A DNA stretch of 64,000 nt from Methylotenera sp. L2L1 (GTDB taxonomy: Bacteria > Pseudomonadota > Gammaproteobacteria > Burkholderiales > Methylophilaceae): positions 1,798,001 through 1,862,000 of the forward strand of contig NZ_JQMG01000001.1 of assembly GCF_000744605.1 (NCBI RefSeq), given 5' to 3'. The translations under genes were made by a program, and so were the position numbers. The notes beneath the pieces are model-generated. The model had not been told where the DNA came from. It did no database searches and saw nothing but the letters and a program-made list of their open reading frames with translations. Of this stretch, positions 1-64,000 are shown piece by piece; position 1 is the stretch's first letter; every line of letters begins with the position of its first letter.

Positions 1-1181
1 TGTCAGAGAGTGATCCCTATATATCTAAAATACGCGTGGCTAACTTTAAGCCTAAGGTCGTACGTTTAGTTGTCGATTTAAAAGCAGAAGCTAAACCTGC
101 CATATTTACGTTAACACCAGCTGGGGATTACAAGCATCGATTAGTGTTAGATATTTATCCAACCAAAGACCCGTTGATGGCGATGCTTGATGAGCGTGAT
201 AATCCGCTTCAAGCGGCTGATGTGGCTACAAATAACAAAGCGGCGCAGGTCGTTACATTGCCACAATCAACTGATGTTCCTACTGTCACTGTAGACAATA
301 ATACAGTTGCAGTGGTGAAAGTTGATGAAGGTGCGAAGGCAGTTAATACGACGGCCACAACTACGACTGGAAATGTCGTCGACAGTACACCACAAACTAG
401 CTCTGTTAGCCCGCAAAACGATACTGTCAAAGATAACTTAGAGAATAAGCCATCAACTAAAGGATTACGCCAAATTACCATTGCGATTGACCCTGGGCAT
501 GGTGGCGAGGACCCCGGCGCTATTGGTGCTACGGGTAGCCGTGAGAAAGAGATTACTTTATTGATTGCTAAAAAGCTAAAAGCAAAAATTGATGAGGAGC
601 CAGGTATGCGCGCTTTGCTAACGCGTGATGGTGATTACTTTATTCCTCTACACATGCGTGTACTAAAGGCGCGGAAATTACAGGCAGATTTGTTTATTTC
701 AATCCATGCTGATGCATTTACTAACCCAGCTGCACGTGGTTCATCTGTATTTGCGTTGTCCGAAAAAGGGGCAACCAGTGCTAGTGCGCGTTATTTAGCA
801 AAGAAAGAAAATGAGTCGGATCTGATAGGTGGTGTGAGCTTAAATGTGAAAGATCCACTGCTTGCGAGAACCTTATTAGATTTGTCTCAAACTGCAACGA
901 TTAACGATAGCTTGAAACTGGGTAAAGCGGTATTAGGAAATATTGGTGAGATTAATAAATTACATAAACACCATGTCGAGCAGGCTGGTTTTGCGGTATT
1001 GAAATCACCTGATATTCCTTCTATTCTTGTAGAGACTGCGTTTATTAGCAATCCTGACGAGGAGCGTAGGCTTAATGACAGTGCTTATCAAGATAAGCTA
1101 GTACTATCAATTTTGACGGGTATTAAAAAGTATTTTTCGACCAATCCGGCCTTAGCTAAAACAAAGATTGCATTAGATTAA
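1..1181 (+). CDS. amiC: N-acetylmuramoyl-L-alanine amidase AmiC, 5' partial
   Basis: The reading frame is open to the left edge, so the N-terminus (signal peptide and most of the AMIN domain) is outside the window. The first residues match the end of an AMIN domain, which targets the septum. A Ser/Thr/Val-rich linker of about 90 residues follows, then an Amidase_3 domain from about position 475. The zinc-binding pattern is visible: DPGHGGEDPG, the Glu in REKE, the His in SIHADAF, and the catalytic Glu in VETAFISNP. The enzyme cleaves the amide bond between MurNAc and L-Ala in the periplasm during daughter-cell separation. A GTG codon at 36 is internal to the AMIN domain and is not a real start. 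In related bacteria amiC usually precedes mutL and miaA. Here two RNA-metabolism genes and a signalling gene intervene. Confidence 0.93.
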   Translation, partial: SESDPYISKIRVANFKPKVVRLVVDLKAEAKPAIFTLTPAGDYKHRLVLDIYPTKDPLMAMLDERDNPLQAADVATNNKAAQVVTLPQSTDVPTVTVDNNTVAVVKVDEGAKAVNTTATTTTGNVVDSTPQTSSVSPQNDTVKDNLENKPSTKGLRQITIAIDPGHGGEDPGAIGATGSREKEITLLIAKKLKAKIDEEPGMRALLTRDGDYFIPLHMRVLKARKLQADLFISIHADAFTNPAARGSSVFALSEKGATSASARYLAKKENESDLIGGVSLNVKDPLLARTLLDLSQTATINDSLKLGKAVLGNIGEINKLHKHHVEQAGFAVLKSPDIPSILVETAFISNPDEERRLNDSAYQDKLVLSILTGIKKYFSTNPALAKTKIALD

Positions 1182-1228
1182 CATTCATCCACTAGATTAA
1201 TACGCACTAATTTAAAGGGAGAGTTTGT

Positions 1229-2590
1229 ATGGAGCTCACATTTTTAGGTGCAACAGGGACCGTCACTGGCTCAAAGTATTTGTTAAAGAGTGGTACAAAG
1301 CAAGTCTTGATTGATTGTGGTTTGTTTCAGGGGCTAAAGCAGTTACGGTTGAGAAACTGGTCGAAATTGCCTATCAATCCAGCCAAAATTGATGCGGTTG
1401 TATTAACGCATGCACACATCGATCACAGCGGTTATTTACCCCTGCTGGTTAAAAATGGATTTTCCGGCAAAGTCTATTGCAGTGAAGGCACTGCTGATTT
1501 GTGCAAAATTTTGCTACCAGACTCCGCACACCTGCAGGAAGAAGAGGCTGAGTATGCGAATCGTCGTGGCTTTTCTAAGCATCATCCAGCGCTGCCTTTA
1601 TATACCAAAGAAGATGCCGAAAATGCACTCGCTTTATTGATTCCTGTGAGCTTTGATCAAGATGTAGATTTAGGTGATGGTTTAACCTTAAGACTTTCAC
1701 CAAATGGCCATATTTTGGGGTCTGCATTCGTACGTATTCATAACCCAAAGACTTCTATTTTGTTTTCAGGTGATATTGGGCGTGCTAACGATATTTTGAT
1801 GAAGCCTCCCGTCCGTATTAAGCAAGCAGACTATTTGTTAGTTGAGTCTACTTACGGCAATCGGCTACATCAGAATGATGACCCCAAAGCTAAATTAGCA
1901 GCGATTATTAATAAGACGGTGAAGCGCAAGGGAGTAATTGTCATTCCTGTTTTTGCTGTCGGTAGAGCACAAGAGCTACTGTATTACATTCATTTATTGA
2001 AAACCTCAGGTGCAATTGCAGAAGATATTCCTGTCTATTTAAATAGCCCTATGGCTGTTGATGCTACTGAGATTTTTAATCTTTATCATGGTGAGCATCG
2101 CTTAAGTGCCGATCAATGTCGTGCGCTATTTCAAACTGCACATATGGTGAATAGTATTGAGCAGTCAAAAGCGCTTAATGAGGCTAAAGGCCCGATGATT
2201 ATTTTATCAGCAAGTGGTATGGCTTCTGGAGGGCGGGTTGTGCATCATTTAAAGGCTTTTGCACCTAACCCTAGGAACACTATTCTGTTTGTCGGGTTTC
2301 AGGCGGCGGGGACTAGGGGTGCTGCTATGTTAGATGGTGCAGAAAGCATTAAAATTCATGGTGAATATATACCAGTACGAGCAAATGTTGAATTGATTTC
2401 GAATCTGTCTGCGCATGCTGATTATGCGGAAATATTGGATTGGTTGGGCGGGTTTGAAACACCTCCTAAGAAAACCTTTATCGTACATGGAGAGCCTGTC
2501 GCAGCGGATTCGATGCGACGCCATATAGAGGAGCAGCTACACTGGCAAGTGGAAGTGCCTGAATACCTAGAAACGGTGAGACTGGACTAA
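1229..2590 (+). CDS. MBL-fold beta-CASP RNA-specific ribonuclease
   Basis: The protein has 453 residues and is a metallo-beta-lactamase fold enzyme of the beta-CASP (CPSF-73/Ysh1-like) family, predicted to be a cytoplasmic RNA endo/exonuclease. The N-terminus MELTFLGATGTVTGSKYLL and the zinc motif HAHIDHSGYLP are typical. Further metal ligands sit in SPNGHILGSA and FSGDIG. The central beta-CASP region includes ESTYGNRLH, and the C-terminal RMMBL part contains SAHADYAEILDW and FIVHGEP. The start is supported by AGGGAG about 9 bases upstream of the ATG. It is convergent with a SUV3-like RNA helicase gene 21 bp downstream, which suggests a shared theme of RNA turnover. The exact substrate cannot be deduced. 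Confidence 0.9.
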   Translation: MELTFLGATGTVTGSKYLLKSGTKQVLIDCGLFQGLKQLRLRNWSKLPINPAKIDAVVLTHAHIDHSGYLPLLVKNGFSGKVYCSEGTADLCKILLPDSAHLQEEEAEYANRRGFSKHHPALPLYTKEDAENALALLIPVSFDQDVDLGDGLTLRLSPNGHILGSAFVRIHNPKTSILFSGDIGRANDILMKPPVRIKQADYLLVESTYGNRLHQNDDPKAKLAAIINKTVKRKGVIVIPVFAVGRAQELLYYIHLLKTSGAIAEDIPVYLNSPMAVDATEIFNLYHGEHRLSADQCRALFQTAHMVNSIEQSKALNEAKGPMIILSASGMASGGRVVHHLKAFAPNPRNTILFVGFQAAGTRGAAMLDGAESIKIHGEYIPVRANVELISNLSAHADYAEILDWLGGFETPPKKTFIVHGEPVAADSMRRHIEEQLHWQVEVPEYLETVRLD

Positions 2591-2611
2591 TTTAACATTA
2601 GATTGCTCGTG

Positions 2612-4150
2612 TCAGAATCTTCTTTTTGTCATGATGTAATCAATCTCTCTGCTGGTGTCGCCATACCCAGCTTGGGTGAGTAGTGCCCGCTCTATGTAAC
2701 GACTTACTTTTTTGCGTAAGCTCGGAACATCTGCACCTTCTGTAAAGTATCGTGGAAATTTAAAACCTAGCCAAGCGTACAAGCTTAAGTTATGGCTAAG
2801 TAGCTCAGCTTCTTCCAGATGTTTTGGGTTCTGTGCATCTAGCCAGTTTGGTGCTGGTGGTAAATGTCGAATAGTCGATTCTGCTACGCTTTTTAGACAC
2901 ATTAGGTAATAGTCTTTTTCAAACGCAACATTCAGTGATATCGGAGCACATACGAAGATATACTTGTCTTTTAAAGACATTTTAGGTGCATATTCATCTA
3001 CGAGCATTGCTTGTGAAATTTGTGACTCTAGTGATGCTTGCTCAAAAAGAGGGTGTTGAAACCGAGTTCTTTCTTGGTGGTAACTGAGTACTTCAGCAAT
3101 TTTATTTGTATGTAGTAAGTGTGCAACGCTACTGATCTGCATTAAATTAATGCTCACGGGGAGCTTGTTTAAATCGGCAGTGTCATCGGTTGATAACATA
3201 TGTTCAATATGAATAAGCTCGTCATTCTCCAGTACGTTGACATAGCCTGTTTCATAAATTCCAAATCTTCCTGCACGCCCAGCAATCTGGCGCACTTCAG
3301 TCATATTAAGGGGTCGAGAAGCTACGCCATCAAACTTATGAATATTAGAAAATATTACACGACGTATCGGTAAGTTTAAACCCATGCCTATCGCATCGGT
3401 TGCTACTAAGATATCTGCCTGACCACTGTTAAAGCGTTCTGATTCCGTTCGCCGGACCTCTGGTGAAAGTGCACCGTAAATACTTGCTACACTGAAGCCC
3501 CACTGGCGGAATCTGGCTGAAAATGTGAGTACATCTTTGCGGCTGAATGCAATGATTGCATCGCCTTTTTGTAGTTTAGGCTTGAGCTTCTGGCGGCTGT
3601 AGTGTTTTCCACACATGCTTTCATGCTCCAGCAGTAGAGGTGTCTTGCGCACTAGCTGTGTGATGTCATAAGTTTCATTTAGTGACTCAATGGTTGCAAT
3701 GCAAGGTAATGTGACTGCTGTTGAGCCACAAATGAAAACCGTTGAGGCAGGTGCGCCTACTAGCGCAGCTGTCCATGCTGCACCACGGTCTGGATCTTGT
3801 AGCATTTGAATTTCATCAATGACTGCTACATCCACCTCTTTGTTGGTATTCATCATTTCAATGGTTGATGCCGTATGTTTTGCTCCCTCCATGATGTCGC
3901 GCTCCTCACCAGTAATCAGGTTGCAGGGAACGCCGGATGCTACCAGTCTGTCACGTATCTCCATTGCAAGTAGTCGAAGCGGTGCTAGATACACACCGGA
4001 TTCTGCCTTTTCTAATGCGAGTAGTGCCTGATAGGTTTTACCTGAATTGGTAGGGCCAAGGTAAAAGTGATGGTGCCGTTTAAGCTTGCGAGCAAGGGGA
4101 AAGCTGTCTGTATAGCTTGTAGGTGTTAAATCTTGGATGCTTAGTTTCAT
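2612..4150 (-). CDS. SUV3-like DExH RNA helicase
   Basis: A 512-residue superfamily 2 helicase resembling mitochondrial SUV3/SUPV3L1. Motif I is GPTNSGKT (residues about 33-40), motif II is DEIQ, and motif III is CGST. Motif V appears as DAIGMGLNLP and motif VI as QIAGRAGRFG. The C-terminal 130 residues match the helical tail of SUV3 proteins and end in a basic MTKRRF. In mitochondria SUV3 unwinds structured RNA and works with an exonuclease. A similar RNA-degradation role is inferred here. It is shorter than the eukaryotic protein because it lacks the long N-terminal extension. It is convergent with the beta-CASP nuclease gene. Upstream of the ATG the ribosome binding site is weak. Confidence 0.87.
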   Translation of the reverse strand: MKLSIQDLTPTSYTDSFPLARKLKRHHHFYLGPTNSGKTYQALLALEKAESGVYLAPLRLLAMEIRDRLVASGVPCNLITGEERDIMEGAKHTASTIEMMNTNKEVDVAVIDEIQMLQDPDRGAAWTAALVGAPASTVFICGSTAVTLPCIATIESLNETYDITQLVRKTPLLLEHESMCGKHYSRQKLKPKLQKGDAIIAFSRKDVLTFSARFRQWGFSVASIYGALSPEVRRTESERFNSGQADILVATDAIGMGLNLPIRRVIFSNIHKFDGVASRPLNMTEVRQIAGRAGRFGIYETGYVNVLENDELIHIEHMLSTDDTADLNKLPVSINLMQISSVAHLLHTNKIAEVLSYHQERTRFQHPLFEQASLESQISQAMLVDEYAPKMSLKDKYIFVCAPISLNVAFEKDYYLMCLKSVAESTIRHLPPAPNWLDAQNPKHLEEAELLSHNLSLYAWLGFKFPRYFTEGADVPSLRKKVSRYIERALLTQAGYGDTSREIDYIMTKRRF

Positions 4151-4388
4151 GCTGATGTGAATTTATATCAAAACAACTAAAACACCAACATGCAAATGTT
4201 AATAATGCCGGTTTGTTGTTTTTTATGGGTAGAGAAGCATTTTGTTTAGAAATATGCATGGATATTCAGTGTGTGGGTACATGGAATAGAAATTGCTTAT
4301 TTGAAAGCGAAATGTGAATAGTTTTAAGTGCTGAGTAATTGTACTGATGACGTTCGTTGTTAATGATATCAATAAAAGGGAGAATATT

Positions 4389-5081
4389 TTGTTAGCAGAT
4401 TTAAAGCCTCATCAAGCCATACAACACAGTCATCAGTTCAAGACAACAAGTTTAGCTGTCAGTGCAGAAACCTTTGGCGCATTGATTAACTTGGCTGGAC
4501 GTCAGCGCATGTTATCGCAACGTATTGTATTGAATGCAGTACTTTCAACCATGGGGCATGAAACCGCGTTAGAAACAGCACGTGAAGCATTGGCCTTGTT
4601 TAAAGTCAGTCATGCTGCATTAGTGCATGGAAACAGTGAGTTGCCGGGTGTGTTCTTTGAAGAGCTGCGCTTGGTTTATTTTGGTGAAATTGAGGGGGAT
4701 AGAAAAATTGTTGATTTCACCAATTTGGTAGAAAAAGCATTAAGTGCTTGTGAGTCTGGTTTTCGTACCGTGCCGGACTTGCTTAATGAGCTGGGAAGGC
4801 AGGCTACGCCTATTGTTGCGCTACTTAACCGTATTACTATTGTTTATGAAGATGAGTCAAAAAAACATGCAAAGGTACAGCGTAAGCAACATCATGAATT
4901 GATGAGCAGTATTCAGAATATCGCTAAACAAGCACGCATTGTGTCGGTGAATGCGCAAATTGTTGCAGCACGCGCGGGTGAAGTAGGGCGCGAGTTTGCG
5001 GTGGTTGCGGGCGAGCTCACGAATATTACCGCCAAAATTGATGAGTTAGTAAGAGTTGCGGTAGGCAATGCTTCTATTTAA
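4389..5081 (+). CDS. Soluble PilJ/NarX-like sensor with truncated MCP signalling tip
   Basis: The protein combines an N-terminal PilJ/NarX-type helical sensor region (LINLAGRQRMLSQRIVLNAV motif) with a C-terminal stretch resembling the cytoplasmic tip of chemoreceptors (SVNAQIVAARAGEVGREFAV). It has no membrane segment, so it should be cytoplasmic. The family link to methyl-accepting proteins and type IV pilus receptors is clear, but the signalling domain is only about 50-60 residues. The start is chosen at a TTG at 4389 because AGGGAG lies about 6 bases upstream. An in-frame ATG at 4347 has no ribosome binding site and would add 14 residues. The gene stands alone, so its partner (a CheW or histidine kinase) is unknown. 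Confidence 0.72.
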   Translation: MLADLKPHQAIQHSHQFKTTSLAVSAETFGALINLAGRQRMLSQRIVLNAVLSTMGHETALETAREALALFKVSHAALVHGNSELPGVFFEELRLVYFGEIEGDRKIVDFTNLVEKALSACESGFRTVPDLLNELGRQATPIVALLNRITIVYEDESKKHAKVQRKQHHELMSSIQNIAKQARIVSVNAQIVAARAGEVGREFAVVAGELTNITAKIDELVRVAVGNASI

Positions 5082-5526
5082 TGCCCAAACTCAAATGTAA
5101 GTTTTATCGTATATCTCGTATTTTCATATGTTTGTGTTAAGTCTTTGATTGTTTAAATGGCATGTGCAGTAGAGCTTCACATGTCTAGTTAATTCCTCCC
5201 AAGTTAATTCCACAGATTATTGCTATTCTCCCGATACTCAGAGTAGTGCGTTAGCACTACTTTGGGGCGTTGTTAGACGGGCTTATTGGTGCATGGTCAG
5301 CAACTCTTCAATTAATTTCAGCCATTGTTTTAGTGATTAACTTCAGCTTAATATCCTCGTCTTTTATGCACTGAAAATTTACTAACTAAAACATCTGGAA
5401 TTTCATTAGACGGTAGTTTTCTTTCGTTTTTATTTCTACTTGAATAATGATTGGCTATACGTAATAGTTAAATCGCTTTATATAAAGCGGGTTAAAATAT
5501 CGTCATCAAAAAATAAATAAATTTTT
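5082..5526. other. Intergenic region upstream of mutL with two palindromes
   Basis: 445 bp without a credible gene. An 8-bp perfect inverted repeat (AGTAGTGC, loop GTTA, GCACTACT) lies at 5242-5261 and could fold as a hairpin, but it has no convincing T-tract. A 16-bp perfect palindrome CGCTTTATATAAAGCG lies at 5474-5489, about 40 bp before the mutL start, where an operator or promoter element would be expected. Nothing else was recognised. Confidence 0.5.
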
Positions 5527-7356
5527 ATGGTAACTATACGTTTACTTCCAGACCAGCTTATTAGCCAAATTGCCGCAGGTGAAGTGGTCGAGCGTCCTGC
5601 ATCCGCCTTAAAAGAGCTGTTGGAAAATAGTCTGGATGCGGGTAGCACTGACATTCAAGTATCTTTGTTGCAAGGCGGCATTAAGCAAATGCGCGTGACA
5701 GATAATGGCGCAGGCGTTGCTAAAGAAGATTTGATGCTAGCGTTAACGCGCCATGCTACTAGTAAAATAGCTAGCCTTGAGGATTTAGAGTCGGTCGCTA
5801 GTTTGGGTTTTCGTGGTGAAGCTTTAGCGAGTATTGCTTCAATCTCTCGTACACAGTTATTAAGCCGCCAAGTTGATAGTAAGCATGCATGGCGTATTGC
5901 ATCTGAAGGCAGTGATATTTCTGCGATTGAACCGGCTGCGTTGGATGCCGGCACGGTGATTGAAGTATCTGATTTGTATTTCAACACGCCTGCGCGTCGT
6001 AAGTTTTTAAAAACAGAGGCCACTGAGTTTGGGCATTGTGAAGAGATGTTTACGCGGATTGCACTCTCACGCCCAGATGTGGGGCTAATGTTGCAACACA
6101 ACGGGCGAGCATTAAGTCGTTTGACGATAGGCCAGCCCGAAAGAAGATTCTCCGAAGTTTTAGGGAGTGAGTTTGTGGCAGAGTCTATCAGTGTGGATGA
6201 ATCGGCCGCTGGTTTGCGTCTATGGGGAATGGCAGCAAAACCGACTTTTAATCGCAATAGTCGAGACACACAGTACGTTTACGTGAATGGCCGCTTTGTT
6301 CGAGATAAAGTGATTGCACATGCAATACGGCAAGCTTATCAGGACGTATTGCATCATGATAGGCACCCTGCCTTTGTCTTGTTTTTAGAGCTGGACCCGA
6401 ATTTGGTGGATGTTAATGTTCATCCAGCTAAAACTGAAGTCAGATTTAGAGATAGTCAGTCTATCCATCGTTTTATATTTCATTCGCTCAATAAAGCGCT
6501 GGCGATTCCAACGGGCGTTTCTAATGCGGTCACTGCAAATCAGGCGCAATATAACCCGTTCAGCCCACAGGGTGCGAATACAGCATCTGCTAATCCAGTG
6601 CTATATCCAACTCATCAATCTCAGATTAACTTGAGTGCCCATGAAGGCCCAAGCTTTTACCAGTCAATGTTTGGCGGTAATCAGAGTCAGGTATTCAATA
6701 CCACGTCATCACCTGTGAATCTATTACCTGACGATTTGGCAAGTAAAGAAACTTTACATGACTGTCCGCTTGGCTTTGCGGTTGGGCAGATACATGGCGT
6801 ATACGTACTTGCTCAAAATAAAGAGGGCTTGGTGGTCGTTGACATGCATGCGGCACATGAGCGGATTATGTATGAGAAATTAAAGAATGCATTAGATAAT
6901 CAAACTGTACAGATGCAGCCATTATTATTACCGGTTAGTTTTAATGCGGATAAGTTAGAGGTTGCTACTGTACATGAAGCGTTGGCAAGCAATCATGCAA
7001 CGCTTCAGCAATTAGGGTTTGATATTGCGATATTGTCACCCACTACACTTGCTGTGCGTGCTGTGCCAACCATGTTACAAGATGCGGATGCAGTGACTTT
7101 AGCGCGAGACGTATTACGTGATCTTCGAGAATATGGCGCTAGTCGTGTGCTGACTGAACGTAGAAATGAGTTACTTGGTACGATGGCATGCCATGCCGCG
7201 GTGCGTGCAAATCGTAGTCTTACTATTCCGGAAATGAATGCTTTACTGCGGGATATGGAGGCGACAGAACGTTCAGGGCAATGTAATCACGGTCGACCTA
7301 CTTGGTTTCAAGTCAGTATGACGGATTTAGACAAGATGTTTATGCGAGGAAAATAA
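5527..7356 (+). CDS. mutL: DNA mismatch repair protein MutL (endonuclease type)
   Basis: 609 residues. The N-terminal GHKL ATPase motifs are present: IAAGEVVERPASALKELLEN, DNGAGV, TRHATSKI and GFRGEALASI. Next come the transducer domain with HPAKTEVRF and a low-complexity linker of about 90 residues. The C-terminal dimerisation domain keeps the metal-dependent nicking signature as DMHAAHERIMYE (from residue 439; usual DQHA..E....E) and CNHGRP (from residue 586). This fits organisms without MutH, where MutL itself nicks the new strand. The Q-to-M change in the first motif is minor. No good ribosome binding site precedes the ATG; the leader is AT-rich. Confidence 0.97.
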   Translation: MVTIRLLPDQLISQIAAGEVVERPASALKELLENSLDAGSTDIQVSLLQGGIKQMRVTDNGAGVAKEDLMLALTRHATSKIASLEDLESVASLGFRGEALASIASISRTQLLSRQVDSKHAWRIASEGSDISAIEPAALDAGTVIEVSDLYFNTPARRKFLKTEATEFGHCEEMFTRIALSRPDVGLMLQHNGRALSRLTIGQPERRFSEVLGSEFVAESISVDESAAGLRLWGMAAKPTFNRNSRDTQYVYVNGRFVRDKVIAHAIRQAYQDVLHHDRHPAFVLFLELDPNLVDVNVHPAKTEVRFRDSQSIHRFIFHSLNKALAIPTGVSNAVTANQAQYNPFSPQGANTASANPVLYPTHQSQINLSAHEGPSFYQSMFGGNQSQVFNTTSSPVNLLPDDLASKETLHDCPLGFAVGQIHGVYVLAQNKEGLVVVDMHAAHERIMYEKLKNALDNQTVQMQPLLLPVSFNADKLEVATVHEALASNHATLQQLGFDIAILSPTTLAVRAVPTMLQDADAVTLARDVLRDLREYGASRVLTERRNELLGTMACHAAVRANRSLTIPEMNALLRDMEATERSGQCNHGRPTWFQVSMTDLDKMFMRGK

Positions 7357-7433
7357 CGAAATTATAGGCACGTGATACTCTAGTATTTGTAATATTTCAG
7401 TATTCTTAATATTTCACTACTAACGTGGATTAG

Positions 7434-9146
7434 TTATTTTTTAGGACGACTCTTTCTTTTAAATTTACTTTCAAGCCATCGCCAAACCAAACTGTTTGGT
7501 ATCTCAATACCATCAATAATATAAGTCAATGTTTTAGTGTTGTTTAATATCGTGGGTAATATTGATTTAGTCTCTGGACTGCCACAGAATAAAATACGGT
7601 CGCCAGCTTTTAATCGGGTGGCAGGATCTGGCACAAGGTTAGGTATGTTGTTGCGTAGTAGCAATATAGGCACAAGGTCTAGCGGCTCTTTTCTGTTGGC
7701 TGGGTCTTGCATTAGATGCTGCACGGTGACATTTAAGCCTGACTTAATGAGCTCTATTACTGCAGGAGTATTTGCTTTATCAATTCGTACTGCCCAAGTC
7801 TCAGGCACAGTTTCACCCATTGTCATGACAAGTTGGCTAATTAGTTTGTTTGCCCAGTCATTGGTTTGGCTGCGTGCTAGGCTGAGGAATTGTGCCAGCA
7901 ACGGTGAAATCATGTGCGCCAAGCATTCATGTGCGATGATTTCAGTAGGTTGCATGGTGATGTCTGCATTAAACTGCTTAAACAACCGTCCATTGTGACG
8001 TCTGTTTTTGCGAATCACCACAAATAGTTTTGGGTTGAGCTCAAAGGCTGTCATGACAATAGACAGGTTGTTCGTGTCATTGTCTGTCCCTGCAACGATG
8101 CCTACAGCGTTGGTGATATCGGCCTCAAGCAAGGTCTTGGCTTCAGTGCCGCTACCTACAATACAGTAATCACAACCAGTCAATTCTGGCATGGCCTCAA
8201 TAATCGTGGTGGTGATATGCTCTCGTTCCAGGTTCTCTACAACAGACTTACCAAATCTGCCATAACCACACACTACCCACATGCCTTTGGGAGGGGTTTC
8301 TGGTGGCGGCAATGTATCGCCAGGCACGCCTGTGAGCCATTCGTGTAGTAGGTAAGTACCCAATGCATGTACGCGCATTGCTAGTTGGTCACCAAACAGT
8401 GTGTAGGGGTTGATAATATGGTCTGTACCAAATGAGGCCATGTTGGCGGCAATGTCATCACGTTCCGAGCGCGCAATCACTAGCAAATCTGGATTCATAA
8501 GCTTCACGGCAACAGCTACCGCAAGGTTGACATTGTCGTCATCGGTAAGGGCGATCACACCGCTACATAGTGGGTGAAGTACGCCAGCCCTTTCCAGATT
8601 TTCTGGCAGTATGGCGTCTGCACACAGATATGGGATGATATTTCTAGTGTCAATAAGTTCTAGCTCGTTGAGACGCTCTTGCTGCGGTTCAATGACAACG
8701 ACACGCATGCCTTTTTCATCTAAAGCTTTTGCTAATAGACTAGATGACTGACCATAGCTGCAAAGAATATAAAACGGTTCTTGGAATTGACGTACTTTAT
8801 TGGCAAAGCGTTCGGTGGTGACTGCTTGGCGAAGCCCTGTGTCCTGCAGCAGCGTGATAATTTTACCGACAGCATAAAACCATGGAATAACCGTGAGATA
8901 AATCGACAATGTTAGCCATAAGCGCTGTGCTTTACTGTAAGCGTAAGGGATTTCACCAAAGCCGATGGTCGTAGCTGTGTAGCTGATGACATACAGCGCA
9001 TCAAAAATGCTCATCTTCCAAGGCTGACCTTTATCATCAACCCCAGGCATTAACGTTAAGCCGATAATGGCAATGGCAAAACTAACGATGATTAGAATCA
9101 GCGGACGTCTTAATCGACGTAATATTAAAAACAGTATGCTATCCAT
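7434..9146 (-). CDS. Potassium channel protein with two RCK/TrkA-N domains
   Basis: 570 residues. Two N-terminal membrane helices flank a pore loop with the selectivity filter TTIGFGE (a GFG variant of TVGYG). Two Rossmann-type RCK/TrkA-N domains follow, beginning FYILCSYGQSSSLLAKAL (about 125) and MWVVCGYGRFGKSVVENL (about 290). The C-terminus around GDRILFCGSPE resembles a TrkA-C module. The predicted role is ligand-gated K+ conductance in the inner membrane. The first RCK has CSYGQSS rather than the full GxGxxG, so nucleotide binding may reside mainly in the second. It lies 40 bp downstream of a small membrane protein gene on the same strand and is probably cotranscribed with it. Confidence 0.88.
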   Translation of the reverse strand: MDSILFLILRRLRRPLILIIVSFAIAIIGLTLMPGVDDKGQPWKMSIFDALYVISYTATTIGFGEIPYAYSKAQRLWLTLSIYLTVIPWFYAVGKIITLLQDTGLRQAVTTERFANKVRQFQEPFYILCSYGQSSSLLAKALDEKGMRVVVIEPQQERLNELELIDTRNIIPYLCADAILPENLERAGVLHPLCSGVIALTDDDNVNLAVAVAVKLMNPDLLVIARSERDDIAANMASFGTDHIINPYTLFGDQLAMRVHALGTYLLHEWLTGVPGDTLPPPETPPKGMWVVCGYGRFGKSVVENLEREHITTTIIEAMPELTGCDYCIVGSGTEAKTLLEADITNAVGIVAGTDNDTNNLSIVMTAFELNPKLFVVIRKNRRHNGRLFKQFNADITMQPTEIIAHECLAHMISPLLAQFLSLARSQTNDWANKLISQLVMTMGETVPETWAVRIDKANTPAVIELIKSGLNVTVQHLMQDPANRKEPLDLVPILLLRNNIPNLVPDPATRLKAGDRILFCGSPETKSILPTILNNTKTLTYIIDGIEIPNSLVWRWLESKFKRKSRPKK

Positions 9147-9186
9147 GCTGATTAACCATGTTGATTAATTTAGTGTGCTGATGAAT

Positions 9187-9561
9187 TTAGCGTTTCTGGC
9201 TGATGGTTTCAGAAATTAGTAGCACTACTGAAATGATATTCGCCATGAGTGCACCGCCTGATAAAGAAACGATATAGACAGTTAGGCTTGCTTCGTCATA
9301 GCTGCCACTCAGTGCTGCCCATAGAATAGCAGCGGTAATCAGTTGTAAGTCTGCAGCTAAGCTTGTTGATAACAATATTGCACCTACGTGGGTACGGTCG
9401 CCAAATTTAAGTACGGTTGCAATTAAGCTAACGGTAATTGCCGCGTATAACTCGTAAACATGGTGGTGAGTTGGATTATCAATGTCACCAATAAAAAATC
9501 CAAAATTCAGTGTCATTGCAAGGACGATGAAAAAACCAAAAACAACTTTTTCTAAATTCAT
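9187..9561 (-). CDS. Small four-helix membrane protein, DUF6394-like
   Basis: About 124 residues with roughly four hydrophobic segments (near 2-20, 36-52, 58-80 and 90-115). The beginning MNLEKVVFGFFIVLAMTLNF resembles proteins grouped as DUF6394, recalled from memory rather than searched. The function is unknown. An ATG at 9561 is preferred over an upstream TTG because AGGA lies at a suitable distance before it. It precedes the K+ channel gene on the same strand, so a role linked to ion transport or membrane state is possible but not shown. Confidence 0.75.
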   Translation of the reverse strand: MNLEKVVFGFFIVLAMTLNFGFFIGDIDNPTHHHVYELYAAITVSLIATVLKFGDRTHVGAILLSTSLAADLQLITAAILWAALSGSYDEASLTVYIVSLSGGALMANIISVVLLISETISQKR

Positions 9562-9772
9562 GGATAATCCTATCAACAAATAGAGTGCAAAAAATATATA
9601 CTAATCTGCAGGGTGCGCCAGATGGCTACAGCAAATTAGCATGTGGCAATAGCGGTATTATACAGATTTCATCTAGACCTGATTGCAAGAAGTAACGGCC
9701 CAAAAGGGTCGTTGCTATGTTTAACGAAAGTGACTCCACCTGAGAGTGGTGTCTTAATTAAGAATGTATTGA

Positions 9773-10723
9773 ATGAACTTAACAACATTGCCACCAGCTA
9801 TTTTTTTAATGGGTCCAACCGCTAGCGGTAAGACCGATTTGGCAGTAAGTCTTTATAAAAAACTACCGATAGAGTTGATTAGTGTAGATTCTGCATTAGT
9901 TTACCAAGAAATGAATATAGGTACGGCTAAGCCTAGTGTTGAAGTGTTGGCAGAAGCGCCGCATGCTTTGATCGATATTATTCCGCCAACGGAAGTGTAC
10001 TCAGCCTCTCAGTTTAGAAATGACGCATTAAGATTAATGGCTGATATCACTGCACGTGGAAGAATTCCATTGTTAGTAGGCGGCACCATGCTTTATTTCA
10101 AAGCGCTAGAAGAGGGCTTAAGTCAATTGCCTGAAGCTGATGCTGATGTAAGACAAAAAATTGAACAAGAGGCATTAGAGCTTGGTTGGCCAGCCATGCA
10201 TGCAAAGTTGGCGTTGGTCGACCCTGAAAGTGCGGCACGCTTACAGCCTAACGATGTGCAAAGAATAGAGCGTGCTTTAGAGGTTTACCGAATCACCGGA
10301 CGCTCCATGACATCATTGCATCAAGCAACAAGTGGCGATGCACTGCCGTACCGATTACTGAAGATTGCATTAGTGCCTAGTGATCGCAAAGTGTTGCATG
10401 AGCGAATTGCTATCAGGTTTGATCAAATGCTAGCGGATAGATTTATTCACGAAGTGAAAGCATTAGTGAAGAAATATCCTGCATTGACATCTGATAGTAC
10501 TTCAATGCGCTGCGTCGGTTATCGTCAGGCTTTAGAGTATTTGGCTGGTGTGTATAATCAGGATGAACTGCGGGATAGAGGTATTTTTGCCACGCGACAA
10601 TTAGCCAAGCGTCAGTTGACATGGTTGCGCAGTATGGAAGGTTTACAACAAGTAGATTGTTTAAATGCGCAGATGCATGAAGATGTGTTGAATACTGTCA
10701 TAACATTTATTAAAGGACAATGA
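9773..10723 (+). CDS. miaA: tRNA dimethylallyltransferase MiaA
   Basis: 316 residues, full family length. The P-loop [12 protein letters not shown] is near the N-terminus, followed by [34 protein letters not shown] and the family motif [11 protein letters not shown]. The enzyme transfers a dimethylallyl group from DMAPP to A37 of tRNAs reading UNN codons. It is a cytoplasmic tRNA modification enzyme. The stop codon overlaps the start of the next gene by four bases (ATGA), implying translational coupling. In related genomes miaA directly follows mutL. Here the divergent channel operon separates them. Confidence 0.97.
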
Positions 10724-11310
10724 TGAAAAACTTTGTTAAAGAAAACTTGGTGTTGATTGTGGGGCTGACTTTCCCTCTATTGTTGATTCTCATTTTCTTT
10801 GCATCGACTGTGATTCCAAAGTTAATGAGTCCACCACCGCAATATGAAATGTTGTTTACCACTAAACAGTATGATTACCAAAATAAAACAGACTACTTGA
10901 TTAATTTTTCAGTAAAGAACCAGAAGTTAATGGTTAAAGTGAATAAGAATGAGAACAAAGACCGCAGTTATGATTTAACGCGACTGATGGCTTACGACGC
11001 CAAGGCTGACACTGTGCGCGAAATTACAGTCGATATTTCTAAGGCGATTGCAACTGCGGCTGATGGTGCTGTGGTGTTGCAGGAAACGGAAAATATGACG
11101 ATTGATACTGCAATGGTCTCACCAGATGGCTATCGCCTAGATGGCCCCCATTATGGTGGGGGCGGTATGGTAGGCGGGCTGTTTGGCGGTGGTTATCGCG
11201 ACAGTGGCTTTAGGCTTAGAAAGGGAAGCATTGGTTATAAAATCCCTCATACACAGCAGCATTATTACTACAACCAAGTCCAGTTTGTTGGGTGGGTCAT
11301 CAAAAAATAA
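10720..11310 (+). CDS. Hypothetical membrane-anchored protein
   Basis: 196 residues, not recognised. One strong hydrophobic segment at about 9-33 ([20 protein letters not shown]) acts as a signal anchor, leaving about 160 residues probably in the periplasm. The C-terminal part has a Gly-rich stretch ([14 protein letters not shown]) and an aromatic stretch near the end. It overlaps miaA by ATGA and is followed 9 bp later by a DUF2157 membrane protein, so the three genes probably form one transcript. No catalytic motif is visible. Confidence 0.8.
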
Positions 11311-11319
11311 GGGGTTGGT

Positions 11320-12249
11320 ATGTCACTTAAAGATGATGCTTTGCAAGATATTGTTTCGTTAGCGAAATATAATCAAATCACCTTGGCTGAGATTGCACAG
11401 GCGCTTGATACCTCCATGCAGCAGCCAAGCAAAGAGCCAGCGGGGGTGCTGTCCAAGTTGTTTGGCTATATAGGCGGTATTTTCATGTTTGCAGGCATTG
11501 GTGTATTTATATCAATGTATTGGGATGACTTTGGCTCTGCATCACGTGTAATTGTGACGCTAGGCACAGGGCTGACTGCTTTTATCATGGGTTTAGTTTG
11601 CCTAACTAACAGTAAATATGAGCGTGCTACAACGCCGTTATTCTTAATATCGTCGTTGTTACAACCAACTGGCATTATGGTTATGTTGCAGGAGTATTCA
11701 TCCGGTGGTGATGTGCGTCATGGATTGTTGTTCATGGCTGCTTATATGCTGATTCAGCAAGGGGCAGTTTTTTGGGAAAAACAGCGCACTGTGATGGCGT
11801 TTAGTGCAATATTGTTTGGGTGCATCTTTTTTGCAAATTTATTTGATATATGGGATGTGGATGAAAAGCTAATTGGCATTGTGATTGGTAGCTCTTTGTT
11901 GTGTATCGCTTATGCTATTAATCAATCCAAGCATATTGCAATTGCCCCGTTTTGGTACTTTGTTGGAGCAGTGTTGCTACTGTGGTCAATATTTGAATCT
12001 GTAGAAAATACCTTGTTGGAACCTTTGTATCTTGGTGCTACGGCTTTTACAATATTTTTAAGTACCTATGTGCGCAGTAGAACGCTATTGCTGGTAGGTA
12101 CGCTAACGATGCTGCTTTATATCGGATACTATAGTGCAGAGCATTTCGCAAACACGGTGGGCTGGCCTATCGCTTTGGTGATTATCGGCATTGCTTTAAT
12201 CGGCTTGAGTGCACTTGCTGTACGTTTAAATAATCAATACATTAAGTAG
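11320..12249 (+). CDS. DUF2157-like multi-pass membrane protein
   Basis: 309 residues. A short soluble N-terminus (MSLKDDALQDIVSLAKYNQI) resembles the helical start of DUF2157 proteins and is followed by about eight transmembrane helices, the first at LFGYIGGIFMFAGIGVFISM. The function of the family is unknown. It is the third gene of the miaA transcript, with GGGG 6-10 bases before the ATG. A long perfect hairpin follows shortly after its stop and faces the convergent dapC gene. Confidence 0.75.
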   Translation: MSLKDDALQDIVSLAKYNQITLAEIAQALDTSMQQPSKEPAGVLSKLFGYIGGIFMFAGIGVFISMYWDDFGSASRVIVTLGTGLTAFIMGLVCLTNSKYERATTPLFLISSLLQPTGIMVMLQEYSSGGDVRHGLLFMAAYMLIQQGAVFWEKQRTVMAFSAILFGCIFFANLFDIWDVDEKLIGIVIGSSLLCIAYAINQSKHIAIAPFWYFVGAVLLLWSIFESVENTLLEPLYLGATAFTIFLSTYVRSRTLLLVGTLTMLLYIGYYSAEHFANTVGWPIALVIIGIALIGLSALAVRLNNQYIK

Positions 12250-12268
12250 CTTGTTGAGGTTCGAGTGA

Positions 12269-12314
12269 TGGCATTATCACTAATCTGTTTTCATCCAGAT
12301 TAGTGATAATGCCA
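12269..12314. terminator. Long perfect inverted repeat between convergent genes
   Basis: Two 19-bp arms (12269-12287 and 12296-12314) are perfectly complementary around an 8-base loop TTTTCATC. The element lies between the plus-strand DUF2157 gene and the minus-strand dapC, 5 bp beyond the dapC stop. Its position suggests a bidirectional transcript-end hairpin. There is no strong T-tract, so Rho-independent termination is an inference. Confidence 0.7.
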
Positions 12315-12319
12315 GTAGG

Positions 12320-13522
12320 CTAGAAATGGGCACTGATTCGATTAGCCGCTTCTATACACTCTTCATAAGAGGCAACTAAGGCCATACGGATAAAGTTCTT
12401 GCCCGGGTTTACACCGTGGGCCTCACGCGCTAACAGGCTGCCTGGAAGCACAGTAATGTTGAGGTCTCGGTATAGTTTCACTGCAAATTCTGTATCAGAG
12501 ATGTTAGCGTCTTTGATTTTTGCCCATAGGTAAAATGCCGCATCTGGTACCGCTACATCCAATACACTGTTTAGCAATGGTGTGACGTCTTTAAATTTTG
12601 CAGCATAAAGTCTGCGGTTTTCAATCACATGCGCTTCATCGTTCCATGCTGCAATAGAGGCAGCCTGCACGGCAGGGTTCATCGCGCAGCCGTGGTATGT
12701 GCGGTAGAGCGTGAATGATTCAATAATTTTGTCATCGCCAGCCACAAAGCCTGAGCGCATACCTGGTACGTTAGAGCGTTTGGAAAGCGAACTGAACACA
12801 ACCAGATTTTTATAGTCTCTACCCAGTAGATGCGCAGCTTGTAATGCACCTAGTGGTGGTGATGCTTCATCAAAATAGATTTCTGAATAGCATTCGTCAG
12901 CTGCAATCACAAAGCCATATTGGTCTGATAAGCTAAAAATAGTGCGCCATTGCTCTAAGGTCATGACCTTGCCGGATGGGTTGCCCGGGCTGCAAATATA
13001 GACTAATTGTGTACGCGCTAATACATCAGCAGGTACGCTTGAAAAGTCCATCACATGGTTATAGTTTGGATCTTGATGTGGCAGCGTATTTAAAAAGTAG
13101 GGGGTAGCGCCAGCTAAAAATGCAGCGCCTTCGTAAATCTGATAAAACGGATTGGGTGAAATCACGATAGGATCAGGTTTTTTATGATCGATAATCACCT
13201 GGGCAAAAGCAAACAATGCTTCGCGGCTGCCGGTAACAGGCAGAATGGCTTTTTCAGAATTGAGTGCAGGCACTTGGTAGCGACGTGAAATCCAATCAGA
13301 AATCGTAGTTCTTAGCTCAATAGCGCCTATAGTCGTGGGATAATTAGCTAAGCCACTTAGGTTCTTGACTAAGGCGTCTTTAATTAATAGTGGTGTTTCG
13401 TGTTTGGGCTCGCCAATTGATAGGTTAATCGGCTTAAAAGCTGCATTGGGTGTAACACCTTTAAATAGATCGCGCAGACGTTGAAACGGATAGGGCTGTA
13501 ATAAATTTAGATTTGGATTCAT
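12320..13522 (-). CDS. dapC: Succinyldiaminopimelate transaminase DapC
   Basis: A 400-residue fold-type I PLP aminotransferase. The N-terminus MNPNLNLLQPYPFQRLRDLF and the phrase INLSIGEPKHETP are characteristic of the proteobacterial DapC family. The PLP lysine is in SSLSKRSNVPGMRSGF and the conserved Asp in AADECYSEIYFDE. It converts N-succinyl-2-amino-6-ketopimelate and glutamate to N-succinyl-LL-2,6-diaminopimelate in lysine and peptidoglycan precursor synthesis. The start codon is only 14 bp from that of the divergent EamA gene. A TATAAT box lies about 10 bases before the ATG, which could give a very short leader or a leaderless mRNA. Confidence 0.93.
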   Translation of the reverse strand: MNPNLNLLQPYPFQRLRDLFKGVTPNAAFKPINLSIGEPKHETPLLIKDALVKNLSGLANYPTTIGAIELRTTISDWISRRYQVPALNSEKAILPVTGSREALFAFAQVIIDHKKPDPIVISPNPFYQIYEGAAFLAGATPYFLNTLPHQDPNYNHVMDFSSVPADVLARTQLVYICSPGNPSGKVMTLEQWRTIFSLSDQYGFVIAADECYSEIYFDEASPPLGALQAAHLLGRDYKNLVVFSSLSKRSNVPGMRSGFVAGDDKIIESFTLYRTYHGCAMNPAVQAASIAAWNDEAHVIENRRLYAAKFKDVTPLLNSVLDVAVPDAAFYLWAKIKDANISDTEFAVKLYRDLNITVLPGSLLAREAHGVNPGKNFIRMALVASYEECIEAANRISAHF

Positions 13523-13536
13523 AAGGTAACATTATA

Positions 13537-14427
13537 GTGAGCAACGCCAATAATAAAAACTTTTTTGCAGTATTTGGCCTACTTTTTGGTGCATTTTGCT
13601 GGGGCATTATTTGGTATCCATATCGCTTAATGTCCGAGGCTGGTGTGTCTGGGGTAGCCTCCAGCTTTTATACATACGCACTTGCTGTTGTCTTCGCCAG
13701 CGTTTTATTAGGTAAGCATTGGCGAGGCGCCAACAAGCTACCATTGAGCATTGTGTGGTTGGGGATGGTCGCAGGTTGGACAAACCTGAGTTACGTACTA
13801 GCGATCATTGATGGTGAGGTGATGCGTGTGATGTTGCTGTTTTATTTATCACCAATTTGGACCTTAATTCTCGCCCACTTTTGGTTAAAAGAAAAAACTC
13901 TGTTCACAGGCTATATTGCGATAGTTGCTTCCTTGATAGGCGCATTTATTATGCTCTATGACGTTAAGCTTGGCGGCCTGCCACTACCGAGAAATATGCC
14001 GGAGTGGCTGGCATTATCTTCAGGCATCGGCTTTTCCTTAACCAATGTGATTACGAGAAAGTCTAGCCATTTAACTTTAGTGGCTAAGTCCTATGCAATA
14101 TGGATTGGCGTGATGATGGTTGCGCTGTTGTTTGTGCCGATTATGCAAACCAACATACCAAGCCCGACTGTATTTACCCTAACCGAGTGGGCCGTGATGT
14201 CATTCATTGCCTTGCTGTTAATTGCGGCAACTTTTTTTGTGCAGTATGGCGTGGCAAAAATTGAGGCAACACGTGCATCTGTGCTCTTTTTATTTGAGCT
14301 GGTAGTGGCTGCCATCGCTTCGTATTACTTAGCGCATGAAACCATGGAGCTGAATGAGTGGCTGGGCGGGAGCCTCATTGTGATTGCGGCAATATTTGCG
14401 GCGATTCAACATCAGGATGCTGTTTAA
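13537..14427 (+). CDS. EamA/DMT-family transporter
   Basis: 296 residues with about ten hydrophobic helices arranged as two EamA repeats. The first repeat begins FFAVFGLLFGAFCWGIIWYP and the second WLALSSGIGFSLTNVITRKS. It is an inner-membrane permease of the drug/metabolite transporter superfamily. The substrate cannot be predicted. The GTG start at 13537 is preceded by AAGG about 10 bases upstream. It is head-to-head with dapC, which raises the possibility of export of an amino acid or related compound, but that is only positional. Confidence 0.88.
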   Translation: MSNANNKNFFAVFGLLFGAFCWGIIWYPYRLMSEAGVSGVASSFYTYALAVVFASVLLGKHWRGANKLPLSIVWLGMVAGWTNLSYVLAIIDGEVMRVMLLFYLSPIWTLILAHFWLKEKTLFTGYIAIVASLIGAFIMLYDVKLGGLPLPRNMPEWLALSSGIGFSLTNVITRKSSHLTLVAKSYAIWIGVMMVALLFVPIMQTNIPSPTVFTLTEWAVMSFIALLLIAATFFVQYGVAKIEATRASVLFLFELVVAAIASYYLAHETMELNEWLGGSLIVIAAIFAAIQHQDAV

Positions 14428-14511
14428 TTAAGCTTAACGGGTGATGTGCTGGCTATTGTGAGCGGTGTGGCGTGGTTGAAAATGGTGGGGTTTGTTATGG
14501 GTGCAAGGTGT

Positions 14512-16683
14512 TTAGCTGTTTATCTGGGTTAGCAAGAACTGTTCAAACTGCTGCTCGGGTAATGGCTTGCTGTAATAATAGCCTTGCAGTTCATCGCAGC
14601 CTATGGACTTTAGGTAATCATACTGATATTGCGTTTCTACGCCTTCAGCTATCACCTCTATGCCTAAGCTTTGTCCTAAAACGATGATGGCTTTCAGTAT
14701 TGCTTTATTTGCAGGGTCTTCTTCAATACTACTTACGAATACTTTATCTATTTTCAGTCTATCGATAGGAAAGTCTTTTAAATAAGCCAAGCTGGAATAA
14801 CCAGTACCAAAATCATCAATTGCCAGTTTTACGCCAATTTTCTTGAGAGAATGTAATGTCTCTATAAATTTTGATGAATCATCTATCAGTGTATTTTCTG
14901 TGATTTCTAGCTCGAGGTAGCTGGGATCTAATTGCGTAACGCTTAAGATTTTTTTGATGGTGTTGGCTAGGTTGGATTGTCTGAATTGTCGAGGTGAAAC
15001 ATTAACTGCGATAGGAATGTATTGGCCAGTTTTTTCCTGTAAGGCTTTGGCTTTATAGCAGGCCGTGGCGATTACCCATTCACCAATCGTTTCTATTAAA
15101 CCCGTTTCTTCGGCAATGTTGATAAACTTAAGCGGCGATATTAACTCCCCCCCTGCGGGTTGCCAGCGAATTAACGCTTCAGCGCCACATATTTTACCTG
15201 TTGCAAAATTTACTTTAGGTTGGTAATGCAGTATAAACTCTTCTGATTCAATGGCTTGGCGCAGATTATATTCTAATGTGACGCGCTCAGTTAATGCGGC
15301 ATTGAGCGCCTGGGTGTATATCTGGAAGTTATTTCTACCCGCTTTCTTAGCCTTGTACATGGCTGTATCGGCATTGCGGAGCAGTGCGTTTGCATCAAGT
15401 CCGTCATCAGGGTAGATGCTAACACCAATGCTACAAGTGACTAAGTAATCTAGATTGTGAATGGTCATTGGCACAGCAACGGCTTCAAGTACACGCTGCA
15501 TGCTCAGAAAAATATCATTGGTGTCATCAATATTGGTAAGTAGTATGACAAACTCATCACCGCCTAGCCTTACCACCGTGTCGATTTCTCGCACTGCGCT
15601 GGATAATCTTTTGGCCATGATAATGAGCAGCTGATCACCAACTTCATGCCCCATACTATCGTTAATGAGCTTGAATTGGTCTAAATCTAAAAATGCAACC
15701 GCCATTTTGTTCTTATAGCGATTTGCAAAATTGATGCACAGCTGTAACCTATCATTGAGCATGTTGCGATTGGGTAAACCAGTTAAGCTGTCATGCATCG
15801 CCTGATATTCTAGCTTTTCTTCGTAGCTCTTACGGGCAGTGATGTTTTCAACGGTTCCCTCGTAGTAGAGCAGGTTGCCTGACTCGTCGTGTACTACCCG
15901 TGCGTTTTCAGAAATCCATATCGTACTTTTATCTTTCCGATACACTAGTGATTCAAACTTTTCTACGCTATCGTTTTCTTTAAGTAATTGTACAAACTCT
16001 TCACGGCGACCGGGTTTTACATATAGTTGTTCTTGTATATTGTTGAACGCATGGATAAGTTCTTGAGGTGAGCTATAGCCGTACATCCGCGCCAGTGAAT
16101 GATTCACAATCAGGTAATGCCCGTCAGCGGTGGTCTGAAAAATACCCTCAAGGGTATTTTCAAAAATTGAACGGTATTTGAGTTCTGCTGCCAGTAGTGA
16201 TTGTTCAATATTTTTGCGTTTTTCAATATTCTGGATATAACCTTCTAGGGCGATGACGACGCCTGCATCGTTGTAAATTGGGTTGCCACGTTCTAACACC
16301 CAAATAACACTGCCATCTGCATGGCTCAGCCTATATTCAACTTCATACCGATTACCCTCACGGAGCGCGTTTTTGATGGTTTTACGCACCATGGCTCTAT
16401 CATCTTCAAACGTCATTGCTTCATAAGAAATGTATTTATTATGAAGCAGGTCATCGGTGTCGTAGCCCGTTAACTCTTTGCAGCCATTACTGACAAACAC
16501 CATGGTCCAGTCTTTGTCATACAGGCAGCAGTACAGCATTCCTTCAAGGTTGTGCATCAATGCATCATGCATGTGCTTATCATTCTTAAAAGCGACCATG
16601 GGTGTTCCAGATTGATGTCGTGATGATGCAAGTTTCATTGATTTTTTATTATGCAAAAGTTGATGCTTGTATCGATTAAGCAT
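14512..16683 (-). CDS. PAS-PAS-GGDEF-EAL cyclic-di-GMP protein
   Basis: 723 residues with two PAS domains (about 45-155 and 170-285), a GGDEF domain (about 290-458) and an EAL domain (about 470-715). The cyclase motif is intact (GGDEF at 374-378). An inhibitory I-site RxxD is present five residues upstream (REID, 365-368). The EAL motif is intact (AEAL, 501-504), together with DDFGTGYSS, KIDKVF and EGVET. Both synthesis and hydrolysis of c-di-GMP are therefore possible. No membrane segment is seen, so signals are sensed in the cytoplasm. A second start at residue 16 is possible. The gene lies among motility and surface genes (CheW-like, PilU), which c-di-GMP often controls. Confidence 0.93.
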   Translation of the reverse strand: MLNRYKHQLLHNKKSMKLASSRHQSGTPMVAFKNDKHMHDALMHNLEGMLYCCLYDKDWTMVFVSNGCKELTGYDTDDLLHNKYISYEAMTFEDDRAMVRKTIKNALREGNRYEVEYRLSHADGSVIWVLERGNPIYNDAGVVIALEGYIQNIEKRKNIEQSLLAAELKYRSIFENTLEGIFQTTADGHYLIVNHSLARMYGYSSPQELIHAFNNIQEQLYVKPGRREEFVQLLKENDSVEKFESLVYRKDKSTIWISENARVVHDESGNLLYYEGTVENITARKSYEEKLEYQAMHDSLTGLPNRNMLNDRLQLCINFANRYKNKMAVAFLDLDQFKLINDSMGHEVGDQLLIIMAKRLSSAVREIDTVVRLGGDEFVILLTNIDDTNDIFLSMQRVLEAVAVPMTIHNLDYLVTCSIGVSIYPDDGLDANALLRNADTAMYKAKKAGRNNFQIYTQALNAALTERVTLEYNLRQAIESEEFILHYQPKVNFATGKICGAEALIRWQPAGGELISPLKFINIAEETGLIETIGEWVIATACYKAKALQEKTGQYIPIAVNVSPRQFRQSNLANTIKKILSVTQLDPSYLELEITENTLIDDSSKFIETLHSLKKIGVKLAIDDFGTGYSSLAYLKDFPIDRLKIDKVFVSSIEEDPANKAILKAIIVLGQSLGIEVIAEGVETQYQYDYLKSIGCDELQGYYYSKPLPEQQFEQFLLTQINS

Positions 16684-16989
16684 TAACTATGCCAGTTTTT
16701 ATTGAACGCATTTTTTGGTATTCAATCATTCAAGCTCTGCTTTTTAAAAGGCGCTAATGAAAATGCTTATCAATGTTAAATTTCTCTATCTTGGTGTTTT
16801 TGCACACTAATAGTGCATGCTTAGTTATGGTGCACCATCTTAATTTCTACAGTCAATAGAGTAAGTGACTAAAACTTATATCAATATTAAGTGTTGTTCG
16901 ATTGATATTTTGTATTGGCTCATATATTGCTTACTTGATACTTATGCAAGTCACGCGCCTAACTATCAATCACTGTTTGTGAGTTAATA
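16684..16989. other. Divergent intergenic region, no gene seen
   Basis: 306 bp between the divergent GGDEF-EAL and CheW-type genes. A 12-bp perfect palindrome ATGGTGCACCAT is at 16827-16838. It should contain promoters for both genes, but no clear -35/-10 pair was identified. Confidence 0.4.
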
Positions 16990-19530
16990 ATGAATCAGAT
17001 TTCTTCGTTCCAAATCGATAATTACCTACCTTTCATGAGGGATGTTGTTCGTTGTGAACAGTCTTTGCATGAGCTCAATTTAATGTGGAGAATTATTGAA
17101 TCATCAGCAAAAATGAACTGTCCTGTGGAGGCGAAAAGTATACTGCCTACCATGGCTGAAACCCGTGCTGGGTTTAATCGTTTAGAAAAAGAGTTGGTCT
17201 TAAGTTTGGTGCAGGAGAAAGTGGCGACTGTATTTAACGAGATTGGCACTAAGGCAAAGTATGTCATTGATATATTGGTACGTAACCTTTATGAACGGAC
17301 AGCGGATGTTGGGTTTTTAGCCACAGACCGTGAGTTATGTAGTTTTGTGGCAGGGGTTGGTGGCAGCGTTGATGATATACGTTTGCGTTTACGTGCTTAC
17401 CGCAGCAAATATACGGTGTATGACGAGATTATTTTGTTGGATGTTTCTGGTAATGTTTTGGTGCAGATTAACGAAGAAACGCCAATTGAGGGCAGTTTAG
17501 ATTCTTTGATTCACGAAACGTTAAACTCTGAAGACTATGTGGAAACTTATCGTCATACTGATTTACGACCTAATAAAAATAAAGCGCTGATTTATTCCAA
17601 ACGGATGCTGCACCCTGAAACTGGTGCTGTCATTGGTCTGTTGTGCCTATGTTTTAACTTTGTGGAAGAGATGGCGGGTATTTTTCATTCCCATCGTGAC
17701 CCTAGTCTGCGTTCGGTGATGCTGCTGTTAGACCAAAATCAACAGGTCATCGAAACCAGTGATGCACGCTGGATTCCTGTTGGGGCAGTGGTGCCGGTGA
17801 ATCATGACGCTAAATCAGGGCTAATGATATATGGCGGGCGGGAGTATCTGGTTGCAACTTTCAAAGCGAATGGCTACCAAGGTTACATGGGGCCAAAAGG
17901 CTGGCAGGGTCAGGTTATGACGCCTGTAGATATTGCATTTACAGGGCAGGAAACGAGCGCATTAAAGTCTTTAGATGCAAAAGTGGCCAGAGGGTTGTTA
18001 TCGCATGCGCAGTCTTTTTGCCCGCCACTTTATGAGGTAATGACGGCTGCCTCGACCATCCGACGGGTGGTATGGAATGGTCAGGTGATGACCGTTGGGC
18101 AGACCGGTGAACTATTTAAACTTAAAACCATATTAGACCAGATTAGCGAAACCGGTACACGCAGTAATGAACTGTTTGCACAATCCATTAATGACCTTTA
18201 TGAGACAGTGCTTGCCTCAAGGTTGCAAGACTCGGAGTTCATGTCGCATTTGTTGGTGGATTTACTAGACCGTAATTTATACGAACGCTCCGATGACTGC
18301 CGCTGGTGGGCCGTGACGCCTGAGTTAAGAGTTGCACTTGCTTCTGGACGTGTAGATGTGTCGAGTGTCTCGCGTATCACAGAGATATTGAACTATATTA
18401 ATCAACTGTATACCGTGTACACACGTATTTTTGTTTATGATAAACATGGCGTTATCATCGCTAGCACTAACCCAGTAGATGAGAGTGGTTCAATCATCGG
18501 GTCGACCATTGATGATGTCACATTGGCTGAGGTGTTATCTCTGCGTAATGAGCAGCAATATTATGTGTCGCCATTTGAGCCTAGTTCAGTGTATAAAAAT
18601 GATCCCACCTATATTTATCATGCGGCCATTATGTCGCCGGATGGAGGGGATGTCGTTGGTGGTATTGGGATTGTTTTTGATGCGACACCTGAGTTCAATG
18701 CCATGTTGCTGGGCGGTATTGCAGAGAACCAATCGATTAAAGCATTTTATATTGATAGGCAGGCTAAGATTATATCCAGCACCGATTCCTCTCGTCCGGT
18801 AGGTTCTGTATTAGATATTGACCTAGATTTACTCGGTTTGCCTAATGGGAAAAGTGCCTCTCGTATTGTGGTGCGTGATGGGCATTACTGCATTCTTGGG
18901 TGTAGTGTATCTAACGGCTATCGGGAGTTTAAAGTCACTGACGGATATAAGGAAGACGTGATTGCCGTGGTTTATGATGCATTTGGAGAGGTGCGAAATC
19001 ACTTTAGCTCTGGTAATGATTCAGCATCTATTATTCACTCTGATTCTACACAGACCACTGACCCTGAGTTTGCAACATTCTTTGTGGATGAGAAACTGTT
19101 TGCATTGGAAGCTGAAATTGTTTTAGAAGCCTTGTCTGCGTCAGAGATATCTTCAGTATCGATAGGTAGCCGTTCAGAGCGAGTGGGCGTGATTGCAGTG
19201 CAGCATGAGGGCAAGGGCAACAATTACGTTTGGGTTTATGATTTTAGCTATCTATTAAGCGGTGTGCCTTCCGTTGTTGATAGCAACAGTCAGGTGATTG
19301 TCATCATGTGCGGTGAACATAAAGTTGGCTTGCTTGTGGGAGCGTTGCATTCTGTTGCACAGATTAGCAAAACACAAATAAGCACGACGCCACTAGCCAA
19401 TGATAAACGAGGTAATTTAATTAAGTGGATTATTAAGGCGAATGAAGGCAATCTGTTTATTCAATGTGTGGATGTGGATTTTTTATTGAAAATGCTGAGT
19501 AATCCGTTTGATCCGGTAAAACAGCAATAG
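16990..19530 (+). CDS. Soluble tandem Cache-like sensor fused to a CheW domain
   Basis: 846 residues with no transmembrane helix. Two similar modules each begin with a hydrophobic helix and the motif NLYER followed by an acidic residue (residues 99-103 and 429-433), about 330 residues apart. Each continues into a Cache-like alpha/beta sensor region with DSSGxV-type strands such as ILLDVSGNVLVQINEE and FVYDKHGVIIASTNP. The C-terminal 150 residues (from about 697, FFVDEKLFALEAEIVLEAL) match a CheW domain. CheW couples receptors to CheA, so this protein probably delivers an intracellular signal to a chemotaxis or twitching array. It is much larger than a normal CheW of about 160 residues. No che genes are adjacent. 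The start has only a weak ribosome binding site. Confidence 0.8.
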   Translation: MNQISSFQIDNYLPFMRDVVRCEQSLHELNLMWRIIESSAKMNCPVEAKSILPTMAETRAGFNRLEKELVLSLVQEKVATVFNEIGTKAKYVIDILVRNLYERTADVGFLATDRELCSFVAGVGGSVDDIRLRLRAYRSKYTVYDEIILLDVSGNVLVQINEETPIEGSLDSLIHETLNSEDYVETYRHTDLRPNKNKALIYSKRMLHPETGAVIGLLCLCFNFVEEMAGIFHSHRDPSLRSVMLLLDQNQQVIETSDARWIPVGAVVPVNHDAKSGLMIYGGREYLVATFKANGYQGYMGPKGWQGQVMTPVDIAFTGQETSALKSLDAKVARGLLSHAQSFCPPLYEVMTAASTIRRVVWNGQVMTVGQTGELFKLKTILDQISETGTRSNELFAQSINDLYETVLASRLQDSEFMSHLLVDLLDRNLYERSDDCRWWAVTPELRVALASGRVDVSSVSRITEILNYINQLYTVYTRIFVYDKHGVIIASTNPVDESGSIIGSTIDDVTLAEVLSLRNEQQYYVSPFEPSSVYKNDPTYIYHAAIMSPDGGDVVGGIGIVFDATPEFNAMLLGGIAENQSIKAFYIDRQAKIISSTDSSRPVGSVLDIDLDLLGLPNGKSASRIVVRDGHYCILGCSVSNGYREFKVTDGYKEDVIAVVYDAFGEVRNHFSSGNDSASIIHSDSTQTTDPEFATFFVDEKLFALEAEIVLEALSASEISSVSIGSRSERVGVIAVQHEGKGNNYVWVYDFSYLLSGVPSVVDSNSQVIVIMCGEHKVGLLVGALHSVAQISKTQISTTPLANDKRGNLIKWIIKANEGNLFIQCVDVDFLLKMLSNPFDPVKQQ

Positions 19531-19546
19531 TGCGATTGTAATCACG

Positions 19547-19588
19547 CTGTTAACATTCATGCGTAATGGTGCGCATGAATGTTAACAG
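19547..19588. terminator. Long perfect inverted repeat between convergent genes
   Basis: Two 17-bp arms (19547-19563 and 19572-19588) pair perfectly around an 8-base loop TAATGGTG, 16 bp after the CheW-type gene and before the convergent pilU stop. The design (arm length, 8-base loop, convergent location) is the same as at 12269-12314, although the sequence differs. It is probably a bidirectional transcript-end structure. Confidence 0.7.
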
Positions 19589-19682
19589 TAAGTGAGATAT
19601 GACGCAGTTGAAATGGCTATCTTAATTTGATCACCATTCATTTGATACTGACTATGTTAATTGTGAATATGGCGTATGGGGA

Positions 19683-20786
19683 TTAAAGTCCTATGCCACC
19701 ATTGCCGTTGCGTGTGCCTTCGGCTGCAAAGCGTATTTTTAGTGATAAATCGTTACGGGAGTCCGCATAAGCTAATGCATCCTCTTCCTCGACTTTGCCA
19801 TTGGCATATAGTTTAAATAAGGATTGATCGAAGGTATGCATGCCAATGTCGACATGTTCACCCATAATTTCCTTGATCTCACCCATTTTTTGTTTCTGAA
19901 TTAACTCACCCATGTATGGTGTGTTAATCAAGACTTCTGTTGCAGCAACACGCTTACTTTGCTTACCTGGAATCAAGCGCTGCGATATGATTGCAACGAG
20001 ATTCATGGACATGCCTAGTAGTAAGCCATTTCTGCCATCTTCTGGGAAAAATGAGATGACGCGTTCTAATGCCTGATTTGCATTATTAGCGTGCAATGTG
20101 GCTAAACATAAATGGCCAGTTTCGGCATAGGCGAGTGCATTTTTCATGCCGTCCATATCGCGTACTTCGCCAATCAAAATAACATCAGGCGCTTGGCGCA
20201 TCGCATTTTTAAGGCCATTTTCGAATGATAATGTGTCAATGCCAATTTCGCGTTGGTCTACTACTGATTTTTTATGTGGGTGAATAAACTCAATAGGGTC
20301 TTCAAGCGTAAGAATATGTCCATTGCTTGTTTCATTTCGGAAGTCAATCATGGATGCTAATGTAGTGGATTTACCAGAGCCAGTTGCACCAACGACTAGA
20401 ATAAGTCCACGTTTGCGCGTGATTAGATCCTTCAGCACAGGTGGTAGCCCTAGGCTTTCTAGGGATGGTATTTCAGTTTTAATATGGCGAATCACCATGC
20501 CCACTTCACCGCGTTGTTTAAACACATTGACCCTGAATCGCCCAATGTCTTTCTTCCCTAGCGCAAAGTTAGCCTCTAGTTCTGATTCAAATTCTTTGAT
20601 TTGATCTGCACTCATCAGTGAGTAAGCAATTTCTTTAATCATGCCAGGCTGCATGATTTGAGCGTTGATAGGGGTGGTTTCACCTTCAACTTCTATGTGA
20701 ATACTGGTCCCTGAGCTAAAAAATAAATCTGAACCACCTTTGTCCAGCATAAATTTCAATACAGGGGTGATGTCAATTGCTGCCAT
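19683..20786 (-). CDS. pilU: Type IV pilus retraction ATPase PilU
   Basis: A 367-residue PilT/VirB11-type secretion ATPase. Walker A is GATGSGKSTTLASMID, the Asp box is TLEDPIEF, Walker B is PDVILIGEVRD, and the His box is CLATLHANNA. The N-terminus DITPVLKFMLDKGGSDLFFS and the C-terminal MHTFDQSLFKLYANGKV are typical of PilU rather than PilT. PilU assists PilT in pilus depolymerisation at the inner membrane. PilT, often adjacent, is not in the window. AGGAAA precedes the start. This is a type IVa pilus gene, separate from the Tad locus further right. Confidence 0.93.
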   Translation of the reverse strand: MAAIDITPVLKFMLDKGGSDLFFSSGTSIHIEVEGETTPINAQIMQPGMIKEIAYSLMSADQIKEFESELEANFALGKKDIGRFRVNVFKQRGEVGMVIRHIKTEIPSLESLGLPPVLKDLITRKRGLILVVGATGSGKSTTLASMIDFRNETSNGHILTLEDPIEFIHPHKKSVVDQREIGIDTLSFENGLKNAMRQAPDVILIGEVRDMDGMKNALAYAETGHLCLATLHANNANQALERVISFFPEDGRNGLLLGMSMNLVAIISQRLIPGKQSKRVAATEVLINTPYMGELIQKQKMGEIKEIMGEHVDIGMHTFDQSLFKLYANGKVEEEDALAYADSRNDLSLKIRFAAEGTRNGNGGIGL

Positions 20787-20916
20787 GGTTATTTCCTGAA
20801 CATTTTAAAATGTGTTTGTTTTTATGGGTTAATGCAGTTGTACATAAAAGACTTTAGCATAATTTTAATCGAACGCATTAGCTTGTGTGCTGCTTTATGT
20901 CGCTTGCCAATGTGCC

Positions 20917-23025
20917 TTATATCGCATGATGCACCATCATGGTTCGATAGGTTTCCTCAAGCGATTGTGCAAACTTAGCCGTGTCAAATAAAGGCGATGT
21001 CATATTCTCAGTGCATAATTTTTCTTTGATACGCGTGAGCGTGTCTTTATTTTGCATGAGACTCATGGCTATGTTTTCATAATCTTCCAGTGAGTCACTG
21101 ATGAGTTGTGTTAAGCCTGCAGCTTGCAATAAACTGCCTGCGACACGTGATGCAAATGTGTCGCCTGTGCATGTTAATACTGGCACACCCATCCATAAGG
21201 CATCGCTACAAGTGGTGTGTGCGTTGTAGGGCTGAGTATCTAAAAATAGATCGGCATGCGCATGCCTTGCGAGGTGGTCTGCGATGGTAACCCTAGGTGC
21301 GAAAATAATGCGTTCTGCTTCAATGTCTCTGATGTTAGCTTCGCGCAATAAGTTTTGTTTGGCCCAAGGGTTGCAATCTAGCAACCACAACACACTGTTT
21401 GGTTGTGCTGTGAGCAGGCGCATCCACACACTAAAAACATCTGGCGTAATTTTGAATGATTGATTAAAACTACAGAAGACAAAAGCATTTTCGGGCAGAT
21501 TACATGCTTCGCGTGTCGGTTTTTTTCCTATCGGGCGTTTACGATCATTCGGCTGGTAGCTGTGCGGCAGTAAGGCCAGCTTTTCTGCATAATGCTGAGC
21601 AGATGTAGGCGGGGTAATAAAACTATCAGATAAAAGGTAGTCGAATAAAGGCGTGCTTTGCTCATTGTTGTGATGAACTTCACCCATCGTGCCTGGAAAA
21701 CCAAGCCAGTTAACGTTGATTTTTGCTGGGCGTAGTGCTGCAATGCCACTGCGGCTAGTTTGCGTAAAGCCAGTTAAATCCACCAAAATATCAATGCCAG
21801 CACTATGTATTTTCTTTGCTGCGTCTATTTCAGACAGTGTGCGAATATCATGGAATTGGTCAAAGGCTTTTTCTAGCCTTGTTCTAGCGCTAGTTTTATC
21901 ATTAATGCCATATGAAAAAGCGTGAATTTCAAATTGGTTTTTATCATGCAGTTCGATGAGTTCACTAATCAGAAAAGCCAGTGGGTGTAATCTGAAATCT
22001 GCAGATAAATAGCCTATTTTAATTTTTTTGTTAGAGGCTACTGCATGAGTAAAGCTTAGTTGTTTTCCATGTTGAATCAGTTGCGCGTAGCGATTGTTGA
22101 CCCAGTTGCTAGCGCAAATCTTTTGCTCTTCTGCCGTGGTAGAAGGCATCGCCAAAAAAGCGAATGGTGATATTTGTGCGCTTGGCTCATGCTTTACCCA
22201 CTGGCGAATCTGTTGAATATCATCTTCTAACCCCTGCCAATCACACATATGCTGCTTTTGGTGAACCAGATGCACTTTGGCATGGTGTAGCTTGGGGTTG
22301 AGTGTGAGCGCTTTTTGATAACTTGCTACGGCTAAATCTAGCTGGCCTAATTCGCGCTGTACGTTACCTAAGTTGTTATGCGTATCGGCATCATTCGGTG
22401 CCAACTGAATGGCTTTTTGGTATTGCTTGGCAGCATCATTAGCTTTGCCTAGTTCGCGTTGTGCGTTGCCTAGGTTATACAGCAGTGCTGCATCTTGTGG
22501 ATTAAATAGCAAAGCCTCTTGAAAGCAGGCTTCCGCTTGAACGAAATTGCCAAGCGTATGTGCCTGATTGCCCAGTGACGATAAACAGTGGCAAAGCGCC
22601 TCACGTATATCGTCGGCTTTTTGCTTCACTCTTAACACACGGCGATAGTAGCCTGCGGCTTCTTCAAACCTGTTGGCGGCCAGCATTGTGTTGCCAAGGT
22701 TAAGTTGGATGTCTAGGTCTTTAGGCTGTAATAAAATCGCTTGTTGAAAGCTTTTAATCGCAGCTTCTACTTGGCCGTTTTCACGTAATGCCAAGCCGTA
22801 GTGGTTTAAATATTCAACCTGCTTAGGGTTAATCGTGAGCGCTTGTTCAATATGTGTCACTGCGAGCGTAGTTCGATTGGTTTGATAGTACACAAGGCCT
22901 AGCATATGGTGTGCGTCAGCATGCTTGGGTTGCATAGATAGCACTTGTTGGTAAAGTGACTCTGCTTCTGCTAATTGGCCTACACGATGATGTTGTACTG
23001 CTGCTAAATAATGAGATTGCGCCAT
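20917..23025 (-). CDS. TPR-containing O-GlcNAc transferase, SPINDLY family (GT41)
   Basis: 702 residues. About seven TPR repeats (residues about 3-265, with motifs such as ADTHNNLGNVQRELGQLDLA) precede a GT41 catalytic region. Diagnostic motifs are IKIGYLSADFRLHPLAFL, VNWLGFPGTMG, FCSFNQSFKITPDVF and GVPVLTCTGDTFASRVA. Enzymes of this family add a sugar to Ser/Thr of proteins. In bacteria some modify surface appendage subunits or cytoplasmic factors. An unusual insertion (EVHHNNEQSTP) follows the GFPGTMG motif, where related proteins go directly to the FDY segment. It starts 9 bp after the mnmC2 stop and is probably in the same operon. The substrate is unknown. Confidence 0.85.
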   Translation of the reverse strand: MAQSHYLAAVQHHRVGQLAEAESLYQQVLSMQPKHADAHHMLGLVYYQTNRTTLAVTHIEQALTINPKQVEYLNHYGLALRENGQVEAAIKSFQQAILLQPKDLDIQLNLGNTMLAANRFEEAAGYYRRVLRVKQKADDIREALCHCLSSLGNQAHTLGNFVQAEACFQEALLFNPQDAALLYNLGNAQRELGKANDAAKQYQKAIQLAPNDADTHNNLGNVQRELGQLDLAVASYQKALTLNPKLHHAKVHLVHQKQHMCDWQGLEDDIQQIRQWVKHEPSAQISPFAFLAMPSTTAEEQKICASNWVNNRYAQLIQHGKQLSFTHAVASNKKIKIGYLSADFRLHPLAFLISELIELHDKNQFEIHAFSYGINDKTSARTRLEKAFDQFHDIRTLSEIDAAKKIHSAGIDILVDLTGFTQTSRSGIAALRPAKINVNWLGFPGTMGEVHHNNEQSTPLFDYLLSDSFITPPTSAQHYAEKLALLPHSYQPNDRKRPIGKKPTREACNLPENAFVFCSFNQSFKITPDVFSVWMRLLTAQPNSVLWLLDCNPWAKQNLLREANIRDIEAERIIFAPRVTIADHLARHAHADLFLDTQPYNAHTTCSDALWMGVPVLTCTGDTFASRVAGSLLQAAGLTQLISDSLEDYENIAMSLMQNKDTLTRIKEKLCTENMTSPLFDTAKFAQSLEETYRTMMVHHAI

Positions 23026-23034
23026 AAGCTCATT

Positions 23035-24273
23035 TTAACCTGAAATTTTATGCTGAGAGGCGATGGTTTTTGCTAATTTCTTTAATCCTAATGCTTTGAG
23101 TAAGAATCGATTGGGGTTAAGTTGGCAAGCTATATCACTGCTAATGGGTAAAGGCTGTTGGCAAATCATACTGGCGAGTAGCTCTGCGCATAATGGGGCA
23201 CTGGTGAACCCTTTGCTGCCATGTGCCGCATTGATGTACAAGCCAGATAGCCACGGTAGTGCTTGAGGTAAAGCACTTGGTCTTACAGGATTTTTTGTGA
23301 GGTTAGCACCATCGATTAATTCACCTACCAACGGCCAGTAGTCGCTGGTGGTACATCGGTAAGAAACGCGTCCTCCTGTCAGGCTTGCTTGCAAATCATG
23401 ATAGAGCGCTGGTGAGATGTTGTTGAGTTTATTTAAGTTGGAGATATGGTCTGCCTGTGTCGTTGTTAAATCAGGCGCTTCGGTAGAGATGGCCTCTGCG
23501 TCAGAAAATGAAGCCCCTAAGCAATGAGATTGTGCAGCATAAGCAGATGGGCTTAAGTAGCCATCGCTACAAATAATCGTGTTGATTTTCTGGCTATTAC
23601 TTGTTGAGTCAAGCACGCTAACCTGACCGCGTACGGCTTTGGTGTGTAGCGGTAAATCAGGTAAAAGTTGTTGTGCATCGTTAGCCGTTGCAATAATCAA
23701 TACATCTGCAGTTGCGAGTAACTGATGATGATTATAAACCTCGAAGCCATACGCTTTCTGAGCAAACTGAATGACTTGCTGTGTATTGATAATCGTAATG
23801 TTTGGGTGCTGGGTTAAATGCTTACATAGGTTTTTTGGTTGTATCCATGCCGCTGTTGGGAAATATAAGGAGTCATGGTCAATCGAGATGCCAGCAATGG
23901 TGCTAGCTTCATTATGCGACACATACTGGAGCACGCTCGCAGGGTAATTGTGCGCAGCCACCTTTTTAATGCGCGATAGCTCTCTAGCATTAAACCCAAG
24001 TTGCAACATGCCGCACATAGAAAAATCAGCATCAGGCAGATTAAGTGATTGATAAAATGCTAAGCTGTATAAATAGCTATCCAGTGCAAATTGGCTACTT
24101 AAGTCATCACCACTTAAGCGTGGATATAACATGGCGAGCGGATTGCCCGAGGCTGCACTAGCAACTTCTGCGTTACGCTCAATCAGTGTGACTTTAATGC
24201 CGCGTTTAGCCAGTGCATAGGCGCTACTAGAGCCAGCGATGCCACCACCGATCACGATGGCTGTATTAGTCAT
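23035..24273 (-). CDS. mnmC: FAD-dependent cmnm5s2U34 oxidoreductase, stand-alone MnmC2 domain
   Basis: About 412 residues from the ATG at 24273, where MTNTAIVIGGGIAGSSSAYALA gives the FAD-binding Rossmann motif. ASGNPLAMLYPRLS is typical of the C-terminal half of MnmC. The domain removes the carboxymethyl group from cmnm5s2U34 of tRNA, giving nm5s2U34. In E. coli this activity is fused to the methyltransferase. Here it is a separate frame overlapping the mnmD stop by 8 bases (ATGACTAA). A longer reading to 24321 exists but lacks a better start. The two proteins together (about 250 + 412 residues) match the length of fused MnmC. Confidence 0.9.
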   Translation of the reverse strand: MTNTAIVIGGGIAGSSSAYALAKRGIKVTLIERNAEVASAASGNPLAMLYPRLSGDDLSSQFALDSYLYSLAFYQSLNLPDADFSMCGMLQLGFNARELSRIKKVAAHNYPASVLQYVSHNEASTIAGISIDHDSLYFPTAAWIQPKNLCKHLTQHPNITIINTQQVIQFAQKAYGFEVYNHHQLLATADVLIIATANDAQQLLPDLPLHTKAVRGQVSVLDSTSNSQKINTIICSDGYLSPSAYAAQSHCLGASFSDAEAISTEAPDLTTTQADHISNLNKLNNISPALYHDLQASLTGGRVSYRCTTSDYWPLVGELIDGANLTKNPVRPSALPQALPWLSGLYINAAHGSKGFTSAPLCAELLASMICQQPLPISSDIACQLNPNRFLLKALGLKKLAKTIASQHKISG

Positions 24274-25024
24274 GCTGGGTACCGATGAACTCGCCACAGA
24301 GCATTTCACGTTTTTTACCAAACCCTGCGCGCTTATTTACCTTGAAACCTGCATTGATTAAGCCTCGCCTTACATCTCCCGCACTGGTAAATGTTGCGAA
24401 TGTGGTTGAGGGGTGGGCGTGTTTTGCCATCTCTGAAAACAAGCCGCTATGCCACATCTCTGGATTCTTAGCAGGGGCGAACCCATCCAGAAACCATGCA
24501 TCAGCGATGTTAGAAATGCATGCTAATTGTTCGGTGGCATCGCCGGTGTATACAGATAATTGAACTCTATGATTGTAAAGACTAATAGATGATGTATTCG
24601 CCTTTGTATTCATCAATGTTTCATACTGATGAATCAGGGGCGTGCTTAAGTCAGTGAGTTCTGGCCACAACGCTAACGCGGTTGAGATATCACTTAATTC
24701 AAGTGGATATTTCTCTACGCTAACAAAATGCAATACAGCATGCTTTGGTGCGCTTGCTAACCATAATCTAGCTGCACATAAAAAGTTTAAGCCAGTGCCA
24801 AACCCAGTTTCAATAATGGTAAAGTGATTTAAATCAGTCTGTTGCCAGCGTGTTGGCAAATCGTTGCCTTGTAAAAAGACATATTCAGTTTCTAATAGGC
24901 CATTATCACTAGAAAAATACACATCCTGAAACTTGGTGGAGTAGGGTAAGCCATCTCGCCATGCTAATTGCTCTCGCATTGTGCTATCTACGGGGTTTAA
25001 ATGAGCGTTATTGTTGTCTGACAT
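24266..25024 (-). CDS. mnmD: tRNA nm5s2U34 methyltransferase MnmD
   Basis: About 252 residues. The N-terminal LAWRDGLPYSTKFQDVYFS is the MnmC1/MnmD signature. The SAM site is in FTIIETGFGTGLNFLCAARL, and the catalytic-region motif AWFLDGFAPAKNPEMW is present. It methylates nm5s2U34 to mnm5s2U34 in the wobble position of tRNAs for Lys, Glu and Gln. The ATG at 25024 is chosen because the only longer start is a TTG without a ribosome binding site, although the ATG itself also lacks a clear one. It is translationally coupled to the downstream MnmC2 domain gene. Confidence 0.9.
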   Translation of the reverse strand: MSDNNNAHLNPVDSTMREQLAWRDGLPYSTKFQDVYFSSDNGLLETEYVFLQGNDLPTRWQQTDLNHFTIIETGFGTGLNFLCAARLWLASAPKHAVLHFVSVEKYPLELSDISTALALWPELTDLSTPLIHQYETLMNTKANTSSISLYNHRVQLSVYTGDATEQLACISNIADAWFLDGFAPAKNPEMWHSGLFSEMAKHAHPSTTFATFTSAGDVRRGLINAGFKVNKRAGFGKKREMLCGEFIGTQHD

Positions 25025-25167
25025 GCGTTTTAATATCGAGTTAAATTGAGGCCAAATCGCGTACGAGCAAGTTGACCCCAATTTTAAACCATAAAGGTAG
25101 CGTAAGTCAGATAACTACATGTTAGATAACTATAAGTAATGTAACTAGAAGAATTGAATACTACTAT

Positions 25168-26448
25168 TTAGTCTTTTGGTGTGAGTGCATCTCTTTTGTT
25201 ATTTGGCTTAGCTAACAGCATGTGTACATCACCCAATGCACGCTCAATAAAGCCGCCTTCACAGTAGCAGAAATAGAACTCCCACATTTTGATGAATTCT
25301 TCTGAGTAACCTAATGCACGTACTTGGTTGATATTTTTAAAGAAATTCATCCGCCACATCCCCAGCGTAGTTGCGTAGTGTGGACCAATATCTTCAAGAT
25401 CAATTAATCTCATATCACTCATCCGCGTAATGCTATTAAGCATAGCAGTGTTAGAAGGGATGCACGAGCCTGGGAAAATATAGCGTTGAATAAAGTCTAC
25501 TGAAGATTTAGCTACTTCATAGCGTTGGTCAGCAATCGTAATCGCCTGAATTAATGCGAGCCCATCAGGTTTAAGTAATGAACCTACCTTAGCAAAATAA
25601 GTGTCATAAAACTGATGCCCTACGGCCTCTACCATTTCAATTGACACTAATTTATCGAACTCACCATCTAAATGGCGGTAATCTTCAAGTAATAATGTGA
25701 TTTTGTCACTAAGCCCAGCACCCCCCACGCGCACTTTTGCTAGCGCATATTGTTGCTTAGAGATAGTCGTCGTCGTGATTCTGCAACCATAATGTTTTGC
25801 CGCATAAATCGCAAAACCACCCCAGCCAGTGCCAATTTCAACCACGTGGTCAGTTGGTTTTAAATCGAGTTTATCGCAAATGGTTTTTAGTTTTAATTCA
25901 GATGCCTGTTGTAATGTTTGTGTTTGGTGGTTAAATATCGCGCTGGAGTACATCATCGTTGGGTCTAAAAACAACTGAAATAACTCATTGCCCAAGTCGT
26001 AATGTGCTGCAATATTCTTACGGCTACCTTCCGTCGTATTGCTGTTTAGCCAATGTAATACCTTCAGAATCGGCTTGGTCAGCCATTGGTAACCGCCTTC
26101 TAGCGCATCCATCACTGATTGGTTGATGCACATAATCCTGATTAATTCAGTAAGGTGATCTGTGGTCCAGTAGCCGAGCATGTAGGCTTCACCAGCACCG
26201 ATGCTGCCACCAAACGCAATTTCACCATAAAACCGACTGTCATGAATTTTAATCACAGCGTGTAATTCAGATGATGCTAGACCAAAACTATATTTTTCGT
26301 CACCATCAATCAGTGTTAAATAGCCTGTGTGCAAATGTGTTAATCGGTGCAATATTTTACGTTTGGCTAAATCAGCTACCCATCGTGCACGATTTTTTTG
26401 GCGTAGATTGCTGGTTAGTTTTTCTTGTTGCAGGGCTGGTGTCGTCAT
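25168..26448 (-). CDS. Cyclopropane-fatty-acyl-phospholipid synthase-like methyltransferase
   Basis: 426 residues. The SAM motif is VEIGTGWGGFAIYAAKHYG. The CFA-family active region is recognisable: IEMVEAVGHQFYDTYF (conserved Glu) and GPHYATTLGMWRMNF (conserved Tyr). At the position where E. coli Cfa has the bicarbonate-binding His in LLHTIGS, this protein has LIQAITI, so His is replaced by Gln. This suggests methyl transfer to unsaturated phospholipid chains with a different product than a cyclopropane ring, as proposed for the FAD/DUF1365-associated branch. It is the last gene of the nine-gene lipid operon, 15 bp after DUF1365. Confidence 0.85.
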   Translation of the reverse strand: MTTPALQQEKLTSNLRQKNRARWVADLAKRKILHRLTHLHTGYLTLIDGDEKYSFGLASSELHAVIKIHDSRFYGEIAFGGSIGAGEAYMLGYWTTDHLTELIRIMCINQSVMDALEGGYQWLTKPILKVLHWLNSNTTEGSRKNIAAHYDLGNELFQLFLDPTMMYSSAIFNHQTQTLQQASELKLKTICDKLDLKPTDHVVEIGTGWGGFAIYAAKHYGCRITTTTISKQQYALAKVRVGGAGLSDKITLLLEDYRHLDGEFDKLVSIEMVEAVGHQFYDTYFAKVGSLLKPDGLALIQAITIADQRYEVAKSSVDFIQRYIFPGSCIPSNTAMLNSITRMSDMRLIDLEDIGPHYATTLGMWRMNFFKNINQVRALGYSEEFIKMWEFYFCYCEGGFIERALGDVHMLLAKPNNKRDALTPKD

Positions 26449-26463
26449 GAGTATTTTTGTGCA

Positions 26464-27258
26464 TCAAGGTTTAGTGGTTGAGTTCGGATGTGAATAAAAC
26501 GGTACACGTTTTAGCCACAGTTTTAATGCGCTCCAATAAATTGCTAGCACGACTTTAATTGTCATAAAAGGATACTTGATGAGTAGCGCATTGAGCTTGG
26601 ATGGATTGAATTCTGTTCGATGTAGTGACAGTGTCGCATTGAAGATTAGCTGCTCGTTTTGAAGATTTTTCATGTGTATATGCAATTGTTCTTGGTCTAG
26701 TTGAAATGCCCAGTCGTAATCAATATTCATCGGCATAAATGGCGACACATGGAATGCTTTACTAAACTTAAAAATAGAAAGTTCGCCATTATTTGTAAAT
26801 TTTATAGTTCTGTTTTTTGAGTAATCATGCACATAAGCAAATGACTCATTCCAAGGCGTATTGGTAATGTGGCTTACGATTGCCTGTAATGTTTCTCCGT
26901 CATCTTCAAAACAGTAATAAAAGGTGACGGGGTTAAAACAATAACCAAAATAACGCATATTGGTGAGCATGCAAATTGGTCCAGATGGCTTTTTCCCTGT
27001 GTTGACCTCAACCAATTGGCTGATTTCATCTTTTAGGGGTTTTGCTGGATCCCCAAAATAGTCGGCACGTTTAAACCATGCAATATTTTTAGATTCAAAA
27101 GACCAAAAAATACGGTTGTTAAACATTGTTGGCAGCTCATCTAAATTTAGAAACATCATAAAGACTTGATAGCGAAATCCATGTGCTTTGGGTTTAAAAC
27201 GCTGATGCGATACCCAGCCTTGATAAATAGCGTTGCTAGATAATTTATTTTGCGGCAT
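26464..27258 (-). CDS. DUF1365 family protein
   Basis: 264 residues. It begins NAIYQGWVSHQRFKPKAHGF, matching the DUF1365 family, with FGYCFNPVTFYYCFEDDG and FHVSPFMPMNIDYDW as further family landmarks. The biochemical role is unknown, but members are almost always encoded beside an FAD amine oxidase and a CFA-synthase-like enzyme, as here. It overlaps the upstream FAD oxidoreductase gene by 14 bases, implying coupled translation. Probably cytoplasmic or peripheral to the membrane. Confidence 0.88.
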   Translation of the reverse strand: MPQNKLSSNAIYQGWVSHQRFKPKAHGFRYQVFMMFLNLDELPTMFNNRIFWSFESKNIAWFKRADYFGDPAKPLKDEISQLVEVNTGKKPSGPICMLTNMRYFGYCFNPVTFYYCFEDDGETLQAIVSHITNTPWNESFAYVHDYSKNRTIKFTNNGELSIFKFSKAFHVSPFMPMNIDYDWAFQLDQEQLHIHMKNLQNEQLIFNATLSLHRTEFNPSKLNALLIKYPFMTIKVVLAIYWSALKLWLKRVPFYSHPNSTTKP

Positions 27259-28513
27259 TTAAGTATTGCTCAAAATGTTTGAGTGCTTCTAGTGCGCTGA
27301 CAACCCCATCTTCATGAAAACCATTTCGCCAATAAGCACCTGCATAAGCAGTGCGGTTTATACCACTTATCTCACTGTGTCTTGCCTGCGCAGCGGCACC
27401 AGCTAGGGTGTAGACAGGGTGCATATAGATTAAGCGTTTAATCACTTTTTCTGGATGAATACCATGGGTATGGTTGAGTGTCACCAATAGTGGCTCGATC
27501 GTTTGTAAGTTTTGCAGTATGTTCATGTTATAAGTCACGGCTACCTTGCTTGATGCTGGGGTAGTGACGTGATAATTCCACGCTGCCCATGCAAGTTTTC
27601 TTTTGGGCAAAAGGCTGATGTCATGGTGTAAAAATATGGTGTTCTCTTGATAAGGGATTGCGCCAAGTATTTGTGCTTCTGCTGTTGTTTTATCTTGCAG
27701 CATGTTCAGTGCTTGATCGCTATGACATGCAAAGAAAACAAAATCAAACTTTTCTTCTTCGCCGTTCACTGGTTTTACACGCACAGATGTTTTTAAGCGG
27801 CGCACACTTTCTATTGGTGTGTTGAGCCTGATTTTATGTTTAAACGGTGCCGTTAACGCATGGACATAACTGGCTGACCCATCTGAAATAGTGCGCCATT
27901 CAGGTCTATTGTTAACGGTTAGCATGCCATGATGATGAAAAAAACGCACAAAAAAACGCGCCGGAAACGAAAGCATTTGTTTTGCATCTGTTGACCAGAT
28001 AGCAGCACCCATCGGCACAATATACTGATCTATAAATTGTTGGCTATACTTGCCTTGTCTTAAGTAGTCACCAAGTTTTATTTCATTTCCATCTGCCAGT
28101 AGTTCCAATGATGATTGATTAAACCGCAGAATGTCACGAATCATGCGATGAAACGAAGGTTTGAATAGATTGATACGTTGTGCAAACAGGCTGTTCAGGC
28201 TAGTGCCGTTATATTCTAAGCCTGTGCTCTCACAACGTACACTAAAGCTCATGCTACTAGGTTGCCACGCGACATTTAACTCATTCAATAAACTGATAAA
28301 GTTTGGGTAGGTACGGTCGTTAAATACAATAAAGCCTGTGTCTACATTGATTGTTTTACCTTCATGCTGTACTTGATGCGTGTGAGTATGGCCGCCAATA
28401 TGGCCTTCTGCCTCAAATATGGTGATGTCATGTTTTGTATGCAGATGATGTGCAATCGTATTGCCTGCAATGCCACTTCCAATAATCGCAATTTTCAAAC
28501 TGAAGTCTTTCAA
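27245..28513 (-). CDS. FAD-dependent amine-oxidase-like oxidoreductase
   Basis: 422 residues. The N-terminal dinucleotide motif is IAIIGSGIAGNTIAHHL, followed by FEAEGHIGGHTHTH and VDTGFIVFNDRTYPNF. The C-terminal FAD contact is AYAGAYWRNGFHEDGVVSAL. It belongs to the flavin amine oxidase/protoporphyrinogen oxidase-like group that partners DUF1365 and CFA-like proteins. The substrate is probably a membrane fatty acyl chain, which is inference from context. Overlap with DUF1365 and a 30-bp gap from the desaturase gene place it in the middle of the operon. Confidence 0.88.
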   Translation of the reverse strand: MKDFSLKIAIIGSGIAGNTIAHHLHTKHDITIFEAEGHIGGHTHTHQVQHEGKTINVDTGFIVFNDRTYPNFISLLNELNVAWQPSSMSFSVRCESTGLEYNGTSLNSLFAQRINLFKPSFHRMIRDILRFNQSSLELLADGNEIKLGDYLRQGKYSQQFIDQYIVPMGAAIWSTDAKQMLSFPARFFVRFFHHHGMLTVNNRPEWRTISDGSASYVHALTAPFKHKIRLNTPIESVRRLKTSVRVKPVNGEEEKFDFVFFACHSDQALNMLQDKTTAEAQILGAIPYQENTIFLHHDISLLPKRKLAWAAWNYHVTTPASSKVAVTYNMNILQNLQTIEPLLVTLNHTHGIHPEKVIKRLIYMHPVYTLAGAAAQARHSEISGINRTAYAGAYWRNGFHEDGVVSALEALKHFEQYLNAAK

Positions 28514-28543
28514 AGGTATCTAAATGACAAGCCGCATTATTTT

Positions 28544-29494
28544 TTAAGCTATTTGCTTAGATTGCTGTTTAATTTTACGAGACTCTCTTATTGATACAGG
28601 CACTGTGCGTAAATCCCAAATTAGCCCACACATCGCCAGTATTTTTAAGCCGTAGTAGGTGAAGTCTACTTCCCACCAGTAAAATCCTTGTTTGGCAGAA
28701 CCAGGGTAGTGGTGGTGATTGTTATGCCAGCCTTCACCTAGTGTCGCTAGTGCAATCCAAAAGTTATTTCTGCTTTGGTCAGTTGTGGCATAACGGCGCT
28801 TACCCCATACGTGTGCCAGTGAGTTAACGGTAAACGTTGCGTGGTAAAGCACCACGGTTGAAATGGCAAACCCCCAGACCAGTAACTGCAGCCCATTTGT
28901 ATTTAAATCTGGATAGGTACTTTCTAGACCATTGCCTAGCGCGTAGATACCGACTGCCAGTAATACTGGAATGATCGCGTCAAAACGATCTAAAAGCCTA
29001 AGTTCTATGTATTTAGATAACTCCTTTACGTTTTCAACCTGTGCTGTAAAGTGCTGGGATGATAAAAACCATCCGATATGGCTCCATAAAAATCCATGTT
29101 GCACAGGAGAGTGCGCGTCTTCTGATTCATCAGAGTACAAATGGTGGTGCCGATGATGGGATGCCCACCAGATAGGGCCTCGCTGTACTGCGGTTGCACC
29201 AACCAGTGCCAGAATAAATTGAAAAACGCGAGTGGTACGAAATGCTTTGTGTGAAAAGTAGCGATGATAAAAAGCGGTAATTGCGAACATTCTAATCAGG
29301 TAAAACCCAATGGCAAAGCTTAATGCAAACCAGCTTACGCCTACCCAAAACACAGCCAAGCATGCAATATGAATCAAGATAAAGGGGATGACACGGAGCC
29401 AATCAATGCTTAGCCATTGGTTTTTACCTACATTACGATGCGCATGAAGTTGAACCGAGTGATTATCAAACCAAGAAAGTAATTTTTTAAACAT
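28544..29494 (-). CDS. Acyl-lipid/acyl-CoA Delta9-type fatty acid desaturase
   Basis: A 316-residue integral membrane desaturase with the three histidine boxes HRYFSH, SHHRHHHLYSDESED and HNNHHHYPGSA that bind the di-iron centre, and about four transmembrane helices. It introduces a double bond, usually at C9, into long-chain acyl groups using O2. It belongs to the same minus-strand lipid operon. Its product would be the substrate for the CFA-like methyltransferases, which gives a plausible pathway order. Confidence 0.92.
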   Translation of the reverse strand: MFKKLLSWFDNHSVQLHAHRNVGKNQWLSIDWLRVIPFILIHIACLAVFWVGVSWFALSFAIGFYLIRMFAITAFYHRYFSHKAFRTTRVFQFILALVGATAVQRGPIWWASHHRHHHLYSDESEDAHSPVQHGFLWSHIGWFLSSQHFTAQVENVKELSKYIELRLLDRFDAIIPVLLAVGIYALGNGLESTYPDLNTNGLQLLVWGFAISTVVLYHATFTVNSLAHVWGKRRYATTDQSRNNFWIALATLGEGWHNNHHHYPGSAKQGFYWWEVDFTYYGLKILAMCGLIWDLRTVPVSIRESRKIKQQSKQIA

Positions 29495-29550
29495 AGTGTT
29501 TATATAGTGTTTATGCGGTATTTGTTGATATCTCTTAGTGCTTGAGTGAG

Positions 29551-30099
29551 TTAATTGTGATGAGGGACTTTACGAAGCTTACTCATGTCGTAACCCAAGT
29601 CGCTGACAAATCCTGTTAGTTTTTTGTAGTCATCTTCACTGATCTTAGGTGACCTAGCCATAATCCACACATAATCCCTGGCATTACGTGCAATCACGGT
29701 TTGGGTGTAGTTCTCGTCAAGGTAAGCGATTAGGTATTCGGCTTTAATAGGCCATATAAATTGCATACCCCATTGGGCATTCCCTGAGTCTTTGGTAACA
29801 AAACCTCTAGGCTCATAGGTTTTCTTTTGTCCATTTAAGCTACCTTTGTTAAACGTAAACGTAGTGGCAATCGTGCCATCGTCATCAAGTTTGTAGCTTT
29901 CAATCGCGTTGTAAGACTCAGTCTCAATCGCTGTTGGAATCGCAGCAATGACATACCAATCTCCCATGAATTTAGGTAAATCCACTTGCGTTGCGGTAGT
30001 AATAGGGGTGAGCTGCTTACCCGCACAGGCAGATAATATGCTGGTGAGTAACGACATAATGACTAGCCTTTTGCTAATGTTGATCATGGTGTAAGTCAT
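29551..30099 (-). CDS. Outer-membrane lipocalin lipoprotein, Blc-like
   Basis: 182 residues. A signal sequence ends in the lipobox LSAC, predicting acylation at that Cys. Lipocalin motifs follow: KFMGDWYVIAAIPT (GxW) and YVWIMARSPKISEDDYKKL. Bacterial lipocalins bind fatty acids or lysophospholipids in the periplasm or at the outer membrane, consistent with the lipid-modification context. Its ATG overlaps the TGA of the upstream gene (ATGA). An internal Met five codons in is an alternative start. Confidence 0.9.
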   Translation of the reverse strand: MTYTMINISKRLVIMSLLTSILSACAGKQLTPITTATQVDLPKFMGDWYVIAAIPTAIETESYNAIESYKLDDDGTIATTFTFNKGSLNGQKKTYEPRGFVTKDSGNAQWGMQFIWPIKAEYLIAYLDENYTQTVIARNARDYVWIMARSPKISEDDYKKLTGFVSDLGYDMSKLRKVPHHN

Positions 30100-30746
30100 T
30101 TTAATTTATAGTAAATGTTATAACCTTCAGGGGTAATTGATTTCAACCCAACCCATTCCTGATGATCTGCTGTGTACCATAACTCAATGTTTAATTTTGG
30201 CTTTCCATGCAAACTGGCATTGAGCTTATAGTGAAGAGTTTCTGTTGCTTTACCTTTTACATCTAATACCTCTGCCCCAATTTTTTTGATTGAAACATCT
30301 AAAAACTCGGCATTTTGTGGATTAAGCAGATTGGATTGCGCTAAGATTTTTTGGTTCCAATAAGCAAACGTCATCGTACAAATAGGTAGGTTTTGTGTAT
30401 TCTTTCCATTACCCACTTCAAAATGATTGGATCGGCGCAACCCTCTAACGATAGTCTTGGTTTTATTTTCTAAGGTATCTGCTTCTAAACTTTTTAAACA
30501 ATTGTTATCCCAAGTTTCTATGGCTTGATGGTCGTATTGGTACGCATTAATAAATAGTACTTTTACATTAAATTTTGCACGGCTAGTGAGCGTTTTATCT
30601 TCACTTAATGTGAATATGTGTTCACCGATTTTTGATTTATCCAGATAGACGTCAAATGCCCACTCTTTGGCGTAAATGCTGTTTGAGGCTAATGCGATTA
30701 GCGCTGTCAATATAGCCTTACTGCATAGTAAATATGATGGCTTCAT
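30096..30746 (-). CDS. Periplasmic DUF6134-like protein
   Basis: 216 residues with a signal peptide (LTALIALASNSIYA, cleavage likely before KEWAFDVYLD). The sequence IGEHIFTLSEDKT and the final SITPEGYNIYYKLK resemble proteins assigned to DUF6134 from memory, so the family name is tentative. The function is unknown. Its place between the DUF1295 and lipocalin genes suggests a role in sensing or handling the modified lipid in the periplasm. Confidence 0.7.
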   Translation of the reverse strand: MKPSYLLCSKAILTALIALASNSIYAKEWAFDVYLDKSKIGEHIFTLSEDKTLTSRAKFNVKVLFINAYQYDHQAIETWDNNCLKSLEADTLENKTKTIVRGLRRSNHFEVGNGKNTQNLPICTMTFAYWNQKILAQSNLLNPQNAEFLDVSIKKIGAEVLDVKGKATETLHYKLNASLHGKPKLNIELWYTADHQEWVGLKSITPEGYNIYYKLK

Positions 30747-30782
30747 TGATTTTTAGTTCGCAAAATGGATTGATACAAAATA

Positions 30783-31559
30783 TTAACTTTTACGTTTACC
30801 AGGGATAAATGCATTGGTGGTTTTGATGTATTGGAGATATTCAGGACGGCGCTCTGCAATATCTTTTTCTAATAGCGCCACGCCACTTACTTTGAGCAAC
30901 AATAGTGTCATCAATATCACTGAGGGAAGTGACCACCAAGCACCACTGGCTAGCGCAATAAGGAATAATCCCCACCATACACAACATTCGCCAAAGTAAT
31001 TTGGATGTCGAGAATAGCGCCAAACTCCAGTATCAAGCACTTTATATTTGTTAGGGGCGTGATGTTTAAATCTGCTCAGTTGCCAATCTGCAATTGACTC
31101 CAAAATAATGCCAAAGACGGCAATTAGCATACCCAGGATGTCGATAATATTTAAAGGTGTGGTAGAAGTGACTCCGCCTAAAATTGGTAATGAAATAATC
31201 CAAGCCAATACGGCTTGTAGGCCAAACACGATATAGATGCTGCTCCATTTGAAATGCGGCGCATTGTTTTTACGTATTGCAGCGTAGCGATGGTCTTCAT
31301 GCGGCCCCCAGTTTCGCCACGTTAAATAAATGCATAAACGTAACGCCCAAATGGCTACTAAAGATGAAATAAGTATGCCTCGGTCACTTATCGTGCTGAA
31401 CGACTCAATGTAAGCGAAACCCGCGACGAGAAAAAACAAACTCCACATGCTATCGACATGTGTCACGTTATTCCTGTAAACACTTAATATCCAGCCAATT
31501 AAGCCAAACCCAAGCATTGCCCACAACCCGTTTAAATATAGATCCAATATCATCGGCAT
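30783..31559 (-). CDS. DUF1295 membrane protein, steroid 5-alpha-reductase-like fold
   Basis: 258 residues with about six transmembrane helices. The C-terminal GVWRYSRHPNYFGECCVWWG is the hallmark of DUF1295 and of the isoprenylcysteine methyltransferase/steroid reductase superfamily, where it binds a cofactor. It may reduce or modify an unsaturated lipid in the membrane. The gene is 4 bp from the DUF2878 gene and part of the operon. Confidence 0.88.
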   Translation of the reverse strand: MPMILDLYLNGLWAMLGFGLIGWILSVYRNNVTHVDSMWSLFFLVAGFAYIESFSTISDRGILISSLVAIWALRLCIYLTWRNWGPHEDHRYAAIRKNNAPHFKWSSIYIVFGLQAVLAWIISLPILGGVTSTTPLNIIDILGMLIAVFGIILESIADWQLSRFKHHAPNKYKVLDTGVWRYSRHPNYFGECCVWWGLFLIALASGAWWSLPSVILMTLLLLKVSGVALLEKDIAERRPEYLQYIKTTNAFIPGKRKS

Positions 31560-31563
31560 CTCA

Positions 31564-32073
31564 TCACCTCTTAATAGTATTCACACGACGAGCAATATAA
31601 AGTAGGGTGGGAGTGATAGTAGCCCAGCCAATAGCCAATACAACAAAAGATAATTGACCAGTGATTGTTACTGCACCTAATTTTTCAGCGGCAAGATAAG
31701 CTAATGGACCACCAATCATGCCAAAAATGATGCTTACGTAATATCGTTTTTGCATCCATGCAAGACTCATATTCAAGGTAGTCCCAAACGCTAGCCAAAG
31801 GGCTAAAATCCATACAGGTACGATAGATTGATGCCAACCATGATGTAGGTAATTGACTAGGTTAAATGAAAGTAAGGCTTGATCTAAAAATGCACCAATC
31901 ACTACTGTGTACATTAGTAGCTTCAGTTCATTTTTCACGTTTTTAGACTTGCATAAATGCCAAGTTAATATAACCGCTGTGATCAAAACACCTAACCATG
32001 GCATCGCATTAGCAGTCCCCAATACACAGGCAAACCATGCAATTTGAAATAGAATGAAATTAAGCACTAGCAT
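31564..32073 (-). CDS. DUF2878 membrane protein
   Basis: 169 residues with about five hydrophobic helices; the beginning is LNFILFQIAWFACVLGTANA. It resembles DUF2878 proteins, a small membrane family of unknown function that recurs in CFA/DUF1365 gene clusters. It lies between the first methyltransferase gene and DUF1295 with 17-bp and 4-bp gaps. The exact role is unknown. Confidence 0.78.
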   Translation of the reverse strand: MLVLNFILFQIAWFACVLGTANAMPWLGVLITAVILTWHLCKSKNVKNELKLLMYTVVIGAFLDQALLSFNLVNYLHHGWHQSIVPVWILALWLAFGTTLNMSLAWMQKRYYVSIIFGMIGGPLAYLAAEKLGAVTITGQLSFVVLAIGWATITPTLLYIARRVNTIKR

Positions 32074-32090
32074 GAATCATTTTTCATCTA

Positions 32091-33164
32091 TTAAGAAGGA
32101 CGTTCGAATTGGTAGTGAGTTACCCACCATTCCTGACCATTTTTATAGCCAAACAACTCGGCACAGGCCATAAAAAATATGCGCCAACGGTTACGCCATT
32201 GCTCTACATGCTCAACCCCATAAGTGTTTTCTAAAATAGGGGTGATTGCATCATGTTGCTTGTCCATGTTTTCAAGCCAAGCATTGGCAGTTTTTTCATA
32301 GTGTGTGCCATCCCAGCGCCAGCGTTTCACTAATTGTAGGTCTGATTGAAAGTTCAAAGGTAAGTCATCGCTGGGCATCATGCCACCAGAAAAGAAGAAC
32401 TGACTCATCCAATCATCATCACCCTGTACTTCAAATAAGTAAGGAGTGCTTTTATGTACAAAAATATGCATAAAAAATTTACCGCCCGGGATTAGCCAGT
32501 CATGTATTTTTTTGTATAGCACTTTGTGGTTGCGCATGTGCTCAAACATCTCAACTGACACCACTCGATCAAAACCACTTTTGGGGTGGAACTGCTCATT
32601 GCCGTAATCAGATGGGTCAAAATGGTTCATGTCACAGGTAATGACGCGTATGTTATTCAAGCCTCTTTCTTTTGCGCGTGCTGTAATGTATTCACGTTGA
32701 GAGTTAGCGTTGGACACTGCTGTAATTTTAGAGTTAGGATAACGAGCGGCCATCCAAAGTGTAAGAGAGCCCCAACCACAACCTAACTCTAATATGGTTT
32801 GCCCATCTTTTAAGTCAGCATGTGCGCAACTTAAATCTAAAGCATTTGCTTCAGCTTCATCTAGAGATTTAGTATCCGGTAGCCAGAAGCAGCTGCTATA
32901 TTTTTTGTGAATACCTAAGCACAGAGAAAAAAACTCGGATGGAAGCTCGTAATGTTGTGCATTAGCAAGCTCTGGCACAAGCGCTACGGAAGCTGTATTC
33001 ATTGCCTCGATAAACTTAGTCTGTATTTCAGCACTTTTTTCACAGTCGTTTGCATCGATTTCAGCTAAACGTTGTTTAGAAAGGTTACGGATGCCATATC
33101 TTATTAAGCAATCTGGAATTTTCCCATTCTCTGCAAGATTAATGGCTAAGCTTGTAAGCTGCAT
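32091..33164 (-). CDS. CFA-synthase-family SAM methyltransferase
   Basis: 357 residues. SAM motif ILELGCGWGSLTLWMAARY. Unlike the other CFA-like protein of this operon, it keeps a His in the region equivalent to the Cfa bicarbonate site (GKFFMHIFVH), with Glu in VEMFEHMRNHKVLY and Tyr in GTHYEKTANAW. It belongs to the shorter branch that also includes plant coclaurine N-methyltransferase-like proteins, so the acceptor could be a lipid or a small amine. It is the first gene of the operon, preceded by a likely promoter with an operator palindrome (33254-33282). Confidence 0.82.
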   Translation of the reverse strand: MQLTSLAINLAENGKIPDCLIRYGIRNLSKQRLAEIDANDCEKSAEIQTKFIEAMNTASVALVPELANAQHYELPSEFFSLCLGIHKKYSSCFWLPDTKSLDEAEANALDLSCAHADLKDGQTILELGCGWGSLTLWMAARYPNSKITAVSNANSQREYITARAKERGLNNIRVITCDMNHFDPSDYGNEQFHPKSGFDRVVSVEMFEHMRNHKVLYKKIHDWLIPGGKFFMHIFVHKSTPYLFEVQGDDDWMSQFFFSGGMMPSDDLPLNFQSDLQLVKRWRWDGTHYEKTANAWLENMDKQHDAITPILENTYGVEHVEQWRNRWRIFFMACAELFGYKNGQEWWVTHYQFERPS

Positions 33165-33253
33165 AGTGATCTTTCTTTATTTTATTATTGCTAGATACAG
33201 CGTATTGTTAAGCACCAGCTCAACCTTGAATGCAACAATCACGTGGCTGTATT

Positions 33254-33282
33254 TTTATAAATGCTCGACCAATTTGGTCAAG
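33254..33282 (-). promoter_or_regulatory. Promoter and operator-like palindrome of the lipid operon
   Basis: On the minus strand a -35 box TTGACC (33276-33281) and a -10 box TATAAA (33254-33259) are separated by 16 bp, 90 bp upstream of the 357-residue methyltransferase start. The -35 lies inside a 19-bp near-perfect palindrome CTCGACCAATTTGGTCAAG (33264-33282, plus strand; one mismatch), so a bound regulator would cover the promoter. Confidence 0.55.
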
Positions 33283-33334
33283 TATGGCTGGTTAAAGTTC
33301 AATGAAATTGAACAGATTGAAATAATTCAGTATT

Positions 33335-33345
33335 TTTGGTCAAGT
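33335..33345. repeat. Second copy of TTTGGTCAAGT upstream of the lipid operon
   Basis: The 11-mer TTTGGTCAAGT at 33273-33283 is repeated at 33335-33345, exactly 62 bp apart, which is close to six helical turns. The second copy also sits in a small inverted repeat TGGTC-N6-GACCA. It could be an upstream operator for the same regulator. Confidence 0.45.
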
Positions 33346-33367
33346 CAGACCAGAATTTTTTAATAGC

Positions 33368-34525
33368 TTAATGTTTATCAGTGTATCCAATGACGCCTAA
33401 AAATAAGCGTACTAGACCATACGCTACCCAAGATAGTAAGCGCTTTGCAGTGTTACCTTTAGACCATTCATTCGCATTAATTTGATGCGCGCCGTCATTG
33501 ATAGCAATGGCAATATCTTGGTGTAGCGTGGCTGAAAAATGTTTGTCTTTCACAAAAATATTTGCTTCTCGTGCTAAAAATAAGCTAAATGGGTCGATAT
33601 TGGATGAACCTACTGTGGCCCATTCTTGGTCAATCACAGCAACCTTACTATGCATAAAGCTTTTTCGATATTCATAGATATCAATTCCATTTTTTAGAAA
33701 AACCTGATAAAAAGCATGGGTTGCAAACATTAAAAAGTATTCTTTGCGGCCTTGTAGCAGCAGTTTGACTTTGACCCCACGTTTGGCCGCACTGATTAAA
33801 GCCTTACGAAATCGCCGGCCAGGGATAAAGTAGGCATTGGCAATCATGATTTCATGCTTGGCACTATGAATGGCTTTCAAATACGCGGCTTCAATATCAC
33901 GTCTGTGCAGTATGTTGTCACGCGTTACAAAAGCAGCTTTGATGCTTTCTTTTGCATAGTGAGTTGGTGTGCGAGGTGTAGGGCTAAAGGTGGGTTTACT
34001 GTGAAAGTGTAGCCATGCCAGATGTTGCCATAGTTTCTTTACACTATTTGCAATCACAGGCAACAGCGCCCCTTGTATACGTACCGCATAATCAATTCTT
34101 GGCGCGGTTTGGTGTGGGACATTATGGTCATCAATAATGTTAATACCGCCAACAAATGCAACGAGATCGTCCACCACCACCACTTTTTGATGTAACCTGC
34201 GTAGTCGGTTTTTTTTAAACGTCCATGGCGATATCTTTTGGCGATAAATCATGACATTAATGCCAGCGGCTCTTAGGGACTCAATGTAAGCTTGAGGTAA
34301 TGTCTTTGAGCCGAACCCATCAATCAGCACGTACACTGAAACACCGCGATTCACAGCCCTCATCATGGCATCGCCAATACGTCTGCCTACCTGGTCAGCT
34401 TCGTAAATATAGGTTTGTAAATAAATGTGGTGTTGCGCATGGTCAAAGGCATGCTCAAGGGCAGGGAAGTACTCAACGCCGTTTCGTAACAGCTGAATAT
34501 GATTTCCGCTGATGAAATGCATCAC
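33368..34525 (-). CDS. clsB: Cardiolipin synthase B-type phospholipase D-like protein
   Basis: 385 residues with two HKD motifs: RLHQKVVVVDDLVAFVGGIN and MHSKVAVIDQEWATVGSSNID. The length and lack of N-terminal membrane helices match ClsB (YbhO) rather than ClsA. The enzyme condenses phosphatidylglycerol with another phospholipid to make cardiolipin at the inner membrane. It begins 2 bp after the EEP hydrolase gene, the same pairing as ybhP-ybhO in E. coli. It is upstream of the fatty-acid modification operon but separated by about 200 bp with its own promoter. Confidence 0.9.
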   Translation of the reverse strand: MMHFISGNHIQLLRNGVEYFPALEHAFDHAQHHIYLQTYIYEADQVGRRIGDAMMRAVNRGVSVYVLIDGFGSKTLPQAYIESLRAAGINVMIYRQKISPWTFKKNRLRRLHQKVVVVDDLVAFVGGINIIDDHNVPHQTAPRIDYAVRIQGALLPVIANSVKKLWQHLAWLHFHSKPTFSPTPRTPTHYAKESIKAAFVTRDNILHRRDIEAAYLKAIHSAKHEIMIANAYFIPGRRFRKALISAAKRGVKVKLLLQGRKEYFLMFATHAFYQVFLKNGIDIYEYRKSFMHSKVAVIDQEWATVGSSNIDPFSLFLAREANIFVKDKHFSATLHQDIAIAINDGAHQINANEWSKGNTAKRLLSWVAYGLVRLFLGVIGYTDKH

Positions 34526-34527
34526 GC

Positions 34528-35283
34528 TTAATGCCCCTTGATTAATGTTGCAGATAACATTGCATGATCGGAGAGTTTAACAAAATGTGCACCGGAGTGA
34601 ACCTCTACATGCTGAATTTTAAACCCGCGAGTATAAATACGATCTAGCCTTAGAATCGGCAGCCAAGAGGGAAAGCTACGTGCAGGCTTGCCTGTGTGAT
34701 GATCAAACACCTCCTGCAGCCCAACCTGATGGGCAAAGTTTCTGCCAGAGCGCATGCCCCAGTCATTAAAATCACCTGCAACAATTAATGGGGAGTGTGG
34801 TGGAATCTGCTGTTGAATATATTCTCTAATCATCAACAGCTGTTGTTTGCGCCAGCGTGCAAATAGTCCTAAATGTACACATATGGTATGTAACGGCTCA
34901 TTCCAGTTAGGTACGTGGATTTCGGTATGTAGCATGCCACGCTCTTCTGTGCTGTGTGCTGAAATATCGATATTGGTTGTTTTAATAATCGGGAATTTTG
35001 ATAATAAAGCATTACCATGATGGCCTGCAGGGTATACTGAATTTTTGCCGTAGGCGTATTCTTTCCATACGGTATCCGCTAAAAACTCCATCTGCCCAGT
35101 TGTTGGCCACGCATCAAAACGCTTACTGTGGTCGTTATGCACATCACGCACTTCCTGTAGAAACACAACATCTGCATGTAGTTTGCGTAACAGATCGCGT
35201 TGGTGATGCAACGAGAAACTAGTATTAAAGTGTGTTAATCCTTTGTGGATATTGAAAGTGGCAATGCGGAGTGTATTGTGCAC
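34528..35283 (-). CDS. Endonuclease/exonuclease/phosphatase (EEP) family protein, YbhP-like
   Basis: 251 residues. EEP-fold motifs are FNIHKGLT at the start, VVFLQEVRD (metal-binding Glu), APLIVAGDFNDWG in the form PLIVAGDFNDWGMRSG, and the C-terminal SDHAMLSA (catalytic His). The substrate could be a phospholipid, a phosphodiester or nucleic acid. Conserved linkage with clsB favours a membrane-lipid role. No signal peptide is seen. Confidence 0.87.
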   Translation of the reverse strand: MHNTLRIATFNIHKGLTHFNTSFSLHHQRDLLRKLHADVVFLQEVRDVHNDHSKRFDAWPTTGQMEFLADTVWKEYAYGKNSVYPAGHHGNALLSKFPIIKTTNIDISAHSTEERGMLHTEIHVPNWNEPLHTICVHLGLFARWRKQQLLMIREYIQQQIPPHSPLIVAGDFNDWGMRSGRNFAHQVGLQEVFDHHTGKPARSFPSWLPILRLDRIYTRGFKIQHVEVHSGAHFVKLSDHAMLSATLIKGH

Positions 35284-35305
35284 GTTAATTTCACTTCATT
35301 ATTGG

Positions 35306-35333
35306 ATGCAATTTAGATATCCCTAAATTGCAT
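35306..35333. terminator. Perfect 11-bp inverted repeat after the peroxiredoxin gene
   Basis: ATGCAATTTAG (35306-35316) and CTAAATTGCAT (35323-35333) pair perfectly around a 6-base loop. The element lies between the peroxiredoxin stop and the EEP gene start, both on the minus strand. It may separate the two transcripts. It lacks a T-tract, so termination is an inference. Confidence 0.5.
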
Positions 35334-35357
35334 GCTAGCACAGAGTGATGCCGCTTG

Positions 35358-35927
35358 CTATTTGATCGCTAATGGGTTGTCGTGTAACCACGTAATGACA
35401 TCATCCGCATTGCGATCTGGTGGAAATACAGGGTAAAACACTTTTGTAATCTGCCCATTGTCGACAATCATCGTTAAACGTTTGTACAGCGTCATGCCAA
35501 GAACAGAAAACGTTGGTAGCTTGAGTTGATCTCTTATTTGCAACGTATGGTCGCTTAATAATTGGAATGGAAGATGTAGTCGTTCGCGCGCTTCAAGTTG
35601 ATATTCAGTTGACTGACTACTCAGGCCGAACACATTAACATTAAGTGCTTGTAGTTCTGCATAATGGTCACGAAATGCACAAGACTGTGGTGTGCAACCA
35701 CGCGCTCCGGGTATTTGATCCCAGCCATCTGGCAAAGGAATCTCTGGTCGTCCTGTCATGGGGTAGATGTAGATCACATGTCTGGCTTTTAGCTCAGCCA
35801 AATCAATGCATATATTGTCTGTGCCTGTCAGTGTCAACGCAGGTAAGCTCATGCCTTCAAGATGCTGTGCTGCATTGTCATCAATGGGGGCTACAAGATC
35901 TGCTGGCAGTGCTGATAGGTTTGCCAT
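35358..35927 (-). CDS. Peroxiredoxin, AhpC/TSA (BCP/redoxin-like)
   Basis: 189 residues with a thioredoxin fold. The active site GCTPQSCAFRDH contains the peroxidatic Cys (C78) and a second Cys five residues later (C83), as in atypical 2-Cys Prx of the BCP type. VFGLSSQSTEYQLEA and LPFQLLSDHTLQIR are further family features. It reduces peroxides in the cytoplasm with electrons from thioredoxin or glutaredoxin. It follows a gene of unknown function by 7 bp and is likely cotranscribed with trhO. Confidence 0.88.
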   Translation of the reverse strand: MANLSALPADLVAPIDDNAAQHLEGMSLPALTLTGTDNICIDLAELKARHVIYIYPMTGRPEIPLPDGWDQIPGARGCTPQSCAFRDHYAELQALNVNVFGLSSQSTEYQLEARERLHLPFQLLSDHTLQIRDQLKLPTFSVLGMTLYKRLTMIVDNGQITKVFYPVFPPDRNADDVITWLHDNPLAIK

Positions 35928-35934
35928 GATGGGT

Positions 35935-36609
35935 CTAGTCTATAAAAGTAACTTCTATTCCCTGCTCTGACCCTAAATTTTTATCAGGATTATCTATCCA
36001 GTATTGATAAAACTCACGGATTACTAGCAAAAATAACTGCTTGTTTTCATCAATTTTAAATAAAGGTAACGTTACATCAACTGCAACCCGATAAACCCTT
36101 GCATCATCAGTGGGGGCGCCTTTTAATTGTAAAAGCAGTATTTTTGCAAGGTTAAGGCGGTTATCTAGCAGTTGTTGATTTGCGCCTTTATTTTTTAATG
36201 CCTCGGCGTAAGTAGTCAACAGCCTAGTATCTGTTATGTCATATTTCGCAGTTTTTAAATGGTCAGTCAGCACTTTAAGTGAGGTTGGTGTTGGCTGCCA
36301 TTTTAATGGTTGTATATCAAAACCACCTTGTCGGCTAAATGCTGCGATAGCTTTGATGTCTTGCATCCAAAATGGATAAAACTCTCTAGCCGTATTCAGG
36401 CTGTCGTGCCAGATATCAGCAGGAATGGTTTTGATTACTTTTTCAATCGCCTTGCTGTAGGTTGAGCGCTCAAGCGGCTGATTTTTCAGTAAAGGAATAA
36501 ATTGATCTAAAAATAATGAGCGCTTATAAAGCATGCCGCTCTTTGCACCTTTCTTTTCAAGTAGCTTGAAATAGGCGCTGATTGCTTCTTTTTCACGAGC
36601 GGTACACAT
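35935..36609 (-). CDS. Hypothetical helical protein downstream of trhO
   Basis: 224 residues, not recognised. The sequence is rich in Lys, Leu and Tyr with predicted amphipathic helices throughout and no signal peptide or membrane segment. Phrases such as DSLNTAREFYPFWMQDIKAI and VIREFYQYWIDNPD are notable for repeated FYPFW/FYQYW aromatic patches at two places, possibly marking an internal repeat. The start ATG directly follows the trhO stop (TAGATG), so translation is probably coupled. The function is unknown. Confidence 0.75.
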   Translation of the reverse strand: MCTAREKEAISAYFKLLEKKGAKSGMLYKRSLFLDQFIPLLKNQPLERSTYSKAIEKVIKTIPADIWHDSLNTAREFYPFWMQDIKAIAAFSRQGGFDIQPLKWQPTPTSLKVLTDHLKTAKYDITDTRLLTTYAEALKNKGANQQLLDNRLNLAKILLLQLKGAPTDDARVYRVAVDVTLPLFKIDENKQLFLLVIREFYQYWIDNPDKNLGSEQGIEVTFID

Positions 36610-37539
36610 CTATTTTTGTTTTTCACCAATATGTGTTTCACCACGTTGTTTTGCTAGGGCAACTTGTTTTTGTCTTTCTAGCAATCTTGTGCGTTTTTCC
36701 TCTGATACCTTATCGTAACAATGCGGACAGGAAACACCAGCAACGTATTGTTCACTTTTCATTTCTGCTGGCGATAGCGGATGTCTGCAGGCATAGCACT
36801 GGTCAAACTCTCCAACCTCTAAGTTGTGTTTAACAGCGACGCGCTGGTCAAATACAAAGCATTCACCTTCCCACATACTTTGTTCTTCAGGCACGGTTTC
36901 TAAGTATTTTAGAATACCGCCTTGTAAGTGAAAGACTTCATCAAACCCTTGGTCCAGCATATAGGAAGACGCTTTCTCACAGCGAATCCCACCGGTACAG
37001 AACATCGCTACTTTTTTGTGCTTAGTTTTGTCAAAATTCTTCGCCACATACTCTGGAAACTCACGGAAAGTCGTTGTTTTTGGATCAATTGCACCTTTGA
37101 AGGTGCCAATATCCACTTCATAGTCATTCCGTGTATCAATTAACACAACGTCAGGGTCTGAGATTAAAGCATTCCAATCCTCAGGTTTCACATAGGTTCC
37201 CACTTTTTTAGTAGGGCTGACGCCAGGCACACCTAGTGTAACGATTTCTTTTTTAAGTTTTACCTTCATGCGATAAAACGGATGTTCATCAGCAAAAGAT
37301 TCTTTGTGTTCCAAATCTGCAAATTTTCCGGCAAATAGTGGATTGGTGCGCAAATAGCTCAGTATCTGATGAATATCATCCGGTAGGCCCGCAATTGTGC
37401 CATTGATACCTTCTTCCGCAAGCAGTAGCGTGCCTTTGATGTGGTGAATTTTACAAGCAGCAAGAATAGGCGCTTGCAAGGTTTCGTATTCAGGCAAGCT
37501 AACAAATTTGTATAAAGCGGCGGTCAAGTACTTAGGCAT
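36610..37539 (-). CDS. trhO: tRNA uridine(34) hydroxylase TrhO (rhodanese family)
   Basis: 309 residues. Three parts are visible: an acylphosphatase-like N-terminal domain ([20 protein letters not shown]), a rhodanese domain with active-site [14 protein letters not shown], and a Cys-rich tail ([19 protein letters not shown]) that may bind zinc. The family (YceA/TrhO) performs O2-dependent hydroxylation of U34, the first step of 5-(carboxy)methoxyuridine formation in tRNA. It is the first gene of a three-gene minus-strand unit. Confidence 0.93.
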
Positions 37540-38050
37540 GGCAGTTGCAGTGATATGTAATACGGTATTTTAACAGATGATTTTATAAAAAAATGCTTAT
37601 CTACATCAATGTGCTAGCGCGATAGAAATTAAGATAATGAGATATGTGCTTGCATCAATATCTCATTAATTCCCATACACACTTATTGTAAACAATTGTT
37701 AACTTAGAGCCTGAGTTAACTTTAATGCAAGCGTGTCGGATATTATTTCTGAAAATAATCATCATGCTGATAAATGACGTGTGGGTAACCTTAACGTCAT
37801 CACCAACAACGCTCAAATACAAGTCATCACGCTCACCATTAGCCCGCATTATGCATAGAAACAGATGCCGAAGTAATCAAATCAGCATGTTATACAAGCC
37901 TCTATGCATCGTAGATTATGTTTGAGTGTAATGAAGCTCAAGTCTTACTAAGTAAATAAGACCAGCCACTATTCATTGCATAGCTTTATCTCATCAGTAT
38001 TTTTATTCACTTAAACTTTTTATTACCACCCTCATAGGAATTAACTAAAG
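37540..38050. other. Divergent intergenic region with an operator-like palindrome
   Basis: 511 bp between divergent trhO and a lipoprotein gene. An 11-bp perfect inverted repeat (TAATGAGATAT / ATATCTCATTA, 12-base loop) lies at 37635-37668 and another (ATGACGT / ACGTCAT) near 37773-37800. Short open frames here (for example 37725-37925) show no coding character. No RNA gene was recognised. Confidence 0.4.
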
Positions 38051-38752
38051 ATGCAAAAACTACCTTTAACCCTTGTGCTATCTGCTTCGCTTGTGGTTGC
38101 CATATCTGCCTGTTCTACAACACCAGTCACACCGAAGAATGTTTTAAGAGATGCGGTATTAAATAGCCACGTCGCGGTTACACCTATTGCGAAACCAGCT
38201 GAGCTTTCAGAAAGAACAAAAGCACAAGCGGTTGGTAATTTCGTCGTGGCATCAGTTGTTTCCAGTGCGGTGGGCAGTAGTGCTGGCGCTGTGAATGCAC
38301 AACAAATGCAAGCCAATATGCAGATAATGCAATCGTTTAATCAGAACTTACAACAAGCCTTACCAGATAGTTATGTGGTAGCAGCAGGCAAGGGTGCTGA
38401 CTTAGCACTTGCAAAAAAACTTTCTAACTATCTCACTACTAAAGCACAGCCATCGACCCCAAATAATCGTGAGTTATCTATTGCGGTAAATACACCATTG
38501 TGGGAGCTAGGTTATGTATCTTTCCTTACCAGCCAAGATTACGCTTTGAACTATCACCTACAAGTTAGTGTACTGGAACAAAAAGAAGGAAAACTACATG
38601 CGCTGAAGACAGTTAGTTGTGCCAACTCGGCAAAAAATAAAATGCCTCTTGAGCAATGGAAGGCTGAAAACTATAAGGCTGTTGATATAAATGCTGAAGT
38701 GATTGTTAATGAATGTTTTAATCGATTTTTAGCTGAAACCGGCCTTAATTAA
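38051..38752 (+). CDS. Hypothetical lipoprotein
   Basis: 233 residues. The signal peptide ends in the lipobox ISAC (MQKLPLTLVLSASLVVAISAC), predicting an acylated Cys and location in the outer membrane or periplasm. The mature part has a small-residue-rich hydrophobic stretch (VVASVVSSAVGSSAGAV) that could insert in a membrane, then a beta-rich domain with two Cys (VSCANSAKN and VNECFNRF) that could form a disulfide. No family was recognised. It is monocistronic as far as can be seen. Confidence 0.78.
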   Translation: MQKLPLTLVLSASLVVAISACSTTPVTPKNVLRDAVLNSHVAVTPIAKPAELSERTKAQAVGNFVVASVVSSAVGSSAGAVNAQQMQANMQIMQSFNQNLQQALPDSYVVAAGKGADLALAKKLSNYLTTKAQPSTPNNRELSIAVNTPLWELGYVSFLTSQDYALNYHLQVSVLEQKEGKLHALKTVSCANSAKNKMPLEQWKAENYKAVDINAEVIVNECFNRFLAETGLN

Positions 38753-39095
38753 ACTGTTAAAAAAGTAATTAGGGACAGACCAAGATTAATGATGACGCTT
38801 CAATGTGCTGGATTTAAGAAATGAGGTCTGTTCCCTATCGTTAAAGATTGATATGAAAGCTGAGCATAGTATTATTATTTTAATAATATGTATTTTTGAT
38901 GGATTGCTGGATGAGTTGTAGTAGGCATTGATGTTAAGAACTTAAATCATGTACAAATCAGTGGATCAGGCACCATCAACTTTTAAATGGATTGCATAGG
39001 TCAACTTAACCTGAGTTAAGTATTTGAAGTAAAAATGACTTATTTAAATATCCTCAAAATGGATGCGGCATGCGTGCTAAGTCACCACACAAGAC
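38753..39095. other. Intergenic region containing a 68-bp inverted-repeat element
   Basis: 343 bp without a gene, between the convergent lipoprotein and response regulator genes. It carries the inverted-repeat element described separately at 38770-38837. The remainder is AT-rich with no recognisable gene or T-tract hairpin. Confidence 0.4.
38770..38837. repeat. TAGGGACAGACC inverted-repeat element (possible RAYT/MITE relic)
   Basis: TAGGGACAGACC (38770-38781) and GGTCTGTTCCCTA (38825-38837) are inverted copies differing by one inserted T, separated by about 43 bp. Sequences of this GGGACAGACC type commonly flank REP-associated tyrosine transposase genes in proteobacteria. No transposase is present, so this would be a non-autonomous relic. 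Confidence 0.5.
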
Positions 39096-39713
39096 CTACT
39101 CTTTTAAGCCGCTTTTATGGGCGATACGTGCTAAATCCAGCACATGATTTGCGCCAGTTTTATGCATGATGTTAGATTTATGAATTTCTACAGTGCGATG
39201 GCTAATGCCAAGCTTTCGTGCGATGTCTTTATTGTGATGTCCTTGGATTGCCAACAACATTACGTCATATTCTCGCTCGGTTAGGCTGGCGATGCATTTT
39301 TCAGCTTCTTTACAGCTGGCGCTTTCTGCGAGTGTTTTCTGTGACTCCATCATCGCGGTGGTGACAACGTTGATTAGTTTTTCTCGTCTTACTGGTTTTG
39401 TTAGAAAATCTATCGCGCCAGCTTTAATGGCTTTAACGCTGGTTGGAATATTGCCGTGACCTGTTAAGAAAATAATCGGTAGTGATATGTTGCGTTTTGC
39501 GAGCTCTTCTTGCAGTTGCAGGCCGTCCATATCTGGCATTCGGTAGTCGATAATTGCACATCCTGAGCATTCTTGTGGGCAAACGGCTAGAAATGCCTCT
39601 GCGCTTTCAAATGCCATCACTGGAATATTTTCTTGGGCAATCATCAGTGCTAATGAGTCGCGAATCGCATGGTCATCATCAATAATATAAACAGTAGGGG
39701 TTGTGGTTTTCAT
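39096..39713 (-). CDS. FixJ/TodT-type response regulator with LuxR HTH
   Basis: 205 residues. The receiver domain has the acidic pair DDDHAIRDS, the phosphoacceptor Asp in CAIIDYRMPDMDG, the Thr in FLTGHGNIPTSVKA and the Lys in LTKPVRREKL. The C-terminal LuxR/GerE HTH is LTEREYDVMLLAIQGHHNKD and RKLGISHRTVEIHKSNIM. It acts as a transcription factor once phosphorylated by the cognate kinase whose gene overlaps it by 4 bases. The divergent Tad pilus operon is a possible target, with the palindrome at 41352-41371 as a candidate site. Confidence 0.93.
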   Translation of the reverse strand: MKTTTPTVYIIDDDHAIRDSLALMIAQENIPVMAFESAEAFLAVCPQECSGCAIIDYRMPDMDGLQLQEELAKRNISLPIIFLTGHGNIPTSVKAIKAGAIDFLTKPVRREKLINVVTTAMMESQKTLAESASCKEAEKCIASLTEREYDVMLLAIQGHHNKDIARKLGISHRTVEIHKSNIMHKTGANHVLDLARIAHKSGLKE

Positions 39714-41206
39714 TGTACAAATGGAAGCGTGAAGTGAAAGGTTGCACCTATTTTGATATCGGGATCTAACCAGAGTTGGCCACCATTAGCTTCTGCTAAT
39801 GTTCGACTAATGGCAAGCCCCATGCCGATACCTTTAGGTTTTGTGGTAAAAAATGGTTCAAATATACGTTTGGCAATTTCGTCGCTAAGGCCCGGGCCAA
39901 TATCTTGTATGGTGACATGCGCCATATTGATATTTGAGTTAGTGCGAACGGTAATGCTAATTGCCGATGATGTTGTTTCTGCATCACGCATCGCTTCAAC
40001 CGCATTTCTTAACAGGTTGACTAATATTTTTAGCACTTGAGTTTTGTTACCTAGTACCTGCCGCATGTTGGTTTCCAACTTTAACATTGGATGAAAATCG
40101 GAGTATCCATAACTTTTTGCGATGACCAACGCTTCTTTTACAGCATGATTAATGTCTAGGTGGTCTCTGATTAATTCGCCTTTTTGCAGAAAAGCGAGTA
40201 GTTCGTGCAGGCTGCCACCAGCACGTTGCGCTTGTGTTACACAGCCTTCTAGCGCACGTCTTAGGCTGTTTGAATCAATAATATTTTGCTCTAGTGCGTG
40301 TAGTGCCACTTCGCTATAGGCTGAGATTGCAGTTAACGGTTGGTTAATTTCATGTGCAATGGCTGAAGCAGTTTGTGAGGCAACTTCTTTTGCAAAAAGT
40401 GTTTCAGTTTCGGTATGTTGATCTTGCAGTTTCTTTTCAAGCAGTTTTTGCTCGGTGATGTCTCTTGCTACGCCCAATAGTCTAGTTGCATGGCCATCTT
40501 TAAAATGTGCTTTGCCGATTGCGGATACCCAGTGTATTGAATTGTCTGCTGGGTTGATGACACGGTACTCTACGTTAAACTCACCATCACTTGCCGGGTC
40601 GGTTGCATGGCGCATGGCTGACTCTCTAAGCGCACTGTCTTGTGGGTGGATCATTGAAACTTTTGTGTCATATTGATCTGCTTGTTTGGGGTCTGCTCCC
40701 CAGAATGCGAGCAATTGATCATTTTCGTTGCGCATCTCTAGATTTGCATCAAAGTCGAAAACATTTAATCTCGCAGCTTTTTTTGCAAGTCTTAACCGTT
40801 CTTCGCTGATGCGTAAGGCTTGTTCCATTTCTTGGCGTTTATATACGGTGTAAAAAGTGACTAGTATATAAAGCTGATCTTCATGGTGAATGGGGCTAAG
40901 CCCGATATCGATGGCGAGCTCTTTGCCATCTTTGGTTAATACAAAAAGCTCATTCCCACTAGCCATGGGGCGTTTTTCTGGGTTTTGTATAAAGGCCATT
41001 CGATAGCGGCGGTGATGGTCTCGATAGCGCTGAGGGATGAGCGCCTCAACTTCAAGGCCGATGATTTCTTGTGCTGTATAACCTAACAGCTGCTGTAGTG
41101 CAGTGTTTGCTTGAGCCACTTGCCCAGTGCTGCTCATTAGTAACATCGCATCAGCGACTGCGTCAAACAAGGTTTGAAAGCTTAAGCTCTGTAATGGGTA
41201 GGCCAA
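39710..41206 (-). CDS. PAS-PAS sensor histidine kinase, FixL/DctS-like
   Basis: 498 residues with no membrane helix. Two PAS domains (about 1-118 and 130-258) precede a HisKA/HATPase core. The phosphoacceptor is in ASAIAHEINQPLTAISAYSE. ATP-binding boxes are LLRNAVEAM, QDIGPGLSDEIAKRIFEPFF and GIGMGLAISRTL. The first PAS contains RYRDHHRRYRMAF, which has a His near the position of the FixL haem ligand. That pattern is frequent in non-haem PAS domains, so oxygen sensing cannot be claimed. It overlaps the response regulator gene by ATGA. Confidence 0.92.
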   Translation of the reverse strand: MAYPLQSLSFQTLFDAVADAMLLMSSTGQVAQANTALQQLLGYTAQEIIGLEVEALIPQRYRDHHRRYRMAFIQNPEKRPMASGNELFVLTKDGKELAIDIGLSPIHHEDQLYILVTFYTVYKRQEMEQALRISEERLRLAKKAARLNVFDFDANLEMRNENDQLLAFWGADPKQADQYDTKVSMIHPQDSALRESAMRHATDPASDGEFNVEYRVINPADNSIHWVSAIGKAHFKDGHATRLLGVARDITEQKLLEKKLQDQHTETETLFAKEVASQTASAIAHEINQPLTAISAYSEVALHALEQNIIDSNSLRRALEGCVTQAQRAGGSLHELLAFLQKGELIRDHLDINHAVKEALVIAKSYGYSDFHPMLKLETNMRQVLGNKTQVLKILVNLLRNAVEAMRDAETTSSAISITVRTNSNINMAHVTIQDIGPGLSDEIAKRIFEPFFTTKPKGIGMGLAISRTLAEANGGQLWLDPDIKIGATFHFTLPFVQ

Positions 41207-41485
41207 GAAGAATCCTTATCAAATATCGAGATACACATAAGGTAACTTGCTGATTCATTATAGATTAAAAGTTAATTGATGTGTGTTTTATACAACCGCT
41301 CTAACAGGTTAAGTGCTCGCTCGTATATTAGTGCTTGATTGATTGCAGTAGATTACGCATATCGGCGTAATAACATGGCTGATAAAGGAATAATAAAAAT
41401 TAATTGCCGCAAGGTGAGGAAACACTAAAGCAGTAAGCAATTGTAGTTTTGTAGCACGTATTTTTCAATAAAAAGGAGTTTCAAA
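41207..41485. promoter_or_regulatory. Divergent regulatory region between sensor kinase and flp
   Basis: 279 bp without a gene. A perfect palindrome ATTACGC-N6-GCGTAAT lies at 41352-41371, roughly 115-135 bp before the flp start. It is a good candidate binding site for the adjacent LuxR-type regulator. A strong ribosome binding site AAGGAG precedes the flp ATG. No clear sigma-70 or sigma-54 promoter was fixed. Confidence 0.5.
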
Positions 41486-41680
41486 ATGAAAAGTTTATAT
41501 TTAGGTTTACAGCGTTTCATTAACGACGAAGAGGGCGTTACTGCTATTGAATATGCGTTGATTGCAGCGCTTATTGCGGTAGTGATTATCGCCGCTGTGA
41601 CAACAACAGGTGATCGTGTTTGCGAAACTTTCAGAAGTGTTGCAACTGCACTCGGTGGTACACCTGCAGCTTGTCCATAG
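41486..41680 (+). CDS. flp: Flp/Fap family type IVb pilin
   Basis: 64 residues, typical for Flp. A 17-residue leader ends in EEG, after which the mature protein begins VTAIEYALIAALIAVVII, with the Glu5-Tyr6 Flp signature. Processing by the prepilin peptidase encoded downstream is expected. Two Cys in the mature tail (C49 and C63) may form a disulfide. It is the major pilus subunit, assembled by the Tad system. The AAGGAG ribosome binding site is strong, fitting high expression. Confidence 0.95.
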   Translation: MKSLYLGLQRFINDEEGVTAIEYALIAALIAVVIIAAVTTTGDRVCETFRSVATALGGTPAACP

Positions 41681-41733
41681 TGGCATATGGGACGGCAATT
41701 GTAGTCTTGATGTGTAGTAATAAACCGATGTTA

Positions 41734-41748
41734 CTTGGAATTTCCAAG
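41734..41748. promoter_or_regulatory. 15-bp palindrome between flp and the prepilin peptidase gene
   Basis: CTTGGAA-T-TTCCAAG is a perfect palindrome 53 bp after the flp stop and 78 bp before the next gene. It could be an operator or, with a shorter stem, part of a structure that lowers read-through so that pilin is made in excess of the assembly proteins. This is inference from position. Confidence 0.3.
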
Positions 41749-41826
41749 GGGGATAGGTGACATTAATCAAGGCTACGATTGCTAGCTGTATTGATTGAAG
41801 ATTTAGCAAGGTGAAGAGGTGCCAAA

Positions 41827-42396
41827 ATGACGCCAAAACTGATGGGTTTGTTAGCGATACTGCCAATGGTTTTGTTGCTGTTATTGGCAGCTAGACAGGA
41901 TGTTAGCAGCCACCGTATCTCTAACAAAATAGTGTTAATTGGCGTAGTGCTTGGTGTTGTTTTAAATGGAGTATTACCTGAAGGCTGGGGATTTAATACA
42001 CAGATACCTGGTGCATTAGGTTGGTTGGCTGCACTGAAAGGGTTTGGGGTAGGGATGGCAGTATTGTTACCACTTTATTGGTTACGTGCTATGGGTGCAG
42101 GAGATGTGAAGTTGATGGGGATGGTAGGTGCTTTTTTGGGTCCTAATGATGTGTTAGGCGCTGTGTTAGCAACATTTGTAGTAGGAGGCGTGATGGCGAT
42201 ATTGGTGGTGATGTGGTCAAAACAGTTAGGGCCTATGTTGCAAAACGTTAAGCTCATGCTCTACGGTAGTGCGGTTAAATTGAGCGCGGGTCAGGCACCG
42301 TTGATGAATGATTTACCAGTTTCGGTAGGAAAGTTACCTTATGCAGTAGCAATTACATTAGGCACCTTTGCTTACCTGATTTGGCAGCGCTTGTAG
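41827..42396 (+). CDS. tadV: Prepilin peptidase TadV/CpaA (A24 family)
   Basis: 189 residues with about five to six transmembrane helices. The two catalytic aspartates are in RQDVSSHRISNKIVL and in the GxGD motif of RAMGAGDVKLMGMVG. It lacks the N-terminal methyltransferase domain of PilD, as expected for TadV. It cleaves the leaders of Flp and the TadE/F pseudopilins at the inner membrane. Confidence 0.93.
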   Translation: MTPKLMGLLAILPMVLLLLLAARQDVSSHRISNKIVLIGVVLGVVLNGVLPEGWGFNTQIPGALGWLAALKGFGVGMAVLLPLYWLRAMGAGDVKLMGMVGAFLGPNDVLGAVLATFVVGGVMAILVVMWSKQLGPMLQNVKLMLYGSAVKLSAGQAPLMNDLPVSVGKLPYAVAITLGTFAYLIWQRL

Positions 42397-42610
42397 TGAT
42401 TGGGTATGACATTACTAGGTATGACATTGATAGTGAAGAAACTAAATGTTAATGAGTAAGTTGATGTGATGGAGAGTTAAAGCGCGCTATGTTTGGTTAT
42501 TAAGTTTGCTTGTTAAGTTTACGTATTGGTTAAGTGAGGGTGTAGCCCGAAACGAATAAAGATAATACAAAAAATAAATTAAAAAATTAACCGAAAAAGT
42601 GAATGAGATC

Positions 42611-43933
42611 ATGAAAATAGGCCTCACAGAACATGCGCAGCAAGAGCAGCAAGAACGGCGTAAAACCTTAGTTCCGATGCAGCCGCGCACTATTGATGAA
42701 ACTGGGCTTAGTTTTCAATTTATTGTAGAGCTTTTGACAAAAGCTTTATTTTTACGTGGCCAGATGCGTTTAATGGATCTGGTTTTTTACGCCAAATTAC
42801 CCGTTGCAGTACTTGAGCCATTGCTTGCATTTATGCGGACAGAACGCATGTGCGAGGCTGTGCGTAGCAGTGAAGCGGAAACAGCGATTGCTTATAACCT
42901 CACTGAATTGGGACGGTTACGGGCAGAGGATTATCTACGTAAAAATCAATATGTGGGTCCTGCACCCGTCAGTTTATCTTCTTATATCAAACAGGTTCGA
43001 CAGCAGTCCGTCACTAACATGCATGTGACACGTGAACAGTTGGCTCATGTGTTTGATGGTTTAGTCATTAAAGAGCGCATTCTTAAACAATTTGGCGCAG
43101 CCATGAACTCTGGCCGCGCGATATTTGTATATGGGCCCGCTGGTAGCGGTAAAACGTTTATTGCAGAACATTTGGCTGGCTTGTTATCAGGAGATGTTGC
43201 GATTCCACATGCAATTGTGGTGGATAACGAAGTGATTCAGGTATTTGATCCGCTTAGTCATCGTCAATCTTTACCAGAAGATGATGTTGGCGGCCTCAGC
43301 CTAGACAGAAGAACGCAGTCAGACCAGCGCTGGGTGACATGTCACCGGCCTGTGATTAAAACTGGTGGCGAGTTAACGCTTTCCATGTTGGATTTAGATT
43401 TTGATGAGAGCGCTCGCTTTTATCAGGCTCCCCCTCAAGTAAAGGCCAATAATGGCTTGTTAATTATTGATGATTTGGGTCGTCAGTTGACGCCAGCCAT
43501 CGATATTATGAATCGTTGGATTGTGCCGCTAGATCGTCATGTAGATTATTTAGCGTTACATACCGGCAAAAAGTTCATGTTGCCCTTTGATGTGATTGTG
43601 GTGTTCTCCACTAATTTAGCCCCTAGCAAACTGGCAGATGAGGCGTTTTTACGTCGTCTTGGTTACAAAATTTATGTTGGGCCATTAAGCGAGGATGAAT
43701 ATCGCGTGATTGCTAAACAGGTTTGCGATGAGATTAATATTCCATTTAGCGAAGAGGGGTTTAATTACCTTTTGCATGAGCATCATTACAAGACAGGTAG
43801 GCCATTATCTGCCTGTATCCCTAGAGATATATTGGAGCAATTAAGAGATATAGCACGTTATGAGAATCAGCCGGCAACCATGAGTAAAGATTTGCTGGAT
43901 TGGGCATGGAATAACTATTTTGCCCACGATTAA
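42611..43933 (+). CDS. Winged-helix plus AAA+ ATPase in the Tad locus
   Basis: About 440 residues from an ATG at 42611; an in-frame GTG at 42599 is an alternative start. Residues about 30-110 look like a winged helix (IVELLTKALFLRGQMRLMDL, ending YNLTELGRLRAEDYL). An AAA+ core follows: Walker A is GPAGSGKTFIAEHLAG, Walker B LLIIDDLGRQ, a sensor-1-like segment VVFSTNLAPS, and arginines in FLRRLGYKI. It is not one of the canonical Tad proteins. Its place between tadV and rcpC suggests a remodelling or regulatory role in pilus production. No transmembrane segment is seen. The function is not established. Confidence 0.78.
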   Translation: MKIGLTEHAQQEQQERRKTLVPMQPRTIDETGLSFQFIVELLTKALFLRGQMRLMDLVFYAKLPVAVLEPLLAFMRTERMCEAVRSSEAETAIAYNLTELGRLRAEDYLRKNQYVGPAPVSLSSYIKQVRQQSVTNMHVTREQLAHVFDGLVIKERILKQFGAAMNSGRAIFVYGPAGSGKTFIAEHLAGLLSGDVAIPHAIVVDNEVIQVFDPLSHRQSLPEDDVGGLSLDRRTQSDQRWVTCHRPVIKTGGELTLSMLDLDFDESARFYQAPPQVKANNGLLIIDDLGRQLTPAIDIMNRWIVPLDRHVDYLALHTGKKFMLPFDVIVVFSTNLAPSKLADEAFLRRLGYKIYVGPLSEDEYRVIAKQVCDEINIPFSEEGFNYLLHEHHYKTGRPLSACIPRDILEQLRDIARYENQPATMSKDLLDWAWNNYFAHD

Positions 43934-43983
43934 TGAATGCGTCACGACATGTTGATGAGAACAGAAAATAAAGGGGATGACAG

Positions 43984-44856
43984 ATGAAAAATCCAAGAGC
44001 ATTTTTAATGATTGTGGTTTCAGTCGGTATAGGGTTAGGTGCTGTTGTATTGGCCTCACGCTGGATCTCTCAACAAACGGCTACGATGGCCTCTAGTAAA
44101 GTGGTTGTGGCAGCCATTGATATTGATTTAGGTACGCCACTTACACCGCAAATGCTTAAGTTGGCTGATTGGCCAAGAGGAAGCGTGCCTGCAGGTGCGA
44201 CTGAAGATATGAAAACTTTAGATACGAGGGTAGTGAAAACTAGTTTGTTACGAGGTGAGCCTGTGCTGGAGTCTAAATTGGCACCGCTTGGCGCAACCGG
44301 TGGTTTGTCTGCAGTGATTGCGCAGGGTAATCGCGCCATGACTGTTAGGGTGAATGATGTGGTGGGTGTGGCTGGTTTTGCTTTACCCGGTAATTATGTC
44401 GATATTGTAGTGAATACCGAGGATGAAACAGTCAAGGCTGAGAATGTGAACAAGAGCATTTCAAAAATTGTACTTGAGCACATTATGGTGTTGGCTGTGG
44501 CACAAGAGCAAAACCGAGACGAGACTAAACCTAAAGTGGTGAATGCAGTGACACTTGAGGTGACACCAGATCAAGCAGAAAAGCTAGACCTTGCACGCAG
44601 TGTTGGCACTTTGTCATTGGTGTTGCGTAACCAGATTGATACCAGTGTGGTGACTACCGAAGGATCAACCAAGAAAGACCTGCTTAATCGTGTAGAGCAA
44701 CCGATGGTGGCGCTACAACAACCTCAGGTTAAAACGGTTGTGAAGAAAGTGTCTGTACGTAAAGTGTCTGCAGTAAGAAAACCATCTTTTGAACAGGTTG
44801 AGGTAGTACGTGGTGCAACCAAGACGGTTGAGGAGTTTAAACCTGCTGCTGAGTAA
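43984..44856 (+). CDS. cpaB: Flp pilus assembly protein RcpC/CpaB
   Basis: 290 residues. An N-terminal signal anchor (LMIVVSVGIGLGAVVLASRW) is followed by an SAF domain (VVVAAIDIDLGTPLTPQML) and the RcpC/CpaB domain (NRAMTVRVNDVVGVAGFALP, VTLEVTPDQAEKLDLA). The protein acts in the periplasm with the RcpA secretin. The C-terminal tail is Lys/Val-rich. It lies 50 bp after the AAA+ ATPase gene. Confidence 0.93.
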   Translation: MKNPRAFLMIVVSVGIGLGAVVLASRWISQQTATMASSKVVVAAIDIDLGTPLTPQMLKLADWPRGSVPAGATEDMKTLDTRVVKTSLLRGEPVLESKLAPLGATGGLSAVIAQGNRAMTVRVNDVVGVAGFALPGNYVDIVVNTEDETVKAENVNKSISKIVLEHIMVLAVAQEQNRDETKPKVVNAVTLEVTPDQAEKLDLARSVGTLSLVLRNQIDTSVVTTEGSTKKDLLNRVEQPMVALQQPQVKTVVKKVSVRKVSAVRKPSFEQVEVVRGATKTVEEFKPAAE

Positions 44857-45044
44857 CCTTTTCGTTTAAATGTTCATGAGGCATTAATGAATTGAAGGAT
44901 GAGTTGAAGCGCTTAGTTTCAAAAGACAGTGAGATCGAAGCAATGGTGATGGGTTAAGTGGGTACTGTGAGGTGAATACTTAGGCAGCGCCTAGCTCGTA
45001 TCGAAATTTGGAAGCGAAACGGCATATTGTCAGGGAGAAATGAG

Positions 45045-46622
45045 ATGAACAAGCACAAGATCAGACGCGATCAGTTTTTACACAGTCAGTTAAGGAACTG
45101 TGTGAGTAATCTTTTGGCTGCCATGTTAGGAATGACGTTGCTTTCAATGGCACCAGTATATGCAGCGGAACCTCAAGTAGGTATGCAAAATATTTTGGTA
45201 GCCGCGGTAACACCCAAGAAAGCAGTTCGGCCTGTGCCATCTTCTACAGAGATTGTGCCTAGCGTTGAGCTCTCTCTCGGGCAATCGCATTTAGTGAGAT
45301 TGCCTGCCGGTGTCAATCTGCAACGGGTAAAAGTGGACGACGAAAAAGTGGTTCAAGTAGATGTTACTAGCCCGCGAGAGGTGGTGTTACATGCTAAATC
45401 CATCGGCTCTACCATGGTGATTATTTTAGATAAATCAGGCCAGTCTGTGGTGATGGATGTAAGGGTCGTTGCTGTTACTACCGCAATGGATGCTGTTTCC
45501 TTACAGGCTAAATTACAGCAAATCATGCCGAATGAAAAAGGCATTAAAGTTAGTACAGCGTCAGATTCTTTGGTGCTTAGTGGCACGGTGGCAGATGCTG
45601 TGAAAGTAGATAGAGCCATGGCGCTGGCAGAGGCTTATGGTGGTAAAGATAAGGATAAAAAAGTTATTAACATGCTACAGGTAGCAGCACCACAACAGGT
45701 GATGCTTGAAGTGAAAATGGCTGAAGTATCAAAAAACCTGTTAGATAAGCTGGGAGCATCATTTGGAGCCTCTCGTAGTAATGGCGGTGTTGCTTATGCT
45801 ATTGCTTCTGGATTTTTAAGCCTGACTGGGGCTGATCCATTATCTCCAGGTGGTTTGTTAACAATTACGCACGGTAGTAAGGCAATTAAAATCGATGCCG
45901 AGAACAAAGATGGTGTGGTTAAGATTTTAGCTGAGCCTAATATTATTGCCATCAGTGGGCAAGAAGGTAGCTTTTTGGCGGGCGGTAAAATTTTCATCCC
46001 TGTACCACAAAATAATGCAGGTGGTGGTGCTTCTGTACTTACCTTGGAAGAGCGTGATTTTGGTGTTGGCCTCAAATTTACCCCGACAGTGTTAGAAGAG
46101 GGAATGATCAACTTAAGGGTAGCACCGGAAGTTTCAGAGCTTAATCAAGGCGGTACGACAGTGGGTGGTAGTGTGTTTCCATCATTTACCGTTAGGCGTG
46201 TTTCTACCACAGTGCAACTTCGTGATGGTCAAAGTTTTGCCATTGCTGGTTTGATCAAAAACAATGTGACAGAGAACATCCGTCGCTTCCCAATTTTAGG
46301 AGAGATTCCAATTCTTGGCGCGTTGTTCAGAAGCAGTTCTTTCCAAGAAGATAAAACTGAGTTGTTGTTTGTGGTGACACCTAGGTTGGTAAAACCATTA
46401 CCACCTAACTATGCGTTGCCTACCGATAGCTTTAACCCACCAAGTAAAACAGAGTTTTTCTTGAATGGGAAGTTAGAAGGTAAACCTGCTGAACCTGACA
46501 ATGGTAGCCCAGCATCAGATAGCTCAGCAACTGATAGCCCAGCACAAAGCGCACCTGCACCTCAGCCAAATACGGCAGTGCCAGCGCCAAGTGGGGCACA
46601 AGATGGCTTTGAAGTGAAATAA
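45045..46622 (+). CDS. cpaC: Flp pilus secretin RcpA/CpaC
   Basis: About 525 residues from the ATG at 45045, supported by GGGAG 7-11 bases upstream; an earlier in-frame TTG at 45027 is less likely. There is a signal peptide (LLAAMLGMTLLSMAPVYA), the pilus-type N-domain (LSLGQSHLVRLPAGVNLQRV), a BON-like segment (KVSTASDSLVLSGTVADAVK), and the secretin core (EPNIIAISGQEGSFLAGGKI, RRFPILGEIPILGALFRSS). The Pro/Ser-rich tail is low complexity. It forms the outer-membrane channel for the pilus. Confidence 0.94.
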   Translation: MNKHKIRRDQFLHSQLRNCVSNLLAAMLGMTLLSMAPVYAAEPQVGMQNILVAAVTPKKAVRPVPSSTEIVPSVELSLGQSHLVRLPAGVNLQRVKVDDEKVVQVDVTSPREVVLHAKSIGSTMVIILDKSGQSVVMDVRVVAVTTAMDAVSLQAKLQQIMPNEKGIKVSTASDSLVLSGTVADAVKVDRAMALAEAYGGKDKDKKVINMLQVAAPQQVMLEVKMAEVSKNLLDKLGASFGASRSNGGVAYAIASGFLSLTGADPLSPGGLLTITHGSKAIKIDAENKDGVVKILAEPNIIAISGQEGSFLAGGKIFIPVPQNNAGGGASVLTLEERDFGVGLKFTPTVLEEGMINLRVAPEVSELNQGGTTVGGSVFPSFTVRRVSTTVQLRDGQSFAIAGLIKNNVTENIRRFPILGEIPILGALFRSSSFQEDKTELLFVVTPRLVKPLPPNYALPTDSFNPPSKTEFFLNGKLEGKPAEPDNGSPASDSSATDSPAQSAPAPQPNTAVPAPSGAQDGFEVK

Positions 46623-46632
46623 GGAGATAGTC

Positions 46633-46959
46633 ATGCACACCTCAATATTAAAAACCATTCTATCTGCCTTGATTGCATCTGTTGCAATGGCTGGTTGTGC
46701 AACTAATACACCAGTACTTGATGAGCATTTTGGTGAGGCAGTGAACGCTGCGAAAGCGCAGCAGACAATTAACCCGGATGCTTCGATGAATACTGACCCT
46801 GTCGCTGGGGTAGGTGGTCAGCCAGCAGATGCCGCAATAGATAGATATCACAAGTCTTTTGCACAACCACCTGTTAGCCCCAACGTGTTTAATATTGGCA
46901 TTGGCTCGAGCGGTAGTGGTGGTGGCGGTACTGGCAGCACTGCTAGTGGAACAAGGTAA
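46633..46959 (+). CDS. Tad locus small lipoprotein (RcpB/CpaD-position)
   Basis: 108 residues with the lipobox AMAGC near residue 22. The mature part contains DEHFGEAVNAAKAQQTINPD and ADAAIDRYHKSF, recurring in short lipoproteins beside betaproteobacterial rcpA genes, and ends in a Gly/Ser-rich tail. It probably is an outer-membrane partner or pilotin for the secretin, filling the place of RcpB/CpaD, although no real similarity to these was evident. AAGGAG precedes the start. Confidence 0.82.
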   Translation: MHTSILKTILSALIASVAMAGCATNTPVLDEHFGEAVNAAKAQQTINPDASMNTDPVAGVGGQPADAAIDRYHKSFAQPPVSPNVFNIGIGSSGSGGGGTGSTASGTR

Positions 46960-46995
46960 TACTTTGGCGCCCACTGGGTAACGAAGGAGAGCAGC

Positions 46996-48390
46996 ATGAG
47001 CAAGCATACAAAATATAGCAACCGCAGCATACAGAAACAGCAGGGTGCGGTAGCGATTATTGTTGCAATATGCTTGACGTTGCTGGTGGGGATGCTTGGT
47101 TTGGTGTTGGATCTAGGGCATCTCTATGTTGCTAAAACTGAGTTACAAAATGCAGCAGACTCTGCTTCGCTCAGCGGTGCGAAAGAGCTCAATGGCAGAG
47201 TTACTGGCATTACCAGTGCGGTGGCTCGGGCGATTGAAGCTGCAGGTAAAAATAATTATGACTTAAATAGTAATCCCGTTGTGATTAATGCTAGCAATAT
47301 ATGGGTAGGTAGTTGCCCAAGTGATGGCTGTATGGTGCCAATTAGTTCGGTCACTACCGATGCCTTGGCGGGAGATAAGACTTTTGTCAAAGTAGACACA
47401 GGATTACGTAGCCTAAATACTTGGTTTATTCAGGTGTTGCCAAGCATTGCAAGCACCACGCAGACTTTTGGCATGGCGGTAGCAGGTAAATACAAAGTTG
47501 ATATTACGCCAGTTGCTATCTGTGAGTTGCCAGACCCTGGCACAACGCATGAGTTTGGCTATGAGCGCGGTGTGTCGTATAAAGTGAGCGAGGCTAATCC
47601 TATTGGTCCTGGTACGATGTTTTGGATCGACCCTGAATCAAATGTCCCTGGGGTTTGCCCTGCAACCAGTACTAACGCCACACTTCCTTATGTATGCACT
47701 GGTAAAACTGGTTTTACACCAGTTGCAGGCGGTACGGTTAACACCAATACTGGGATATCTGTCCCGCAATTGTCTGCGCTTGATTCAAGGTTTGGTGACT
47801 ATACGCCTCAAAACAATTGTGATCCAGCTACCGCACCACCTGATGTCAACGTCAAAGAGTATCGTTATAACAATGCAGGCGTTGGCGCACCTAGAGATTG
47901 GATGGGCACAGACCCTAATAAGCAAACTATTCAGTTTGTGCAGAGGGCTAATGTTAATAATTTGTGCTCACAACCAAGCCGCCCTTGTATGTCTAAGCCA
48001 TATGGCTTAAGAACAGCAACAGATTATGGTGTGCTGTGGTCAGGTTTTCGCCGTTCAGGCGCCACAGTAGGGCAGTGGCCAGCCTTGTATAGCGGCAATA
48101 CGGCTACGTCTTATCCAGAACCATCTCCATATTCCCAAGGAAGCGGAAACTTCTTTACAGCGCCGCCAGTGGCTACCCAACCAGGTAAAGCCGGGCGCAG
48201 AGTGCTCAATATGGTCATTGTTGATTGCACAACAGCGGGTGGTGTTTGCAGGCCAGCACCAGTGCTTGCTGTTGGTCGGTTCCTCATGCAAAGGAGATCT
48301 AATGTCCCAGGTGACCGAGATATTTTTGTAGAGTTTGGCGGTTTGTTACCAACGCCTTTACCAACCAGTGATATTAAGCTTTACCGATAA
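46996..48390 (+). CDS. TadG-like pilus assembly protein
   Basis: 464 residues. The N-terminal TadG motif GAVAIIVAICLTLLVGMLGL precedes VLDLGHLYVAKTELQNAADS, the typical transmembrane helix and downstream alpha-helical segment of the TadG N-terminal domain. A large Cys-containing extracytoplasmic part follows (CELPDPG, CPATSTN, CTGKTGF, VDCTTAGGVC), suggesting several disulfides. It has no von Willebrand A domain, unlike the second TadG protein of this locus. AAGGAG precedes the start. The TadE gene follows 2 bp later. Confidence 0.88.
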   Translation: MSKHTKYSNRSIQKQQGAVAIIVAICLTLLVGMLGLVLDLGHLYVAKTELQNAADSASLSGAKELNGRVTGITSAVARAIEAAGKNNYDLNSNPVVINASNIWVGSCPSDGCMVPISSVTTDALAGDKTFVKVDTGLRSLNTWFIQVLPSIASTTQTFGMAVAGKYKVDITPVAICELPDPGTTHEFGYERGVSYKVSEANPIGPGTMFWIDPESNVPGVCPATSTNATLPYVCTGKTGFTPVAGGTVNTNTGISVPQLSALDSRFGDYTPQNNCDPATAPPDVNVKEYRYNNAGVGAPRDWMGTDPNKQTIQFVQRANVNNLCSQPSRPCMSKPYGLRTATDYGVLWSGFRRSGATVGQWPALYSGNTATSYPEPSPYSQGSGNFFTAPPVATQPGKAGRRVLNMVIVDCTTAGGVCRPAPVLAVGRFLMQRRSNVPGDRDIFVEFGGLLPTPLPTSDIKLYR

Positions 48391-48392
48391 TC

Positions 48393-48866
48393 ATGAAAAT
48401 CACTCAATTAAATTTTAACTGTAGTTCATGGCTGCCACAACAGCATGGTGCTGCTGCGATTGAGTTTGCCTTGTTATTGGTGATATTGCTGATGTTTGTG
48501 GCCGGTATTGTAGAGTTTGGTAGAGCTTTTTGGTACTACGATGCATTGACCAAAGCGACACGTGATGGTGCTAGATACCTTTCTAATACTAGAGTTAGTG
48601 CGTTAGTAGCAATCGATACTACAACAAAAGACAAAGCAAAACAGATGGTTGTTGATGCCGCATCGCTCGCACAAGTGCCTAGTTTTGCTGCGTCTGATGT
48701 TGCAGTGATTTGTGAGCCTAATTGCGATGCACCGGTGTATGTCACCGTAGCGATTAATGCGTATCCAATGACGATTGGTGGATGGATTCCAATTTTTCTG
48801 CCAATTGGGTCAACAACGTGGAACGCTACGCTATCACCTTCTACCGCGATGCGATACATGCATTGA
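48393..48866 (+). CDS. TadE-like pseudopilin (first set)
   Basis: 157 residues. The TadE motif GAAAIEFALLLVILLMFVAG precedes IVEFGRAFWYYDALTKATRD. Processing by TadV before the hydrophobic segment would place the Glu at position 5 of the mature form. Two Cys occur in VICEPNCDAP. It is a minor pseudopilin for pilus assembly. It sits 2 bp after the TadG gene and just before another TadE gene. Confidence 0.9.
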   Translation: MKITQLNFNCSSWLPQQHGAAAIEFALLLVILLMFVAGIVEFGRAFWYYDALTKATRDGARYLSNTRVSALVAIDTTTKDKAKQMVVDAASLAQVPSFAASDVAVICEPNCDAPVYVTVAINAYPMTIGGWIPIFLPIGSTTWNATLSPSTAMRYMH

Positions 48867-48877
48867 AGGAAATGATG

Positions 48878-49396
48878 ATGCTTAACATGATGAAAATCTA
48901 CAGCAAGCATAAACCACAGCAACGAGGCGCTGCGGCGGTTGAGTTTGCGATTATTGCCTTACTGCTATTCACATTGCTGTTTGGCATTATTGAGTTTGGA
49001 CGGTTGTTTTATCTTTATAACAGCGTTCAGGAAGTGACGCGTCACGCAGCGCGTGAAGCTGTGGTGAGATGGGTTGATAACTCTAACACTAGTCCTGCAA
49101 AAGTGATGGCACTTTTTGGTGGGGCAAGCTTGCCAGCAGGGGCTGAGATCACTGCAAGTAATATCAATATTGAATATTTGACTGCAAGTGGTGCGGTTCC
49201 TAGCCCATTTCCGGCAAGTGCGGCAGATAATATAGCCGCTTGTTTATCAGGACCAGCAGGTTGTATTGCACTGGTGCGGGTTTCTATTATTAATGCATCT
49301 TATGTGCCGATGGTTGGGTTGTTTACGTTTCTTGCGGTGCCGATTCCAGCATCAACAGTCACGATGCCAGCGGAGAGTTTGGGTTACACGGGTTAA
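48878..49396 (+). CDS. TadE/TadF-like pseudopilin (first set)
   Basis: About 172 residues. GAAAVEFAIIALLLFTLLFG and IIEFGRLFYLYNSVQEVTRH are the TadE signature. The start region holds ATG codons at 48872, 48875 and 48878; AAGGA at 48866-48870 is best spaced for 48878. A longer frame back to 48782 overlaps the previous gene and is unlikely. Two Cys (AACLSGPAGC) lie in the extracytoplasmic part. It is a minor pseudopilin. Confidence 0.88.
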   Translation: MLNMMKIYSKHKPQQRGAAAVEFAIIALLLFTLLFGIIEFGRLFYLYNSVQEVTRHAAREAVVRWVDNSNTSPAKVMALFGGASLPAGAEITASNINIEYLTASGAVPSPFPASAADNIAACLSGPAGCIALVRVSIINASYVPMVGLFTFLAVPIPASTVTMPAESLGYTG

Positions 49397-49433
49397 ATAG
49401 GGTATGTAGGTTAAATTGAATGGCGGCAAAAAA

Positions 49434-50612
49434 ATGAAAATAATCGTGATTTCGCCTAACAAGGTGCTTAGAGAAGAAATTGTACATAGTCTAAAAAGCG
49501 TAGATGCGACTAGGTATTCGTTAGTCTTTGATGACGGGTTAAATGATCTGGGGCATATCACAGAGGGGCAGCATCCAGACATGATAATCATTGATGGACT
49601 CTGTGTAGAGAGTGGAAGGCTCAGTATTTTAGAGCATATTTGCCTTAGGTATCCAGATGTGTCCATTATCATTTTGTCTGAAAACGCATCGTCAGAGTTT
49701 TTGATGGCGGCAATGCGTAGCGGTGTGAAAGATGTGTTGAGTTTGCCGCTACAGGCAGGCGATTTACAAGCATCCGTGGATCGCCTTGATATTAAGCTAA
49801 AACAAGCCATACCAAATCACAAAAAAGGCAAGGTCATCGCGTTTGTTGGTAGTAAGGGTGGTAGTGGTGCTACTTTCTTGGCATGTAATCTAGCCTACAT
49901 ATTGGCGGAAACTAGCAAAGCTAAGGTAGCGTTGTTAGATTTGAATTTACAGTTTGGCGATGCTGTACTGTTTGTCAACGACCATGTGCCATCTAATACC
50001 TTAGCCGATGTAGCCAAGAATATCAGACGGTTAGATGCGTCATTATTAAGTTCTTCGATGGTGAATATCTTACCTAACTTTAGTGTACTGGCTGCGCCAG
50101 AAGACGCAGAGTCAGCTCAGGATGTTAAGCCTGAGCATATCGATGCACTACTTAAATTGACAACATCCCAATATGACTTTGTGGTAATGGATATTGGTAG
50201 AACCCTCAATGCGACAGGCGTTAAGGCGCTTGATCATGCAGATATTATCTTTATCGTGTTACAGGAAACACTGCCATTTATACGTGATTCAAAACGTTTA
50301 TTACATGCTTTTCACTCATTAGGATACGCAAAAGAAAAAGTGAAGATAGTGCTTAATCGACATGAAAAAGGTGGGGATATTCGATTAACCGATGTGGAAA
50401 TTGCATTAGGCATGAAGGTGTTTAAAACCATCCCTAACAGTTATCAAGCGGTTTCTGCTTCCGTTAACCAAGGTGTTCCCATCATGGAAATCGCTAAAAA
50501 TGATGCAGTGACTAAGGCCTTACAGGAGGTTGCACAAGATTTAGTAGAAGTATCAAAAACTAAGAAATCTGGCTGGTTAGATAGCTTGTTACATCATGCA
50601 TCGTTATTTTGA
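49434..50612 (+). CDS. tadZ: Pilus assembly ATPase TadZ/CpaE
   Basis: About 392 residues. The N-terminal third resembles an atypical response-regulator receiver (IIVISPNKVLREEIV, MRSGVKDVLSLPL). The rest is a MinD/ParA-like ATPase with a deviant Walker A, GSKGGSGATFLACNLAY. TadZ localises at the pole and recruits the Tad machinery. The ATG at 49434 is chosen, with GGCGG about 7 bases upstream; the TTG 18 bases earlier is less likely. Confidence 0.92.
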   Translation: MKIIVISPNKVLREEIVHSLKSVDATRYSLVFDDGLNDLGHITEGQHPDMIIIDGLCVESGRLSILEHICLRYPDVSIIILSENASSEFLMAAMRSGVKDVLSLPLQAGDLQASVDRLDIKLKQAIPNHKKGKVIAFVGSKGGSGATFLACNLAYILAETSKAKVALLDLNLQFGDAVLFVNDHVPSNTLADVAKNIRRLDASLLSSSMVNILPNFSVLAAPEDAESAQDVKPEHIDALLKLTTSQYDFVVMDIGRTLNATGVKALDHADIIFIVLQETLPFIRDSKRLLHAFHSLGYAKEKVKIVLNRHEKGGDIRLTDVEIALGMKVFKTIPNSYQAVSASVNQGVPIMEIAKNDAVTKALQEVAQDLVEVSKTKKSGWLDSLLHHASLF

Positions 50613-50684
50613 ACGAGATTGCAGCATGGTCGATTAACTGATTGTTGATAAGAATAAATGCTGAATTGAGGAAGGAATTTGATT

Positions 50685-52043
50685 ATGTCATTACGTGATC
50701 GATTAGAAGATGTAAAAAAAGATGCGGTGCAAGAACTGCAGAGCAACCAAACTGATGTTGTGATGGGTAATAAAGTGTACCAAGAGTTAAGGTCGCGCAT
50801 TCACCGTAAACTGCTTGATAGAGTTGACCTAGCCATGATGGAGAATATGGCACCAGTACTATTGCGGTCTGAGCTTAAAACGTTGGTAGAGCGTCTTCTT
50901 ACTGAAGAAGCTGTCGCGATTAATGATGCAGAGCGTATTAGCTTAGTGCGTGATATTCAGCATGAGGTGCTAGGTCTAGGGCCACTGGAAACGTTAATGG
51001 CAGATCCAACAATTTCAGACATATTGGTCAACACCTACAATCAGATTTACATTGAGCGTAAAGGTAAGTTGGAGCTCAGTGATGTGCGATTTGAAAGTGA
51101 AGAGCATTTGCTAAAAATTATCGATAAGATTGTGTCTGGTGTGGGGCGACGTGTGGATGAATCTAGCCCAATGGTGGATGCGCGCTTACCTGACGGCTCT
51201 CGTGTGAATGCGATTATTCCACCACTGGCTGTTGATGGCGCTATTTTGTCGATTCGTCGTTTTGCGGTGACACCATTGCTGATGAAAGATTTTTTGCAAT
51301 ATAAAAGCTTAACGCCAGAAATGGGAGAAGTGCTTGAAGGCTTGGTGAAATCCAAAGTCAATATATTGATATCTGGTGGTACTGGTACAGGTAAAACAAC
51401 TTTGCTCAATGTGTTGTCTGGGTATATTCCATCCAGTGAACGCATTATTACCATTGAAGATGCTGCTGAGTTACAACTACAACAGCCACATGTTGTGCGC
51501 TTAGAAATACGCCCACCTAATATTGAAGGTAAAGGAGAAGTCACGCCGCGTATGTTAGTGAGAAACAGTTTGCGGATGCGTCCTGACCGCATCATCGTCG
51601 GTGAGGTGAGGGGGCCTGAAGTGGTCGATATGTTGCAGGCAATGAACACAGGGCATGAAGGCTCTATGGCTACTGTGCATGCCAATACACCACGCGATGC
51701 TTTGACTCGTTTAGAAAATATGATTGGCATGGCAGGGTTTAATTTGCCTACTAAAGCCATGCGAGAGCAAATTAGCTCGGCATTGACCGTCGTAATTCAT
51801 GTTTCTCGTTTAAGTGATGGTAAACGTAAAGTAACCAGCATTAAAGAAATCACGGGGATGGAAAGTGAGATTATCACGATGCAAGACATTTTTGTATACG
51901 AGCAAACTGGCGTGGCAGAGGATGGCAAAGTGCTAGGACACTTCAAAGCAACAGGTATACGGCCAAGATTTGTTGAGCGCTTGCGTATACATGGCGTGCA
52001 TGTATCAGACGACTTGTTTGACCCGATGCGATTGTATGAGTAG
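50685..52043 (+). CDS. tadA: Tad secretion ATPase TadA/CpaF
   Basis: About 452 residues; a VirB11-like hexameric ATPase. Motifs are [19 protein letters not shown] (Walker A), [18 protein letters not shown] (Asp box), [16 protein letters not shown] (Walker B) and [10 protein letters not shown] (His box). It powers pilus extension (and possibly retraction) at the inner membrane. The ATG at 50685 follows GAGGAAGGA at a good distance. It is followed 9 bp later by tadB. Confidence 0.95.
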
Positions 52044-52052
52044 GAGCTTAAT

Positions 52053-53021
52053 ATGGACTATCTCTATTATCTATTTGCGGTACTAGCGTTTCTCGCAGTA
52101 GTGCTTTTTTTAGAAGGCGCGTACTTGGCATGGAATGCTTACAAAGGCCCTGAAGCAAAAAGAATCGAAAAACGCTTACAGGCAATGACGATTAGTAATA
52201 CCCACGAAAGTAGTTTGGTTAAGCAAAGGTTACTTGCACAAGCACCAGGCATGCAAAGATTGTTATTGCAGATTCCTCGTATCCATCAATTAGATAAAGT
52301 CATTTTACAATCAGGGCTCAATTGTAGCGTGGCAAGATTCATTGCGCTTTGTCTACTCATGGCTGCTGGTGGTTTTGTGGTAACGCTACTGCTGGGTTTA
52401 AGTTTTACCGCAGCCATTGTTGTGACAGTGTTTGCAACATGTGTTCCTTTGTTTTATTTGTTAAATGCTAAGCAAAAGCGTATTCATACGATAGAGCAGC
52501 AATTGCCCAGTGCCTTAGATTTAATGGGTCGTGCAATGACAGCTGGGCACGCTTTCCCTAGTGCCTTGCAGATGGTGAGTAGTGAAATGCCAGAGCCAAT
52601 TGCTTCTGAATTTAGAATAGTTTTTGATGAAATCAACTACGGGATTCCAACGCCTGAAGCCTTGATGAACCTTGCGGAACGTGTACCAAGCACTGATTTA
52701 AGTTACTTCGTGATTGCAGTGCTGATTCAGCGTGAAACTGGCGGTAATTTGGCTGAGCTATTAGCCAATATTAGCGAGTTGATTCGGGCGCGTTTGAAAT
52801 TGCTAGGGACGGTACGTGTTCTGTCAGCGGAGGGACGTTTATCAGCTTGGATTTTAACAATATTGCCATTTGTCTTGGGGGCTATCCTACAACTCATGAA
52901 CCCTAAGTTCTTGAGCATACTGTGGACAGATCCAAAGGGCGTGAAAATGGTAGTGATGGCACTGATATTGATGGTGCTTGGTATTTTTGCCATGTGGCGC
53001 ATTATCAAAATCAGGGTCTGA
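52053..53021 (+). CDS. tadB: Tad inner-membrane platform protein TadB
   Basis: 322 residues. A first membrane helix (YYLFAVLAFLAVVLFLEGAY) is followed by two further helices and the GspF/T2SSF domain with LPSALDLMGRAMTAGHAFPS and VIAVLIQRETGGNLAELLAN, then C-terminal helices. It forms the assembly platform with TadC and contacts TadA. TAGGAG precedes the ATG. Confidence 0.94.
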   Translation: MDYLYYLFAVLAFLAVVLFLEGAYLAWNAYKGPEAKRIEKRLQAMTISNTHESSLVKQRLLAQAPGMQRLLLQIPRIHQLDKVILQSGLNCSVARFIALCLLMAAGGFVVTLLLGLSFTAAIVVTVFATCVPLFYLLNAKQKRIHTIEQQLPSALDLMGRAMTAGHAFPSALQMVSSEMPEPIASEFRIVFDEINYGIPTPEALMNLAERVPSTDLSYFVIAVLIQRETGGNLAELLANISELIRARLKLLGTVRVLSAEGRLSAWILTILPFVLGAILQLMNPKFLSILWTDPKGVKMVVMALILMVLGIFAMWRIIKIRV

Positions 53022-53046
53022 TACAGATTAAATAAGCGAGAACATC

Positions 53047-53991
53047 ATGAACACAATTCAAATAATTTATCTGGTTCTTATTTTTATCACGGCATTTGTC
53101 ATTGCAATGGTTATCTTTGGGCAGTTCAACTCGCGCCCTGTAGATGCCAGATTGCAAATATTAAAAGGAGATTCTCCACACTTATCAGAAGCGACAGATG
53201 AGCCTGTTTGGTTAAGCCATATTGTTAAGTTAACAGGCCCAATTGCCAAACTCTCATTACCTAAAGAAGGATGGGAGACATCGCAGTTACGTGTTCGGTT
53301 TATGAATGCTGGGCTACGTAGTGCAGGCACACCAATCTTATTCTTTGCTGCTAAAACGTTACTCACCATTGCATTACCCGCTTTGTTTGTGTTGTATACG
53401 GTGATTGCAGGAATGATTGTGAGCCCCAATAACTTCATGATGATGTTGATACTGTTGGCGGCAATTGGTTACATTATTCCTAATGTCGTTTTAGCAAGAC
53501 GTATCGCGTATCGCAAACGTGAAATATTTGAAAGCTTTCCAGATGCGTTAGATTTAATCATTGTTTGTGTTGAGGCAGGTTTAGGGTTAGATGCAGCACT
53601 TGCTAGAGTGGGTGAAGAAATGCACGTAAGAAGCCCAATTCTAGGGGAGGAGCTGCACTTAATTAACCTAGAGTTGCGCGCAGGTAGCTCACGTGAAAGG
53701 GCATTACGCAATTTAGCATTACGTACAGGGGTTGAAGATATTGATACGCTCGTGGCCATGCTGGTGCAATCAGATCGGTTTGGTACCAATGTGGCAGATT
53801 CATTAAGAGTACATGCTGAAACTTTACGCACTAAACGCCGTTTGCTAGCAGAAGAAGCTGCGGCAAAAATTGCAGTTAAGTTATTGTTTCCACTTATTTT
53901 CTTTATTTTCCCGTCGATGCTGTTGGTCTTGTTAGGGCCAGCCTTTATCAGTATCCACAACATTTTGTTGCCGACACTGGCGGGGCAATAG
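53047..53991 (+). CDS. tadC: Tad inner-membrane platform protein TadC
   Basis: 314 residues. It has the same architecture as TadB, with T2SSF motifs FPDALDLIIVCVEAGLGLDA and LVAMLVQSDRFGTNVADSLR and a hydrophobic C-terminus. It lies 25 bp after tadB. Together they form the inner-membrane platform of the Flp pilus. Confidence 0.94.
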   Translation: MNTIQIIYLVLIFITAFVIAMVIFGQFNSRPVDARLQILKGDSPHLSEATDEPVWLSHIVKLTGPIAKLSLPKEGWETSQLRVRFMNAGLRSAGTPILFFAAKTLLTIALPALFVLYTVIAGMIVSPNNFMMMLILLAAIGYIIPNVVLARRIAYRKREIFESFPDALDLIIVCVEAGLGLDAALARVGEEMHVRSPILGEELHLINLELRAGSSRERALRNLALRTGVEDIDTLVAMLVQSDRFGTNVADSLRVHAETLRTKRRLLAEEAAAKIAVKLLFPLIFFIFPSMLLVLLGPAFISIHNILLPTLAGQ

Positions 53992-54061
53992 CTTTCGGGA
54001 CAATAGGTGGATAAGACAAGTAGTTAAAGCTTTAGCTTAAACGGTTGTATGGAGGTGAATG

Positions 54062-55255
54062 ATGAAAAGTAAACGTAAAATACTGCCTTTAGCATGTTGC
54101 GTTGCAATATTGAGTGCATGTGCGTCTAATCAGAAGGCAGTCGAAGCACCATCATGGATGATTAGTCCAAATGTGAAGACCAGCAACTTAAATGCTAATC
54201 CAGAAGCAATGTATAAGTTAGGTCGATATTATCAAGGGCAGCAACGCGATGACCTTGCGATAGCGTATTACCAAAAAGCAATTGCAGCCGATCATCGCTA
54301 TGTAGAAGCCCATAATGGTTTGGGTGTTATTTATGCAAGGCAAGGTAAATATCAAGCGGCAGTTGATGCATTTAGAACTGGACTTCACTATGCACCAGGA
54401 GCCGCTCATTTATACAGCAATATAGGTTATGCCTATTATTTGCAAGGGCAATATACAGAGGCAGTTAGCGCTTTAAAGCAGGCAACAACGTTAGATCCGT
54501 CCAACCATAAAGCACTTAACAACCTTGGGTTGGCGTATGCAAAGGCCGGTAGTAAGGGTGAGTCATTTCAAGCTTTTACGCAGGCGGCTAATGTTGAGTC
54601 TGCTCATGTAGCATCACTAGAGGCTTCTTCATTGCAAGGTGAATCAGCCGTCATCAATGAGCAAAGGTCAGCATCGATTACCGAGATATTTGCAGGTAAA
54701 TCTCTAGCAAAACAATCTGATGCACAGGAGCTGGTACTCCCTAAAAATGTGGGAATTATCAGGCCAGCATCTCTGTCAAATATAGTACCAGTAGTGGATA
54801 GTCGCGTGAAATTAGTACAGTTAGCGCCTAACGTCTATGAGCTACATACACAGCCAATGAGCGATATGCCAGTTCAGGTTGCAAATATTGCTGAAGAAGT
54901 TAACACAGCACTACTACGAATTGAAGTATCTAATGGTAATGGTGTGACGGGAATGGCGGCTAAAGTAGGGACATTCTTAGTAGACCAAGGGTACGCAGCA
55001 ACAAGGCTCACTAATCAAAAGCCTTTTAATGTGAGGAAATCGCAAATTCAGTATCGTCATGGTCACCATGCAGAGGCTCTGCTTTTAAAAGATAGTTTGC
55101 CAGAGTCTCCAGAGCTTATTCTACGGAGTGACATGCGTGCAGATGTTGGCGTGAGATTAGTCCTTGGTAAAGATATGAGCACACATTTGGCATATTTTGG
55201 CACTAAACCACAAAACACGCAGTTAGCGTTAATGATGGATGAGCCTAAAACATAA
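54062..55255 (+). CDS. TadD-like TPR lipoprotein with LytR_C domain
   Basis: About 397 residues. The signal peptide ends in the lipobox LSAC. Three or four TPR repeats (about 46-165; for example VEAHNGLGVIYARQGKYQAA) are followed by a linker and a C-terminal LytR_C domain (LLRIEVSNGNGVTGMAAKVG, ending GVRLVLGKDM). TadD proteins are TPR lipoproteins needed for secretin assembly. Fusion to a LytR_C domain hints at a link to the cell wall. The GGAGG ribosome binding site better suits the ATG at 54062 than the one at 54059. Confidence 0.88.
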   Translation: MKSKRKILPLACCVAILSACASNQKAVEAPSWMISPNVKTSNLNANPEAMYKLGRYYQGQQRDDLAIAYYQKAIAADHRYVEAHNGLGVIYARQGKYQAAVDAFRTGLHYAPGAAHLYSNIGYAYYLQGQYTEAVSALKQATTLDPSNHKALNNLGLAYAKAGSKGESFQAFTQAANVESAHVASLEASSLQGESAVINEQRSASITEIFAGKSLAKQSDAQELVLPKNVGIIRPASLSNIVPVVDSRVKLVQLAPNVYELHTQPMSDMPVQVANIAEEVNTALLRIEVSNGNGVTGMAAKVGTFLVDQGYAATRLTNQKPFNVRKSQIQYRHGHHAEALLLKDSLPESPELILRSDMRADVGVRLVLGKDMSTHLAYFGTKPQNTQLALMMDEPKT

Positions 55256-55363
55256 GGGCATTAAATATTGAATTAACTTTTGTTTAAGACTGTTTTTTGT
55301 AGTGCGGAGTAGTAGGTCGGTGAGTTGTTTAATTTTTAATTCTTTAATTTAAGGGAGTGTGAA

Positions 55364-55588
55364 ATGGCTAATATGGATAATATTATTGAACCAGATAGAC
55401 AAGGGCTCTGGATTGCAGCAACGTTCATTATTGCATTGCTAGCATTAGTCGTCGCAATTGTTGGGGTTACTCGTACGAATGATTTAACGTACATGACACA
55501 AACGGAGCTGCTGTTAATTAACGATAAAATTGAGGCTATACAAACAGGTGCGCCTCCAGCAGCAGCGCCTGCTGCAACACAGGAGTAG
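55364..55588 (+). CDS. Small single-pass membrane protein of the Tad locus
   Basis: 74 residues: a polar N-terminus, one transmembrane helix (about 15-38, GLWIAATFIIALLALVVAIV) and a tail with an Ala/Pro-rich end. Not recognised. AAGGGAG upstream of the ATG supports expression. It lies between the TadD-like gene and the second TadE/F/G set. Some Tad loci encode small membrane proteins here; the role is unknown. Confidence 0.72.
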   Translation: MANMDNIIEPDRQGLWIAATFIIALLALVVAIVGVTRTNDLTYMTQTELLLINDKIEAIQTGAPPAAAPAATQE

Positions 55589-55605
55589 TCATCAATGTGC
55601 TGTAT

Positions 55606-55660
55606 ATTCAACACACGCTGGAAAGTTGCCCATTAGCAATATTTTCAGCGCATGTTGAAT
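55606..55660. repeat. Long imperfect stem-loop after the 74-residue ORF
   Basis: About 19-bp arms starting ATTCAACA and ending TGTTGAAT pair with three mismatches, and an inner TTGC/GCAA adds to the loop. The element sits 17 bp after the stop of the small membrane protein gene. It may end or attenuate the upstream Tad transcript before the second pseudopilin set. Confidence 0.45.
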
Positions 55661-55867
55661 CTAATGGCGCCTTAATAAAGGAGATTAGCGTTTTATCAAT
55701 TGATGAGCATATGCTCAATGGGTCCAGCCTTAGATGATTTGTTAACGCTTAGATAATCTAAAGCCGAGAGGTCTTAAATCATAAATTGGTGATTTGTTGC
55801 CATGCATGTTTCACTTTTTAATACAGAGCCTTGCATCACAAGTTAACCATACAAAAAGGATGATGCT

Positions 55868-56350
55868 ATGAACATTAAAGAGAAAGGGGCGGCGCTAGTT
55901 GAGTTTGCGCTAGTAGCGGTCATGTTCTTTACCGTACTGTTCTCAATCATAGAGTTCGGCTATCTTTTTTGGGGAAATTTGAGCATGCAGCATGCAGTGC
56001 GAGAAGGTGCGCGTTTTGCGGCAGTGGCAGGCTTTGATCCAACTCAGCCTGACCCTATACAAGAGCGGTGTGACAGAGTTGTTCAATATACTGAAGATAA
56101 CTCGATGGGATTTTATGATCGTGTTTCACCGGTGGTAACCTTTAAAACGGTCGATGCTGCTGGAAATGTCGTCAACATAGGGAGTGGTTGTGGAGCCGCT
56201 CAGCAAATTGTTGTCACGCATATTAACTGTACGCTTCCGTTAATAACTCCGTTTACTCAGTTGTTGGGGCTGTTAGGCACAAGTACTTTTACTGATGGTA
56301 ATTATCATTTTTCTGTCAGTGCAGCGATGAGAAACGAGGCATTCAAATGA
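55868..56350 (+). CDS. TadE-like pseudopilin (second set)
   Basis: 160 residues. GAALVEFALVAVMFFTVLFS and IIEFGYLFWGNLSMQHAVRE form the TadE signature after a very short leader. Four Cys are present in the extracytoplasmic part (ERCDRVV, GSGCGAA, HINCTLP among them). AAAGGA precedes the ATG. The stop overlaps the next gene by ATGA, indicating coupled synthesis of this pair. Confidence 0.9.
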   Translation: MNIKEKGAALVEFALVAVMFFTVLFSIIEFGYLFWGNLSMQHAVREGARFAAVAGFDPTQPDPIQERCDRVVQYTEDNSMGFYDRVSPVVTFKTVDAAGNVVNIGSGCGAAQQIVVTHINCTLPLITPFTQLLGLLGTSTFTDGNYHFSVSAAMRNEAFK

Positions 56351-56937
56351 TTCACTATTCTAGCTATAAAATTAAAATAGTATCGCATGGGCAGAGCCTC
56401 ATCGAACTGGCAATACTTTTACCTTTGCTCTTAATGTTAGTGTTTGGTGTGATTGACTACGCACGCGCTATTCAATTTAACAACATTCTTGTGGCGATGA
56501 GTCGTGAGGGGGCTAACTTAGCGTCCAGAACTAGTGCCTTACCTCAAGATATCATTCGCGCATTAAACGTTACTGCAGACCCTTTGGTGATGAGTACCCG
56601 AGGGCGCATATTCATCACGCGCATTATAGGCAGAAAAGTAGTGCCAACCTGTGTGGATGCACCGCCAGCTTTCTGTACAACCTTTCCTAAGGTGCAGTCT
56701 CAGACTAGAGCTGTCGCTGGTGCTGCAGCGCTCACAAGCAAAGTATGGTCTTGCGCCGCAGGATGGAACGGTAGTGGCACTTGCACTTTTGTTCCAGGGA
56801 GCGCTAGTGCCACTATTCCGATGACACTCAGTGACGGTGAGGAAGTTTATGCAGTAGAAACGCTTTATGACTATAACGTGATCGTCAATTATGTGATGCA
56901 AACAGGACCGAAACTTTATTCGCTGACGGTGCTGTAA
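56347..56937 (+). CDS. TadE/TadF-like pseudopilin (second set)
   Basis: 196 residues. QSLIELAILLPLLLMLVFGV and IDYARAIQFNNILVAMSREG give the TadE/TadF signature, with Glu after a short leader. The extracytoplasmic part has Cys pairs (TCVDAPPAFCTT and SCAAGWNGSGTC), likely disulfide-bonded. It is a minor pseudopilin or tip subunit. It overlaps the previous gene by 4 bases and is followed by the von Willebrand A TadG gene. Confidence 0.87.
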   Translation: MIHYSSYKIKIVSHGQSLIELAILLPLLLMLVFGVIDYARAIQFNNILVAMSREGANLASRTSALPQDIIRALNVTADPLVMSTRGRIFITRIIGRKVVPTCVDAPPAFCTTFPKVQSQTRAVAGAAALTSKVWSCAAGWNGSGTCTFVPGSASATIPMTLSDGEEVYAVETLYDYNVIVNYVMQTGPKLYSLTVL

Positions 56938-56962
56938 CACACGGCCAGCTGTAGGAGGTAAT

Positions 56963-58315
56963 ATGAAACGCTATTATCCACATGATAACAAAGGTCAAGT
57001 TGCGATTATTGTCGCGATGGCGCTTGTTGTGCTGATTGGTATGGTTGGTCTTGCGGTAGATTCAGGTCGTGGCTATGGTGTAAAAGCTAAGCTAAGTGCT
57101 GCTGTGGATGCTGCTGCGATTGCAGCAGCAAGAGGTTTAACCGTAGGCGATGATGATGCCGAGCGTATCGCTAATGCACAAGTCGCCGCACAAAAATTCT
57201 TTAATGGTAATTTCCCCAATGATTACTTGGGCTCAACACCTACATCACTTAGTACCACGGCTGTGCATAAAAGCGACGGTTACTGGCAGGTCAATGTTAC
57301 CGCTACTGCTAATATGCCAACAACATTTATGCGAGTGGTTGGTCAGGACGAATTAGATCTTAACGCTGCTAGTGAGGTGATTCGGCGAGATGTTGATATT
57401 GTATTAGTCATGGATACTTCTGGATCCATTGGCTCAGCGATGACTGGGCTGAAAAATTGTGCAAAAAACTCTTTTGTGAATAAGTTTATTGAAGGCCCTG
57501 GTGGGGATAGGCTAGGTTTAGTGAGCTTTGCATCTGGTGCGGTACTAGATGTGCCAATCAACAAAGATGCAACAAGAGGGTTCAGCAAGACCCAGATGAA
57601 CAACGCGATTGATGCATTTACCTCTAGCGGCTGGACAGGTTCTGCAGAAGGCATGCGCAGAGCGCTTAATGAGATTAACGCAATTCCCGCATCGATTCGT
57701 TCTAGCTTGCGAGTCATTGTGTTTTTTAGTGATGGTGCGCCAAATGCCTTACCCGCAACCTTTGATCGCCTATCTGGCACGCCCAACCCGGTAGTCGGTG
57801 ATTTAGAGTCTGAAACAAACGGCGCTGCAACTGGGCGTGCAACGCAATTGTATCGTGAAGATAGGCGCGATACGCTGCGCGCGACTTACAATAATATCGA
57901 TGTGTTGAGGAGTACCGGTTTTAATATTACCGGTGTGGGAGATATTCCACTTGCTAGCTATAATAATGTGCGGACCTTAACCGGTAGCCCCATTGCCAAT
58001 ACGCGGTGCAATGTTAATAAGGCTGCAAGAAACATGGTTGAAAATGCTGCTAACACAGCACGCAACCAAGGTATTTATGTACACTCCGCAGCGTTAGGGT
58101 CGGCTGTTAATAACCCAGAAACCAGCTTTAGCGGTGGGTGTAGCACTAACAGTGAGGTTGGGGTTACCATTCTCAAGCGGGTGGCAAATACTACTGACTC
58201 TACTCATTACAATGTAGCACAACCCACTGGTATTTATGTTTCAGCAGCAACAATTGCGCAGTGTGATGATGCGTTTAGTAAAATTGCAAGTGAGATATTA
58301 CGGTTGACTAAATAA
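56963..58315 (+). CDS. TadG-like protein with von Willebrand factor A domain
   Basis: 450 residues. The TadG N-terminus GQVAIIVAMALVVLIGMVGL and VDSGRGYGVKAKLSAAVDAA is followed by a VWA domain. The MIDAS motif is DTSGSIG (VDIVLVMDTSGSIG, about residues 143-156), with a downstream Thr/Ser region (TSSGWTGSAEG) and FFSDGAPN. VWA-TadG proteins are thought to be adhesive tip components of Flp pili. AGGAGG precedes the ATG. It is the last core gene of the locus. Confidence 0.92.
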   Translation: MKRYYPHDNKGQVAIIVAMALVVLIGMVGLAVDSGRGYGVKAKLSAAVDAAAIAAARGLTVGDDDAERIANAQVAAQKFFNGNFPNDYLGSTPTSLSTTAVHKSDGYWQVNVTATANMPTTFMRVVGQDELDLNAASEVIRRDVDIVLVMDTSGSIGSAMTGLKNCAKNSFVNKFIEGPGGDRLGLVSFASGAVLDVPINKDATRGFSKTQMNNAIDAFTSSGWTGSAEGMRRALNEINAIPASIRSSLRVIVFFSDGAPNALPATFDRLSGTPNPVVGDLESETNGAATGRATQLYREDRRDTLRATYNNIDVLRSTGFNITGVGDIPLASYNNVRTLTGSPIANTRCNVNKAARNMVENAANTARNQGIYVHSAALGSAVNNPETSFSGGCSTNSEVGVTILKRVANTTDSTHYNVAQPTGIYVSAATIAQCDDAFSKIASEILRLTK

Positions 58316-58637
58316 TGGATGCTCAAAAAGCATGATATGTATATGGCTGTATACTGCATGTGCGATTAGTCATTAATTGATGGTTTTTACCTAACAGCTA
58401 AGCAGTTGTTAGGTCTGCAGTTGTTTTGTGGGGTCATTTTTTAAAGGCGCCTAGCATTTTTTAACATCTTTTATCAATATTATTTTGTTGATATAAGGGT
58501 TAGCCCTCATGTACGGATTTCATCATTCAAGGTAAATTGTCACCTCAATCTCAGTGGTTCCAAATTGGTAGCCGATGACGTAATGTCGAGTCAAACGGAG
58601 CTTCTGTTTTTTTCAATTTATCAATGAGGAGGTATTC
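58316..58637. other. Intergenic region after the Tad locus, with hairpin
   Basis: 322 bp without a gene. A perfect 8-bp inverted repeat ACCTAACA / TGTTAGGT with a 10-base loop lies at 58389-58414, extended to 11 bp by a wobble pair, and a moderately T-rich stretch follows. It is a plausible end of the Tad transcript. A GAGGAGG ribosome binding site at the right end belongs to the DUF2934 gene. Confidence 0.45.
58389..58414 (+). terminator. Hairpin downstream of the second tadG
   Basis: ACCTAACA-N10-TGTTAGGT, 74 bp after the TadG stop, is followed by CTGCAGTTGTTTTGTGG. The T-run is interrupted, so this is a possible but weak intrinsic terminator. Confidence 0.45.
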
Positions 58638-58880
58638 ATGGTGCTTGAAACAACAACCATTAAAGGTAAAAAACCAAAAGATTCATTAGCTTCAGTCGCT
58701 CCAGCCATCAAAACAGCGCGTTCTCGTAAGTTGCAGCAGCCGACTGGGTCAAGCAGTGCGATTGATGATAAATTACTGCACATTGCGGTAACAGCCTATT
58801 ACAAAGCAGAATCCAGAGGGTTTGAGCCAGGACATGAAATACAGGATTGGTTGGAGGCGGAAGCAGAGGTGGTGCAATGA
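58638..58880 (+). CDS. DUF2934 small protein
   Basis: 80 residues. The C-terminal half IAVTAYYKAESRGFEPGHEI followed by QDWLEAEAEV is the DUF2934 signature. The N-terminal half is Lys/Ser-rich and probably disordered. The function is unknown. A strong ribosome binding site (GAGGAGG) lies before the ATG. It overlaps the following PAS-like gene by ATGA. Confidence 0.85.
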   Translation: MVLETTTIKGKKPKDSLASVAPAIKTARSRKLQQPTGSSSAIDDKLLHIAVTAYYKAESRGFEPGHEIQDWLEAEAEVVQ

Positions 58881-59296
58881 ATACCTCATCAACCACACGT
58901 CAAATTAAAGGCATGATTGCCAATAATCTATTAAATAATATCCCTCATCATGAAGATGTTGGTTTAAATCTGCCAGTATTAACCATTTATGAAAACGGTA
59001 TGATTAGAAGTTGCAGTAACGCTGCTATTGAGTTGCTAGGTTGTTCGTTAGACAAGCTCAAGTGGCGACACATATCTACATTTTTCCCGCAATTAGCTGA
59101 TATGGTGATCATACAAGGCGGAAAAATTAATCCTAACTTACGCTTCCTCTCACACATCGGGTATAGCTTTGATGTGATTAATATGCGCGGCGTACATATT
59201 GCATGCGCATTGTTTTTTAATGAGATTGAGCACTTTGATCGACATTATTTAAGAGTTATCTTTCGTCCAGTTGAGCCGCAATATTCAATGCTCTAA
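58877..59296 (+). CDS. Small stand-alone PAS-like protein
   Basis: About 139 residues from an ATG that overlaps the DUF2934 stop; a longer frame to 58847 lies inside that gene. LTIYENGMIRSCSNAAIELL and GCSLDKLKWRHISTFFP resemble the first half of a PAS domain, and YLRVIFRPVE its end. There is no output domain, so it would act through protein contact. It ends just before a strong terminator. The ligand is unknown. Confidence 0.72.
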   Translation: MNTSSTTRQIKGMIANNLLNNIPHHEDVGLNLPVLTIYENGMIRSCSNAAIELLGCSLDKLKWRHISTFFPQLADMVIIQGGKINPNLRFLSHIGYSFDVINMRGVHIACALFFNEIEHFDRHYLRVIFRPVEPQYSML

Positions 59297-59338
59297 TATG
59301 TAAGCTTTCATTGTGCTGCTCAAGTCAGCATGCACCAT

Positions 59339-59373
59339 GATTGCCTCTGGTAATGGAGGCAATCTTTTTTCTT
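59339..59373 (+). terminator. Rho-independent terminator
   Basis: A perfect 9-bp stem (GATTGCCTC / GAGGCAATC, 8-base loop) is immediately followed by TTTTTTCTT. This is the clearest intrinsic terminator of the window and ends the DUF2934-PAS transcript. Confidence 0.92.
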
Positions 59374-59479
59374 AAGCGATGGAGAAAACAGACAGTGATT
59401 ATCTATACGTGATATAACAGGCTATCAGTTTTAAGTGATTTAATAAATAAGTAGCTTAATAACAATAAGGAGAATACCA

Positions 59480-59959
59480 ATGCAACATTTAAAGCACATC
59501 GTTACTACTATTATCGTTGTGCTAGGGTTATCAATCTCAATGGTGACACTAGCATACACAGACGTACCTGAAGAAATCATCCCTGAAGATTCCGCAGAGC
59601 CTGATATGAGCGCAGTGAGTCCTGTCACTGTCGGTGATGTGACCTATTTATCCGGCGGCATAGGCAGGGCAGAGTCCGTCGCCATGCGTCAAAATGCTAA
59701 AAATTACGCATTAGAAATCGTCTTTGTAGAGAAAGCTGGTACTTTAGAAGAATACCTGTCAGAAGTTAGTCTACAGATTCAGGATGTTAATAAAAATAAT
59801 GTATTAGAAATTGCCACAGAAGGACCATACTTTTTGGCGAATTTGCCACAAGGCAAATACTTCGTGAGTGCTGAGTATAAAGGTGAAGCTAAAACACAAT
59901 GGGTCACCATCAGTAAAAGCAAACATAGCAAACTAGTGTTTTGGTGGCGTGCTCAGTAG
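59480..59959 (+). CDS. Secreted hypothetical protein
   Basis: 159 residues with a signal peptide (IVVLGLSISMVTLAYTDVPE, cleavage near AYT). An acidic Pro-rich segment is followed by a beta-rich domain whose pattern (LQIQDVNKNNVLEIATEGPY, LPQGKYFVSAEYKGEAKTQW) resembles carboxypeptidase-regulatory-like or transthyretin-like folds. No enzyme motif is seen. AAGGAG precedes the start. It is monocistronic, followed by a hairpin at 60043-60075. Confidence 0.8.
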   Translation: MQHLKHIVTTIIVVLGLSISMVTLAYTDVPEEIIPEDSAEPDMSAVSPVTVGDVTYLSGGIGRAESVAMRQNAKNYALEIVFVEKAGTLEEYLSEVSLQIQDVNKNNVLEIATEGPYFLANLPQGKYFVSAEYKGEAKTQWVTISKSKHSKLVFWWRAQ

Positions 59960-60042
59960 TGTATTGTTTAGGGTAAGTTAAGTATTCAAACTTAGCTTAT
60001 CACACCAAGCAATATCAGCTAGATAACAAATCAAGCTGATGG

Positions 60043-60075
60043 TAACGGCTCTAAAGGTAGGCTTTAAAGCCGTTA
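60043..60075 (+). terminator. Hairpin downstream of the secreted protein gene
   Basis: A 14-bp stem with one mismatch (TAACGGCT C TAAAG, loop GTAGG, CTTTA A AGCCGTTA) is followed by TTATTC. It lies 83 bp after the stop and is probably a transcription terminator. Confidence 0.6.
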
Positions 60076-60142
60076 TTATTCAAGCTTATCTCTTCTGTAG
60101 TTATTCTTCAAATATCCTTAATTTTTAATTTTCACCCCCGTC

Positions 60143-60162
60143 ATTCCCGCGCAGGCGGGAAT
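60143..60162. repeat. REP-like GC-rich hairpin
   Basis: ATTCCCGC-GCAG-GCGGGAAT is a perfect 8-bp hairpin set in GTCATTCCCGC context. This type of element is dispersed in many betaproteobacterial genomes. Only one copy is seen here, 33 bp beyond the end of the cassette-like region. Confidence 0.6.
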
Positions 60163-60195
60163 CTAGTTAAGGTGATGATAATGACAGCATCAATA

Positions 60196-60693
60196 TTATG
60201 CCTCAAGCGCCTTGCGCCATGCTGCAACCTTCTGCGCTAAAGGCAGTGTATGTGCAGGGCTTGAAGAGGGTAGGCGGACAAAGTTGATATCGCTTATATT
60301 GAGCAGTGGTAAACATAACTTGTTAAAGCTCTTTTCTGCTTTTTCACCGTTAAATCCAACGAGCTTGATATTTGGGTGTTGTTTGAAAAACAACTGAAAG
60401 TCATTCGCTATCTGCGACCTACTTTCAATCGCACTATCTAAGCTACCAGCACGTACACAAGTATGCAAAACATCCCAAACTGCAACACCAGATTCGGTTA
60501 ATCTCTCAACTCTATATTCATAAGCTGATTCAGCATCAAAACCATAGAGGCTACCCATAATACGCCAAAATGCGTTGCGCGGGTGAGCATAATATTGGTT
60601 AGCGTTAAGTGAAAGTGCGCCTGGCATACTGCCCAAGATGAGGATTTTGGCTGATTTTTCTGTGATAGGAGGAAAGCTAGTAATGGTGTTCAT
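60196..60693 (-). CDS. DNA-deoxyinosine glycosylase (UDG superfamily)
   Basis: 165 residues. The motifs ILILGSMPGALSLNANQYYA and HPRNAFWRIMG, and the C-terminal LPSSSPAHT, match the hypoxanthine-DNA glycosylase branch (family 6) of the uracil-DNA glycosylase superfamily. The enzyme removes deaminated adenine (hypoxanthine) from DNA in base excision repair. The ATG is preceded by GTTAGGAG, which is both an attC-type box and a good ribosome binding site. It is the last gene of the cassette-like array. Confidence 0.87.
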   Translation of the reverse strand: MNTITSFPPITEKSAKILILGSMPGALSLNANQYYAHPRNAFWRIMGSLYGFDAESAYEYRVERLTESGVAVWDVLHTCVRAGSLDSAIESRSQIANDFQLFFKQHPNIKLVGFNGEKAEKSFNKLCLPLLNISDINFVRLPSSSPAHTLPLAQKVAAWRKALEA

Positions 60694-60699
60694 CTTGAC

Positions 60700-60770
60700 T
60701 CCTAACGTTCAAGGTCAAGCACGCTGTGCTGCACTGCACGCAAAGTACCAAGCGTAGCGCAGAGGTAGGC
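60700..60770 (-). repeat. Putative attC recombination site A
   Basis: In minus orientation the 71-bp element starts GCCTACC (one mismatch to RYYYAAC) 4 bp after the 231-residue gene stop and ends GTTAGGA, with GAAC just before it. The interior holds short complementary stretches, and GTTAGGAG lies directly before the glycosylase start. The R' box misses the final Y of GTTRRRY. Confidence 0.6.
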
Positions 60771-60774
60771 ATAA

Positions 60775-61470
60775 TTATTCTATGAGCATCCATGTGGAAC
60801 CTGAGTGTTTAACTTGCGCAACGCCACACGGTTTGAGACCAGTAGGATTAGTTTCCGCTGCTGCATAACACTGCTTTTTGACTAGCGCATGGTTAGCGCT
60901 TTCCCAACCTCCATCATGCGGGCCCCACTCGGGCTCGTAGTTTGCTATTCGGTGAAAATCACTCAAGCCCACCTGCCAAATTTCGACATTGTTTGGGCGA
61001 TAGCCAGCGAACATGTCATTAGAAATTGACAGAAAGTGCTTCCCGTCAGGAGATGCCAACGGAAAGCCAGATGGAAACACCTGTTGACCGGAGTGATGAT
61101 GGATAACCATATAACTGTCACCTTCATAGTATTGAACATGGATGATATGGCTATTGAGCTTCCGGCTGTAGCCAAGATAGCTGTACCAAATTGCGCTATC
61201 TCCACTTTCTGTTGGATAGTCCACAAGCGAAACGACCTTCTTCTCCAAGCGAATCAGCAATGTGTAACCTGAGCGGCTAACCACCTTGCTCCTAGCTGAG
61301 AGTTCCTTTTGCTCAATTCCTCTCGCACAGCTAAACATTTTGAGATTCTTCTCTGCGCATTCGGCCACACCAGCTTCTATCGCTTCTGGAGCGATGTACC
61401 CAAAAGCAAATGCCTTTGGCACTACTCCCACGACAAGGGCTACTATCAAGCAAGCAAGGGCAATACGCAT
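60775..61470 (-). CDS. Secreted hypothetical protein (cassette gene)
   Basis: 231 residues with a signal peptide (MRIALACLIVALVVGVVPKA, cleavage near AFA-FGY). The mature part has about six Cys and a repeated-blade-like pattern (HIIHVQYYEGDSYMVIHHHS, ASPDGKHFLSISNDMFAGY) suggestive of a small beta-propeller-like or WD-like fold. Not recognised. It starts 5 bp after the stop of the membrane protein gene, and the two are in one cassette because no attC-like site lies between them. Base composition is richer in GC than the next cassette gene. Confidence 0.72.
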   Translation of the reverse strand: MRIALACLIVALVVGVVPKAFAFGYIAPEAIEAGVAECAEKNLKMFSCARGIEQKELSARSKVVSRSGYTLLIRLEKKVVSLVDYPTESGDSAIWYSYLGYSRKLNSHIIHVQYYEGDSYMVIHHHSGQQVFPSGFPLASPDGKHFLSISNDMFAGYRPNNVEIWQVGLSDFHRIANYEPEWGPHDGGWESANHALVKKQCYAAAETNPTGLKPCGVAQVKHSGSTWMLIE

Positions 61471-61475
61471 TGTGG

Positions 61476-61790
61476 CTAATATTTCACATAGGGGGCGCTG
61501 TTCGTCACACTTGAATGATGAGTTAAGCGTTTACGAACAAATGAACGCACAGCACCAAATGCATAACGTTCGCCAAGGAACCAAACGGATACAGGCCAGA
61601 GGTATAGCGCTAGCCCAATAATCAAAATATCAAAATTAATGAGCATCTCAGACCCAGGGACATAGCAGTCACCGACAGGAGGGCAGCCAATACTATCCAT
61701 GAACTGCCGCTCTAAATTGTGAAGTGCGGCAGGGATGTATAGCACACCAAGCCACCACAGCCATTTGATTGCTAAACCAATCAGTTTCAT
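61476..61790 (-). CDS. Small membrane protein (cassette gene)
   Basis: About 104 residues from the ATG at 61790. Two hydrophobic helices (LIGLAIKWLWWLGVLYIPAA and ILIIGLALYLWPVSVWFLGE) flank a loop with two Cys (GCPPVGDCYVPG). The C-terminus is basic. Not recognised. GTTAGGTG, the proposed attC end, lies just before the start. It is the first gene of a two-gene cassette with the 231-residue secreted protein. Confidence 0.68.
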   Translation of the reverse strand: MKLIGLAIKWLWWLGVLYIPAALHNLERQFMDSIGCPPVGDCYVPGSEMLINFDILIIGLALYLWPVSVWFLGERYAFGAVRSFVRKRLTHHSSVTNSAPYVKY

Positions 61791-61794
61791 AAGC

Positions 61795-61878
61795 ACCTAA
61801 CGAAAATTAAAGGACGCCACGTATTTTCGGCGTTGTGCTTGACCGCAGGGTTACGTGGCAATAAGCAAATTGTTAAAT
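61795..61878 (-). repeat. Putative attC recombination site B
   Basis: An 84-bp imperfect palindrome with both outer boxes intact in minus orientation: ATTTAAC (RYYYAAC) and GTTAGGT (GTTRRRY). Inside, GCCACGTA and TACGTGGC pair perfectly around a loop of about 28 bases. It begins 6 bp after the 128-residue gene and ends just before the 104-residue gene. This is the best attC candidate. Confidence 0.72.
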
Positions 61879-61883
61879 GATTG

Positions 61884-62270
61884 TCAGTCTTCAATCGGAA
61901 CGTAAATATCACCACGTGGGAGATAACCCCAGCCATTTTCTATACGAAAAACGGCACCCTCATAATCAAGTTCTATTTGAATCTCTGTTGCCGGGCACTC
62001 TGGTCCAGCTTTTATTTTTACGGTTGTCTGAGGTTGTTTGAAGGTTGTGATAACCCCAAAACCTGGTTTTTCAGTATTAAAGCATTGGATAAAAAATTGC
62101 TGCCCTTTATCATTGACTGTTACCACTAGATTTATTTTGTTTTTCATCGTAGTGGTATATCCGCCCGTGTCCTTATTTCTTATATTGCTATATGTACCAG
62201 ATAATGGTGTATCTGATGCATGTAAACTATCCGTTATTATCGTCAATATTAGGAAAAAGAGTAGTCTCAT
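61884..62270 (-). CDS. Small secreted hypothetical protein (cassette gene)
   Basis: 128 residues with a signal peptide (LLFFLILTIITDSLHA, cleavage before SDT). The mature domain of about 110 residues is beta-rich with two Cys (FFIQCFNTEKPG and GPECPATE) that may form a disulfide. Not recognised. Single-gene cassette flanked by putative attC sites B and C. Confidence 0.7.
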   Translation of the reverse strand: MRLLFFLILTIITDSLHASDTPLSGTYSNIRNKDTGGYTTTMKNKINLVVTVNDKGQQFFIQCFNTEKPGFGVITTFKQPQTTVKIKAGPECPATEIQIELDYEGAVFRIENGWGYLPRGDIYVPIED

Positions 62271-62299
62271 ATCAGTACCAGTGACCAGTCGTCAGAGTT

Positions 62300-62374
62300 G
62301 CCAAACGTTTCAATTATTAAGATATACAAGGGGCGTGTTTTAGTCCACAGTCCTGCTTGGTGAATGGGTTAGGA
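62300..62374 (-). repeat. Putative attC recombination site C
   Basis: In minus orientation it starts TCCTAAC, overlapping the TAA stop of the 196-residue gene, and ends GTTTGGC about 75 bp later. Each box differs from the consensus at one position. Short TTCA/TGAA complementarity lies inside the boxes. This is the weaker candidate; its distal end is uncertain. Confidence 0.45.
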
Positions 62375-62959
62375 GTTGCGTGGGTCATTTAATTTTTGAA
62401 ATTTTGACCGTTGACGAGAAAATTTGTCTTCTTCGTCCCAGGTAAAAAAAGCCTTAACTGAATATACTGACCCCTCAATATCAGTAAACATAAGTAGAAT
62501 ATATGATGTTTTGGGCGTGGTTACAAGATGACTGTCAATTCCTGTATTTGTGTCGTAGAACTTTTCGAGTCGAGATATAACCTCATTTGCAGTGTATGGA
62601 GATGTATTTATAGTAATGGAGGAACTTTCATTTGGCTTAATTACAACCTTTGTTGTTTTAGGGTAGCGAAATGTTTTTTTCTCATGTTCATAAAGAATAC
62701 AAGAAACATCACGAGCTAGCTTATCCCCCGGATTTACTAAACTTAATGATAAATCCTCTGAGTCGTCGACTCTTTTCAAAGTGCCTGCATATATAAAGGG
62801 GGTTGTTGATACAAAGTGTTGTCTTTGCGCTATCTCGAATTGATTAACTATTGCTTTTCTAGAGGTCCTGGTTTCTAAAAGGTAGAATACAGTAGTGATA
62901 GCTAAAATAAAGTTGAGAGCAATTGGTATTAGTATTTCGGGTTTAAGAAATGTATCCAT
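62369..62959 (-). CDS. Membrane-anchored hypothetical protein (cassette gene)
   Basis: 196 residues. One N-terminal transmembrane helix (PEILIPIALNFILAITTVFY) followed by a coiled-coil-like helix (TRTSRKAIVNQFEIAQRQHF) and a beta-rich soluble domain. No family was recognised. AT-rich relative to neighbours. The stop TAA is part of the proposed attC box TCCTAAC. GTTAGGAG lies 19 bases before the ATG. It is the first gene of the array next to acs. Confidence 0.72.
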   Translation of the reverse strand: MDTFLKPEILIPIALNFILAITTVFYLLETRTSRKAIVNQFEIAQRQHFVSTTPFIYAGTLKRVDDSEDLSLSLVNPGDKLARDVSCILYEHEKKTFRYPKTTKVVIKPNESSSITINTSPYTANEVISRLEKFYDTNTGIDSHLVTTPKTSYILLMFTDIEGSVYSVKAFFTWDEEDKFSRQRSKFQKLNDPRNS

Positions 62960-62972
62960 GCTAAAAAATAAC

Positions 62973-63024
62973 TCCTAACGTGAAGTAGACACCGAATTAG
63001 GTGTATATCTTAGTGATGTTAAAT
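62973..63024 (-). repeat. Putative attC-like site D at the array's acs-proximal end
   Basis: In minus orientation the element starts ATTTAAC and ends GTTAGGA, 52 bp, with an inner ACACC/GGTGT hairpin. ATTTAAC is the same box as in site B and ACGTTAGGAGT is shared with site A. It could be a short attC of a lost cassette or part of an attI. No integrase gene is visible in the window. Confidence 0.5.
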
Positions 63025-63151
63025 GTGAATTTAAATCATTATTTTTATTAAGTTATTAATTCTTATGAGGTTAGTACTTTCATCTGCTTATTTTTCTGCT
63101 AAAAAGTACATCTAAGTAATTAACAGCCAATAGTGATTACGACAGTTCAAA

Positions 63152-63205
63152 AGCGATAACGCTATCATTATTATGATAGGCGGATAGAGTAAAGCATCCG
63201 CCTAT
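63152..63205. terminator. Cluster of hairpins downstream of acs
   Basis: Three overlapping inverted repeats: AGCG-ATAA-CGCT (63152-63163), CTATCAT-TATT-ATGATAG (63162-63179) and ATAGGCGGAT-N10-ATCCGCCTAT (63176-63205). The last is 10 bp perfect and lies 5 bp after the acs stop. T-richness is stronger on the plus-strand side, so a bidirectional end or mutually exclusive folds are possible. Confidence 0.6.
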
Positions 63206-63210
63206 TTCTT

Positions 63211-64000
63211 TTATTTCACTACTTCCTTTAACTGCTCCAAGATAGCTGGGTTGTCTAGGGTTGAAATATCCGAAGTAATTTCTTCACCTCTTGCTAGTGT
63301 ACGTAACAACCTACGCATGATTTTTCCTGAGCGAGTTTTCGGTAAGTTGTCACCAAAGCGGATTTCATCTGGTTTGGCAATTGGGCCAATTTCTTTGCCT
63401 ACCCATTCGCGTAGTTCTGCGACGATTTTTTTCGCGGCTTCACCTTCTGGGCGGGCACCTTTTAGTACAACATAGGCAACTACAGACTCACCTTTCACAT
63501 CATGCGGTTTGCCTACGACAGCGGCTTCTGCCACTAGCGGGTTAGCAACGAGTGCAGATTCAATCTCCATCGTACCTAAGCGGTGGCCAGATACGTTGAG
63601 TACGTCATCAATACGGCCCATGATGGTGAAGTTACCTGTTTTTGCATCGCGAATCGCGCCGTCACCTGCAAGGTAAATCTTACCGCCTAGGTCCACTGGG
63701 TAGTAGCTGGTTTTGTAGCGTTCTGGGTCGTTGTAGATAGTACGTATCATAGATGGCCATGGCTTTTTAATCACCAATAAGCCACCTGTGCCCCAAGGCA
63801 CGTCTTTACCTGTTTCGTCTACCACGTCAATATCAATACCAGGGAAAGGTAGCGTACATGAGCCAGGTACCAGTGCAGTCGCACCTGGTAGCGGGGTAAT
63901 CACATGACCGCCTGTTTCAGTCTGCCAGAACGTATCAGCAATAGGGCAGCGGCTTCCACCGACTTGTTCAAAGTACCACATCCATGCTTCCGGGTTGATT
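63211..64000 (-). CDS. acs: Acetyl-CoA synthetase Acs, 5' partial
   Basis: The reading frame runs off the right edge, so only about the last 263 residues are present. Features: [20 protein letters not shown] (adenylate motif), [40 protein letters not shown] and the C-terminal [14 protein letters not shown], whose Lys is the regulated acetylation site in Acs enzymes. It activates acetate to acetyl-CoA through an acetyl-adenylate in the cytoplasm. The C-terminal end is complete. Confidence 0.95.

Follow-up and report, generated by a model that had tools for sequence, protein, structure and literature searches.

A probable cassette array led by an attI site and lacking an integrase gene next to acs in Methylotenera

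The integron integrase IntI inserts circular gene cassettes at the GTT of an attI site by recombination with the attC sites of the cassettes. Clusters of attC sites lacking a nearby integrase gene (CALINs) rival complete integrons in number (2961 against 2760; PMC9024848), and how they arise is a matter of debate. CALINs, their mobilisation in trans and loss of intI, which is one proposed origin of CALINs (PMC8618304), are established ideas (PMC9024848, PMC8618304, PMC11389934, PMC12444791). In Xanthomonas, intI is located at ilvD and CALINs occupy a few fixed loci away from the ilvD-linked integron (PMC12444791); the same paper cites Loot et al. 2024 (doi 10.1038/s41564-023-01548-y) for the off-target insertion of cassettes at attG sites. 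A further deviation from the canonical arrangement is represented by the Delta-attI cassettes of class 1 and class 2 integrons, in which partial copies of attI are still usable by IntI1 (PMC12901181). Outside class 1, attI sites are not detected by IntegronFinder (PMC9024848), so that arrays led by an attI are not told apart from other CALINs.

The window analysed here is a stretch of 64 kb (positions 1798001-1862000) from Methylotenera sp. L2L1, whose genome consists of a single contig of 2.64 Mb (G000). In a first-pass annotation made from the letters of the window, five small minus-strand ORFs next to acs were read as a CALIN. This reading is supported by independent attC models, the location of the sites on a single strand, a gene content that varies between species and the presence of intI elsewhere in the chromosome. 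On sequence comparison, the locus is probably an attI-led cassette array without intI, and presumably the remnant of an integron (Table 1).

Table 1. Features of the acs-linked array, in window positions
Feature	Position	Strand	Remarks
Hypoxanthine-DNA glycosylase gene, distal boundary	60196-60693	-	TIGR04274, 168 bits
Site A	60697-60770	-	attC-like end GTTAGGA, R'' degenerate; unsupported
Cassette gene 2	60775-61470	-	231 aa, secreted-protein-like, no family
attC between genes 3 and 2	61474-61528	-	R1 and R2; overlooked in the first-pass annotation
Cassette gene 3	61476-61790	-	about 104 aa, membrane protein
attC B	61795-61856	-	R2; shorter than the 61795-61878 first proposed
Cassette gene 4	61884-62270	-	128 aa, signal-peptide-like start, no family
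attC C	62299-62375	-	homologous to main-array attC, insertion in 3' half
Cassette gene 5	62369-62959	-	196 aa, N-terminal membrane helix, no family
attI core GGTGTCTACTTCACGTTAGG (site D)	62974-62993	-	first insertion point of the array
attI and former intI promoter-side region	62974-63117	-	by alignment to attI sites of G061
Decayed intI 5' end	63117-63152	+	about 14 codons, reading towards acs

Four of the five ORFs were initially reported as unrecognised, and indeed none of these matches a Pfam, NCBIfam or PADLOC family; a PADLOC search of the locus genes, an Rfam scan at the gathering threshold and at E 10, and a search for a cassette promoter, in which promoter-like matches were no better than in shuffles, yielded nothing useful. 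The start of gene 3 is more likely the ATG at 61790 than that of the ORF 61476-61796, and its C-terminus (LTHHSS...) is encoded within the downstream attC at 61474-61528; among plasmid sequences, this gene weakly matches part of a Variovorax replicon where no gene is annotated, at 39% identity over 67% of the query. For gene 2, no plasmid homologue was found, and a 25% match in one of the 51 other genomes of the genus was the only homologue recovered there. All five ORFs are real, but the status of the remaining one, the glycosylase gene, as a cassette is not supported, as no attC follows it at the distal end; in G026, a glycosylase gene 79% identical to it occupies the same place and strand without attC or attI matches there. 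At the distal edge of the locus (60124-60180) lies a short repeat of the GTCATTCCCGCGCAGGCGGGAATCTAG type that is scattered through the genome.

Two covariance models were built without window sequence, R1 from eight attC sites of the intact integron of G000 and R2 from 24 more diverse attC sites of G000 and other genomes. Over the full 64 kb, R1 matched only 61474-61528 (21.8 bits) and 62300-62374, which is site C (18.6 bits), and R2 matched 61474-61528 (23.3 bits) and site B (19.3 bits) and nothing else, the E values in 3.8 kb being 1e-4 and 9e-4, respectively; all of these matches lie inside the locus and on the same strand. Site C received a weak R2 score (9.3 bits in a local scan without filters), and site A gave no match with R1 in the 64 kb or with R2. 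Of the four inter-gene attC sites proposed by eye, B and C (the latter by R1) are thus supported, whereas A is not, D is an attI, and the site between genes 3 and 2 had been missed. At site B the boxes ATTTAAC and GTTAGGT are present as described, but the outer pair spans more than the site preferred by the model. The reading of genes 2 and 3 as one two-gene cassette was dropped: an attC sits between them, and they therefore form two cassettes. A lack of covariance-model matches had been named beforehand as counter-evidence; instead, at least two close attC sites, the number that marks a CALIN, were found with our own models (not those of IntegronFinder), if at low scores.

At genome scale the two R2 matches are marginal (E 0.06 and 0.63), and the folding z-scores relative to shuffles are +0.4 for site A, 0.0 for 61474-61528, -0.2 for B and +1.1 for C. 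Of four control sites from the main array, two stand out from shuffles (-2.8 and -3.9) and two do not (+0.2 and +0.6), so that the folding test is weak either way. Judging from the low genome-scale scores and poor folding, the attC sites of the window look decayed, and because they fold poorly the copy in the window is probably a fossil, in an array that looks inactive now. It is very improbable that the locus comprises ordinary small genes and chance palindromes with no cassette array at all. Such a reading can draw on the shuffle-level folding and on the boxes recognised by eye: a scan for R-box pairs flagged similar pairs inside ordinary genes, with too many matches in coding genes, and box matching alone therefore does not discriminate. 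It is opposed by the fact that the sole attC-model matches of the 64 kb are confined to the locus and to one strand, by the attI at the head of the array and by the differences in gene content from species to species.

Site D was dropped as an attC candidate in view of its attI core and its homology on the intI side. The intI-linked attI of G000 ends in GGTGTCTACTTTACGTTAGG, where D reads GGTGTCTACTTCACGTTAGG; the 20-mer core, in which one position may be C or T, has exact matches at no more than these two sites in the 2.64 Mb genome, and it likewise marks intI-linked attI sites elsewhere in the genus and outside it. The D region aligns with the intI-linked attI of G061 at a score of 178 (65 for the best of 200 shuffles), with homology running into the intI start, and with the acs-linked attI of the same genome at 213 (69 in shuffles), this latter alignment being unbroken from the acs stop codon through the terminator and the intI remnant to the attI. 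The remnant itself scores 62 against the intI start region of G061 (maximum 53 in 2000 shuffles), and the corresponding remnant of G061, which still reads MDKPSIQLRLVQK against MTKQPTLLEVVQQK, scores 55, a value reached once in 2000 shuffles. From the core identity and the alignments into the intI start it therefore follows that an attI and an intI scar remain at acs: the array is headed by an attI at D, as in a complete integron, and in place of an adjoining intI a few decayed codons are left.

This homology also bears on the off-target insertion of cassettes by a distant IntI at a non-attI site (attG), which we consider unlikely here. CALINs away from intI are common, and in G014 the cassettes directly follow the acs terminator, behind GTTAGGC, in the absence of a recognised attI; the insertion site at D, however, is not unrelated to attI but is an attI with intI-side homology rather than a loose GTT motif. 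The attG reading is thus largely refuted for G000 but may hold for G014.

The first-pass annotation reported no intI in the window and proposed a search of the genome, and the search bears this out: the only TIGR02249 match above the cut-off, an intact intI of 327 aa (480 bits), lies beside ilvD at about 1.281 Mb, 577 kb from the array. The ilvD integron comprises about a dozen genes and about ten attC matches, several of them nearly identical and 58-60 nt long. Given this distance and the presence of a separate attI at the head of the acs array, the suggestion that the array is the distal part of a chromosomal integron, here the far end of the ilvD integron, does not hold. Elsewhere in G000, a third attI-like site, GGATGCCTACTTTACGTTAG (G000:C1:1956094-1956113; L117, about 11095-11113), is located immediately behind tpx, and the genes that come after it are small and on the minus strand, with no intI; R2 found no convincing attC in this tpx-linked array, even without filters. 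More attC matches, of up to 66 bits, are found at G000:C1:390596-391231, 1391579-1392317, 1542471-1542530 and 2524932-2525431, far from intI and without a recognised attI core, and represent more small CALINs.

In 52 genomes of the genus, the attI core with up to 2 mismatches was found at 33 places in 22 genomes; the reversed pattern, used as a control, gave 6. The match in G029, which seems to fall within a coding gene, is probably due to chance. An attI without intI is present within 250 bp after acs in G000, G061, G062 (Methylotenera mobilis 13), G072 and G007. The frame DUF2934 - PAS - (secreted gene) - variable part - acs is common to many species, the variable part containing small genes, almost all on the minus strand, in G000, G014, G061, G062 and G072, a diguanylate cyclase gene and a glycosylase gene in G026, and being absent from G025. 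Strict conservation of the five genes, which had been expected to refute the cassette reading, was not observed: the gene content of the acs interval differs between each Methylotenera species examined, and none of the four cassette genes of G000 is common to the acs locus of any relative. One small distal gene is common to G014 and G061 and is related to a gene in the tpx-linked region of G000. Strong attC matches (41-69 bits) are present in the acs arrays of G061, G072 and G014, and intI-linked or attI-led arrays of other taxa contain counterparts, at 68-93%, of some acs-locus cassettes of G072 and G014, among them a GNAT acetyltransferase and a BrnT/CopG toxin-antitoxin pair. Cassette turnover is thus seen in the comparison between species; turnover in trans could possibly be mimicked by differential loss from one large ancestral array. 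In M. mobilis 13, the acs array and the ilvD array each hold an identical copy of a 345-aa gene that probably comes from an insertion sequence (L098 8564-9601 and L119).

A plausible course of events begins with a complete integron at acs, whose IntI would have acted in cis and filled the attI with cassettes. Presumably intI was then deleted, about 14 degenerate codons being left, after which capture may have proceeded in trans from the intact ilvD-side integron 577 kb away; four small-gene cassettes would remain behind the attI, their attC sites decaying. Simple deletion has to compete with another scheme, which is possible but which we doubt: that no complete integron ever existed at acs and that the acs terminator region received a copied segment of another integron, comprising attI and the 5' end of intI, by homologous recombination, gene conversion or a side reaction of IntI, the cassettes being gathered later. 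The attI sites at the same acs position belong to two types, one in G000 and G061 and the other in G062, G072 and G007, and in G007 (L102, L124) the acs-linked attI is identical over 92 bp to another attI of the same genome that adjoins a 51-codon intI fragment, which suggests that one locus can acquire an attI segment copied from another. Similarly, no intI was seen directly beside acs or tpx in the genus genomes examined, in which it is mostly found at ilvD, and tpx carries an intI-less attI in G000, G024 and G026. Nevertheless, the intI remnant of G000 and G061 is most simply a deletion scar, and the copying mechanism would be a hypothetical one. In G003, G019 and G028 (L108, L109, L112), acs and intI share an orientation and are 6-8 kb apart, intI being next to a conserved gene other than ilvD. 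At L118 (G061:C1:408545-409031), two attI types precede one intI in tandem; the inner attI retains a handful of codons from a second type of intI, as though an integron had inserted next to an existing one.

Between G000 and G061, the last 35 nt of attI show 3 differences, whereas 59 of the 129 four-fold sites in acs differ (46%; p 2e-5). The rest of the same intergenic stretch provides a fairer comparison because it is also less diverged than the four-fold sites, and against it the p value is 0.016; the 20-nt core is not significantly more conserved than its surroundings (p 0.11). In G062 and G072, the 35 nt show no differences against 30% divergence around them (p 2e-5 relative to their own intergenic rest), the shared origin of the junction being less clear for this pair than for G000 and G061. 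The latter two have the whole acs-scar-attI junction in common and no cassette in common. The common junction implies that the loss of intI most simply predates their split, and, taken with the different cassettes and the conserved attI end, it suggests that a distant IntI later used the site in trans. The genomes in which acs or tpx has an intI-less attI (G000, G061, G062, G072, G007, G024 and G026) all have an intact intI elsewhere, seven of seven compared with about 30 of the 51 genus genomes tested, a co-occurrence that kinship renders only suggestive. In our view, it is about as likely as not that cassette exchange in trans followed the loss of intI. A bolder and quite tentative extension would have one chromosomal IntI serving several fixed attI docking sites (ilvD, acs and tpx) as a multi-port system, with intI-less attI sites kept by selection and many CALINs of Betaproteobacteria being attI-led ports that current software does not see.

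The pattern is not confined to G000. Among 85k species genomes, the exact attI-core pattern was found in 79 stretches, compared with a chance expectation of about 7 (our estimate from the information content of the pattern). An intI sequence, in some cases a 5' fragment only, is within reach in 43 of the 79; 29 lack intI within 600 bp although at least 1.2 kb of upstream sequence is present, and for one of these 29 an intI lies at 1.6 kb. Most of these unlinked cores are preceded by more attI-type sequence, and at least 15 are followed by attC matches on the expected side (L145, L150, L154, L162, L166, L167, L178, L181, L182, L185, L191, L196, L206, L209 and L214).

Since the attI, the intI scar and the junction common to two species are preserved, the loss route to a CALIN becomes testable at sequence level; capture in trans can likewise be put to the test, through the conserved attI that lacks intI. 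No description of attI-led CALINs was found in the freely accessible literature searched; provisionally, what is new is that a conserved attI without intI heads a CALIN, the CALIN itself being of a known kind. The acs array resembles the Delta-attI cassettes in that partial copies of attI, usable by IntI1 in that case (PMC12901181), occur outside their usual position; there, however, the partial attI replaces the attC of a cassette inside an intI-bearing integron, whereas the acs array has no intI. With attG insertion it shares cassettes at intI-less chromosomal places, in its own case possibly served by a distant IntI, but attG sites are described, in papers citing Loot et al. 2024, as neither attI nor attC, and D is an attI by homology. 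In Xanthomonas, as in Methylotenera, intI is at ilvD and CALINs are at a few fixed loci; in the available text on these (PMC12444791), attI is not reported at them, whereas the acs array has one at its head. Like CALINs in general, the acs locus has at least two attC sites, no intI nearby and an intact integron elsewhere in the chromosome; what sets it apart is the recognisable attI at its start, together with an intI remnant.
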